Assembly (NCBI GenBank): GCA_021775875.1
Contig: JAJFHA010000007.1
Coordinates: forward strand, 62,001 to 126,000
DNA from: Hyphomicrobiales bacterium
GTDB taxonomy: Bacteria > Pseudomonadota > Alphaproteobacteria > Rhizobiales > NORP267
Direction: 5' to 3'
DNA length: 64,000 nucleotides
Positions 1 to 64,000 of the stretch are shown here, piece by piece. How positions within the stretch are numbered: the stretch's first letter is position 1; the number at the start of each line of letters is the position of its first letter. Position numbers and translations under genes: made by a program. The notes beneath the pieces were generated by a model. That model was not told where the DNA came from. It worked only from the letters and a program-made list of their open reading frames with translations, and made no database searches.

Positions 1-70
1 AAAAAAGAACCAGCAGCTGCAAATGGGCGGTTAGGACTAAATTAGCCGTGAAACCAGATTAGCGATTTGT

Positions 71-613
71 TCAGCCCCCGAACCCGCCATTATCAAGAAA
101 CGCCTGTTCGGCAGGACTGGTGGGGCGGCCCAAAACGTTATTGCGATGCGGGAACCGGCGAAAACGGCAAATGATATCCCGATGCACAAGCGCGTGATGC
201 ATCAGGGATTCATCCCCGGTAAGTCTGTAAAGGGCCAAACAAAAATCCTGCATGGCCAGATTTTCTGAATGCATAAACGGCAGGTAGAAAAATTGCGCTC
301 TGGTTTTCCCAACGTCACGATCAAAGCCCGCATCAACCGCAACCCGCGCCAACGTTCGTGCTTTTTCGTCGTGGGCAAAGGTGCGGGCATCGCCGCGAAA
401 CAGGTTTCGCGAAAACTGATCGAGAATAATGATCAACGCCAGCGCAGAGTCCGCCGTCTCCATCCAGCCATCGATCCCGCCATCAGCGGCAATTTCGTGG
501 ATCGCGGAAAATTTCTCCGCAATGGTCGCATCAAAGGATTTATCCTTGACCCACCATTTCTGCGGCCCGGCATCAAACCAAAAATCAAGAATGTCGTTTG
601 GCTGTATGGTCAA
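71..613 (-). CDS. DUF924 family protein
   Basis: ORF track 180 aa; DILDFWF...KWW and LDQFSRNLFRGDARTFAHD...ARTLA...FFYLPFMHSE motifs typical of DUF924. Confidence 0.9.
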   Translation of the reverse strand: MTIQPNDILDFWFDAGPQKWWVKDKSFDATIAEKFSAIHEIAADGGIDGWMETADSALALIIILDQFSRNLFRGDARTFAHDEKARTLARVAVDAGFDRDVGKTRAQFFYLPFMHSENLAMQDFCLALYRLTGDESLMHHALVHRDIICRFRRFPHRNNVLGRPTSPAEQAFLDNGGFGG

Positions 614-751
614 ATCTAAACACCGCTTTCCTGAATATGTCTGTAAAGCGGTCTGTCATGATTTACAGACCTGCGTGAAAAACTCTAGCATCGCAATGCA
701 GGAATTACGAGATGACCAGCCGGTCAATAATTTGCACGCAGGATTGCAGAT

Positions 752-1612
752 ATGATTGAAGCAGACCCACTGAAAAAAATATTGCTCAGGGCACCCGGTG
801 CAATTGTCCAGGTTCAGCAGGATGTGACAACGCAATGGCAATCTCTGAATTATTTGCGGGAGCCGGATCTGGCCGCCGCCTCAGCTGAGCACGAAACCCT
901 TGCCTCAATAATCAGAAGCGCTGGTGCAGAAATCATCTATGCCGACAATGGCGATAACCTGTCGCTGGATGCGGTTTATGTCCGGGACGCGGCGTTGCCA
1001 TTGCCGTCAGGCATGTTGCTGGCCCGGATGGGCAAAGGGGCCCGGCACCGGGAGCCTGAAAGCCTGCGCACAATATTTGAAGCGCACAATATCGCGATTG
1101 TCGGTGCCATCGAAGCTCCCGGCACCCTGGAAGGTGGCGATTGTCTCTGGATAGACGCAAAGACGCTTCTGATCGGGCGCACCTGGCGCACCAACCAATC
1201 GGGTATCGATCAAGTGGCCGAGATATTGGGCGACGATTATCGGGTCCTCGGGTTCGATATGCCAAATTATAAAGGTGCCAATGACGTCTTCCATCTGATG
1301 TCGGTGCTAAGCCCGATCAACGCCCGGCTGGTTGTTGGATATCCGCCTCTCATGCCAGTCGCCCTGGTGAAATTCCTGCACGCGCTGAATATGACGATCC
1401 TGCCGGTGGCGGAGATCGAATTCGAATCCATGGGGTGCAATATTCTGGCCCTTGGCAATGACCAGGTGATCCTGCTTGAAGGCAACCCGCTGATAAGCAT
1501 AGCGCTAAAAAATGAGGGAATTATCGTCCACGAAACCGCCGGAGATCATATCAGTCATCCGGGTCAGGGCGGACCCACCTGCCTGACATTACCGCTTATC
1601 AGAGAAAACTGA
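752..1612 (+). CDS. Amidinotransferase / dimethylargininase (arginine deiminase superfamily) protein
   Basis: 286 aa; LEGGDCLWIDAKTLLIGRTWRTNQSGIDQ, VFHLMSVLSPI and terminal GGPTCLTLPLIR match the DDAH/amidinotransferase fold. Confidence 0.85.
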   Translation: MIEADPLKKILLRAPGAIVQVQQDVTTQWQSLNYLREPDLAAASAEHETLASIIRSAGAEIIYADNGDNLSLDAVYVRDAALPLPSGMLLARMGKGARHREPESLRTIFEAHNIAIVGAIEAPGTLEGGDCLWIDAKTLLIGRTWRTNQSGIDQVAEILGDDYRVLGFDMPNYKGANDVFHLMSVLSPINARLVVGYPPLMPVALVKFLHALNMTILPVAEIEFESMGCNILALGNDQVILLEGNPLISIALKNEGIIVHETAGDHISHPGQGGPTCLTLPLIREN

Positions 1613-1614
1613 CT

Positions 1615-2697
1615 TCAAGCGCCAGGGCGAGCCACCGGCAACGGGACTTCGCTAAATGAGCGCACAGCCATGCCAGACGGCAAAGGCCCGGGCCGCAAAT
1701 CAGGCATTGGAACATTTGACAGCATCGCCACAAATTGCCGCGCATTCCGGTCAAGTTCATACGGATCGGTGCCGGCCCGATACCGACGACCGCAGACAAC
1801 CGGCCCCATATGAACCGGACGGGTGCCAAGACTCGGCATCCGCATAAATCGTTCGACACTAACAGGCAAAGCAAAAGAAGCCGTCGCCACCGGGTTGATC
1901 CAGGCATTCTGGAACCCAAGCTCCAAATTGGTCGTCGCGATATCCGCCCGCTGACCACCGGATGCCGCGCCAAGAACAACAGCAATCAATTGCCGCCCGT
2001 CGCGCGTAGCGCTGGCCACAATATTATACCCCGAAGCACAGATGAACCCGGTTTTCATACCATCCGCACCGTCAAGTGTGCGTAGCAAACTATTGTGTGA
2101 CCGCAAATTTCGACGCCCGAGGCGAAATGACGGCATACTGAACATTTCATTATATTCAGGAAATTGCTGGATGATCGTGCGTGCCAACAGAGCCTGATCC
2201 CGCGCCGTTGTCACCTGCGTTTCAGCCGGCAACCCGTTCGGGTTCACATAATGCGTCCCGGCCATACCAAGATCGAGCGCGACGCGGTTCATTTCCGCAA
2301 CAAAATCTTCCACGCTGCCCGATACATGCTCCGCCAACATATAGGCCACGTCATTTGCTGATTTGATAATCAATGCCTGGAGTGCTGTTTCCATCGGAAT
2401 CGTAACGCCGGTTGGCAAGCCAAGCTTGCTGGCCGGCTGGGCTTGGGCCAGCGGTGTGTTTCTAACCCGGGCTTCCAGATTTGTGCGCCCTTCGCGGATC
2501 GCCCTGAAGGTCAGGTAAGCAGTCATTAATTTGGTGAGAGACGCCGGAAACCAAGGGTCAAACGCGTCTTCGGAATAGAGCACGCGACCTGAGCTGACAT
2601 CCATAACGAGCAAAGGCCCGGCGTTAACCGGGCTTGTGAAAATGATCAGGCAAATTGCCAATAGAAAGATCCGGAAAATACGCAACACTCGCCTCAT
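1615..2697 (-). CDS. D-alanyl-D-alanine carboxypeptidase (peptidase S11, DacA-type)
   Basis: PASLTKLMTAY (SxxK), KSANDVAYMLAEH, GMKTGFICASGYN (KTG) motifs; start revised from 2748 to ATG at 2697 before a signal-peptide-like N-terminus. Confidence 0.92.
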   Translation of the reverse strand: MRRVLRIFRIFLLAICLIIFTSPVNAGPLLVMDVSSGRVLYSEDAFDPWFPASLTKLMTAYLTFRAIREGRTNLEARVRNTPLAQAQPASKLGLPTGVTIPMETALQALIIKSANDVAYMLAEHVSGSVEDFVAEMNRVALDLGMAGTHYVNPNGLPAETQVTTARDQALLARTIIQQFPEYNEMFSMPSFRLGRRNLRSHNSLLRTLDGADGMKTGFICASGYNIVASATRDGRQLIAVVLGAASGGQRADIATTNLELGFQNAWINPVATASFALPVSVERFMRMPSLGTRPVHMGPVVCGRRYRAGTDPYELDRNARQFVAMLSNVPMPDLRPGPLPSGMAVRSFSEVPLPVARPGA

Positions 2698-2778
2698 GAT
2701 TTTTGTCTGGCGTAACCTTTTCCGCAAATATCTGCAAGATGCAAACAATTCAAATATCCAAAATCAACACGCTGATCA

Positions 2779-2813
2779 GGCCTGAAAATCCTGCTAATCC
2801 CGGATTTTAGGCC
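2779..2813. promoter_or_regulatory. Imperfect inverted repeat upstream of the Rieske/GS-like gene pair (candidate operator)
   Basis: GGCCTGAAAATCC tgctaatcc cGGATTTTAGGCC, just upstream of a TTGACA (about 2824). Confidence 0.4.
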
Positions 2814-2902
2814 ATTTATCCCGGTTGACATAACAGAGCCTGCGCTAAAAAATGTTGCGCGGGTTCTTCAAACAAAATCGCAGAAACCTGACGGAGGAAA
2901 AC

Positions 2903-4219
2903 ATGCTAAGCGCAGAGCAGAACAAACAAATCACCGAGATTGGCCCCGGCACCCCGGCAGGCAAACTGTTGCGCAATTATTGGCAACCCGTTGCCCTTGT
3001 TGAAGAACTTGAAACCACCCGCCCGGTCAAATATGTGCGCATGTTCGGCGAAGACCTTGTTCTCTTCAAAGGTGAGGACGGCCGCTACGGATTGATGGAC
3101 CGCCATTGCCCCCATCGCGGTGCCGATCTTTGTTTCGGACGGCTTGAAGATGGCGGCCTGCGCTGCCCGTTCCACGGCTGGTTGTTTGATGTGGATGGCA
3201 ATTGTCTGGAGATGCCGGCCGAGCCGCCAGAGCGCAAATTCCATGAAAAACTCAAAGCCACCGCCTATCCGTGTATTGCCCGCAGCGGCATTATTTTTGG
3301 CTATCTGGGTGAAGGCGACGCACCGCCCCTGCCGGCATTTGATTGCCTCGATGCGCCGGAAGATTACACTTTCGCCTTCAAAGGCCTCAACGAATGTAAC
3401 TGGTTGCAGGCGGTTGAAGTTGGCATCGACCCGGCGCACGCATCTTACCTGCATCGTTTCTTTGAAGATGAAAATCCGGAAGAATCCTATGGCAAACAAT
3501 TTCGGGATTCGGTTGCCGGTTCCGGGATCCCGGCCACAAAGGTGCTGCGGGAATATTCGCGTCCTTCAATCAATGTCGAAGAAACCGATTCAGGCCTGCG
3601 GCTCACGACGCTTCGCGAACTTGAGGGCGGCCAGACCCATGTGCGGATCACAAACCTTTTATTCCCGAACGCCTTCACGATCCCTATGTCGGAAGAAATG
3701 AACATCACTCAATGGCACGTGCCGATTGATGATGTAAGCAATTACTGGTTCGCCATCTTCACCAGCTTTGGCGATAAGGTGGACCGCAAAACCATGCGCG
3801 CCCAACGGCTCGAATCCTGTTCCTTGCCGGACTATATTCCGTTCCGCAACAAGGCCAATAATTATGGTTTTGACATCGAAGAGCAAAAAACTTCGACCTA
3901 TACCGGCATGGGCCTGGACATCAACACCCATGACCAATGGGCGGTTGAATCTCTAGGTGCCATCCAGGACCGCACCCAGGAACATCTCGGCACCAGCGAT
4001 ATCGGGATCACCAAATACCGCCGCCAGCTCCTTGGCGCCATGCAAACCATGGCAGATGGTGGCGAGGTTAAAATATCAAGAACCAACGGCCACGAACTGC
4101 GCGGACCCGTCGCCATTGATGCCATCGCACCAAGCGACAATTGGGCCTCAAGTTGGAAAGAAGCCGATTTGAAGCGTCGGGAAAAATCTGGTTGGGCAAA
4201 AGACCCCTGGCAATCATAA
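2903..4219 (+). CDS. Rieske [2Fe-2S] aromatic ring-hydroxylating oxygenase alpha subunit (phthalate 4,5-dioxygenase-like)
   Basis: CPHRGADLCFGRLEDGGLRCPFHGW Rieske motif; NWLQAVEVGIDPAHASYLH mononuclear iron motif; GGAGGA RBS before ATG 2903. Confidence 0.9.
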   Translation: MLSAEQNKQITEIGPGTPAGKLLRNYWQPVALVEELETTRPVKYVRMFGEDLVLFKGEDGRYGLMDRHCPHRGADLCFGRLEDGGLRCPFHGWLFDVDGNCLEMPAEPPERKFHEKLKATAYPCIARSGIIFGYLGEGDAPPLPAFDCLDAPEDYTFAFKGLNECNWLQAVEVGIDPAHASYLHRFFEDENPEESYGKQFRDSVAGSGIPATKVLREYSRPSINVEETDSGLRLTTLRELEGGQTHVRITNLLFPNAFTIPMSEEMNITQWHVPIDDVSNYWFAIFTSFGDKVDRKTMRAQRLESCSLPDYIPFRNKANNYGFDIEEQKTSTYTGMGLDINTHDQWAVESLGAIQDRTQEHLGTSDIGITKYRRQLLGAMQTMADGGEVKISRTNGHELRGPVAIDAIAPSDNWASSWKEADLKRREKSGWAKDPWQS

Positions 4220-4243
4220 TCCAGCAACAGACGGGCAAGTAAA

Positions 4244-5698
4244 ATGGTATTAACAGGCAGCAAAGCCGGTGGGTTTATAGAAAAATTTGGCCTTTGGAGC
4301 GACGAGCAGAAACGACTTGCCGGCGATATAACAGCGCGTATCGAACGCGATGGGTTGCACTCGATCCGGTTTTCGTTCCCCGATCAACACGGTATCCTGC
4401 AAGGTAAGACGGTTATGACCGCTGGCCTGAAAAGCGCGTTTTCAGCGGGCATTTCCATGACCACCACCCTGCTGGCAAAAGATACCTCCCACCGAACCGC
4501 CTATCCTGTATTTTCGTCAGGTGGCGGTTTCGACATGGACGAAATGACCGGGGCCGGGGATTTTATCATGGTCCCGGATCCATCTACGTTTCAGGTTTTA
4601 CCATGGGCAGAAAAAACCGGCTGGATGTTGTGCGATATATATTTCGGAACCGGCGCGCCCGTGCCCTTTTCCACCCGCCATCTTTACAAGCAATCACTGG
4701 ATAAACTGAACAATTCCGGGTTTGACCTGATGTCCGGGCTCGAAGTGGAATTTCACCTCTTTGTTCTTGAAGACCCGCATTTGAACCCGGAATCAAGCAC
4801 CCACCCGGCGGCGGCACCAGACGTGAGCCTGGTGACCCATGGCTTTCGATATCTGACCGAAAATCGCTACGACCAGCTCGAACCGGTGCTTGAAATCATC
4901 CGTTCCAATCTGGCGCAGCTCGACCTCGAACCACGCACCATGGAAGTGGAATTTGGTCCCAGCCAGGTTGAGATGACATTTGCGCCGTCAACCGGGGTGG
5001 CCGCAGCTGACCGCATGATCCTGTTCCGCAGCGCGGTCAAACAAATTGCCCGGCGGCACGGCCTGCACGCCACTTTCATGTGCCGACCCGGATTGCCGAA
5101 CCTGTTCTCGTCCGGCTGGCACCTGCACCAATCGCTGATTGATATGAAGACAGGCGCCAACGCATTCGTCCCGGAAAATGATGCGTTATTGTCAGATATG
5201 GGCCTGAATTATATGGGTGGCATTCTGCAACATGCTCGCGCCGCATCCGTCTTCACAACGCCTACCATCAACGGCTACAAGCGCTTCCGTCCCAATTCCC
5301 TCGCGCCCGACCGTATTGTCTGGGCCAAGGACAATCGTGGCGTGATGGTGCGCGTCATCAGCGATGGAGGTCCCGCCACCAGAATTGAGAACCGGATCGG
5401 TGAACCCGCCGCCAACCCCTATCTATATATGGCGTCTCAATTGATTGCAGGTATGGATGGAATCAAGCGCAAAACTGATCCGGGCCAACCAACCGAAACA
5501 CCCTATCAGGCCGACGCAACACCCCTCCCCCACGATCTGATGGAGGCGGTTGCCGCACTCCGCGACAGCGATCTGTACCGCGAACAATTCGGCTCAGTTT
5601 TCATTGATTACCTGATCACCCTGAAGGAATTTGAAATATCCCGCTTCCTTTCCGAAGTGACAGATTGGGAACACCGCGAATATTTTGATATCTATTAG
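4244..5698 (+). CDS. Glutamine synthetase-family ligase (non-canonical, GlnA3/gamma-glutamyl-amide synthetase-like)
   Basis: 484 aa; SGLEVEFHLF, MEVEFGPSQVEMTF, SGWHLHQSL, RIENRIGEPAANPYLYMASQLIAGMDGI. Confidence 0.85.
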   Translation: MVLTGSKAGGFIEKFGLWSDEQKRLAGDITARIERDGLHSIRFSFPDQHGILQGKTVMTAGLKSAFSAGISMTTTLLAKDTSHRTAYPVFSSGGGFDMDEMTGAGDFIMVPDPSTFQVLPWAEKTGWMLCDIYFGTGAPVPFSTRHLYKQSLDKLNNSGFDLMSGLEVEFHLFVLEDPHLNPESSTHPAAAPDVSLVTHGFRYLTENRYDQLEPVLEIIRSNLAQLDLEPRTMEVEFGPSQVEMTFAPSTGVAAADRMILFRSAVKQIARRHGLHATFMCRPGLPNLFSSGWHLHQSLIDMKTGANAFVPENDALLSDMGLNYMGGILQHARAASVFTTPTINGYKRFRPNSLAPDRIVWAKDNRGVMVRVISDGGPATRIENRIGEPAANPYLYMASQLIAGMDGIKRKTDPGQPTETPYQADATPLPHDLMEAVAALRDSDLYREQFGSVFIDYLITLKEFEISRFLSEVTDWEHREYFDIY

Positions 5699-5724
5699 CA
5701 GCGATCAAAGTTGAAAAGTGGCGC

Positions 5725-6357
5725 TCAACGCAGCATCCAGATATTCTCTTGCGCCGCACATTTTCCCTTTAGATTTTCCGGCAAATCAATGGTCGCAATG
5801 AGTGTCAAATCATAGCTCTCGCCATAGAGTCGAGTGATCTCATCATTGCTGACCGAAAACGGAGGACCGTCCATCAGGGATTGGTCATAGGTATAGCAAA
5901 CCAGAAATTGCGGTGATTTTCCCGTGACCTTGGTCAGATGTGCGGCATAAAGGCTACGCGTATCTTTTGGCAACGCTACCAAAGCCGCTCTGTCATAAAC
6001 CGCATCAACGGAGCCAATCAGGTCAGCAGACAAATCAAAAAAGTCACCGACAAAAATATCCACATCTTTTGCGCTAAAGCGCATTAATTTACCCACCTCG
6101 GAAACTGTCGGCTCCACCCCTAGATCTTCAAATAATTGCCGCACAGCAATTTCGCTCAACTCAACACCTGCGACACGATAGCCCTCCGACAACAGCCAAC
6201 CAATATCGCGCGTTTTCCCGCACAAAGGTAGAAACACTAAGCTGCCTTCTCCCAATGAAAGTTCTTTGAAATGCGCAACCAAATGCGGATTGGCTTTGCT
6301 TTGATGAAAACCAATTTCGTTTTTCTGCCATTTCCTGTGCCAAAAATCCGTATCCAT
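5725..6357 (-). CDS. tpm: Thiopurine S-methyltransferase (TPMT) family protein
   Basis: FWHRKWQKNEIGFHQ, VFLPLCGKTRDIGWLLSEGYRVAGVELSEIAVRQLF, VYDRAALVALP motifs; AAGGAGG RBS. Confidence 0.93.
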   Translation of the reverse strand: MDTDFWHRKWQKNEIGFHQSKANPHLVAHFKELSLGEGSLVFLPLCGKTRDIGWLLSEGYRVAGVELSEIAVRQLFEDLGVEPTVSEVGKLMRFSAKDVDIFVGDFFDLSADLIGSVDAVYDRAALVALPKDTRSLYAAHLTKVTGKSPQFLVCYTYDQSLMDGPPFSVSNDEITRLYGESYDLTLIATIDLPENLKGKCAAQENIWMLR

Positions 6358-6452
6358 AATTCCTCCTTAAAAAATCAATTGCAGATGGCTTTACTTTCAG
6401 CAACGCAGGTTTCCCATACCCCGCCCGGTTGCGCCACGAAGCTGCTATTATT

Positions 6453-6483
6453 GAGCTACAACTTCAAGTGAACTTGAGGTCAA
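6453..6483 (-). promoter_or_regulatory. MerR/SoxR-type promoter with 19-bp spacer reading toward tpm
   Basis: Minus strand TTGACC-N19-TAGCTC, spacer covered by dyad ACCTCAAGTTCACTTGAAGT (6461-6480). Confidence 0.7.
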
Positions 6484-6507
6484 TAAAAAAATGAAGCGGA
6501 ACAGATA

Positions 6508-6930
6508 ATGGATATTGGCGACGTCGCATCGCATTCCGGGCTGCCCGCTTCAACATTGCGCTATTATGAAGAACGGGGCCTCATTCAATCAACCGGCCGG
6601 CACGGTTTGCGCCGACTGTTTGATGCCAACGTGTTAGAGCGGTTGGCATTGATCGCGTTGGGGCGCAATGCCGGTTTTTCCCTTGGCGAGATCGTCGCCA
6701 TGTTCACAACCGATGGCCGTCCCCAAATTGACAGAGACCAGCTATTCGCCAAAGCGGGTGAGTTGGACAAAAATATCAAGCAGCTTGTCGCCATGCGAGA
6801 CGGGCTTCGACACGCCGCCAAATGCCGGGCACCAAGTCACTTGGAATGTCCCAAATTTCAAAGGCTGCTCAGAATTGCAACGGACAAATCCATAAAGCGC
6901 CGCACAAAATTGACGGCTAAATCAGAATAA
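6508..6930 (+). CDS. MerR family transcriptional regulator with C-X7-C-P C-terminal loop
   Basis: DIGDVASHSGLPASTLRYYEERGLI helix-turn-helix; KCRAPSHLECPKFQRLL. Confidence 0.93.
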   Translation: MDIGDVASHSGLPASTLRYYEERGLIQSTGRHGLRRLFDANVLERLALIALGRNAGFSLGEIVAMFTTDGRPQIDRDQLFAKAGELDKNIKQLVAMRDGLRHAAKCRAPSHLECPKFQRLLRIATDKSIKRRTKLTAKSE

Positions 6931-7192
6931 TCAGAGTGCCTGCCAGCGGCTCTCTTTTACATGGAAGCTGTATGAAATTATAAGACAAGCCTCTTGTAGT
7001 TAGGCCACGTATTCAAGTCACTGCTTGTCGCCGAAGGGCTACAGAAACTCATGAAAATTTCTATCGTCATAATCTCGTGGATTTAGCAACACAAATCATA
7101 TTGTTACTGAGCAATCTTTCTGTGGTGCCGTAAATTGCCAATACCGAGATTCCCGAACACCATTTGCGGCGCTAAGTCTCCAGGGACAAAAC

Positions 7193-8527
7193 TCATACCA
7201 ACGCCGTTCGTATGCCGATCTGTCTGTGCGCCAAATATGCCGACCAGAAAGGCCAGATGATGAATACAATAAGTACAGCAAGAGCTGCCCCAGACAGCCC
7301 CAGCCATGGAACAAAAATGGTGTTGCCCAGCACGAGAACGACAATGCTGACGGCAAAAACTGGCAGGCAATGCTTTTCCTGACCCGTCAGGGTAAGAACT
7401 TGGGTAGCTGGTCCTGCCGCAGCTCTCAGGACCTGTGCGAGCATGAGCAAGAGAAGACACCCATAGCCCGCTTTGAATTCTTCTCCAAATAATCCGAGCA
7501 AGTCTGACCCGAACGCATATATCAGGGCAAACGACACAATGCTTCCAGCAAGCGTCACCGCATTTGCATTTCGGATTATTGAGCGCACTTGGACCAACTC
7601 CGCGCTCTGGAGAGCGTCAGCGGTGTCTCGTAAAATCAGTTGATGAACAGCTTGAATGGCGAACCCGACAAGAAGGGAAATCTTCAGGCATACGCCAAAT
7701 ATTCCGGTCTGCGTTCCATCAAGGAAAAACCGGGATACCACTATGGTCAAGTCTGCAAATACTCCGATGAACAAACCTGCCAACACTAGTGGCACGGCCC
7801 GTCCTCGCCAATCAGCAACGAATTCTGGTTTAGGCACAGAACCTTGTGCGGTGCCAAAGCTTGAAATTGGGTTTCCGTCCGTGACGCGCCACAACTGCCA
7901 AACAGCAATTATAGTAGCAATTGCTCCATTGGCGATGAGAACGGCTTGAATGCTCATCTGCTCCCAGAAGAACCACAATGCCAGGACAAACAGGAGCAGA
8001 CAAAGAGGGCGCACAAAAAGTTCAGGTAAAAAACCGAGTTCAAACCGCTTCAGCGCATTGGCCAACGCCCCGTTGAGGCGCAAAAATGCAAACGCAGGCA
8101 GCATTAGGGCGGCAAAAAACAGACTATCGCGCGTACTTTGCATAATATTTGGCAACAACATCCCGCCAACAATCAACAGCCCTAAGGCAGCAACGCACAG
8201 AACAAACGTGTCCAAACGTGCACGTGCCATAAATTTTGGTAACAGTGAATTGTCTGCTCCCGCTGCAGATTGCGCGGCAATTTTAGGGACTAGGGCTGGA
8301 TAGCCCATAGTGCAAACGATGGAAAGAATTGCCGCACAGCCCGTGGAGAAGAAAAATAGCCCGATATGTTCCGCGCTCAGGAATATTGCAAGAAGCATCT
8401 GGATTAAGATGCCCAATGCCGCCCCAGCTATCCTTGCGCCAACAACCATGCTTGACGAGCGGAGTAATGAATATCTCTTCAGCGGTTCGCTGATTGGTCG
8501 TGGTTCACTCATGCCGCGATCGCCCAT
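7193..8527 (-). CDS. Polysaccharide/oligosaccharide flippase (Wzx/MATE-like) membrane protein
   Basis: 444 aa, about 12 hydrophobic segments; RSSSMVVGARIAGAALGILIQMLLA N-terminus typical of flippases. Confidence 0.75.
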   Translation of the reverse strand: MGDRGMSEPRPISEPLKRYSLLRSSSMVVGARIAGAALGILIQMLLAIFLSAEHIGLFFFSTGCAAILSIVCTMGYPALVPKIAAQSAAGADNSLLPKFMARARLDTFVLCVAALGLLIVGGMLLPNIMQSTRDSLFFAALMLPAFAFLRLNGALANALKRFELGFLPELFVRPLCLLLFVLALWFFWEQMSIQAVLIANGAIATIIAVWQLWRVTDGNPISSFGTAQGSVPKPEFVADWRGRAVPLVLAGLFIGVFADLTIVVSRFFLDGTQTGIFGVCLKISLLVGFAIQAVHQLILRDTADALQSAELVQVRSIIRNANAVTLAGSIVSFALIYAFGSDLLGLFGEEFKAGYGCLLLLMLAQVLRAAAGPATQVLTLTGQEKHCLPVFAVSIVVLVLGNTIFVPWLGLSGAALAVLIVFIIWPFWSAYLAHRQIGIRTALV

Positions 8528-8536
8528 TTCTGGTTC

Positions 8537-9607
8537 TCAGGCTCCTACCGCAGCAGTCTTGACAGTCCAGGGGGTCGAAACGTTCAGCTTCCTGCAAACC
8601 GATTCAACAGCATTCAGAGTGTCGCCCGAAAGCCAGACGCCCTCTCTCATGCTGCGGTTGTAGTTGCGCCAGCGGATTTCACCGGGCAAAAGCACTTCAT
8701 CTTGAGGGTTTGACGCTTTGATGAGTGCTGTAAGATGATTCAGCCGGGACTTAAATACCTCCAATGGCATGAAACATGAAATATCCAGGGCAATCATAAA
8801 ATGCCCATTCTGCCCTGGTTCGGTGACGTCCTGATACATCGAACCAACATCATCTGACACGCCGGCACCGGTGAGAACGCCAGCCAAAATCTCTACCAGA
8901 AGTGAAAGGCCATATCCCTTGGCACCCGCAGCGGGAAGAAGTGCCCCACCCGAAACTTTGGCCGGGTCTGTAATCGCACTGCCATCTGAGTTAATTGCCA
9001 GCCCTTCAGGCAATGACGAACCGCTAGCGATATATTCGCGCACGGTTGACCCGGCGAGTGCGCTCGTGGCCATATCGAAAAGCAGGCTCTCGCCATTTTC
9101 GCGAGGAGCACCAAAGGCAAGCGGATTTGTGCCAAGCACAGGTGTCAAACCATTATGTGCCGTGACCTTCGGGAAGGAATTACTCATGACCAACCCAATC
9201 ATTTCTGACTTTGCGGCTTGATTTACAAAAAACGCGCCCGTTCCAAAAAAATTGCTGTTTCGGACTCCAACCGACCCGACACCATTGATCCGCGCGATTT
9301 CAATCGCCCGGTCCATTGCGAGACCTGCGGCAAACTGGCCAAACCCACCGTCCGCATCAAGGAGTGCTGCAGACAGCGAAACGTCCTTGAATTTAGGCAC
9401 GCACGGAGTATTTAGACCCCCTTGTGCAACCCGCTCTAGATAGATTGGCAAGCGAAGCAAGCCGAAATTTTCACGACCGACGAGCTCGCTCCACACCAGG
9501 TTATCTGCGACACTGGTTGCCTGGAGATCATCTACACCTCCAGCTTTCAATATGGTCAAACACAATTCATGCAAGCGCTTGTGTTCGATAAGAATGGGCT
9601 CCTTCAT
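8537..9607 (-). CDS. Malate/L-lactate dehydrogenase (LDH2) family oxidoreductase
   Basis: VGVRNSNFFGTGAFFVNQAA, LTPVLGTNPLAFGAPRENGESLLFDMATSALAGSTVREY, GAKGYGLSLLVEILAGVLTGAG. Confidence 0.9.
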   Translation of the reverse strand: MKEPILIEHKRLHELCLTILKAGGVDDLQATSVADNLVWSELVGRENFGLLRLPIYLERVAQGGLNTPCVPKFKDVSLSAALLDADGGFGQFAAGLAMDRAIEIARINGVGSVGVRNSNFFGTGAFFVNQAAKSEMIGLVMSNSFPKVTAHNGLTPVLGTNPLAFGAPRENGESLLFDMATSALAGSTVREYIASGSSLPEGLAINSDGSAITDPAKVSGGALLPAAGAKGYGLSLLVEILAGVLTGAGVSDDVGSMYQDVTEPGQNGHFMIALDISCFMPLEVFKSRLNHLTALIKASNPQDEVLLPGEIRWRNYNRSMREGVWLSGDTLNAVESVCRKLNVSTPWTVKTAAVGA

Positions 9608-17531: not shown

Positions 17532-18461
17532 GTGGCGAACCATAATCCTCAAAATCCTGGCGACAAAGCAACCTTTCGTTTTCGCTTCGCCCCAAGCCCG
17601 AACGGCTGGCTGCATCTGGGGCATGCCTATTCCGCCCTTTTCACGGAACGCGCTGCCCGTGCCGCTGGTGCTGAATTGCTGTTACGGATCGAAGATATCG
17701 ACCAGACCCGAAGCCGACAGGAATATTACGACGGCATCCGCGAGGATATGAATTGGCTTGGTATCAATTTCGCCCCTAACATTCGCTTCCAGTCCAACCA
17801 TTTTGCGGACTATAAAAAAGCCCTCGACCAACTCGCAGGCCTTGGCATTCTTTACCCTTGCGCTGCGACCCGGAAAGATATCGACGCAGAAATTTCACGC
17901 AAAGCAACACCAGATACCTGGCCCCGCGACCCGGACGGCGGCCCGCTTTACCCGGGAATTTGGCGGGATCGAAGCGACGCTGATTATGCCCGCTTGACCG
18001 AAAGCGGTGTCCCGCTAGCGATCCGTCTTGATATGGCAAAGGCGGTGGCACTATACAAAAACCGAAATACTTTTCCACTTACCTTTGAAGAGCAAGGGAC
18101 CGGCCCCGACGGCCAGTCAGGGAAAATTCAACCCGACCCGCAAATTTGGGGTGACGTGGTGCTGGTCCGCAAAGACACCCCCACCAGCTACCATCTCAGC
18201 GTCGTTGTCGATGATGCCGATCAGGGCATTACCCACATCACACGCGGGCAGGACTTGTTCCACGCAACGGCCATTCACCGCTTGCTGCAAATATTGCTCG
18301 AACTTCCTGAACCGGTTTATTGTCACCACCGCCTGATCCGTGCCGGAGATGACCGCAAATTATCAAAAAGCGCAATGGATGCCAGTCTGAAATCATTGCG
18401 CCAATCGGGAACAAGTGCAGAAGAAGTGCGGCACATGCTGGGCTTTGATAATCCCGATTGA
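17532..18461 (+). CDS. gluQRS: Glutamyl-Q tRNA(Asp) synthetase
   Basis: RFAPSPNGWLHLGHAYSAL (HIGH-like), LLRIEDIDQTRSRQEY, DDRKLSKSAM (KMSK-like), 309 aa without anticodon-binding domain. Confidence 0.93.
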   Translation: MANHNPQNPGDKATFRFRFAPSPNGWLHLGHAYSALFTERAARAAGAELLLRIEDIDQTRSRQEYYDGIREDMNWLGINFAPNIRFQSNHFADYKKALDQLAGLGILYPCAATRKDIDAEISRKATPDTWPRDPDGGPLYPGIWRDRSDADYARLTESGVPLAIRLDMAKAVALYKNRNTFPLTFEEQGTGPDGQSGKIQPDPQIWGDVVLVRKDTPTSYHLSVVVDDADQGITHITRGQDLFHATAIHRLLQILLELPEPVYCHHRLIRAGDDRKLSKSAMDASLKSLRQSGTSAEEVRHMLGFDNPD

Positions 18462-18464
18462 AGC

Positions 18465-19406
18465 CTAATCGGCACCGATCACCCACAGCCAGAATGGAAT
18501 GGTGATCAGGCAAAGCCCGGTGCCAATTGCGATCGCGCCTGAAACCGCCCCGCGGGCAACGCCGAAATGGGTTGCCAGAATATGATTGTTGATACCGGGC
18601 GGAGCGGCTGCAAACAAAACAGCTACCATGGCCCACAACCGGGGCAGGTCAAAAACATGGACGGCCAGCAACCAGACGGCCAACGGGTGAACGATCAATT
18701 TGAAGAAAAGAATGAGGGCAATCCCGGATTTATCCCCACCAACCCCGTAACGCCGAACCGTAATTCCCATCGCAACTAGCGCGCAAGGGACAGCCGTATC
18801 TGCGATCATATTGATGAAACCGGTGGCAATGTCCGGTATTTCAAATCCGGTAAAGCGCCAGATAAAACCGATGATAATAGCTATGATAACCGGGTTGCCA
18901 AAAATCCCCCGGCCAACTTCAGCGATCATTGGCCGGGTAATTGCCAGACGACCAGACCGGGCGCTCTCGCCCGCAAAAATCGCCGCGAACATCATCACCG
19001 GCAGATGCACGGTGATCAGCAAAAATAACGGCACTTCAGCCCGGTCGCCAAAAACCGTCAGCACCAGCGGCAGGCCGAGCAACATGGTATTTGAATAGGA
19101 GCCAGTGCACCCGATTACTACATTGCTTAACACCGACCCGCCAAGAATAATCCTCCCTAACAAACCGCAAACCAGCCAGACAAAAGCGGCGCCAAAAAAA
19201 TAAGAGAGCCAATAGCCCCACGGCGATGCATCCGGCAGGTTTGCCAGAGCCATTGCCCTGAATACCAGAAAAGGAACCGCCAGATTGAGGATGTAGCTGG
19301 TCAGTCCTTCACCGACCCTTTCACGGAAAATTCCCGCCCAGGCGAACACATAGCCAAACCCGATTAAAACAAAAACCGGAATAATTACCTGCAAAGATCC
19401 GTACAT
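18465..19406 (-). CDS. AEC family transporter
   Basis: VIPVFVLIGFGYVFAW and about 10 TM segments; AAPPGINNHILATHFGVARG. Confidence 0.88.
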   Translation of the reverse strand: MYGSLQVIIPVFVLIGFGYVFAWAGIFRERVGEGLTSYILNLAVPFLVFRAMALANLPDASPWGYWLSYFFGAAFVWLVCGLLGRIILGGSVLSNVVIGCTGSYSNTMLLGLPLVLTVFGDRAEVPLFLLITVHLPVMMFAAIFAGESARSGRLAITRPMIAEVGRGIFGNPVIIAIIIGFIWRFTGFEIPDIATGFINMIADTAVPCALVAMGITVRRYGVGGDKSGIALILFFKLIVHPLAVWLLAVHVFDLPRLWAMVAVLFAAAPPGINNHILATHFGVARGAVSGAIAIGTGLCLITIPFWLWVIGAD

Positions 19407-19571
19407 TCGCTTACCTGAATTGCCTCGTTAATTTTTTGCTTACGATAATCGTGCTGCGTGAATCTATTATTTAGTCTAACTTTAACAGCCTACTGGCATT
19501 ATCCCCATATCGATTGCTGCAGGCAGGGAAATGCAATCGGAAATTTTGTGCAAGCTTGAAGGAAGTGGACA

Positions 19572-20816
19572 TTGAGCAATTCAGCAATGAGTGAAATTTC
19601 CCGTCTTAAAAAAGAGCTCGAAGAAAGCCGTGCAGCCCTGAAGCATGCCGAACTCGAAAATCAGTCGAAATCCGAGTTATTGTCAACGGTCAGCCACGAA
19701 TTACGCACCCCGATGGGCGCAATCATTTCGATGGCCGATCTGCTGCTGACCACCCCCCTCGATCCAACCCAGCGCAAATATGCCGATACCCTGCAACAAT
19801 CCACGCGGGGGTTATTGTCGGTCCTCAATGATATTCTCGATTATGCCAAACTTGATGCGCATGCCTTCCGGCTTAATCTCGAACCGTTCGATTTGTATTC
19901 GTTTCTGGAAAGTATCGCTGTCGCGCTCAAGGCTCATGCGGCGACCAAAGATATCCTGATCGAAGTCCAGCATGGCCAAAATATGCCCCAACATATCATT
20001 GCCGACCAGACCCGGATCCGACAAGTCCTGAACAATCTGGTGTCGAATGCTGTAAAATTTACCGATGTCGGCACCATCACACTCAGCATAGATTGTACCA
20101 GTGATGCAAATGATGGTGGGCTCATCCGCTTCGAAGTGTCCGATACAGGGATTGGCATCACAGAACTTGAACGAACGCGCCTGTTCAAGCGCTTCTCCCA
20201 GGGTGATGGCTTTCTCACCGGACATCGCGGTGGTACGGGCCTCGGTCTCGCCATTGCCCGCGGCCTTGCAGAGAAAATGGGCGGCAATCTGGATTTCAGC
20301 AGCATCCCCGGATCGGGCAGTACATTCTGGTTCACCGCCCGCTATAAAGACGTACAGGAAATTGGGTCGAGCGAACCTACACCGGATACAGGGATCGAAA
20401 ATCTACCGGCAAAAGCAGAAAACCGAATCCTTATTGTTGACGACAACAAAGTCAACCAGATGCTGATTTCAGCTTTTCTGGAAAATTTCGGCTACGGATT
20501 TGATATCGCTGACAATGGCGGACAAGCGCTTGATATGGCAATTGCTAATAATTATGACTTGATCCTGATGGATATCCGCATGCCCGGTATGGACGGTATG
20601 GAAACCACTAAACGCCTGCATCGTTATCAGCGAAATCAGGCTAAGACCCCGGTCATCGCCCTCACCGCTCATGCTATTGACGGCGCCCGCAACGCCTGCT
20701 TGGTGGCTGGCATGTCGGGCTTTGTCACCAAACCGATTGACCCACGGTCTCTGGCGGCAGCCATTATGGATGTGCTTGATCCGGGCGAAGAAAATACCAA
20801 TAATCCCGCCGCCTGA
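19572..20816 (+). CDS. Hybrid sensor histidine kinase/response regulator without N-terminal sensor domain
   Basis: SHELRTPMGAIISMADLL (H box), NLVSNAVKFTD, GTGLGLAIARGLAEKMGG, receiver DDNKVNQML...LILMDIRMPGMDG; TTG or ATG(19587) start. Confidence 0.93.
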   Translation: MSNSAMSEISRLKKELEESRAALKHAELENQSKSELLSTVSHELRTPMGAIISMADLLLTTPLDPTQRKYADTLQQSTRGLLSVLNDILDYAKLDAHAFRLNLEPFDLYSFLESIAVALKAHAATKDILIEVQHGQNMPQHIIADQTRIRQVLNNLVSNAVKFTDVGTITLSIDCTSDANDGGLIRFEVSDTGIGITELERTRLFKRFSQGDGFLTGHRGGTGLGLAIARGLAEKMGGNLDFSSIPGSGSTFWFTARYKDVQEIGSSEPTPDTGIENLPAKAENRILIVDDNKVNQMLISAFLENFGYGFDIADNGGQALDMAIANNYDLILMDIRMPGMDGMETTKRLHRYQRNQAKTPVIALTAHAIDGARNACLVAGMSGFVTKPIDPRSLAAAIMDVLDPGEENTNNPAA

Positions 20817-20829
20817 TTATGCGCCCTGG

Positions 20830-22806
20830 TTATTCAATCCCGGCTTCGACGATCCCGATCACGTCACTCATTATTGCGTTTAACTCAAAATCCTTGGGCG
20901 TATAAACCGCTGTAACGCCGGCATCACGAAGGCGGGCAACGTCTTCATCAGGAATAATTCCACCCACAATGATCGGGCGGTCTGAGAGACCTTTCTCTTT
21001 GAGCAATTCCATAATGTCTGCGACCAGAGATATGTGGCTGCCGGACAAAACCGACAATCCGAAAACATGTGCGTCAGACTTTTTAAATCGTTCGACCAAT
21101 TGTTCCGGCGTCAGCCGGATACCGTCATAGACAACATCCATACCGGCATCGCGGGCACGAACCGCAATTTGCTCGGCCCCGTTTGAATGCCCGTCCAGCC
21201 CCGGCTTTCCGACAAGAAAAGTAAGCCGCCGACCGAGTTTTCCCGATACTGCGTCAACGCGAGCGCGCAATTCATCAAGCTGCTCGTTAGATACATTGCG
21301 GACCCCGGAGCCAACGCCTGTGGGTGCGCGATATTCACCAAAATCCGCCCGCAACGTCGCTGCCCATTCACCGGTGGTGACGCCCATTTTTGCGCAGGCA
21401 ATCGATGGCGGCATTATATTTTCGCCTTTGGCGGCTGCGTGCGCCAGCGCTGCGAGAGCCTCTTGCACAGCCTGATTATCACGCCCTTTGCGCCATGCCT
21501 CCAGCCGCTCAATCGCAGCTTGTTCCACATCGTCGCTCACGGTCAGCACCATATCGGTGCCGCCAGACAAAGGTGATTTTTCGCTTGCCTGAAACGAATT
21601 GACGCCGACCACAACCTGTTCTCCGGTTTCGATCCGTCCAATTCGCTCGGAATTCGAGATCACCAGTTGTTGTTTCATATAACCTGAATCGATCGCTGCC
21701 ACCGCGCCACCCATATCTTCGATATGGCGCATTTCGGCGCGGGTTTCCTGTTTCAGCTCTTCAACCTTGCGCTCGATTTCTTTAGAGCCATCAAAGATAT
21801 CGCCATATTCAAGCAGATCAGTTTCAAAGGCCAGAATCTGCTGCGACCGTAACGACCATTGCTGATCCCATGGACGCGGCAATCCGTGCGCTTCGTTCCA
21901 TGCCGGCAATTGGACAGCGCGGGCGCGGGCATTTTTGGAAAGCACCACAGCAAGCATTTCCAGCATCACCCGGTAAACATTATTTTCCGGCTGCTGCTCG
22001 GTAAGCCCAAGCGAATTGACCTGGACCCCATATCTGAAACGGCGATATTTCGGGTCTTCAACCCCGTAGCGCTCCGCAACAATCTCATCCCACAATTCAG
22101 TGAAGGCTCGCATTTTGCACATCTCAGTAATGAACCGCAGACCAGCATTCACGAAAAACGAAATCCGCCCGACAAGGCGGGGAAAATCGGCGTCCGGCAC
22201 AGCGCCGGAATTTTTCACATTGTCCAGAATCGCAATCGCATTGGCGAGCGCAAAGGCAAGCTCCTGCACCGGTGTCGCTCCGGCTTCCTGCAAATGATAC
22301 GAGCAGACATTGACCGGATTCCAGCGCGGCATTTCGCGCGCTGTATAGGTAATCATATCGGTGGTTAACCTGAGCGATGGTTTGGGCGGAAACGCATAGG
22401 TGCCACGCGACAGATATTCCTTGATGATATCATTCTGGACCGTGCCAGTGAGTGATGCCACTTCCGCACCTTGTTCCTCAGCAACCGTAATATACAGCGA
22501 CAGCAACCACGCTGCCGTCGCATTGATCGTCATCGACGTATTCATCTGGTCCAGGGGAATTTGGTCAAACAGAGCCCGCATGTCACCCAGATGAGAGACA
22601 GGCACCCCGACTTTGCCAACTTCGCCGCGCGCCAGCGGGTGATCCGGATCATAACCGGTCTGGGTTGGCAGATCGAACGCCACCGACAACCCTGTCTGGC
22701 CTTTTTTAAGGTTGCTCCGGTAAAGCCGGTTCGAGGCTTTAGCCGTTGAATGACCCGCATAGGTACGGAAAATCCATGGCCGGTCGTGGCTTATTTCTTC
22801 AGACAT
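20830..22806 (-). CDS. ecm: Ethylmalonyl-CoA mutase (MeaA-type, B12-dependent)
   Basis: WIFRTYAGHSTAKASN, GLSVAFDLPTQTGYDPDH, C-terminal B12 domain GKPGLDGHSNGAEQIAVRARDAGMDVVYDG; divergent from ccr. Confidence 0.92.
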   Translation of the reverse strand: MSEEISHDRPWIFRTYAGHSTAKASNRLYRSNLKKGQTGLSVAFDLPTQTGYDPDHPLARGEVGKVGVPVSHLGDMRALFDQIPLDQMNTSMTINATAAWLLSLYITVAEEQGAEVASLTGTVQNDIIKEYLSRGTYAFPPKPSLRLTTDMITYTAREMPRWNPVNVCSYHLQEAGATPVQELAFALANAIAILDNVKNSGAVPDADFPRLVGRISFFVNAGLRFITEMCKMRAFTELWDEIVAERYGVEDPKYRRFRYGVQVNSLGLTEQQPENNVYRVMLEMLAVVLSKNARARAVQLPAWNEAHGLPRPWDQQWSLRSQQILAFETDLLEYGDIFDGSKEIERKVEELKQETRAEMRHIEDMGGAVAAIDSGYMKQQLVISNSERIGRIETGEQVVVGVNSFQASEKSPLSGGTDMVLTVSDDVEQAAIERLEAWRKGRDNQAVQEALAALAHAAAKGENIMPPSIACAKMGVTTGEWAATLRADFGEYRAPTGVGSGVRNVSNEQLDELRARVDAVSGKLGRRLTFLVGKPGLDGHSNGAEQIAVRARDAGMDVVYDGIRLTPEQLVERFKKSDAHVFGLSVLSGSHISLVADIMELLKEKGLSDRPIIVGGIIPDEDVARLRDAGVTAVYTPKDFELNAIMSDVIGIVEAGIE

Positions 22807-22852
22807 CTGTTTTCACCATCGAAATGATATCGGATGTCCGTAACACAGAATG

Positions 22853-22862
22853 CTGCAATGCA
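22853..22862. promoter_or_regulatory. Candidate PhaR-type site 1 in ecm/ccr intergenic region
   Basis: CTGC-AAT-GCA matches TGC-N3-GCA. Confidence 0.45.
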
Positions 22863-22965
22863 AAATAGCCCTTAGTCTGATCGACAGCAGGGAACTCCAC
22901 TGAATAGAATGGAAACCAGCATGAAACGGAGTTTATCTGGATACGGTCTCTGCTGAATATTTTTG

Positions 22966-22995
22966 TTGCAACGCATCAAATTATCTTGCGCCGCA
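22966..22995. promoter_or_regulatory. Candidate PhaR-type tandem sites 2 and 3 in ecm/ccr intergenic region
   Basis: TTGC-AAC-GCA (22966-22975) and TTGC-GCC-GCA (22986-22995), exactly 20 bp apart. Confidence 0.5.
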
Positions 22996-23070
22996 CCGTA
23001 AAAATCTCTTAGGTTCCTTGGAAATAGCTGGACAGCCCCCGGCAGGGACTACATTGAACAGGAGTTCGAC

Positions 23071-24375
23071 ATGGCCAGAATAGAAGCCGAAATTGAAGCG
23101 GGCCCGCCATTATACGACGCCCCCGTCAAGGACCTCTATGAAATCGGTGAGATCCCACCCCTCGGCCATGTCCCAGCAAACATGTATGCTTGGACTGTGC
23201 GCAAAGAGCGCCACGGACCGCCTGAAGAGGCCATGGAGGTCGAGGTTGTTCCCACCTGGGAAATTGACAGCCACGAAGTGCTCGTCCTGGTGATGGCGGC
23301 TGGGGTGAATTTCAACGGTGTTTGGGCAGCCCTTGGCGAGCCAATCTCGGTGATCGACGCCCACAAGCACCCCTATCATATTGGTGGCTCGGACGCGTCA
23401 GGCATCGTCTGGGCAGTGGGTTCCAAAGTCACCCGCTGGAAGGTCGGCGACGAGATTGTTGTCCATTGCAACCAGGACGATGGCGACGATGAAGAATGCA
23501 ATGGTGGCGACCCGATGTTCTCCTCCACCCAGCGGATCTGGGGGTACGAGACACCGGACGGTTCCTTCGCCCAATTTGCAAGAGTTCAAGCCCAACAGCT
23601 CATGCCTCGACCCCAGCATCTGAGCTGGGAAGAATCCGCCTGCTATACCCTGACACTGGCGACTGCCTATCGGATGCTGTTCGGCCATCGCCCGCATATT
23701 TTACGCCCAGGCCACAATGTCCTCATATGGGGTGCGTCCGGTGGCCTTGGTTCCATGGCAGTGCAACTTTGCGCCGCCGCTGGTGCCAACGCCATCGGTG
23801 TTCTGTCCGACGAAGCCAACCGCGATTATGTCATGCAGCTTGGCGCGCGCGGTGTCATCAACCGCAAGGATTTTGACTGCTGGGGACAGATGCCCCAGGT
23901 CAACAGTGAAGAATATGGCGCATGGACCAAATCGGCCCGCGCTTTCGGCAAAGCCATCTGGGAAATTACCGGCAAGGGCAAGGACGTCGATTTCGTCTTT
24001 GAACATCCGGGCGAAGCAACCTTCCCTGTCTCCTGTCTGGTTGTGAAGCGCGGCGGCATGGTGGTCTTTTGCGCCGGCACAACAGGTTACAACCTTACTT
24101 TCGATGCGCGATATGTCTGGATGCGCCAGAAGCGTATCCAGGGCTCCCATTTTGCCCATCTGAAACAGGCCAGTCAGGCCAACCAGATGGTACTGGAACA
24201 GCGCATTGATCCGAGCATGTCGGAAGTTTTCCCGTGGGACAAAATACCCAAAGCCCATACCAAGATGTGGGAAAACAAGCACCAGCCCGGCAACATGGCA
24301 GTTCTGGTATCAGCGCCGGAACCCGGATTGCATACGTTTGAAGATACGATTGAAGCCAGCCAGGGCCGTCTCTGA
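23071..24375 (+). CDS. ccr: Crotonyl-CoA carboxylase/reductase
   Basis: 434 aa MDR-type reductase; GGSDASGIVWAVGSKVTRWKVGDEIVVHCNQDDGDDEECNGGDPMFSSTQRIWGYETPDGSFAQF typical of Ccr. Confidence 0.95.
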   Translation: MARIEAEIEAGPPLYDAPVKDLYEIGEIPPLGHVPANMYAWTVRKERHGPPEEAMEVEVVPTWEIDSHEVLVLVMAAGVNFNGVWAALGEPISVIDAHKHPYHIGGSDASGIVWAVGSKVTRWKVGDEIVVHCNQDDGDDEECNGGDPMFSSTQRIWGYETPDGSFAQFARVQAQQLMPRPQHLSWEESACYTLTLATAYRMLFGHRPHILRPGHNVLIWGASGGLGSMAVQLCAAAGANAIGVLSDEANRDYVMQLGARGVINRKDFDCWGQMPQVNSEEYGAWTKSARAFGKAIWEITGKGKDVDFVFEHPGEATFPVSCLVVKRGGMVVFCAGTTGYNLTFDARYVWMRQKRIQGSHFAHLKQASQANQMVLEQRIDPSMSEVFPWDKIPKAHTKMWENKHQPGNMAVLVSAPEPGLHTFEDTIEASQGRL

Positions 24376-24488
24376 ACAACAGCACCAACGGAACTTTTCC
24401 CGGTTTCACCTGTTTAATTGACGGCCTGGATGCCGATGCGGGGGGCGGCCTATTGCTCTTGCGCGCCTAAAGGCTTATCGCCAAAGGC

Positions 24489-25880
24489 ATGAATAAAAAT
24501 TCACGCAACGATTTGTGGGTTACCCTGACCCCGGCCATTTTTGTCCTGTTATGGGCAACCGGGTTTATCGGCGCAAAATACGGCTTGCCTTACGCCGAAC
24601 CGATGACGTTTCTTGTCTGGCGCTTTGCGATTGTCTGCGTCATTCTTTTTGCAATTTCCCTGATCATGAAAGCCCCCTGGCCGAAAACACCAGTGGATGT
24701 GCTTCACAACATCATTACGGGATCCCTGCTCCACGGCCTATATCTGGGTGGCGTATTCTGGGCCATTGCACGGGGCATGCCTGCTGGCATCAGCGCCCTG
24801 ATCGTTGGCTTCCAGCCGCTCATTACCGCAGTTTTCGCCAGTCTCCTGCTTGGTGAAAAAATCACCGCCCGGCAATGGACCGGATTACTGATCGGGATGG
24901 CTGGCCTTGGTCTGGTTCTGGGCCCACGATTACCAGACGGCGGCCTTGCCTGGGGAGACAATATCGCGCTGATGCTCAATATTGCCGCGCTTGCCGGCAT
25001 TACGTTTGGCACGATTTATCAAAAAGCTTTTATATCGGGCGCTGATTTGAGAACCGGCGTATTTCTACAATATGTCGGCGGGGTGCTTGTTACCGGTACC
25101 GCCATGTATTTTTTCGAAGAAGGCCGCATCGAATGGAGTCCGGAACTGATTGGCACCATGGCATGGCTAATCATCGCGCTCTCCCTTGGCGCCATCTCGT
25201 TATTGATGTTGATGATCCGGCGCGGCGCATTATCCAAGGTCGCCACGCTGTTTTACCTTGTGCCCGCAGTGACCAGTCTGATGGCGTGGTTCCTGTTTGA
25301 TGAAACCCTCTCCCCGTGGCAATTGGCCGGGGTTGGCGTCATCATGTTTGCAGTTTGGCTGGCAACCAGCACAGGCAAGGCAAATGCGCGGTGGCGAACC
25401 GGGAAAAATGGAATACATCATTTATTGTATGGATTGGGCGCAATTTTGATCGCCTGGGGTGTAAGCGACTTTGCACTGAATTTCAGCGAAAACGGCGTGC
25501 TCCCCTTGATTGTCACCTATGGCGGGGTATCCAATATCACCATCGGGTTCATCATGATCGGCCTTGGTCGCTGCATCCAGCTCTTGCAAAACCTCCGGAG
25601 CGGCGCGTCCATCCGGCCCGTGACCGCTAGATTGAAATCAATAGAAACGCCCGAAGCGAATGAACCGGTTGAGCCCAAAATCGCGGAAGAGATTGTTGAT
25701 CCCCAGGACGACATTGCTAATTCCTCCCCAGGCAAAATCATCAAGGAAGGTGATATTCGCGGTTATCCATTCCGGATTTATGAAAACGGCGAGATTGAAC
25801 TGGAAACAAAGTCCGGTTGGCATGTCTTCAAAACCATTGAAGAGGTCCAGGCGCATATCTCCGCCGAAACATCTGGCTGA
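24489..25880 (+). CDS. EamA/DMT-family transporter with long C-terminal extension
   Basis: Two EamA repeats (LLWATGFIGAKYGLPYAEPMTFLVWRFA; LGAISLLMLMIRRGALSKVATLFYLVPAVTSLMAWFLFDE) plus about 160 extra residues. Confidence 0.85.
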   Translation: MNKNSRNDLWVTLTPAIFVLLWATGFIGAKYGLPYAEPMTFLVWRFAIVCVILFAISLIMKAPWPKTPVDVLHNIITGSLLHGLYLGGVFWAIARGMPAGISALIVGFQPLITAVFASLLLGEKITARQWTGLLIGMAGLGLVLGPRLPDGGLAWGDNIALMLNIAALAGITFGTIYQKAFISGADLRTGVFLQYVGGVLVTGTAMYFFEEGRIEWSPELIGTMAWLIIALSLGAISLLMLMIRRGALSKVATLFYLVPAVTSLMAWFLFDETLSPWQLAGVGVIMFAVWLATSTGKANARWRTGKNGIHHLLYGLGAILIAWGVSDFALNFSENGVLPLIVTYGGVSNITIGFIMIGLGRCIQLLQNLRSGASIRPVTARLKSIETPEANEPVEPKIAEEIVDPQDDIANSSPGKIIKEGDIRGYPFRIYENGEIELETKSGWHVFKTIEEVQAHISAETSG

Positions 25881-25924
25881 ACGGACCCGAATGAAGCATT
25901 GCACTGACGGACACATGGTTTATT

Positions 25925-25935
25925 GTGCGCTGCAA
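25925..25935. promoter_or_regulatory. Candidate PhaR-type site upstream of mcd
   Basis: GTGC-GCT-GCAA within ATTGTGCGCTGCAAT, just upstream of the start codon. Confidence 0.4.
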
Positions 25936-25950
25936 TAAGTGGAGCCGCCA

Positions 25951-27621
25951 ATGACCTCATCACCAAACCCGTTGCCAAATCTGGATAGCCTGCTGGCGGC
26001 CGCCGTTCCTGCCGCAGACCGCGTGCTGGAACTGGCTCGTGCTGGCGTTGCAGCGTTGGTGATCGAAGACGATAAAATTTCAAGCGCGGCCATTGAGCGC
26101 GAACAACGCGCCGTCCACGGCCTGTCCTGGTTTGCGACCTATACAGAAGCGCTGCGCCAGATTGCCCGCTATGCCGACCGGATGATTGGCGATGGGGGAT
26201 TTGGAGAGATGGAAGCCCTGCTTTGCCAGATCGGGGCCGGGGAATATCTGTCCCAGATGTTTACCGGCATTCCCATGAGCCAGACCGAAATTGCCCGTCC
26301 GCAGGATTTAGGCATTGATCCGGGCGATCTGGCGGGTTGCATGAATGAAGCCGCCACCAGCTTGATCATGTCTGGCAATACCAGCAAAACCCGCGCCCGG
26401 CTCGCGGCGTTAATCACCGCAAGCGACGGCGCCGATATGTATGGCGATGCCGGGCTTAACGATACGCTGGAAGCATTTCGCAGCGAGATGCGTCGGTTTG
26501 CCAACGAAAAAGTTCTGCCTGAAGCCCATGAATGGCATCTGAAGAATGATTATATTCCCCTGGAGATTATTGCCCAGCTTTCTGAGCTTGGCGTGTTCGG
26601 CCTCACCATTCCGGAAGAATATGGCGGCCTCGGCATGGGCAAAGAATCCATGTGTGTGGTCTCAGAAGAATTATCGCGTGGCTATATCGGCGTCGGGTCC
26701 CTCGGCACCCGGTCTGAAATTGCCGCTGAATTGATCCTTGGAGGCGGCACCAACGAACAAAAGCAAAAATGGCTACCAAAAATTGCCTCCGGTGAAATTT
26801 TACCCACCGCCGTATTCACCGAACCAAATACCGGCTCCGATCTGGCATCCCTCAAAACCCGCGCCGTGCGTGACGGCGACGTCTACCGGATCACCGGCAA
26901 CAAGACCTGGATCACCCATGCCGCCAGGGCCGATGTGATGACCCTGTTGGTACGTACCGGCGACGGCGACAGCGGCTATCGCGGCCTCTCCATGTTTCTC
27001 GCCGAAAAACCACGTGGCGACGACGCGGACCCGTTCCCGATCAACGGCATGTCCGGCAGCGAGATCGAAGTGCTCGGCTATCGCGGCATGAAGGAATATG
27101 AAATCGGCTTTGACGGTTTTGAAGTGAAAGCCGAAAACCTGCTTGGCGGCATCGAGGGCGCAGGTTTCAAACAATTGATGCAGACATTTGAATCTGCCCG
27201 TATCCAGACCGCAGCCCGGGCCATCGGTGTGGCTCAATCTGCCATGGATCTGGGATTGCGCTACGCCAATGAACGCATCCAGTTCGGCAAACCAATCGCT
27301 GAATTTCCACGCGTCGCCGACAAAATTGTGATGATGGCAGCCGAAATCATGATGGTGCGCCAGTTGACTTATTTTGCCGCCCGGGAAAAAGACCAGGACC
27401 GGCGCTGCGACCTGGAAGCTGGCATGGCCAAACTGTTGGCTGCCCGTATTGCCTGGTCATCCGCCGACAATGCCCTGCAAATCCACGGCGGCAACGGTTT
27501 CGCGCTCGAATACCCGATCAGCCGGGTGCTGTGCGACGCCCGCATCCTGAACATCTTCGAAGGCGCCGCCGAAATCCAGGCCCAGGTAATCGCCCGTCGC
27601 TTGCTGGAAAAAGGCAATTAG
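25951..27621 (+). CDS. mcd: (2S)-methylsuccinyl-CoA dehydrogenase (acyl-CoA dehydrogenase family)
   Basis: 557 aa ACAD with about 160-aa N-terminal extension, EPNTGSDLASLKTRAVRDGDVYRITGNKTWITHAARAD; clustered with ccr/ecm. Confidence 0.88.
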   Translation: MTSSPNPLPNLDSLLAAAVPAADRVLELARAGVAALVIEDDKISSAAIEREQRAVHGLSWFATYTEALRQIARYADRMIGDGGFGEMEALLCQIGAGEYLSQMFTGIPMSQTEIARPQDLGIDPGDLAGCMNEAATSLIMSGNTSKTRARLAALITASDGADMYGDAGLNDTLEAFRSEMRRFANEKVLPEAHEWHLKNDYIPLEIIAQLSELGVFGLTIPEEYGGLGMGKESMCVVSEELSRGYIGVGSLGTRSEIAAELILGGGTNEQKQKWLPKIASGEILPTAVFTEPNTGSDLASLKTRAVRDGDVYRITGNKTWITHAARADVMTLLVRTGDGDSGYRGLSMFLAEKPRGDDADPFPINGMSGSEIEVLGYRGMKEYEIGFDGFEVKAENLLGGIEGAGFKQLMQTFESARIQTAARAIGVAQSAMDLGLRYANERIQFGKPIAEFPRVADKIVMMAAEIMMVRQLTYFAAREKDQDRRCDLEAGMAKLLAARIAWSSADNALQIHGGNGFALEYPISRVLCDARILNIFEGAAEIQAQVIARRLLEKGN

Positions 27622-27630
27622 CGCACCACC

Positions 27631-27780
27631 CGTCATCCCGGCCAAGTGCCGGCGAAGCCGAAGCGCCGAGCCGGGATCCAGCGCAATAAGTGCCGTTAGG
27701 CTCTAAATAGCGGCTTCGCCAAATATTACGCTGGATCCCGGATCACGTGATGCGCTACGCGCACACTGTCCGGGATGACG
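27631..27780. repeat. Nested palindromic intergenic repeat element (about 150 bp)
   Basis: Terminal 11-bp perfect inverted repeats CGTCATCCCGG/CCGGGATGACG and internal 13-bp CCGGGATCCAGCG/CGCTGGATCCCGG. Confidence 0.8.
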
Positions 27781-27802
27781 ACATGGAATAGATCAATCCC
27801 CC

Positions 27803-28849
27803 TCAAGCCAGATGAAAACCCGGGGTTGAATGGGACAAGGCCACTTCTTCGTCCGTCATATCAACCGCGATATCGGCAAAGAGCGGCGTGCTGAGATAGC
27901 GTTCGCCGGTATCCGGCAGCATGCACAGGATGGTTGAGCCGTCTGGTGCGTCTTTGGCGACCTGCAACGCGGCGGCAAAAGTTGCGCCGCTGGAAATACC
28001 GACAAAGATACCTTCCTTTGCCGCCAGCTCCTGGCTGCAGCGAATGGCGTCTGGTCCGGCAATTGTCAGGACTTTGTCGATCACGCCGGCATCAACCGCA
28101 TCGCCGGTGATTTTCGGAATGAAATCCGGGCTCCAGCCCTGCATCGGATGCGGAGAAAAGGCCGGATGACTACCGCCCGGTGATCCGTCATCGTTGCGCA
28201 CCTGGCCATCCCCGCTTGTCAGCAACGCCGCGACTTCTGGCTCCGCAACAATAATTTTTGTGTCCGGGCTTTCCTTGGCCAGAACCCGTGATACCCCGTG
28301 CAGGGTGCCGCCAGTGCCAAACCCGGTTACCCAATAATCGAGCTTTTCGCCTTTGAAATCTTCGAGAATTTCAACAGCCGTGGTGCGCGAGTGAACATCC
28401 GGATTGGAATCATTTTCAAACTGACGCGTCAGAAACCATCCGTTCGCCACCGCCAGTTCTTTTGCCTTGTTGACCATTCCAAGGCCCTTTTCGGTGGCTG
28501 GCGTCAAAACCACCTTGGCACCGAGAAACCGCATCAGCTTGCGCCGCTCAATGCTAAAACTCTCGGCCATTGTGAGCACCAGCGGATAGCCTTTTTGGGC
28601 GCAGACCATGGCAAGACCGATACCGGTATTACCGCTGGTTGCTTCGATCACCGTTTGTCCCGGCTTCAACGCACCGGATTTTTCTGCGTCTTCGATAATA
28701 CCGAGCGCCAACCGGTCCTTGACCGATCCAAGGGGGTTGAAAGCTTCCATCTTCACATACAGATTGACGTGAGACGGTGCCAGTTTGCCAATTTTCACAA
28801 CCGGCGTATTGCCCACGGTTTCAAGAATATTATTGTATTTACGCGCCAT
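27803..28849 (-). CDS. cysK: Cysteine synthase A
   Basis: VGNTPVVKI, NPLGSVKDRLALGIIEDAEKSG (PLP Lys), EATSGNTGIGLAMVCA, GTGGTLHGVSRVL. Confidence 0.95.
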   Translation of the reverse strand: MARKYNNILETVGNTPVVKIGKLAPSHVNLYVKMEAFNPLGSVKDRLALGIIEDAEKSGALKPGQTVIEATSGNTGIGLAMVCAQKGYPLVLTMAESFSIERRKLMRFLGAKVVLTPATEKGLGMVNKAKELAVANGWFLTRQFENDSNPDVHSRTTAVEILEDFKGEKLDYWVTGFGTGGTLHGVSRVLAKESPDTKIIVAEPEVAALLTSGDGQVRNDDGSPGGSHPAFSPHPMQGWSPDFIPKITGDAVDAGVIDKVLTIAGPDAIRCSQELAAKEGIFVGISSGATFAAALQVAKDAPDGSTILCMLPDTGERYLSTPLFADIAVDMTDEEVALSHSTPGFHLA

Positions 28850-29026
28850 CTGAATGCCCTCTTTGTTGACCAGGTTTTCCCAACACTACGTATACACCCT
28901 TTTTTGGACATATCATTCAGGAATTTTTACGCCAACCGGCATGGATATTTCTTCGATTGTCGCCGAATGTTTCGCAGCGGTCGTAATCCGCTCATTCATC
29001 ATGCCGATTTGCAATATTCTTGTCTC

Positions 29027-29653
29027 ATGGACCAGAGCATTGAAGCTGATTTCGATTTCAAACGCGGGCAAGGCAATATCCTGATGATTGCCTGCGGCGC
29101 GCTTGGCCGTGAAATTATCGACCTTATTGAGCGCAATGAATGGCGGCATCTCGATGTTACCTGCCTGCCTGCAAAATTGCATCACAACCCGCATCTTATT
29201 CCAGAAGCGATCCGCCGGAAAATTCAGGATGCGAAAGACGCTTACGAAAAAATTTATGTACTCTATGGCGATTGCGGGACCGCTGGTGAACTCGACAGGG
29301 TTCTCGCCGAAGAAGGCAATATCGAACGTATCCCCGGGCCGCATTGTTTCTCTTTTTATACCGGCAACGACCAATTTGCGGAAAATGCCGAAGATGAAAT
29401 CACCACGTTTTTTCTGACCGATTATTTCTGTCGCCATTTCGACAAGTTTGTCTGGGAAGCGCTGGGTCTGCACAAGCATGAAAGCATGCTGGAATTCGTT
29501 TTCGGGAATTACAAAAAAGTGCTGTTCATGCCTCAGGTGAAAGATGAAGCGCTCGAACAAAAGGCGCAGGAAATAGCGACCCGGCTCGGTCTTGAATATG
29601 AATGCCGCCATTGCGGCTATGGTGACCTGGCAAGCTTCATGGCCCGGGCCTGA
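29027..29653 (+). CDS. DUF1638 domain-containing protein
   Basis: LMIACGALGREI, LPAKLHHNPHLIPEAIRRKI, YVLYGDCGTAGELDRVL, PGPHCFSFYTG; ATG 29027 chosen inside the longer ORF-track frame. Confidence 0.85.
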   Translation: MDQSIEADFDFKRGQGNILMIACGALGREIIDLIERNEWRHLDVTCLPAKLHHNPHLIPEAIRRKIQDAKDAYEKIYVLYGDCGTAGELDRVLAEEGNIERIPGPHCFSFYTGNDQFAENAEDEITTFFLTDYFCRHFDKFVWEALGLHKHESMLEFVFGNYKKVLFMPQVKDEALEQKAQEIATRLGLEYECRHCGYGDLASFMARA

Positions 29654-29765
29654 CCCGGGCCTGAATTGCATCAGATTTCGGATTGATACATCATCAGGGC
29701 CTTGATTTATCCAGCCATTGTCATGAACATATCCAAATCATTTGACAGCAACAGGAGCCGGGCTA

Positions 29766-30527
29766 ATGGCCAATCTGAAAACTGAAGACCTTGGAGACGG
29801 CATCCGCCTGCTCACCCTGTCACGTGCCCCGGTCAACGCTTTAAATGCCGGGTTTCTTGGCGAGCTGGAAGTGGCCTTTCGGGACGCGAATGAAGATGAT
29901 GCCGTCCGCGTTCTTCTCCTCAACAGCGATCTCAAGGTGCTGTCCGCCGGGATGGACCTGAAAGAGGCCAGCGAATTTACCGATGCCGACCAGACCGCAA
30001 TTGTCGACGGGTTGAACGCCACCTATCTGGAATTGTACCGAATGCCGAAACCGGTCATCACTGTCGTCAACCGGGCTGCAATCGCTGGCGGCATGTTCTT
30101 TGTGCTGGCGTCAGATTTCAGCCTGGCCGATACCGGCGCAGTCCTTGGTTTGACGGAGGTACGGGTTGGCGTTGATTTCCCCATCTGCGCCATGGAAATT
30201 GCCCGCGCCGAGATGCCACCGCTTACATTCAAGCGGATTGTCTTGTCCGGCCAGAATGTTGTCGCAGAAGATGCCGTCCCCATGGGCCTGATCAATGAAG
30301 TGATCGCGCCGGATGCGTTGATGGACCGGGCACTTGAAATTGCCCACGAATATGCCCGCATTCCGCAACTCACTTTTGCCAGTGTCAAAACCCAGATGCG
30401 CAAATCAATTGTAGACAAAGTCACCAAGGTCGTTGCCGATAAATCCGACCCGAAACGACATGGCTGGTTCAATGAAGAAACGCTGGATGCCATGAGCGCA
30501 TTGTTGGCCGCAGCAACAAAGAAATAA
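29766..30527 (+). CDS. Enoyl-CoA hydratase/isomerase family protein
   Basis: 254 aa crotonase-fold, RAPVNALNAGFLGELEVAFRDANEDDAVRVLLLNSDLKVLSAGMDL. Confidence 0.9.
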   Translation: MANLKTEDLGDGIRLLTLSRAPVNALNAGFLGELEVAFRDANEDDAVRVLLLNSDLKVLSAGMDLKEASEFTDADQTAIVDGLNATYLELYRMPKPVITVVNRAAIAGGMFFVLASDFSLADTGAVLGLTEVRVGVDFPICAMEIARAEMPPLTFKRIVLSGQNVVAEDAVPMGLINEVIAPDALMDRALEIAHEYARIPQLTFASVKTQMRKSIVDKVTKVVADKSDPKRHGWFNEETLDAMSALLAAATKK

Positions 30528-30559
30528 GTCAGGAACGACCGACCGGTTTCGTGATATTT

Positions 30560-31708
30560 TTAAGCGTCCGCCGCAAGCGCCTGTTGCAAATCGCCGATCA
30601 GGTCTTCCACATGCTCAACACCAACGGAAAGCCGGAGCAGGTCTTCAGGCACTGGCGTTGAAGGTCCTTCCATCGAGGCGCGGTGCTCAATAAGGCTTTC
30701 AACCCCGCCAAGCGAGGTGGCGCGCTTCCAGATTTTCACGTTGGCCGCCACCTGTATCGCTGCCGCCGCCCCGCCCTTGATCCGCAACGACAGCATGGCG
30801 CCAAAGCCGCCCTGCATTTGCCGTACCGCTATATCATGGCCGGGATGATTTTCCAGACCCGGATAAAGCACCTCGACGATGTTGGGATGGCCTTCAAAAT
30901 GCGCCGCGATTTTGAGCGCCGCCTCGCTCGCCGACCGCACACGCAAATGCAGGGTCCGCATGCCGCGCACCAGCAATGCTGCTTGCTGAGGTCCGAGAAT
31001 CGCACCGCCGCTTGCGCGCGCCGACGAAATTTTTTCCCAAATCTCATCGGCCTCGCGGGTCACCAATATCCCGGCCAGAACATCCGAATGACCATTGAGA
31101 TATTTGGTTGCCGAATGCATGACAATATCTGCGCCAAGCGCCAACGGGTTGGTAAAAACCGGCGTGGCAACGGTGGAATCCACGACCAAAATCGCCCCGG
31201 CACCGTGCGCCTTATTCGCGACGCGGGCAATATCGGTGATGGTCCAAAGCGGATTTGCCGGGGTCTCGATCCAGACTATTTTTGTCGATCCTTTAGCCAG
31301 AACCGCTTCAAGCGCCGCCGGATCGGACATATCAACAAAGCTAACTTTGACACCCCGCGCCACCAACCGGACAGCAAGCCAATCGCGCAACGCCCAATAC
31401 ATCACTTTGGGCGCGATCACATGGTCACCGTTTGTGAGGTTTTCAAAGACCGCCACAGCCGCCGCCATCCCGGAGGCAAATGCTAAAGCACCCGCCCCAC
31501 CTTCAAGTGCCGCCACAACATTTTCAGCCAACCGGGTGGTCGGGTTATGTGGGCGCCCGTAGATCAACCCGTTTGGATATTGATTGTCGGCATCCCGTTC
31601 ATAGGTGGTTGCAACATGGATCGCCTGAACAAGACCGCCGCTCGGCACATCCCCCTGCCCAAGGGCCTGGGCCGAGATGGTTTCCGGGTGCGGTGGCTTG
31701 TTGCTCAT
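30560..31708 (-). CDS. Cystathionine gamma-synthase/lyase family PLP enzyme
   Basis: YGRPHNPTTRLAENVVAALEGG, FASGMAA, MHSATKYLNGHSDVLAG (PLP Lys). Confidence 0.92.
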   Translation of the reverse strand: MSNKPPHPETISAQALGQGDVPSGGLVQAIHVATTYERDADNQYPNGLIYGRPHNPTTRLAENVVAALEGGAGALAFASGMAAAVAVFENLTNGDHVIAPKVMYWALRDWLAVRLVARGVKVSFVDMSDPAALEAVLAKGSTKIVWIETPANPLWTITDIARVANKAHGAGAILVVDSTVATPVFTNPLALGADIVMHSATKYLNGHSDVLAGILVTREADEIWEKISSARASGGAILGPQQAALLVRGMRTLHLRVRSASEAALKIAAHFEGHPNIVEVLYPGLENHPGHDIAVRQMQGGFGAMLSLRIKGGAAAAIQVAANVKIWKRATSLGGVESLIEHRASMEGPSTPVPEDLLRLSVGVEHVEDLIGDLQQALAADA

Positions 31709-31817
31709 ATCAATTATGTCCAATTTCGATCTTGTCGATTGTCTGCCTCTTTATCAGAAACTATAATGGCCCAGAAAATTCATTCTACGAAAATTCATTC
31801 GGGCGAACCTGGAATCC

Positions 31818-32651
31818 ATGAAAAACAAATCCATCCTGATTACCGGCTGCTCAACCGGGATTGGCCGCCATTGTGCAATGGCGCTCAAAGCTCGTGGCTG
31901 GCGGATCTTTGCAACCGCCCGCAACGAAAAAGACCTGGCGGACCTCGCCAAGGAGGGCCTCGAAGCGGTCCATCTGGATTATGCCGATCCATCTTCAATC
32001 GCGGCCTGTGCCGACCATGTTCTGAATGCAACCGAAGGCAAGCTATATGCGCTCTTCAACAATGGCGCCTATGGGCAGCCGGGGGCTGTTGAAGATTTGA
32101 GCGTTGATGCATTGCGCGCCCAGTTCGAAGCTAATTTTTTCGGCTGGCACGACCTGACCACCCGATTGATCCCGGCCATGCGGCAAAATGGTGAAGGGCG
32201 GATCGTACAATGTTCGTCCGTACTCGGGTTGATCGCGATCAGGTTCCGGGGCGCTTATTCAGCGTCAAAATTTGCCCTTGAAGGATTGAGCGATTCTCTA
32301 CGTCTGGAATTACAGGACACTAATATTCATATTTCACTGATCGAACCTGGACCCATTGAAAGCCGGTTCCGTGATAACGCGCTGATAAAATTCAAGGCCA
32401 ATATTGATATCGATACATCCCCTCATCGCGACACCTATCGTGAAACGCTTGAACGGCTCAATGCCAGTGCGCCACCAAACAAATTCAAACTTGGACCGGA
32501 CGCAGTTTTCAAAAAGTTGGTACATGCGCTTGAAAGCCCAAGCCCACGCGCCCGCTATTTTGTTACTGTCAGCACCTGGATGGCGGTACTTGGTCGGCGG
32601 TTCCTGCCAACAAAAATTTACGATATGCTGCTGGTCCGGCAATCAGGATAA
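31818..32651 (+). CDS. Short-chain dehydrogenase/reductase (SDR)
   Basis: ILITGCSTGIGRHCAMAL, YSASKFALEGLSDSLRLEL. Confidence 0.92.
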   Translation: MKNKSILITGCSTGIGRHCAMALKARGWRIFATARNEKDLADLAKEGLEAVHLDYADPSSIAACADHVLNATEGKLYALFNNGAYGQPGAVEDLSVDALRAQFEANFFGWHDLTTRLIPAMRQNGEGRIVQCSSVLGLIAIRFRGAYSASKFALEGLSDSLRLELQDTNIHISLIEPGPIESRFRDNALIKFKANIDIDTSPHRDTYRETLERLNASAPPNKFKLGPDAVFKKLVHALESPSPRARYFVTVSTWMAVLGRRFLPTKIYDMLLVRQSG

Positions 32652-32699
32652 TTCCTGTCGAATTTCAATTGTTTCAATTTTTTTCAGGAGCCGTCGCCT

Positions 32700-32891
32700 A
32701 TGTCTGTTCTACTTGAATATGCCGTGCCCCTCGCCCTTGGTGCCGTACTCCTCGTATTGTTGATGGGCTTGTGGAACATGATGCGGGGTGGCGATTCAAA
32801 TCGGTCGCAAAAGCTGATGCGGTGGCGGGTCGGCCTCCAGTTTCTGGCCGTTATCCTGATCATGGGCACACTCTATTTCACCAGCCAATAG
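32700..32891 (+). CDS. Twin transmembrane helix small protein (HIG1-domain-like)
   Basis: 63 aa, two TM helices flanking MMRGGDSNRSQKLMRWRVGLQ; conserved position before the adenosyltransferase. Confidence 0.88.
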   Translation: MSVLLEYAVPLALGAVLLVLLMGLWNMMRGGDSNRSQKLMRWRVGLQFLAVILIMGTLYFTSQ

Positions 32892-32901
32892 GCAATCTGC
32901 A

Positions 32902-33486
32902 ATGGTCAAACTCAACAAGATTTATACCCGCACCGGAGATGACGGCACCACCGGTCTTGGCACCGGCGAGCGGGTTGCCAAACATGACCTGCGTATCGCG
33001 GCGGTTGGAACGGTAGATGAAACCAATTCCTGCATCGGCCTGGCGCGGCTGCATACCGGCACCGATGGTATCGCAAATCTGGACGCCATGCTGGCCCGGA
33101 TCCAGAATGACCTGTTTGATCTGGGTGCTGACCTGACGACCCCTGATCGGGGCGCAAAGCTGGAATTTGAACCGCTCAGGATCGTCGCCGGGCAAGTAGC
33201 GCGGCTGGAAACCGAGATTGATCAATTGAATTCCGATCTCGCCCCTCTCAAATCTTTCGTACTTCCGGGCGGCATGCCCGCCGCCGCCAATCTACATCTG
33301 GCCCGCGCCATCTCGCGCCGCGCTGAGCGGATTATGGTTGAACTGGGCGAGACAGACGGCGAAACCGTGAGCGAAGCAGCGCTTCACTATATTAACCGGC
33401 TCTCAGATTTTCTGTTTGTCGCCAGCAGGTACGTCAACGCCCAAGGCAGCGGCGACATTCTCTGGGTGCCGGGGGAAAATCGCTAG
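32902..33486 (+). CDS. Cob(I)alamin adenosyltransferase, PduO type
   Basis: KIYTRTGDDGTTGLGTGERVAK, GTVDETNSCIGLAR, ARAISRRAERIMV, YINRLSDFLFVASRY. Confidence 0.95.
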   Translation: MVKLNKIYTRTGDDGTTGLGTGERVAKHDLRIAAVGTVDETNSCIGLARLHTGTDGIANLDAMLARIQNDLFDLGADLTTPDRGAKLEFEPLRIVAGQVARLETEIDQLNSDLAPLKSFVLPGGMPAAANLHLARAISRRAERIMVELGETDGETVSEAALHYINRLSDFLFVASRYVNAQGSGDILWVPGENR

Positions 33487-33545
33487 GACCCTCGCAGGAC
33501 CCGAATTTTGGACCCTGCAAGGGATAGCCATACGCTTGGCTTAAT

Positions 33546-34316
33546 CTAATTCCGACCGGCCATAACGCCGCCATCGACCGGTAAAATGGTACCGGTAATC
33601 CATGCAGCTTCATCTGACGCCATAAACAAAAGCGCGCTAACCACGTCTCCAGGCAATCCGTTCCGCGCAAGCGGGTGCATGCTGGCAAATTGCGGCAACG
33701 CCACATTGATTTCTTCGTCGGTCAGAAAGGTTTGATAAACCGGCGTCTCAACGATTGCTGGCGCGATAGTGTTGATGCGGATATTGTGCTCAGCCAATTC
33801 CAGAGCAAGATTTTTTGTCATCTGATGCACTCCTGCTTTTGCGGCGGAATAGGCACTGGATGGTGTCGCACCAATGGCTTGCATAGCCCACATCGAACCG
33901 GTTTGAACAATAGCCCCGCCGCCACGCTTGATCATAGCTTTGGCGGCAGCCTGGTTGGCAAAAAATTTGCCCTTGAGGATGGTGTCTTGGAATTGGTCAT
34001 ATTCGGCCTCCGTGACATCGAGAAATGGTTTCGGTGTAAAAATACCGGCATTGTTAAGCAGAATATCCAAACCACCAAAGGTCTCTTCAGCATGGGCCAC
34101 CAAACCATTGGCAACGCCGGTATCGCTGATATCACCAGCGTAAATTGAAACGGATTTTCCAGTCGCGTCAATTTCCTGCGCCGCACGCGCCAGTTTTCCC
34201 GCATCGCGGCCATTGATAACCACTTTGGCCCCTTCGGCCACCAATTGAATAGCGGCTGCTTTGCCGATCCCCGAACCACCACCGGTCACAATCGTTACTT
34301 TGTTTTCAAAACGCAT
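33546..34316 (-). CDS. SDR family oxidoreductase
   Basis: VTIVTGGGSGIGKAAAIQLVAEGAKVVINGRD, YSAAKAGVHQMTKNLALELAEHNIRINTIAPAIVETP. Confidence 0.92.
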   Translation of the reverse strand: MRFENKVTIVTGGGSGIGKAAAIQLVAEGAKVVINGRDAGKLARAAQEIDATGKSVSIYAGDISDTGVANGLVAHAEETFGGLDILLNNAGIFTPKPFLDVTEAEYDQFQDTILKGKFFANQAAAKAMIKRGGGAIVQTGSMWAMQAIGATPSSAYSAAKAGVHQMTKNLALELAEHNIRINTIAPAIVETPVYQTFLTDEEINVALPQFASMHPLARNGLPGDVVSALLFMASDEAAWITGTILPVDGGVMAGRN

Positions 34317-34341
34317 TTTCTGTCTCCTTGAATTTATTTAT

Positions 34342-34415
34342 CTATCTATCGATAGGTCAGAAATACATATATCTGTTGATTTCCTATTGTCAACAAACTA
34401 TCTATCAATAGATAG
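34342..34415. promoter_or_regulatory. Pair of TetR-type palindromic operators between divergent SDR and TetR genes
   Basis: CTATCTATCGATAGG (34342-34356) and CTATCTAT-CA-ATAGATAG (34398-34415). Confidence 0.7.
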
Positions 34416-34445
34416 ACATCAGGATGCGAAGATGGATTTTGACCA

Positions 34446-35027
34446 ATGAATACCGGCTCAAAAGCTCATGAAATTATGATCGCTGCTAAAAAAATGATCC
34501 AGACGAGCGGCTATAACGGTTTTAGTTTCCGGGATTTGTCTCGGGAAATCGGAATCAAAAGCGCGAGCATTCACTATCATTTTCCGACAAAAGGTGACCT
34601 GGCGGTGGCCGTCGCCACCGCATACAGGGAAGGCTTTTCCGAAACTCTTCTGGATTTGGAAAATGGCGCGGCAACCACTCAACAAGCGTTGCAAAAATAT
34701 GCAGCATTGTTTCAGAAAACTCTGGATACAGATCAGCGAATTTGCCTTTGCGGCATGCTAGCCAGCGAGACCGAAAGCCTGCCGGAAAAAGTGCGGATGG
34801 AGACAATTCGCTTCTTCGAAGAGCAGGAACAATGGCTGGCGAAAATGCTCTCGAAAGGGATAATCGCCGGTGAATTACCCGCTGATACCAATGTGACGGC
34901 AAGCGCGAAATTAATCCTCTCCACTCTGGAAGGCGCGATGATTATCGTGCGCAACACCGGCCGGAGAAACGATTTCAGCACGGTCTCGGATCAGCTATTT
35001 ACTTTGATCAGCGGACCTAAAATCTAA
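34446..35027 (+). CDS. TetR/AcrR family transcriptional regulator
   Basis: MIQTSGYNGFSFRDLSREIGIKSASIHYHFPTKGDLAVAV. Confidence 0.94.
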   Translation: MNTGSKAHEIMIAAKKMIQTSGYNGFSFRDLSREIGIKSASIHYHFPTKGDLAVAVATAYREGFSETLLDLENGAATTQQALQKYAALFQKTLDTDQRICLCGMLASETESLPEKVRMETIRFFEEQEQWLAKMLSKGIIAGELPADTNVTASAKLILSTLEGAMIIVRNTGRRNDFSTVSDQLFTLISGPKI

Positions 35028-35052
35028 TTCTGGAAGGCGACAAGGCTTGAAT

Positions 35053-35661
35053 TCAGGAGATGCCTGCGTCTCCAAGCAAGGCATGCCGGAACCGGTTTTT
35101 CAAATGCACCCCGTCTTTTGGCGGCAATACAAAATCCAGCTTTTCAGCACGCACTTTGATGACGTGATAAACCGGACCCGGCGCGTCAAGAATATCCGGC
35201 AAAGCGGCATCCAGATCGGTCTGGTTTTGCACCAACCCCACGGTCTGAATACCACTGGCACGTGCAATTCCTGCAAGATCAGTGTCAGCCGCCGTATGGG
35301 TCGATTGCATCCCGGTTTCCCCGTAACGCTCATTATCAAATGTGCAGATCGAGAGATTTTGCGGGGCCTGCAAAGCAACCGTTGCAAAGCTACCCATCCC
35401 CATCAGGGTTTCGCCGTCTCCCGTAATCACCAGAACCCGCCGATCCGGTTGCGCCAGCGCCAAGCCGAGCCCCATCGCGATGGCACCCCCCATCGCACCC
35501 CAAAGCGGGAAATTCAGATCCCGATCACCAGCCGATGTTATGTCCCACGCGGTAGATCCGAGACCCGCAATAACCAGCAAATCGTCGCGCGTCCCTGTTA
35601 ACAATTTCACCACCTCGCGACGGCGCAGGGGATAATCATCTGATCTTGGGGATTGCGGCAT
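35053..35661 (-). CDS. ThDP-dependent decarboxylase, ThDP-binding subunit (sulfopyruvate/phosphonopyruvate decarboxylase beta-like)
   Basis: VITGDGETLMGMGSFATVALQAPQNLSICTFDNERYGETGMQ (GDG...N ThDP motif). Confidence 0.8.
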   Translation of the reverse strand: MPQSPRSDDYPLRRREVVKLLTGTRDDLLVIAGLGSTAWDITSAGDRDLNFPLWGAMGGAIAMGLGLALAQPDRRVLVITGDGETLMGMGSFATVALQAPQNLSICTFDNERYGETGMQSTHTAADTDLAGIARASGIQTVGLVQNQTDLDAALPDILDAPGPVYHVIKVRAEKLDFVLPPKDGVHLKNRFRHALLGDAGIS

Positions 35662-35675
35662 TGCTCAGACCTCAC

Positions 35676-36182
35676 TCATTCAAACGTTTTGACCGGCATC
35701 AGCCGTTGGTGAAGCAACAGGGCCGACATGCCGTCGCCTGTAAAAGCTTGCGCCAGGGTTGCTGCGGCCATCGGGCCAACATCATCTGGTGTCTGAGCTG
35801 TCAGGGTCTGCGCTCCCGCCAATTTCAAATGGTCATCCAGCGTCTGCCCCATCGCGGTCTGCCAGGGGTTAAATTCATGCCATTGGCCGCGCATGGTCAC
35901 GAACATCGCCAGCGGAAACCGGCACGTTGACGCCAGCGACAACATATTGATGCAATTGCCGACGCCGGATGATTGCATCAAAAGAACCCCACGCTCACCG
36001 CCAAGCCAGGCACCGGAGAGCACAGCAATGCCCTCCTCCTCAGTTGTCAGGGCAATAGCGCGCATATTCTTGTCTTTGATACAGGATTCAATGAGCGAAG
36101 CATGACCAGCATCGGGCACGTAAACGACCTGCCGGATATCCGCCTGCTTGAAAGCATCGAATATCTGCGTCCACCACTCCAT
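35676..36182 (-). CDS. ThDP-dependent decarboxylase, Pyr-domain subunit (sulfopyruvate decarboxylase alpha-like)
   Basis: VVYVPDAGHASLIE, LTTEEEGIAVLSGAWLGGERGVLLMQSSGVGNCINML. Confidence 0.8.
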   Translation of the reverse strand: MEWWTQIFDAFKQADIRQVVYVPDAGHASLIESCIKDKNMRAIALTTEEEGIAVLSGAWLGGERGVLLMQSSGVGNCINMLSLASTCRFPLAMFVTMRGQWHEFNPWQTAMGQTLDDHLKLAGAQTLTAQTPDDVGPMAAATLAQAFTGDGMSALLLHQRLMPVKTFE

Positions 36183-36332
36183 CCTCGCGCCTTTCAGAAA
36201 TTTTCAGTTACCAGAAGCTGACGACTTTTTGCCCAAATGCCAAGAGAAAATGGTGATCAATAAAACATCTCCACTTGCGTAGCCATCTGCAAACCGGGCC
36301 GTTAAGCTTGCCGTTCAAGATTTCATCAAAAG

Positions 36333-37052
36333 GTGCCCGGCATGTTTGTACCCCTGCACGACCACAACCCTCTCGATCATGTCCGGGTCCAATATGTCAC
36401 GATAGCAATCATCATCACCAACGTGATTGTATTCCTGCTGACATTTGCCGCCGCCTCTGATGCTACCACCAACGGCGTTGCTTATGGCTACGGTGTCACC
36501 CCGGCGGTATTGTTCGATTTAAGCGAATTGCCGCTGCACTATCAGGTCGTGCCCGAACAACTGACCCTGGTCAGCTACATGTTCCTCCATGGTGGCTGGA
36601 TGCATTTGCTTGGCAACATGGCGTTCCTGTGGGTGTTTGGTGACAATGTAGAAGATGCGCTTGGCCACATGAAGTTTCTGTTCTTCTATCTTGCCTGCGG
36701 CATTTTCGCCGGATTGCTCCATTCCTGGATGAACCCCGCATCCGAAATGCCACTGGTTGGCGCATCCGGCGCGGTGGCTGGCGTCATCGCTGCCTATCTG
36801 ATGCTGCATCCAAAGGTCAAAGTCTGGGTGTTGATCCTGATGCGCATCCCGCTCCGCCTGTCGGCCATGTGGGTTCTGGGATTCTGGGTCATTATGCAGA
36901 TATTCAGCCTTCTCATGGCGGCTCCGGAAGATCATGTTGCCTGGTGGGCCCATATTGGCGGACTTGGAGCTGGGGCTGTTTTAGTGGTTTTTCTGCGCCG
37001 CGACGGGGTTCAGCTTTTCGATCGCGGCCTTGAAGAAAACGTGAGTGGATAA
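36333..37052 (+). CDS. Rhomboid family intramembrane serine protease
   Basis: MFLHGGWMHLLGNMAFLWVFGDNVED, GASGAVAGVIAAY (catalytic Ser), WWAHIGGLGAG (catalytic His). Confidence 0.93.
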   Translation: MPGMFVPLHDHNPLDHVRVQYVTIAIIITNVIVFLLTFAAASDATTNGVAYGYGVTPAVLFDLSELPLHYQVVPEQLTLVSYMFLHGGWMHLLGNMAFLWVFGDNVEDALGHMKFLFFYLACGIFAGLLHSWMNPASEMPLVGASGAVAGVIAAYLMLHPKVKVWVLILMRIPLRLSAMWVLGFWVIMQIFSLLMAAPEDHVAWWAHIGGLGAGAVLVVFLRRDGVQLFDRGLEENVSG

Positions 37053-37161
37053 AGCTCTTTTTCTCAGCCTTCAGGTCTTCGCACAGGCACATTATATCCC
37101 GTTGACACCCCGTTTAAGCGGCATTACGGTCGCTCGATTGCAGACGATATTCCCGTAGACA

Positions 37162-37174
37162 GTGCGGTGCAATA
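37162..37174. promoter_or_regulatory. Candidate PhaR-type site upstream of etfB
   Basis: GTGC-GGT-GCAATA; shares TGCGGTGCAATAT with the phaA upstream site. Confidence 0.45.
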
Positions 37175-37197
37175 TACGCCCCAAGGAGGCTTTTAGA

Positions 37198-37947
37198 ATG
37201 AAAGTTGTGGTCCCTGTAAAACGGGTGGTCGACTATACCCAGAAAATTCGGGTCAAGAGCGATGGCTCTGGTGTCGAACTCGCCAATATCAAGATGTCGA
37301 TGAACCCGTTCGACGAGATCGCGATCGAAGAAGCTATCCGCCTGAAGGAAAACGGCACGGCCAGCGAAATCATTGCCGTTTCAATCGGCCCGCAACAAGC
37401 CCAGGAGACCATCCGTACCGCTCTTGCCATGGGAGCCGACAGGGGTATTCTGGTCCAGTCTGACGATATCGTGGAGCCGCTCGGCGTCGCAAAAATCCTG
37501 AAAGCCATTACCGACGAAGAAGGCCCGACCCTGGTCATTCTCGGCAAACAGGCCATCGATGACGATTCCAACCAGACCGGACAAATGCTCGCCGCCCTGC
37601 TCGGATGGCCCCAGGCCACGTTCGTCTCCGAAGTAACCCCCGATGGCGACAAGGCCAGGGTGGTACGTGAAATCGACGGTGGTCTCCAGACCATCCAGAT
37701 CAATTTGCCGGCGATTGTAACCACCGACCTGCGCCTCAACGAGCCGCGTTATGCGTCATTGCCGAACATCATGAAGGCCAAGAAAAAGCCAATCGACATG
37801 AAAACCCCGGATGATTACGGCGTCGATATTTCTCCGCGCGTCAAAATCATCACCACGGTCGCGCCGAAAGGCCGCGAAGCCGGGATCATGGTTGAATCGG
37901 TAGCTGAACTTGTCGACAAACTCAAAAACGAAGCGGGGGTCATCTAA
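37198..37947 (+). CDS. etfB: Electron transfer flavoprotein subunit beta
   Basis: [56 protein letters not shown] before ATG 37198. Confidence 0.96.
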
Positions 37948-38888
37948 TGACAATCCTGGTATTAGCCGAACACGATAATGCTGAACTCAAAGACGCCACC
38001 GCGCGGGCCTTGACCGCTGCTGCCGCTATCGGCGGTGACATCCATATCCTTGTTGCCGGTAAAGGCTCCAAATCGGTTGCCGACCAGGCCGCCGCGCTTG
38101 ATGGCGCCGCAAAAGTGTTGCATTGCGACAATGATTTATATGCCCATGGATTGGCCGAACCTTTGGCCCTGCTGATCACCGGGCTGATGGCGAATTACGA
38201 TGCAGTCGTTGCACCCGCCACAACCAGTGCCAAAAATACCATGCCGCGGGTAGCCGCCCTGCTGGATGTCATGCAGGTCTCAGACATTCTCTCGGTTGAA
38301 AGCGCTGATACGTTTACCCGTCCGATTTATGCCGGCAACGCCATCCAGACCGTACAGGCGACGGATGCCAAAAAGGTTATCACGGTCCGCACAACAGCCT
38401 TTGCCGCAGCAGGCGACGGCGGCTCAGCTTCAATCGAAGATATAGCAGCAGCCGAAGATCCCGGCCTCTCGTCATTTGTCGGCGAGGAGCTATCCAAATC
38501 CGATCGCCCGGAACTGACATCCGCCAAGATCATCGTATCCGGTGGACGCGGCGTTGCATCTGGCGAGAATTTTGGCAAATATATCGAACCGGTCGCTGAT
38601 GCGCTTGGTGCCGCAATCGGTGCCAGCCGGGCAGCGGTTGACGCGGGCTACATGTCGAACGACTATCAGGTTGGCCAGACCGGCAAGGTGGTTGCGCCAG
38701 AATTGTACATCGCGGTCGGCATTTCAGGCGCGATCCAGCATCTGGCCGGCATGAAAGATTCAAAGGTAATCGTGGCGATCAACAAAGACGAAGAAGCCCC
38801 GATTTTCCAGATTGCCGATTATGGCCTTGTCGCGGACTTGTTTAAAGCGATGCCGGAACTGGCCGAAGAATTGGGTAAAGCGTCCTGA
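37947..38888 (+). CDS. etfA: Electron transfer flavoprotein subunit alpha
   Basis: [60 protein letters not shown]. Confidence 0.97.
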
Positions 38889-38918
38889 ATAAAACGCAAA
38901 TTTGGAGAAGATGATCAG

Positions 38919-39800
38919 GTGACCAGCGCAATCAAGAAAGTTGGCGTTATCGGCGCCGGGCAGATGGGCAACGGCATTGCCCATGTTTGCGCGATGGCCG
39001 GGTACGATGTTTGCCTGAATGATATCAGTGCAGAGCGGATTGAAGCTGGTCTTGCCACCATAAACGGCAATCTTGCCCGCCAGGTCGGCTCCGGCAAGAT
39101 CAAGGAAGACGAGCGCCAGAATATTTTGAACCGGATTTCAGCAACACCGGATATGTCGGCAATCGGAAAATGCGATCTTGTCATTGAATCCGCCGTCGAA
39201 GACGAACAGATAAAGCGCAAGATTTTCGAGGAACTTGCCCCTCATCTGGGCGATGAAACCCTTCTGGCCACCAACACATCATCAATTTCAATCACCCGCC
39301 TTGCAGCTGCAACTGACCGACCGGAAAAATTCATGGGCATCCATTTCATGAACCCGGTTCCTATCATGAAATTGATCGAACTGGTTCGTGGCATCGCCAC
39401 CGACGAGAAAACTTACACAATCGCCCGCGAATTTTCAGATTCGCTTGGCAAAACGGTTGCCGTTTCCGAAGATTTCCCCGCTTTCATGGTGAATCGCATT
39501 CTGCTCCCCATGATCAACGAAGCCGTCTACACTCTGTATGAAGGCGTTGGTTCGGTAGAAGGCATCGACACCGCCATGAAGCTTGGTGCCAATCACCCGA
39601 TGGGGCCGTTGCAACTTGCAGATTTTATCGGGCTCGATACCTGCCTCTCGATCATGCAGGTGCTCTATGAAGGCCTGGCCGACACCAAATACCGACCTTG
39701 CCCACTTCTGGTTAAATATGTCGAAGCCGGATGGCTCGGGCGCAAAACCCAGCGTGGCTTCTACGATTATCGCGGCGACACTCCGGTCCCGACCAGATAG
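38919..39800 (+). CDS. hbd: 3-hydroxybutyryl-CoA dehydrogenase
   Basis: KVGVIGAGQMGNGIAHVCAMAGYDV, NTSSISITRLAAATDRPEKFMGIHFMNPVP. Confidence 0.95.
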   Translation: MTSAIKKVGVIGAGQMGNGIAHVCAMAGYDVCLNDISAERIEAGLATINGNLARQVGSGKIKEDERQNILNRISATPDMSAIGKCDLVIESAVEDEQIKRKIFEELAPHLGDETLLATNTSSISITRLAAATDRPEKFMGIHFMNPVPIMKLIELVRGIATDEKTYTIAREFSDSLGKTVAVSEDFPAFMVNRILLPMINEAVYTLYEGVGSVEGIDTAMKLGANHPMGPLQLADFIGLDTCLSIMQVLYEGLADTKYRPCPLLVKYVEAGWLGRKTQRGFYDYRGDTPVPTR

Positions 39801-39804
39801 CCTG

Positions 39805-40458
39805 CTATTGGCTCGCCCCAATCGCGGCTTCGATTAATTTTACAGCATCGTCCGACGCCCATTCGGCAGGTCCGGCAAGCCTGGCCACTTCCCGTCCCTC
39901 ACGATCAAGCAACAAAGTCGTCGGCATCCCGATCACGCTTAGTTCGCGGACAATGCCGGGCTGGGTACCGTCATAATAAAAACCGAGATTTTTCAAGCCG
40001 ATTTCTGTGTAAAACGCTTCCCCTTTGGCGGGCCCGCCCCGGTCCACGTTGATCGCCACCACTTCGAAATCTGCACCACCAAGTTGCGCCTGAAGCCGGT
40101 CCAGAGCTGGCATCTCGGCCCGGCATGGCGGACACCATGTGGCCCAGAGGTTGACGAGAACAACCCTTCCCTGCCAATCAGCGACCGATATCTGTTCCCC
40201 TGCACGGTTCTGGAAACCAAGACTATTACGGTCAGAATTATCCTCAGACACAAAAAGAGCGGCCATTTCGCCAACGGCAAAAGGCTGCAATATCTGTTGT
40301 ATACCCTGATCTGCTGGTAAGGCTGTTTGCGTTTCGCCGTTGCCATCCGGCGTCATCGTCACGTATATCGCTCCTGCAACAAGTCCCGCGACCAAAACGG
40401 CCGACGCAAAAATGGTTTTTGCTGAAAAGCGGGCAGGGTTTTTATCGGTATTATTCAT
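39805..40458 (-). CDS. TlpA family thiol:disulfide oxidoreductase
   Basis: [25 protein letters not shown] and N-terminal TM anchor. Confidence 0.93.
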
Positions 40459-40477
40459 TCAGGCCTCGGATAATAAA

Positions 40478-41893
40478 ATGACTGAGAAAAAAAACAGCAA
40501 TACCATGTGGGGTGGCCGGTTTGGTTCCGGCCCGGCTACAATAATGGAACAAATCAATGCGTCCGTCGATTTCGATTGGCAATTGTATGCCCATGACATT
40601 GCAGGCTCAAGGGCTCATGCTGAAATGCTTGTGGTCCAGGGCATAATTTCTGCAGAAGACGGCACCCGGATTGCCGAGGGCTTGAATACGATTCTTGCTG
40701 AAATCGAAAACGGCACATTTGAATTTTCACGCAGCCTGGAAGATATCCATATGAATATCGAAGCCAGGCTCGCCACGCTGATCGGTGATGCCGCCGGGCG
40801 GCTGCATACAGCGCGGTCGAGAAACGATCAGGTAGCGACAGATTTCAAATTATATGTCCGCGCCGCCATCGACCGGATCGACGCGCTGCTCGCCGATTAC
40901 CAATCTGCACTCGCCGACAAAGCAGTTAAATTTGCTGGCACCGTCATGCCAGGCTTCACCCATCTGCAATCAGCCCAGCCGGTCACCTTCGGCCACCATT
41001 GTCTGGCCTATGTGGAAATGGCGGCGCGGGACCGGGGCCGGTTTCAAGATGCCCGCAAACGGCTCAACGAAAGCCCACTTGGGGCGGCAGCACTTGCTGG
41101 CACATCGTTCCCGATTGACCGGGATATGACGGCGACGGCGCTTGGGTTTGATCGCCCCGCCGCCAATTCACTTGATGCGGTTGCAGACCGGGATTTTGTT
41201 CTGGAATCTTTGGCGGCTGCTTCAATCACCGCCATTCATCTGTCGCGTTATGCTGAAGAACTGGTGCTTTGGTCCACGCCACAATTTGGTTTCATCCGCC
41301 TGTCGGATCAATTCTCAACCGGGTCTTCGATCATGCCGCAAAAGCGCAATCCGGATGCGGCTGAATTGGTACGGGCCAAAACCGGCCGGATCGCAGGTGC
41401 GCTCACAAGCCTGATGATTGTCATGAAAGGCCTGCCGCTCGCTTATTCAAAAGATATGCAGGAAGACAAGGAACCGGCATTCGACGCCTTTGCCAATATT
41501 GAGCTGGCCCTCAAAGCCATGACCGGCATGGTCACCGATCTGGAACCTGATGTAAAAGCCATGAAGCGGGCAGCCGGTGCCGGATTTGCAACCGCGACCG
41601 ACCTTGCCGACTGGATCGTCCGGGTGCTTGGCAAACCGTTCCGTGAAGCCCATCACATTACCGGTGAGCTTGTGGCTATGGCTGAAGGTCTGAATTTGCC
41701 TCTGCACCGGCTTACAATTGAAGATATGCAATCCATAGAGCCAGCCATTACGGACGATATTTTTTCGGTTTTGACGGTTGCGAGTTCGGTGAAAAGCCGG
41801 GCCAGCCTTGGCGGCACGGCACCGGCAAACGTGCGCAAACAGGCAAAGAAATGGCAAACCAAGCTCGCCCGTGAAGCCGCCAAACGAAATTAG
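40478..41893 (+). CDS. argH: Argininosuccinate lyase
   Basis: [48 protein letters not shown]; start revised to ATG 40478. Confidence 0.96.
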
Positions 41894-41978
41894 CACCTGA
41901 TCGCCATGAAATTGGCGAATTGGGGGTGCAATTGCCAAAACTGAAATGTAGTATGGCGCAACTTCAGGAGAACAGCCT

Positions 41979-42188
41979 GTGACAGGGACAATGTGGAGAT
42001 TGATTGGGAAACCGGCTTTTTTGCTGGCCGCCATAATGGTGGTTGGTCTCTCCGCATGTGGCCGGAGAGGTCCACTTGAACCGCCGCCCAACGCCAATGT
42101 TGTGCAAGGCGAGACGGAACAAGGGGCAGATAGCGCCGAACAGGCACCGCGAGAAAAACGTTCCTTCTTTCTCGATTTTCTTCTTTAA
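41979..42188 (+). CDS. lptM: LPS translocon maturation chaperone LptM-like small lipoprotein
   Basis: Lipobox VVGLSACGRRGPLEPPP and position between argH and lysA. Confidence 0.85.
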   Translation: MTGTMWRLIGKPAFLLAAIMVVGLSACGRRGPLEPPPNANVVQGETEQGADSAEQAPREKRSFFLDFLL

Positions 42189-42244
42189 GCGATATTCCCC
42201 GGACCTGAATGAAGGCCGGATTGCAAACGGCTCCCGGATAAAAC

Positions 42245-43513
42245 ATGCATCATTTCAGCTATAAAAATGGCGTCCTCTACGCAGAAGACGTGACCCTTGA
42301 CCAATTGGCGGACGAAGTTGGCACCCCGTTTTATTGTTATTCAAGCGCAACATTAGAGCGCCATTACAGGGTTTTTTCGGAAGAATTTTCCGACCTGTCT
42401 TCGATGGTCTGTTACGCCATGAAAGCAAATTCCAACCAGGCTGTTCTGACAACGCTGGCTCGTCTTGGCGCAGGCGCCGACGTGGTATCTGAAGGTGAAT
42501 TGCACCGGGCATTGGCGGCAGGCATTCCGGCTGAGCGGATATTATTTTCCGGCGTCGGCAAGACCAGACGCGAAATGCGGCTCGCGCTCGACGTTGGTAT
42601 CCATTGTTTCAATGTGGAATCTGAACCCGAACTCGCCGTCCTGAATGAAGTTGCCGGAGAAATGGGCAAGGTCGCGCCCATTTCGATCCGCATCAACCCC
42701 GATGTGGATGCGCGCACCCACGCCAAAATCTCTACCGGCAAATCCGAGAACAAATTCGGCATTCCCTGGACCCGCGCCCGCGACGTTTACGGCCACGCCG
42801 CCGCCATGCCCAATCTGCGCGTGGTCGGCATAGACACCCATATCGGCAGTCAGATCACCGAACTGGAGCCCTTCGACGCTGCCTTTGCGCGGCTCGCTAC
42901 ATTGATCGGGAATTTGCGCGAAGACGGCCACACAATCGAGCATATCGATCTCGGTGGTGGCCTTGGCATCCCCTACGGACAGGGCAGCGAAGAGCCACCC
43001 ACACCATCGGCCTACGCTGAAATTGTGCGCCGGAATGTGAGAGATCTCGATTGCCAGGTGATTTTTGAGCCCGGCAGATTGATCGCCGGCAATGCGGGTA
43101 TTCTTGTCACCGAAGTAATTTATGTAAAAGCCGGAGCGGACAAAACCTTCGTCATTGTCGATGCCGCCATGAATGATCTGATACGCCCGACATTATACAA
43201 CGCAGAACATGATTTTCAGCCGGTCACCGAGCCAAACCCGGACGGTCCTAAAATCCGCGCTGATATTGTCGGACCGGTTTGCGAAACTGGTGATTATCTG
43301 GCGCTAGACCGCACCATGCCTGAAGTTAAAGCTGGCGACCGGTTGGCGTTCATGACCGCAGGAGCTTACGGGGCGGTTCAATCCTCCACCTATAATGGCC
43401 GCTTGCTGATACCGGAAGTCATGGTCAAGGACGCAGCGCATCACATCGTTCGGCCACGGCCAAGTTTTGATGACCTGATCGCACTTGATTCTGTTCCCGA
43501 CTGGCTCAGCTGA
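42245..43513 (+). CDS. lysA: Diaminopimelate decarboxylase
   Basis: CYAMKANSNQAVL (PLP Lys), HIGSQITELEPF, DLGGGLGIPYG, GPVCETGDYLALDR. Confidence 0.96.
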   Translation: MHHFSYKNGVLYAEDVTLDQLADEVGTPFYCYSSATLERHYRVFSEEFSDLSSMVCYAMKANSNQAVLTTLARLGAGADVVSEGELHRALAAGIPAERILFSGVGKTRREMRLALDVGIHCFNVESEPELAVLNEVAGEMGKVAPISIRINPDVDARTHAKISTGKSENKFGIPWTRARDVYGHAAAMPNLRVVGIDTHIGSQITELEPFDAAFARLATLIGNLREDGHTIEHIDLGGGLGIPYGQGSEEPPTPSAYAEIVRRNVRDLDCQVIFEPGRLIAGNAGILVTEVIYVKAGADKTFVIVDAAMNDLIRPTLYNAEHDFQPVTEPNPDGPKIRADIVGPVCETGDYLALDRTMPEVKAGDRLAFMTAGAYGAVQSSTYNGRLLIPEVMVKDAAHHIVRPRPSFDDLIALDSVPDWLS

Positions 43514-43564
43514 ACCAAACTATGCTAGCCTGTTTTTTGGGGAGCGGAGACAAATAATGACGCG

Positions 43565-46114
43565 GTGACGTTAAAACCCGGCACCGGCGGGAAATCCATG
43601 AGCATGCCTCGACCAGACGAAACACAATCGGCACCTGATCTGTCATCGCCTGATCTGTTGGGCCAACATAAATTGGCGCGGCGGATAGGTATGACCCGGT
43701 TGGCGCTTTTCTGGGAACGTTTATGGCCCACCTTCTGGCCAGTCATGCTGGTGATCGGGCTGTTTCTGATATCCGCGCTGTTTGGATTGTGGGACACCCT
43801 GCAGCCAACGATCCGCATGATCGGCATGGCCATATTTGCACTGTCCCTGATCGCAGCCCTTGTTCCGGTATTTCGCACCCAGATCCCATCACGCGAAAAA
43901 GCGCTTCGCCGTATCGAGCAACGGTCCGGCATCCAGCATCGCCCGGCATCATCTTATGAAGACCCACTGACACTAGGTGAGGATAGTCCCCAGGCTCAAA
44001 AATTGTGGCGAGCACACAAGGCCCGATTGGCAGACCAGATGGCGCGGTTGAAGGCGGTCTGGCCGCGCTCTGAATTTGCCAGCAGCGACCCCTATGCCAT
44101 GCGCGTGCCGCTGGCCATGATGCTTATTATCGGGTTTTTATTCGCAGGCTCCAGCTGGTCGGATCAGATATCCAGCCCCTTCAGTTTTGCCGACCGATCA
44201 CCCGCCAGCCCGATCCAGATTGATGCCTGGATTACGCCGCCGGATTATACCGGGCGGCCACCACTATTTTTGACCGGTCCGGCTTCCGCCCGCCCGGACG
44301 AAGAGAGCGGGACTTATAAAATCCCTGCCAACAGTGAATTTATTTTGCGAGCGCAGGGCGACCGGAAAATTTCGATCGGAATGCGCCCTATCAATGGCGC
44401 GCCGGCAGACCCGACCTCGTCCGGCAGCGATTTTGCCATTACCGCTCCAGATGAGAATGTGCGGGAATATCGCGGCAACATTGCCGACAATCGACAAATC
44501 ACAATCCTCGACGGCGAGATCATTATCGGTCAATGGCGGCTCGATATCATCCATGATCAAATTCCAAAAATCGTGCTGCTCGGCCCGCCTGAATCCTCCA
44601 ATGCCGGTGTCCTGCGCCTTGGCTATAGGGTCAGCGATGATTACGGCGTCATTGCCGGGGAAGGCCTGATTGAGCGCGCCCCGGTTTACGAAGACGATCA
44701 AACCGGCCAGGACACAACGTCACCATTGTTTGATGCGCCGCGCTTTCCCCTGGCCCTGCCGCAATCCAGAACCCGCGATGGTGAAGCTCAGGTTTATCAG
44801 GACCTGACCTCCCACCCCTGGGCCGGGACGCAGGTTCTGTTGCGCTTGCAGGTTTATGACGATGCCGGTCAGATCGGCGAGAGCGCCGAAGTAGCATTCA
44901 CCCTGCCCGTGCGCACCTTCACCGACCCGTTGGCTCGCGCCATCATCGAGCAACGTCACAAGCTCGCCGTCACACCGTCTGAATATGCGACCGTCGGCCG
45001 GGCACTGGATGCTTTGTCAATTGCGCCGGAGACATTCATCCCTGATCTTCAGATATTTTTGGCCCTGCGCGCCGCCCGCTGGCGGCTTGGGTTGCGGCAA
45101 GACAATGAAACCCTGATCAGCGTGATCGAGCAACTTTGGCAAATCGCACTGAAGCTTGAAAATGGCGACCTGTCGGAAGCCGAACAGCAATTGCGCGCCG
45201 CCCAGGAAGCCCTGCAACAGGCCTTGGCCCGAGACGCATCAACGCAAGAGATTGAGCAACGAATCGAAGACCTTCGCCAGGCCTTGAGCGACTATTTACA
45301 GGCTTTGTCTCAAGATGCCCAGAATAGCGATCCTTCCGGGGACACGCAGCAATCTTCGCAGGATGACGCCCTCACCTCGCAGGACCTGTCCCGCATGCTC
45401 GACAATATCCAGAATATGGCCCGCAACGGTGCCCGCGATCAGGCCCAACAGATGTTGAGCCAGTTGCAGGACCTGCTGGAAAATCTGCGCATGGGCCAGA
45501 TGCAGCAACAAACCGGGCAGCAGCGGCAAATGTCAGAATCGCTCGAACAACTCGGCGACATGATCGACCAGCAGCGCGAATTGATGGACGAAAGTTTCCG
45601 CATGGACCAACAGGATGAGCCCAATGGTTCAGATAGCGACCGCCGCGCCGAACTTGGTGACATGCAACAACGCCAGGCCGATTTGCAGGCCACCCTTGAA
45701 CAATTGATGGAGCAATTGAACAACCTGAATTCTGATTCCGGCGAGGAGTTTGACGACGCCAAAGGAAATATGGGCGACGCCATCAACGCGCTCGGCGAAG
45801 GCAGCACTGGTCAGGCAACAGAAGATCAGGGTGAAGCACTGCAGAATTTGCGCGAAGGTGCAGGCGCTCTGGCTGAACAATTAGCCGAGAGCCTCGCCCA
45901 GAGCGGTAGCCGCCAGGGTAACCAGACCACCGATCCGCTGGGCCGCCCCCGGCCAACAAACGATCCCGATCTGGGTATGAATGTACAGGTGCCAGATGAA
46001 ATTGAGATACAACGCGCAAGGGAAATTCTTGAAGAATTGCGTCGCCGTTATGGCGAGCGTCACCGCCCTCGTATCGAGCTGGATTATTTTGAGCGTCTGC
46101 TACGGCGGTTCTAG
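43565..46114 (+). CDS. TIGR02302/DUF4175 family protein
   Basis: 849 aa, N-terminal TM segments, long Gln/Met-rich C-terminal half; DPDLGMNVQVPDEIEIQRAREILEELRRRYGERHRPRIELDYFERLL; ATG 43598 is an alternative start. Confidence 0.85.
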   Translation: MTLKPGTGGKSMSMPRPDETQSAPDLSSPDLLGQHKLARRIGMTRLALFWERLWPTFWPVMLVIGLFLISALFGLWDTLQPTIRMIGMAIFALSLIAALVPVFRTQIPSREKALRRIEQRSGIQHRPASSYEDPLTLGEDSPQAQKLWRAHKARLADQMARLKAVWPRSEFASSDPYAMRVPLAMMLIIGFLFAGSSWSDQISSPFSFADRSPASPIQIDAWITPPDYTGRPPLFLTGPASARPDEESGTYKIPANSEFILRAQGDRKISIGMRPINGAPADPTSSGSDFAITAPDENVREYRGNIADNRQITILDGEIIIGQWRLDIIHDQIPKIVLLGPPESSNAGVLRLGYRVSDDYGVIAGEGLIERAPVYEDDQTGQDTTSPLFDAPRFPLALPQSRTRDGEAQVYQDLTSHPWAGTQVLLRLQVYDDAGQIGESAEVAFTLPVRTFTDPLARAIIEQRHKLAVTPSEYATVGRALDALSIAPETFIPDLQIFLALRAARWRLGLRQDNETLISVIEQLWQIALKLENGDLSEAEQQLRAAQEALQQALARDASTQEIEQRIEDLRQALSDYLQALSQDAQNSDPSGDTQQSSQDDALTSQDLSRMLDNIQNMARNGARDQAQQMLSQLQDLLENLRMGQMQQQTGQQRQMSESLEQLGDMIDQQRELMDESFRMDQQDEPNGSDSDRRAELGDMQQRQADLQATLEQLMEQLNNLNSDSGEEFDDAKGNMGDAINALGEGSTGQATEDQGEALQNLREGAGALAEQLAESLAQSGSRQGNQTTDPLGRPRPTNDPDLGMNVQVPDEIEIQRAREILEELRRRYGERHRPRIELDYFERLLRRF

Positions 46115-46132
46115 AACCAACCGTCTTGTTGT

Positions 46133-46687
46133 CTAATCGTCGTCAGTATGAACCACGCCGACAAACGGCAATTCGCGAAACGAATGAGCCATATCGATCC
46201 CGTAGCCGACAACAAAAAGGTCCGGGCATTCAAAGCCCACATAATCCGCCTGCAAATCAACAACTCGTTTGTCCGGCTTATCAAGCAACACACAGGTCTT
46301 GACGCTTTTTGCCTTGCGGGCGACCAGCAGGTCTTTTGCAAATGCCAAAGTGCGCCCGGATTCCAGAATATCATCGATCAGAAGTACATTGAGATCTGCG
46401 ACATCGGTCTCCACGTCTCGCAATATCTTCACATCACCGCTGGATTTTGTGCCCGCGCCATAGCTGGAAAGTGAAAAGAAATCCACTTCCGGCGCAAGCC
46501 CTGCGTGATGTAACGCCCGCAATAAATCAGCGGCAAACACAAAGCTACCCTTGAGCACAGGAACCACCAGCAGGTTTTCGGTATCACCCGCTGCTATTTC
46601 AACTGCCAATTCCAGATTGCGCGCGGCAATTTTCTCAGCTTCAAACAGAACGTCAATTCTGGTTGCCGGATGACCCTTGGTCCTCAT
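46133..46687 (-). CDS. hpt: Hypoxanthine phosphoribosyltransferase
   Basis: PVLKGSFVFAADLLRAL, VLLIDDILESGRTL (PRPP loop), FVVGYGIDMAHSFRELPFVG. Confidence 0.93.
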   Translation of the reverse strand: MRTKGHPATRIDVLFEAEKIAARNLELAVEIAAGDTENLLVVPVLKGSFVFAADLLRALHHAGLAPEVDFFSLSSYGAGTKSSGDVKILRDVETDVADLNVLLIDDILESGRTLAFAKDLLVARKAKSVKTCVLLDKPDKRVVDLQADYVGFECPDLFVVGYGIDMAHSFRELPFVGVVHTDDD

Positions 46688-46695
46688 AAATGAAT

Positions 46696-47580
46696 TTACC
46701 TTGCAAACCGTACCAGTATTTCCTGCGCTGCCGGCGGCGACGCAAGCCGTGTCTCAAAGGGCACAGCACCAGAAGGTAACAGCAAATCGCGCCCCGCGCT
46801 TCCGGACCAGTGATAAATTTCCTGCTCATGGCCATTGCGCAGAGAAAACCTTATCATGGGAAGTTCAACCGGCGCATCGGTAATATTGACTATTTCCCCA
46901 CGTACTGTCAGCACGGTCAGCCCGTCTTCATAGGCCCGGGCATAGGCAATATCGCGAAATTCAAGACCGCGCAAATTGACCTCAATTCCAACAAGCGCGT
47001 AAAGCCGAGCCATGCCGGGCGCAAGGCGTACCATCGGATCTTGAAACATTACCAGGCCGCTGACGACAAGTAGGATTGCAGCCGCGATCGCAGCAAATTT
47101 TTGAATTTTTGAAACCTGCAATGCCAGGGCAGCACCGGAAATGCGGGATCGTGCCCTTTCCCGTGACGCCAGCTTTTCAATATCAACTGTCGCAGCAGCA
47201 ATCTCGTCAGCACCGGCATCCCTATCCGGCGTTTCGATAGTTTCCTCTGTTTCGGTCTCTGTTGAGATTTCAGCATCCGGGACTTCCACCGCCTCGCCAA
47301 AATCATCTGGATCAGAAGAAAAATTCGGGACCGGGTCAGTTTCAAATCCTGAATTGGGATCCGGGTCCATTTCAGCGCTTGCCACATCTATTTCCGGATC
47401 GTGTTCAATTTCCGGGTTCGGTACGAACTCAATTTCATCAGCCATATCCTCAACAGGCACATCTCTGGTGACCATCCAGATATTGCTGCAATTATGGCAT
47501 TTAACCTTACGTCCGGTCGGCCCCAGAAGGGCGTCATCCGCTTCGTAGCTGGTTGTACATTCTGGACAGGTCAGGATCAT
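46696..47580 (-). CDS. Zinc-ribbon (MJ0042-type)/DUF3426-like membrane protein
   Basis: MILTCPECTTSYEADDALLGPTGRKVKCHNCSNIW zinc ribbon, central acidic region, one TM. Confidence 0.88.
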   Translation of the reverse strand: MILTCPECTTSYEADDALLGPTGRKVKCHNCSNIWMVTRDVPVEDMADEIEFVPNPEIEHDPEIDVASAEMDPDPNSGFETDPVPNFSSDPDDFGEAVEVPDAEISTETETEETIETPDRDAGADEIAAATVDIEKLASRERARSRISGAALALQVSKIQKFAAIAAAILLVVSGLVMFQDPMVRLAPGMARLYALVGIEVNLRGLEFRDIAYARAYEDGLTVLTVRGEIVNITDAPVELPMIRFSLRNGHEQEIYHWSGSAGRDLLLPSGAVPFETRLASPPAAQEILVRFAR

Positions 47581-47764
47581 TGTAGAGGCTCTTCATACTC
47601 GGAACGGAATTGCCGCATATCCATCCTGGAACAAGGCGTACATACCGTCGGCCAATGATTGCCTCATTTACGCTTAAGATCGCGTTAAAACTAGTTCGAC
47701 ATAACTAAGGTCTGGACCCTAAAGTCTGGTTCCATATTTTGCAGGTAATGAAAGGGTTTGCGCA

Positions 47765-48424
47765 GTGATTCGCTTCGAAAATGTTGGCCTGCGTTACGGC
47801 ATGGGGCCGGAAATTTTGCGCAACATCTCATTCCATGTGGCGCCAGGTTCTTTTCATTTCCTGACCGGACCGTCTGGTGCCGGTAAAACTACATTGTTGC
47901 GCCTGCTCTTCATGGCTCTCAAACCAACCCGTGGCCTCGTCAATTTATTCGGTCAGGATGTAGCCTCGCTGTCGTCAACTGATCTGCCTGAATTACGACG
48001 CAAGGTTGGGGTCGTATTTCAGGATTTCAGGTTACTGAACCATTTGACCACCTTTGAAAATGTCGCCCTTCCCCTGCGCGCCACCGAACAACCTGAACAG
48101 GATTATCGGGCCAACGTGGTTGAATTGCTGAAATGGGTCGGGCTTGGTGATCGTATGCGAGCCAGCCCGGAGGTTTTGTCGGGCGGTGAAAAACAACGCG
48201 CCGCGATCGCCCGTGCCGTAGTCGGCCAGCCTCAACTTTTGCTCGCCGATGAACCAACCGGCAATGTGGACCCGAGCATGGCCAAACGGCTGCTCGGTCT
48301 GTTTGAAGAACTCAACAAGCTCGGCACCACAGTTATTATCGCCACCCATGATGTTGAATTGATGCGCTTGTCCGATGCCCCCCACATGATCCTCGAAGAT
48401 GGTCATTTAGGGATCGAATCCTGA
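47765..48424 (+). CDS. ftsE: Cell division ATP-binding protein FtsE
   Basis: MIRFENVGLRYG, FLTGPSGAGKTTLLRLL (Walker A), LSGGEKQRAAIARAVVGQPQLLLADEPTGNVD. Confidence 0.95.
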   Translation: MIRFENVGLRYGMGPEILRNISFHVAPGSFHFLTGPSGAGKTTLLRLLFMALKPTRGLVNLFGQDVASLSSTDLPELRRKVGVVFQDFRLLNHLTTFENVALPLRATEQPEQDYRANVVELLKWVGLGDRMRASPEVLSGGEKQRAAIARAVVGQPQLLLADEPTGNVDPSMAKRLLGLFEELNKLGTTVIIATHDVELMRLSDAPHMILEDGHLGIES

Positions 48425-48432
48425 AAAACGCC

Positions 48433-49440
48433 ATGAGCCGCAAACCACAAAAACCCGTCATCCCTCCCGGTAAACCGAAATCGCGTCCAAAAGCCACACC
48501 TGCACCTGCCGGTTGGTTACAGCGTTATTTTGACCGTATCACCCATAAATCAACACCGATTGTACCGGTTGAAAATGTAATTGGCCGGGCTTTGGTTCTG
48601 GTCACTGCGATCATGTGTTTTTTAGCCTGTCTGGCGCTTGGTACGGCTTGGGCCGTCCACCGGGCCTCCGTTGCATGGACAAGCGAGGCCGCCAGCGAGC
48701 TGACTCTACAGATCAAGCCTGTTGAGGGCCTCAATATGACAGACGAAGTCACCAAGGCGATGCGCCATCTGGGAAATGTGAACGGTGTTGTACGCGCCGA
48801 ACCGATTTCAAACGAAGAGACCCGGAAATTGCTTGAACCATGGCTGGGAGCTGAACTGAATTTCGAGGAACTTCCGGTGCCGCAATTGATTACGGTCGAA
48901 ATTGATCGCCGCAACCCTCCAAATTTGCAGGTTTTGGCATCAGACCTGATCGCCATTGTCCCAGGCGCCAGGCTTGACGATCATCGGGTTTGGCAAAATC
49001 AGGTCCGGTCGGCGGCAAACTGGATCAAATGGACAAGTTTCCTGGTCCTCATTCTGATGTTAGGGGCGACAATTGCAATCATTGTCTTCGCGACCCAAGG
49101 TGCCATGTCATCAAACCGCGATGTGGTGAATGTGCTGCATTTGGTTGGCGCCCGCGACAAATTTATTGTTCGGGAATTTGAGCGTCATTTCCTGGTGCTT
49201 GGCTTGAAAGGCGGACTTGCCGGCGGATTGCTGGCGGCGACTGCGTTCATTGTGGCCCGTTACGCGCTTGAGCAAATCGCCCCGCGCAGCCTGGACGGCG
49301 AGTTCAACAACCTCATTCACGCGGTTTCAATTGGATGGAGTGGTTTTGCCGCTATCGCCGGAATTGTTGCGTTTCTCGCAATCCTTACTTCACGCACCTC
49401 CAGATATACAGTTTATCGATACCTCAAAAGTGTTGAGTAA
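48433..49440 (+). CDS. ftsX: Cell division protein FtsX
   Basis: FtsX topology; NVLHLVGARDKFIVREFERHFLVLGLKGG; follows ftsE. Confidence 0.92.
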   Translation: MSRKPQKPVIPPGKPKSRPKATPAPAGWLQRYFDRITHKSTPIVPVENVIGRALVLVTAIMCFLACLALGTAWAVHRASVAWTSEAASELTLQIKPVEGLNMTDEVTKAMRHLGNVNGVVRAEPISNEETRKLLEPWLGAELNFEELPVPQLITVEIDRRNPPNLQVLASDLIAIVPGARLDDHRVWQNQVRSAANWIKWTSFLVLILMLGATIAIIVFATQGAMSSNRDVVNVLHLVGARDKFIVREFERHFLVLGLKGGLAGGLLAATAFIVARYALEQIAPRSLDGEFNNLIHAVSIGWSGFAAIAGIVAFLAILTSRTSRYTVYRYLKSVE

Positions 49441-49514
49441 ATTCACAATTGAATTTAGTTTGGTGCCGGATGCAGCAACATCAGGAACTGGCATAATTGG
49501 CCAATTCAGGATCA

Positions 49515-50192
49515 ATGCAAAAATTGTCGAATTCAGAACCGGATAACCCGGCTACACCAGAAAAACAGCGCACCGGTCCCTACCGGACTTTGCGTACATT
49601 CGCGTTTTTGTGCGGGCTGTTAGTGGCTTTGTTTCTCGGCGGGTTTCTTATTTTCATAAATGAAATCCCGAAAACCGGAACAGACAATTTACCTCAGGCT
49701 GATGGGATTGTAGCATTAACAGGGGCCGCCGACAGGGTCGAAATCGCGGTCGGATTGTTACATGCAGGCAAAGGTAGAAGGCTTCTTATATCAGGCGTAA
49801 ATACAGCAACTACCAGAGGTGCGTTGGGCCGCTCGATGCCGCAATTTGCAGACCTGTTCGAATGCTGTATCGATCTCGACTATCAGGCCCTCAATACAGT
49901 CGGCAATGCCGATGAGACCCAAAAATGGGTCGAGGATCAGGGTTTCTCGTCGGTCATTATAGTTACCAGTAATTATCATATGCCACGCAGCCTTATCGAA
50001 ATTGAACGGGCCATGCCAAATATCATGTTCATTCCTTATCCAGTTGTGACCGAACGGGTAAAAATTGATCAATGGTGGTCGAACCCTGGATCGCTAAAAT
50101 TGCTCGCGTCCGAATATCTGAAATATCTCGAAGCAATTCTGCGCAGCAATTTTCATAGTGCTACGGCAACAATTATGGGCAGTGCGTATTAA
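49515..50192 (+). CDS. YdcF/SanA-like DUF218 family protein
   Basis: DGIVALTGAADRVEIAVGLLHAGKGRRLLISGVN, SSVIIVTSNYHMPRSLIEI. Confidence 0.92.
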   Translation: MQKLSNSEPDNPATPEKQRTGPYRTLRTFAFLCGLLVALFLGGFLIFINEIPKTGTDNLPQADGIVALTGAADRVEIAVGLLHAGKGRRLLISGVNTATTRGALGRSMPQFADLFECCIDLDYQALNTVGNADETQKWVEDQGFSSVIIVTSNYHMPRSLIEIERAMPNIMFIPYPVVTERVKIDQWWSNPGSLKLLASEYLKYLEAILRSNFHSATATIMGSAY

Positions 50193-50938
50193 TGGCGCCG
50201 GGCAACGGGATAGAACCATCTTCCGCCGTCCGGGCGTTTGCGTTCAATATTATTTTCTACCTCAATTTGGTCAGCTTTATTTTGGCGGCCATGCCTCTGC
50301 TCATTTTTCCAAGACAATATATCAGGGCCTTCGTCCACTTGTGGTCCCACACAAGCCTGTGGTGGTTGAAGGTTCTGACCGGAACAAATTATGAGATCAG
50401 GGGACAGCAGAATATTCCGCAAGGGGCGCTTCTGGTTGCCGCCAAGCATCAGTCTTTTTGGGAGACATTTGCCCTGATGCCGTTATTTGCTGATCCGGTC
50501 ATTGTTTTGAAGCGTGAATTGACATGGATCCCTCTATTGGGATGGATTCTGCGCAAATATGGCTGCATTCCGGTTGATCGCAATGGTGCTTCAAAAGCGC
50601 TCCGCGCCATGCTTGAACAGGCGCGGCTGTCGGCAAAGGAAAACCGCCAAATCATCATTTTCCCGGAAGGAACCCGCCAGGACCCGGATGCGGCACCAGA
50701 CTATAAACCCGGGGTCGGCCTGCTCTATGTGGATCTGAAAATTCCCTGCCTGCCAATAGCTCTGAATTCTGGGTTATACTGGCCGCGCCGTCGCCCGGAA
50801 CGCCATCCTGGCACTATCCTTGTTGATATTTTGTCCCCTATCCCCCCCGGTCTCACGCGAAAACGGTTCTTGCCCCGTATCGAAGCCGAAATTGAAACCG
50901 CCACCGCCAAGCTGGTTGTTGAAGCGCGGGGCGCATAG
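50192..50938 (+). CDS. plsC: 1-acyl-sn-glycerol-3-phosphate acyltransferase
   Basis: AAKHQSFWETF (HX4D-like), PVDRNGASKALRAML, IIIFPEGTRQDPDAAPDYKPGVG. Confidence 0.92.
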   Translation: MAPGNGIEPSSAVRAFAFNIIFYLNLVSFILAAMPLLIFPRQYIRAFVHLWSHTSLWWLKVLTGTNYEIRGQQNIPQGALLVAAKHQSFWETFALMPLFADPVIVLKRELTWIPLLGWILRKYGCIPVDRNGASKALRAMLEQARLSAKENRQIIIFPEGTRQDPDAAPDYKPGVGLLYVDLKIPCLPIALNSGLYWPRRRPERHPGTILVDILSPIPPGLTRKRFLPRIEAEIETATAKLVVEARGA

Positions 50939-51031
50939 TCTGTCAGGGCAGACGGGACAATCGAAATGTACAACATAACCTGCACCACATCAGGCAATGT
51001 TAAAAAATTTTAGTTGACATTTCTGATTTTT

Positions 51032-51046
51032 GTTCTAGTTTTGTTC
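51032..51046 (+). promoter_or_regulatory. LexA-type SOS box (alphaproteobacterial GTTC-N7-GTTC)
   Basis: GTTCTAGTTTTGTTC overlapping the -10 of a TTGACA (51014-51019) promoter. Confidence 0.75.
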
Positions 51047-51048
51047 TC

Positions 51049-51498
51049 ATGGTGATACAAGAACAAAAAATGAACGAACAACCCGCATTCCTGTCCGATC
51101 TAGGCCCATCCAGCCTTGGTCAGCCCAATCTCGGATTATATGATGTGGGCTATTGCTATTGGTTCGGGGCCTCGGGCCGGAAATATGTCCATTCGGTTTA
51201 TCGCCTGGATGCGTGGCCCGGTCATGTAGACGCCAATATTATGCTGGTGCGTAATTGCCCAACCGAAGGCCGACAAATTCTCTGGGCTGGTCAGGCCGGC
51301 AAGGTTCCAGGACAATTGTCCAAACAGGGCATTCTCTCGTGGGCCCGTGCAAATAACGCCAATGAAGTGCATGTGCATCTGCTCGGTGGGTCAGCAAATA
51401 TGCGCGACCAAATCACCAAAGACCTGCAACGGATTGCCCGCATTGGGTCTGCCGGTCTTGTGCGCGATATCAGCCTTGCAGACTCAGGCGGCGTTTAA
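51049..51498 (+). CDS. Hypothetical protein with SOS-box-containing promoter
   Basis: 149 aa (or 142 aa from ATG 51070); LGLYDVGYCYWFGASGRKYVHSVYRLDAWPGHVDANIMLVRNC; no family recognised. Confidence 0.75.
   Translation: MVIQEQKMNEQPAFLSDLGPSSLGQPNLGLYDVGYCYWFGASGRKYVHSVYRLDAWPGHVDANIMLVRNCPTEGRQILWAGQAGKVPGQLSKQGILSWARANNANEVHVHLLGGSANMRDQITKDLQRIARIGSAGLVRDISLADSGGV
51061..51075 (-). promoter_or_regulatory. Second LexA-type SOS box, inverted
   Basis: GAACAAAAAATGAAC = minus-strand GTTCATTTTTTGTTC, overlapping the ATG at 51070. Confidence 0.55.
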
Positions 51499-52017
51499 AG
51501 CAAGCTGCGCGGCCAGTTTTTCCAGTTGGCGATCGCGAATATCCATCTCTTTCAAACACCCGACCGTCTGGTGTACATATTCTTCATTGTCACCTGACTT
51601 GCCAATGTTCCCGCGGATGCGCGCAACTTGTTCTTCAATTGTCAGACGACCGGCAAATTGTTCGTGGCGAGGATCAGCCATATAGCAAAGCGCTGATACT
51701 TTTTTACGCGGACTTTCCAGCAGATGGATTTGCCGCCACCGCTCAAGATAGACCAGCGTCACCTGTTCCCTTTCGCGCAGATAGGCAATCACGCTATCAC
51801 GGTCAATTCCATTTACCCTGAACGCCATTCCGCGACACGCACCGCCGGCCGCAAGTCCTAACACCAACCCTGGTCTGGAGGGCGTACCGCGATGATGGTA
51901 GCTGTGAACACATAACGCCCGGTGTGCACCCGATAATTTGGCCTGCGCACTTTTTGCGAACGGAAATCCTGGTCGCCACATCAGCGAGCCATAGCCAAAT
52001 ACCCAGAAATCATCCAT
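51484..52017 (-). CDS. Gamma-glutamylcyclotransferase (ChaC-like)
   Basis: DDFWVFGYGSLMWRPGFPF, CVHSYHHRGTPSRPGLVLGLAAGGACRGMAFRV; start revised to 52017. Confidence 0.93.
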   Translation of the reverse strand: MDDFWVFGYGSLMWRPGFPFAKSAQAKLSGAHRALCVHSYHHRGTPSRPGLVLGLAAGGACRGMAFRVNGIDRDSVIAYLREREQVTLVYLERWRQIHLLESPRKKVSALCYMADPRHEQFAGRLTIEEQVARIRGNIGKSGDNEEYVHQTVGCLKEMDIRDRQLEKLAAQLALNAA

Positions 52018-52059
52018 AACAACCGCCAGAATTTCAAATTCCAGCCCGATTAACAGGGC

Positions 52060-53202
52060 TTGCGATTGAACGCAACAACAGGTCCAGGAACCAACAAAAT
52101 CAGCACCCGACAACAATCACCCGGCCGACGCCCGTGGCGCATGGCTCTGCCGCTGGGGCTGGTAATTGTCCTGTCGATTGGCTGGGTGGCTTATTGGTTT
52201 ATTGCCAGCCAGGTAGCAAATGCGGGGATCGATCGGTTCATCCGGCAAAATTTAGCGCGCGGCATCGAAATCACCTGCGCTGAGCGAACCCTCGACGGAT
52301 TCCCGTTCCGCTTTATCGTGACCTGTCGCAATACTCGGATTGCGGTCAACCGATCCGGGCGCGTTGTTATAATTGATCTACCGAAATTGCGCGGCGTTGT
52401 TCAGGCCTATAATCCCACACATATAATTGCCGAACCATCTGGTCCGATCGACATAGCTGTTCGCCAACCGGGCCAGGCAGACCGGTTTGCCCGTGCGAGT
52501 TGGGCGGAAATGCGTTTCAGCCTGCGCCTTTCCGGATTTAATTTTTCCAGTGGCGACATGACCGCGACAGAGATGAGTTTCTGGCGCGGAGCGTCAAGCG
52601 CGGCCCTAACCAGCACTCCTTTTCTTGCAATAAAGAATTACGAAGGTCATATCCGTCAGGCCATATCCGGTTCAGGTCAAAGCCCCTTGCCGGATTTTGA
52701 TTTCGCGGCCAACGCTACTGATCTCGTTCACCAGCCCATCACGCCGGGAGGTGATCCGATTGCCATCAATGATATTTCGACAATCGGTACGGTTTTTGAT
52801 CTGCCATTGCGAGAAATCGGAGACCGGCCTAATTTTTTCCGTGCGTGGCAACAGGCTGGCGGCAAGCTGCAAATCGACAAATTATGGATCGACGGCCCGG
52901 ATACCGCTGCCAACATTGCCGGGTCGCTGACGCTTACCCCAACCGGGCGGCCCCAGGGCGCAATCGCAATTGATATTGTCGACATCGAACAATTATCCCG
53001 GCACATCGACAACGCTTCAACCGGATCAGGCTTGAATATCGTCAGTTTCATGCTTCAGATGGTCCGCAACATAGCAACGCCATCGACAGTTGATGGCACG
53101 CCATCGGTGCGGCTCGATATCGATATCGACGACGGCATCATCAAGGTTCAAGGCACCCCGGTCACACGAATCGACCCGCTCTTCCCAAATCCTCGAAGTT
53201 GA
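52060..53202 (+). CDS. DUF2125 domain-containing protein
   Basis: LGLVIVLSIGWVAYWFIASQVANAGIDRFIRQNLARGIEITCAERTLDGFPFRFIVTC typical of DUF2125. Confidence 0.85.
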   Translation: MRLNATTGPGTNKISTRQQSPGRRPWRMALPLGLVIVLSIGWVAYWFIASQVANAGIDRFIRQNLARGIEITCAERTLDGFPFRFIVTCRNTRIAVNRSGRVVIIDLPKLRGVVQAYNPTHIIAEPSGPIDIAVRQPGQADRFARASWAEMRFSLRLSGFNFSSGDMTATEMSFWRGASSAALTSTPFLAIKNYEGHIRQAISGSGQSPLPDFDFAANATDLVHQPITPGGDPIAINDISTIGTVFDLPLREIGDRPNFFRAWQQAGGKLQIDKLWIDGPDTAANIAGSLTLTPTGRPQGAIAIDIVDIEQLSRHIDNASTGSGLNIVSFMLQMVRNIATPSTVDGTPSVRLDIDIDDGIIKVQGTPVTRIDPLFPNPRS

Positions 53203-54135
53203 TCAGTCCGATCCGGATCCGGTTGTGTGACGGCCAAAATCGGGCGCTTCGGTTTCCTGACCAGCATCAATAATGCGCCGGCGGATTGAGCGGGTTTTAG
53301 TGAAAATTTCAAACAGCCGGTCGGCATCACCGCGCCGGATCGCCCGTTGCAGATCGGTCAAATCTTCGGTGAAGCGGCCCAGCATTTCAAGGACGGCGTC
53401 TTTGTTATGGACAAAAACATCCCGCCACATGGTCGGGTCTGACGCTGCGATCCGGGTAAAATCCCGGAACCCGCCCGCTGAATATTTGATAACCTCACTC
53501 CGAGTAACTTGTTCCAAGTCATCTGCGGTGCCTACAATATTATAGGCAATCAGATGGGGGATATGACTGGTAATCGCCAACACCAGATCATGATGATCCG
53601 GTGTCATGATTTCCACATTGCTGCCGCAACCTTCCCAAAACCGAACAAGCGATTTGAATGCGGCTTCGTCCACATCATCCGGTGGGGTTAGAATGACCCA
53701 GCGATTATCAAACAAATCTGCAAAACCGGATTCAGGTCCTGATTGCTCAGTTCCCGCAACCGGATGTCCCGGGATCAGGTGAACTCCGGCCGGCATGAAT
53801 GGCGCACAATCGCGCACGACCGCTTCTTTAACCGATCCCACATCGGTCACGATGGCACCGGGTTTCAGTACCGGACCGATCTCGGCGGCAACCACCTTAA
53901 ACGCACCGACAGGCGTGCATAAAATAATCAGATCCGCGCCCTTTGCAGCATCCGCCGCATTATCGTGGATCTCATCAACGATTTTTAACTGAATGGCTTT
54001 GTCGCGCGTCGCGGAAGATTTTGCGAAACCGCTAACATGTCCAGCCAGACCATTTTGGCGCATTATATGACCGAGCGACGAGCCGATTAACCCGATCCCG
54101 ATCAGGGCAACATGCCTGAAAACAGGTTCAGCCAT
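53203..54135 (-). CDS. tyrA: Prephenate/arogenate dehydrogenase
   Basis: ALIGIGLIGSSLGHIMRQNGLAGHVSGFA, DVGSVKEAVV, LIPGHPVAGTEQSGPESGFADLFDNRWVILTP. Confidence 0.94.
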   Translation of the reverse strand: MAEPVFRHVALIGIGLIGSSLGHIMRQNGLAGHVSGFAKSSATRDKAIQLKIVDEIHDNAADAAKGADLIILCTPVGAFKVVAAEIGPVLKPGAIVTDVGSVKEAVVRDCAPFMPAGVHLIPGHPVAGTEQSGPESGFADLFDNRWVILTPPDDVDEAAFKSLVRFWEGCGSNVEIMTPDHHDLVLAITSHIPHLIAYNIVGTADDLEQVTRSEVIKYSAGGFRDFTRIAASDPTMWRDVFVHNKDAVLEMLGRFTEDLTDLQRAIRRGDADRLFEIFTKTRSIRRRIIDAGQETEAPDFGRHTTGSGSD

Positions 54136-55250
54136 TATTGCTTGCCGCCGTTTTTCATAAAATTACCCAGCACATCAACCAAAAGCCTGTTGGCTTCTTC
54201 GGTGCCAATCGTCAAACGCAGAGAATTTGGCAACCCGTAATTTCCAACCCGGCGCAAAATGAGCCCGTGCCTTTTCAGCTCTTCATCGGCATGGGCCATG
54301 TCGTGCACGCCATCATCCGGAAAATCGACCAGCAGGAAATTCCCAACAGACGGCGTGACGCCCAGACCCAACCCGGTAAGTTTTTCGATCAGCCAAGGCA
54401 ACCATTTGTCATTATGCGCAATGGCTTTTTCCAGATGATCTTTGTCTGCCAGTGCCGCGATACCAGCAGCGATAGCCGGACCGGTCAGGTTAAACGGGCC
54501 GCGGATCCGGTTCAGGATACCGGCAATTTCAGCAGGGCAATATACCCAGCCAAGGCGCAAATTTGCTAACCCGTAAATCTTGGAAAATGTCCGCGTCATG
54601 ACAACATTGTCGCTGGAAGATACCAGTTCAATTCCAGCCTCATAATCATTGCGACGAACATATTCCGCGTATGCCGCGTCCAGAACCAACACCACATTTG
54701 ATGGTAACCCGGCATGAAGTCGGCGCACCTCGTCGATCGGGGTAAAAGTGCCGGTCGGGTTGTTGGGATTGGCAAGAAACACAATTTTTGTGCGCTCTGT
54801 CACACAATCAAGTATCGCATCGACACTTGCTTTACGGTCGGTTTCCCGTGCCACGACTGGAGTCGCCCCCCGCGCCTGAATCGTGATCGGATAGACCAGA
54901 AATCCGTGCGTTGTGTAAATCGCTTCGTCCCCTGGGCCGAGAAACGCGCAAGCCAGCAAATTAAGCAATTCGTCCGACCCGGCACCACACACTATATACG
55001 CCGGGTTGAGGCCGTACCGCGCCCCTATCGCCTGACGCAGGTCGGTCGCTGATCCGTCTGGATAATAGCCGATCTCTGCGGCGTTTTCCTGATAGGCCGC
55101 AATCGCTTTCGGACTTGGTCCAAGCGGAGATTCGTTTGCTGAAAGTTTGTAGACCGGTCCCTCACCCGGCTCCCCGGATTCGCCGGGAATATAAGGATCG
55201 ATACCAAGAATGCCCGGCCGCGGTTCTGGTCGCTGCTTGTCGTTACTCAT
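54135..55250 (-). CDS. hisC: Histidinol-phosphate aminotransferase
   Basis: [50 protein letters not shown] (PLP Lys); 1-bp overlap with tyrA. Confidence 0.94.
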
Positions 55251-55255
55251 GGTCT

Positions 55256-56059
55256 TTAGTCCCTGCCTTCGCTGATGCGGGCATAGCCCCCCAGATATTC
55301 ATATTTTGTTTCCGCGCCACTCCGGGCAACTATATCTTCGCTGGTGAAATAGCCATCTATTCCGGTCAGGATCAATAGCTTTCCGTCCACGCTCGCCCGG
55401 TCAAGCTCAGTCGCATCACACCCAAATGCAGCGACATCGTTTTCATCACGCAAAACGAGCAAAGTGCAATCGTCGCCCGATGGTTCAAACGGTGCCTGAC
55501 TGACAATCCATGAGGCATCCCCGTCTCCGGTCAAAAATGGATAATGCGCAACGATACGCGCATTCCTGTTTTCCGTCAGCGCCAAGTTGGTCCACCACGG
55601 CATTTTGGATATTTGAGCAACCGGTTCCAGCAAAAACCCAACCGCATGGATATCGTTTTGCACCTTGGTCAAAACCTCTTCCGCTGTCGCCAGATAATGC
55701 ACCGGTGACGAAACACCAAAATAGAAGCTCGCGGATTCCGCCAGCGCCGCCTGATCCGACCCCGCAGCATAAACTTCAAATTGAGCCTGCAACTGGGTGA
55801 AGGCAGCAATAATCTCGCGCCAGATCCGCTCCACCGCACCAAGTGGGAACGGCCCCTGATGACGGTTTTGAATAGCGCGCATCATGCGGGCTTCCCGCGC
55901 CGGGCGCATGGCGCCCGAGCCTTTGGCCGCGCCAACACCTTTGGCCGCCTGAAGAGCGGAAATCATCCGCCCCCGCTCCATCAACAATTCATGCATGGAC
56001 CGGTCGACCCGGTCTATTTCGCTGCGGAGCCTGGCCAGTTCCGCCTGTTCGTCAGCCAT
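55256..56059 (-). CDS. Chorismate mutase (AroQ class) with long C-terminal domain
   Basis: [48 protein letters not shown]; start revised to 56059. Confidence 0.88.
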
Positions 56060-56190
56060 GATAGTTGCCTCTGAAACGCAAAATTTCATTTTGATGGTTC
56101 AATCCACCAACAATTACAAACGCGTATACATACGGAGCGAGCTTCACAAAATCAAAGGAAAGATTACCGTCCCGGTTTAGCCCCGGCGAC

Positions 56191-56946
56191 TCACCCCAAT
56201 CGATCCTGATCTGTATAGGCGATTGTTCGTCCCAAATTGGGTTCAAGAACCGGTTTGATCTGTCGCCCAAGCCGCCTGCGCCCAACAGCGATCGGGGCAA
56301 AAACCTGCTTTGTAGCTTCGACCACAATGACACCTGAAAATCCCGGCCAGAACCATCCCCCAATCCGCTCCCATACGGACGCCGACTTCAGTAAAAACCT
56401 GTAATTGAAAGGCGGCATATGCAGCGCACCGAACCACCCGACCGGGCTGAACATGGCATCGCGCAATAACCGTGTCAGTTGCACCTTGCTAAACGGCTGA
56501 CCAAACCCGAAGGGCGTTGAATCGACCCGCGCCCAAAGCCCGCGCCGGTTGGAGACCACAATCATCATCCGCCCGCCCGGGGCCAACACCCGCCACGCTT
56601 CCCGCAACAAAGCTTCCGGCGCCTCGGATACTTCAAGCGCATGAACCACCAGCAACCGGTCGATTGACCCGTCTGCCAGTGGCATCTCAAATTCATCAAC
56701 CAATGCCGTCTTAAAAGGCGCTTTGGACGGCCAGTTCACGGCTCCCTGACCAGCCGGCATCAACGCGGATGTCTCAGCCTCATCGGAAAAAGCTTCAAGA
56801 AACGGGCAGGCATAACCAAGACCGACCATCACGTCGCCAGCAACTTTTGGCCAGCGACGGCGCAAATGGCGGGTCAGAACCCGGCGCACCACACGACCAG
56901 GGTCGCTTGTGTAAAAATCCCGCAATTCCACAATATCAAGATACAT
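56191..56946 (-). CDS. Class I SAM-dependent methyltransferase
   Basis: MVGLGYACPFLEAF, DGSIDRLLVVHALEVSEAPEALLREAWRVLAPGGRMMIVVSN; ATG 56946 preferred. Confidence 0.88.
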   Translation of the reverse strand: MYLDIVELRDFYTSDPGRVVRRVLTRHLRRRWPKVAGDVMVGLGYACPFLEAFSDEAETSALMPAGQGAVNWPSKAPFKTALVDEFEMPLADGSIDRLLVVHALEVSEAPEALLREAWRVLAPGGRMMIVVSNRRGLWARVDSTPFGFGQPFSKVQLTRLLRDAMFSPVGWFGALHMPPFNYRFLLKSASVWERIGGWFWPGFSGVIVVEATKQVFAPIAVGRRRLGRQIKPVLEPNLGRTIAYTDQDRLG

Positions 56947-57039
56947 CGGCTTCAAATCTGCTTTGCTGACCGCATGGTTTCTCGTTCTACCTGATAATGC
57001 TAGGTTGTCCGCAACCAAGAATCATCAGGAATTTTCAAA

Positions 57040-64000: not shown

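Follow-up and report, generated by a model that had tools for sequence, protein, structure and literature searches.

LexA control of an uncharacterised gene at positions 51049-51498 of the window (the whole 64-kb stretch of Hyphomicrobiales DNA analysed here) is strongly supported by the sequence of its promoter and of its orthologues' promoters. We consider it probable that this is a LexA-repressed SOS gene and that its product is most likely a repair accessory with a GIY-YIG fold that does not itself cleave DNA. The features of the locus are the following:

50192-50938, forward strand: plsC, a 1-acyl-glycerol-3-phosphate acyltransferase-like gene, upstream neighbour (by inspection; conserved setting).
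51014-51019, forward strand: -35 element TTGACA (from the sequence and the spacing in orthologues).
51032-51046, forward strand: predicted LexA operator 1 (SOS box, "box 1"), GTTCTAGTTTTGTTC, conserved in orthologues and overlapping the -10 element TAGTTT at 51036-51041.
51049-51498, forward strand: predicted SOS-controlled gene starting at ATG 51049 and encoding a putative degenerate GIY-YIG-fold protein of 149 aa.
51061-51075, reverse strand: predicted inverted LexA operator 2 ("box 2"), GTTCATTTTTTGTTC, inside codons 5-9 of the gene.
51484-52116, reverse strand: ChaC-like gamma-glutamylcyclotransferase gene, convergent downstream neighbour (by inspection; conserved setting).

An earlier note on this DNA had read two GTTC-N7-GTTC sites at the start of the gene, the first of them over the -10 element of a TTGACA promoter. 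Both sites are exactly where it placed them and on the strands it gave, TAGTTT does lie inside box 1, and the two are the sole exact matches in the 64-kb window, paired at 29 bp in opposed orientation. The same note had box 2 overlapping a start codon at 51070, and here our reading differs. A start at 51070, which would give a protein of 142 aa, was rejected on the geometry of box and start in orthologues; this geometry favours ATG 51049, which stands 2 nt past box 1 and gives 149 aa. With this start, box 2 lies within the coding region, over codons 5-9, and not across the start codon. The 3′ end of the ChaC-like gene overlaps the SOS-box gene by 15 bp. Comparison with G002 gave a dN of 0.04 vs. 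a dS of 0.39; by this measure the gene is under purifying selection.

The bare motif is no more frequent than expected by chance. The window holds 2 exact sites, vs. 1.67 expected, and allowing one mismatch revealed no excess there (39 found vs. 46 expected). In the whole genome, 79 exact sites were found compared to 88 for a reversed control, and we therefore dropped the presence of the motif alone as evidence. In a subset of the genomic boxes, the right half of the spacer is T-rich (…TTTGTTC), and both sites at the window gene belong to this subset. Sites of this class adjoin ssb and uvrA (L009), recA (L013), imuA-imuB (L014), the DNA polymerase III alpha gene dnaE (L010) and a PA0069 radical-SAM gene (L011), and one lies in a prophage region (L012). 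It is this T-rich spacer class, together with the 29-bp pairing and the conservation in orthologues described below, that sets the window boxes above chance.

The machinery of the SOS response is complete in this genome. A single LexA scored above the family cut-off (G000:C3:230302-230493, 60 bits; TIGR00498, 184 bits), its identity being backed by both PF01726 and TIGR00498. The lexA gene has a GTTC-N7-GTTC site of its own, GTTCTGCTTGTGTTC, 85 nt upstream of its start.

Some other boxes of this genome deserve mention in their own right. The one in the prophage region (L012:2385-2399; G000:C12:101884-101898) is identical to box 2 and lies beside a gene for a TP901-1-type tail protein. At L011:2123-2137 (G000:C10:117122-117136), a T-rich LexA-type box stands at the start of the PA0069-family radical-SAM gene, with a glycosyltransferase gene divergent on its other side; the radical-SAM gene is a candidate SOS gene on this criterion. 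Lastly, a C-5 cytosine DNA methyltransferase gene is preceded at 44 nt by GTTCCTATAATGTTC (L015:1881-1895; G000:C15:42880-42894). This may be an SOS-linked methylase, or the box there may be a chance match.

To place the gene among its relatives, we used a protein profile search. The gene was present in 222/397 sampled Hyphomicrobiales genomes, nearly always in single copy, and in 2 of about 190 other genomes of the class. Its bearers include Hyphomicrobium, Methyloceanibacter, Aestuariivirga, Bosea, Ensifer and Beijerinckiaceae, as well as two MAGs from the same genus as the window. The usual neighbours of the orthologues are plsC upstream and/or chaC, convergent, downstream.

The earlier note had asked that orthologues be checked for conserved boxes, and the boxes are indeed conserved. 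Within 280 bp around the domain start, an exact box was present at the promoter in 84 of the 128 unique testable orthologues (a count inflated by near-duplicate sequences), vs. 0, 1, 0, 1 and 2 for five letter-permuted motifs. Mapped on the tree, the box label required 6 changes, compared to 37 for shuffled labels. The box consensus is GTTCTAnTTTTGTTC, with a spacer consensus of TAnTTTT. For the 76 orthologues whose box is in forward orientation, TTGA[CA] precedes the box by 18-20 nt in 54 cases. In 33 of the same 76, the first in-frame start lies 1-2 nt past the box.

These data bear on the reading that the boxes are chance matches and that the gene is outside SOS control in the window organism. 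The chance-level frequency of the bare motif in both genome and window is what this reading would predict. However, the contrast with the permuted motifs at orthologous promoters, the fixed spacing to the -35 element and the ATG, and a spacer class in common with recA, ssb and imuA make it very improbable. We therefore retain LexA control, as the earlier note had proposed for this uncharacterised gene, a claim now backed by conservation of the operator across genomes and by the complete SOS machinery. No box was found for 45/129 orthologues, mostly in Hyphomicrobium and its allies. LexA is present in most of the box-less genomes checked, so it is the operator that is missing there and not the regulator.

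With a start 1-2 nt after the box, there is no space for a ribosome-binding site. The mRNAs of orthologues with this layout, that of the window gene included, are thus probably leaderless.

Box 2 has the same offset in all three examined genomes of the window's genus. The four degenerate codons beneath it do not differ among these genomes, while G000 and G001 agree in only 42/82 comparable codons. This is suggestive of constraint on operator 2 but not conclusive. Two opposed boxes also occur in some distant orthologues (Bosea, Beijerinckiaceae). At L118, L119, L120, L121 and L191 (Beijerinckiaceae, Methylobacterium and related loci), opposed promoter boxes have their centres 17-18 bp apart, a double-operator layout that differs from the 29 bp seen in the window genus.

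The earlier note recognised no family for the product, and Pfam and NCBIfam likewise assign none: no match exceeded the cut-off in either library, PF01541 gave no match, and nothing significant was found among PDB-sequence profiles. A match to DUF6610 (E 0.044) was disregarded. Even relatives with an intact active site stay below the PF01541 cut-off (17.3 bits for Ensifer L116 vs. a cut-off of 22.6).

Two AlphaFold2 models, built from alignments of 29 and 75 rows, reached a mean pLDDT of 73-74, with about 90 in the core. Along the chain, the models show a hairpin and two paired strands, then helix, strand and helix. GIY-YIG proteins filled the top eight places of the VIA second look in one run and the top ten in the other (Z 4.0-6.9); the next, unrelated row in the first of these runs scored 2.8. 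All of these values are below 8, and the likeness is thus moderate. Among the entries, a plant glutaredoxin (2lwf) matches through its N-terminal GIY-YIG-fold domain (Z 6.7-6.9) and Thermotoga UvrC (1ycz) through its GIY-YIG domain (Z up to 6.0; 75-76 residues superposed at an rmsd of 2.4-2.8 Å); R.Eco29KI scores Z 4.0. Foldseek alone gave nothing significant against PDB and BFVD (best GIY-YIG entry E 1.1, prob 0.41). Alignment by hhalign to canonical GIY-YIG profiles matched both motif strands in the right register, but the score was weak (probability 4.6 vs. at most 0.6 for shuffled columns).

Homology to GIY-YIG proteins is also found at the level of sequence. The window protein matches WP_231146028 of Bradyrhizobium, annotated 'GIY-YIG nuclease family', with an E of 4e-4. 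The Ensifer relative L116 matches the same protein at 1e-23 and is 39% identical to another member of the family. Taken with the models, these matches suggest that the window protein, which appears to be a divergent member, has the GIY-YIG fold.

Several relatives are of note for what they keep. By inspection, L116:3614-4021 (Ensifer adhaerens) has a complete GIY…YIG…R…E…N set and an upstream GTTC-N7-GTTC site, GTTCCGCTAATGTTC. The set is also complete, again by inspection, in L220:2432-2857 (Bradyrhizobium barranii plasmid), which lies between transposase genes and has no box. L251, a rare relative outside the Hyphomicrobiales, keeps both the GIY and YIG tyrosines (AVYVLV...PIYVGQ). Searches of phage and viral sequences with an intact relative as query returned no relatives.

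The fold also bears on the functions that had been suggested. Of the options in the earlier note, the evidence for a degenerate GIY-YIG fold favours a nucleic-acid or repair factor over a division inhibitor or a toxin. An SOS-induced inhibitor of cell division or growth, SulA/SidA/DidA-like, would fit the predicted SOS control of the gene, and the ftsE- and ftsX-like genes at 47765-49440 of the window would on this reading reflect its role. We judge it improbable: the ftsEX genes are three genes away and have no box, the conserved partners are instead plsC and chaC, and the fold evidence favours GIY-YIG. Moreover, the window product reads as a soluble protein of 149 aa, unlike SidA and DidA, which are small membrane proteins. 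No SulA-type family match was obtained in NCBIfam, whose library includes SulA models.

A GIY-YIG-fold repair protein, our preferred reading, could still be a nuclease, and we therefore looked at the catalytic positions. In an ungapped reading against the Bradyrhizobium protein L220, the GIY Tyr, YIG Tyr, helix Arg, Glu and Asn correspond to I64, W79, Q89, T123 and A135 of the window protein; all five appear to have been replaced. The YIG tyrosine is almost gone family-wide. The GIY tyrosine is kept in 33/45 box-less vs. 25/84 box-bearing members, and the catalytic glutamate in 33/45 vs. 24/84, both counts being uncorrected for kinship. Other residues are near-invariant in the family (G40, S42, G43, Y46, E106, H108, H110 and D125), within family-wide motifs consisting of a W-x-G-x-SG-x-x-Y hairpin (W38-G40-S42-G43-Y46), an E-x-H-x-H strand and one Asp. 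Loss of the classical residues alongside such conservation suggests that selection keeps something besides the classical nuclease site.

One could propose that this something is a shifted or new active site, formed by E106/H108/H110/D125 and the W38-G40-S42-G43-Y46 hairpin, the gene then encoding an active LexA-controlled nuclease (Cho/UvrC-like or COG2827-like). The near-invariance of E106, H108, H110, D125, G40, S42 and Y46 where classical residues are lost is compatible with this idea, and the small GIY-YIG protein CC3518 of Caulobacter is reported to have an SOS box (PMC1839093). Nevertheless, we find an active enzyme unlikely. Nearly every member is without the YIG tyrosine, none of the five classical residues is left in the window protein, and the GIY tyrosine and the glutamate are each missing from most box-bearing members. 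In addition, the E-x-H-x-H motif and the Asp also occur in L116 and L220, alongside the classical site, and hence need not be catalytic. With the catalytic residues replaced and the hairpin, E-x-H-x-H and Asp conserved, the product is most likely a non-cleaving accessory factor. A role in repair is inferred from the fold and from the company of other SOS genes.

We propose the following model for the gene. LexA bound to box 1 would cover the -10 element and the start region and so block RNA polymerase; in the window genus, the inverted box 2, 29 bp downstream, would add to this block. Upon DNA damage, RecA-stimulated cleavage of LexA would free the promoter, and a leaderless mRNA would begin at or beside ATG 51049. 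The resulting small GIY-YIG-fold protein would, without cleaving, bind a repair partner or DNA that is damaged or branched.

How such a gene may have arisen is a more tentative matter. We see it as a reasonable possibility, short of a probable one, that an ancestral LexA-controlled GIY-YIG nuclease gave rise to a non-cleaving protein that has a new conserved surface and is expressed from a leaderless LexA promoter, the result being an order-specific family of fixed synteny. Its members would then be SOS pseudo-nucleases, acting either on damaged DNA (protecting, marking or channelling it) or on active UvrC-type nucleases, as regulators.

Hyphomicrobiales include nitrogen fixers, methylotrophs and pathogens, and most of what is known of their damage response comes from a few models. 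With the gene described here, the SOS regulon of the order would gain a widespread member that is so far uncharacterised. Its operator predicts induction by damage, and its protein predicts binding of DNA without cleavage. If these predictions are true, this would be a pseudo-nuclease serving the SOS response, and an operator lying 1-2 nt before the start would be a clean natural case of a LexA-controlled leaderless mRNA. We found no description of the gene family in the literature searched, though it may already figure among the hypothetical SOS genes of alphaproteobacterial LexA regulon papers such as Erill 2004 and da Rocha 2008.

The closest solved folds in the second look, 1ycz and 2lwf, have 6-8% sequence identity to the window protein, and the Thermotoga UvrC domain is catalytic, unlike the window protein as we read it. 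WP_231146028, encoded on the Bradyrhizobium barranii plasmid pCC829_3, shares the W-x-G-x-SG hairpin and the H-x-H strand with the window protein but, unlike it, keeps all the classical catalytic residues; the surrounding 5.3-kb stretch has no exact GTTC-N7-GTTC. Canonical GIY-YIG proteins are encoded separately in the window genome, with no exact box adjoining.

Among characterised SOS genes, E. coli Cho (UvrC homologue 2) is SOS-induced and has the GIY-YIG fold (PMC1839093). Cho has further regions and is an active nuclease that makes 3′ incisions, whereas the window protein consists of the domain alone and has no catalytic set. C. crescentus CC3518, a UvrC-like protein of COG2827, is like the window protein a small alphaproteobacterial protein of the same superfamily with a predicted LexA operator. 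However, CC3518 belongs to the ordinary UvrC-N-terminal-like group, while the window family carries an additional N-terminal hairpin that is conserved, falls below the Pfam cut-off, occurs largely in a different order and appears to lack the catalytic residues. Together, the reported SOS box of CC3518 and the damage-inducible Cho provide a precedent for the control of a GIY-YIG protein by LexA.
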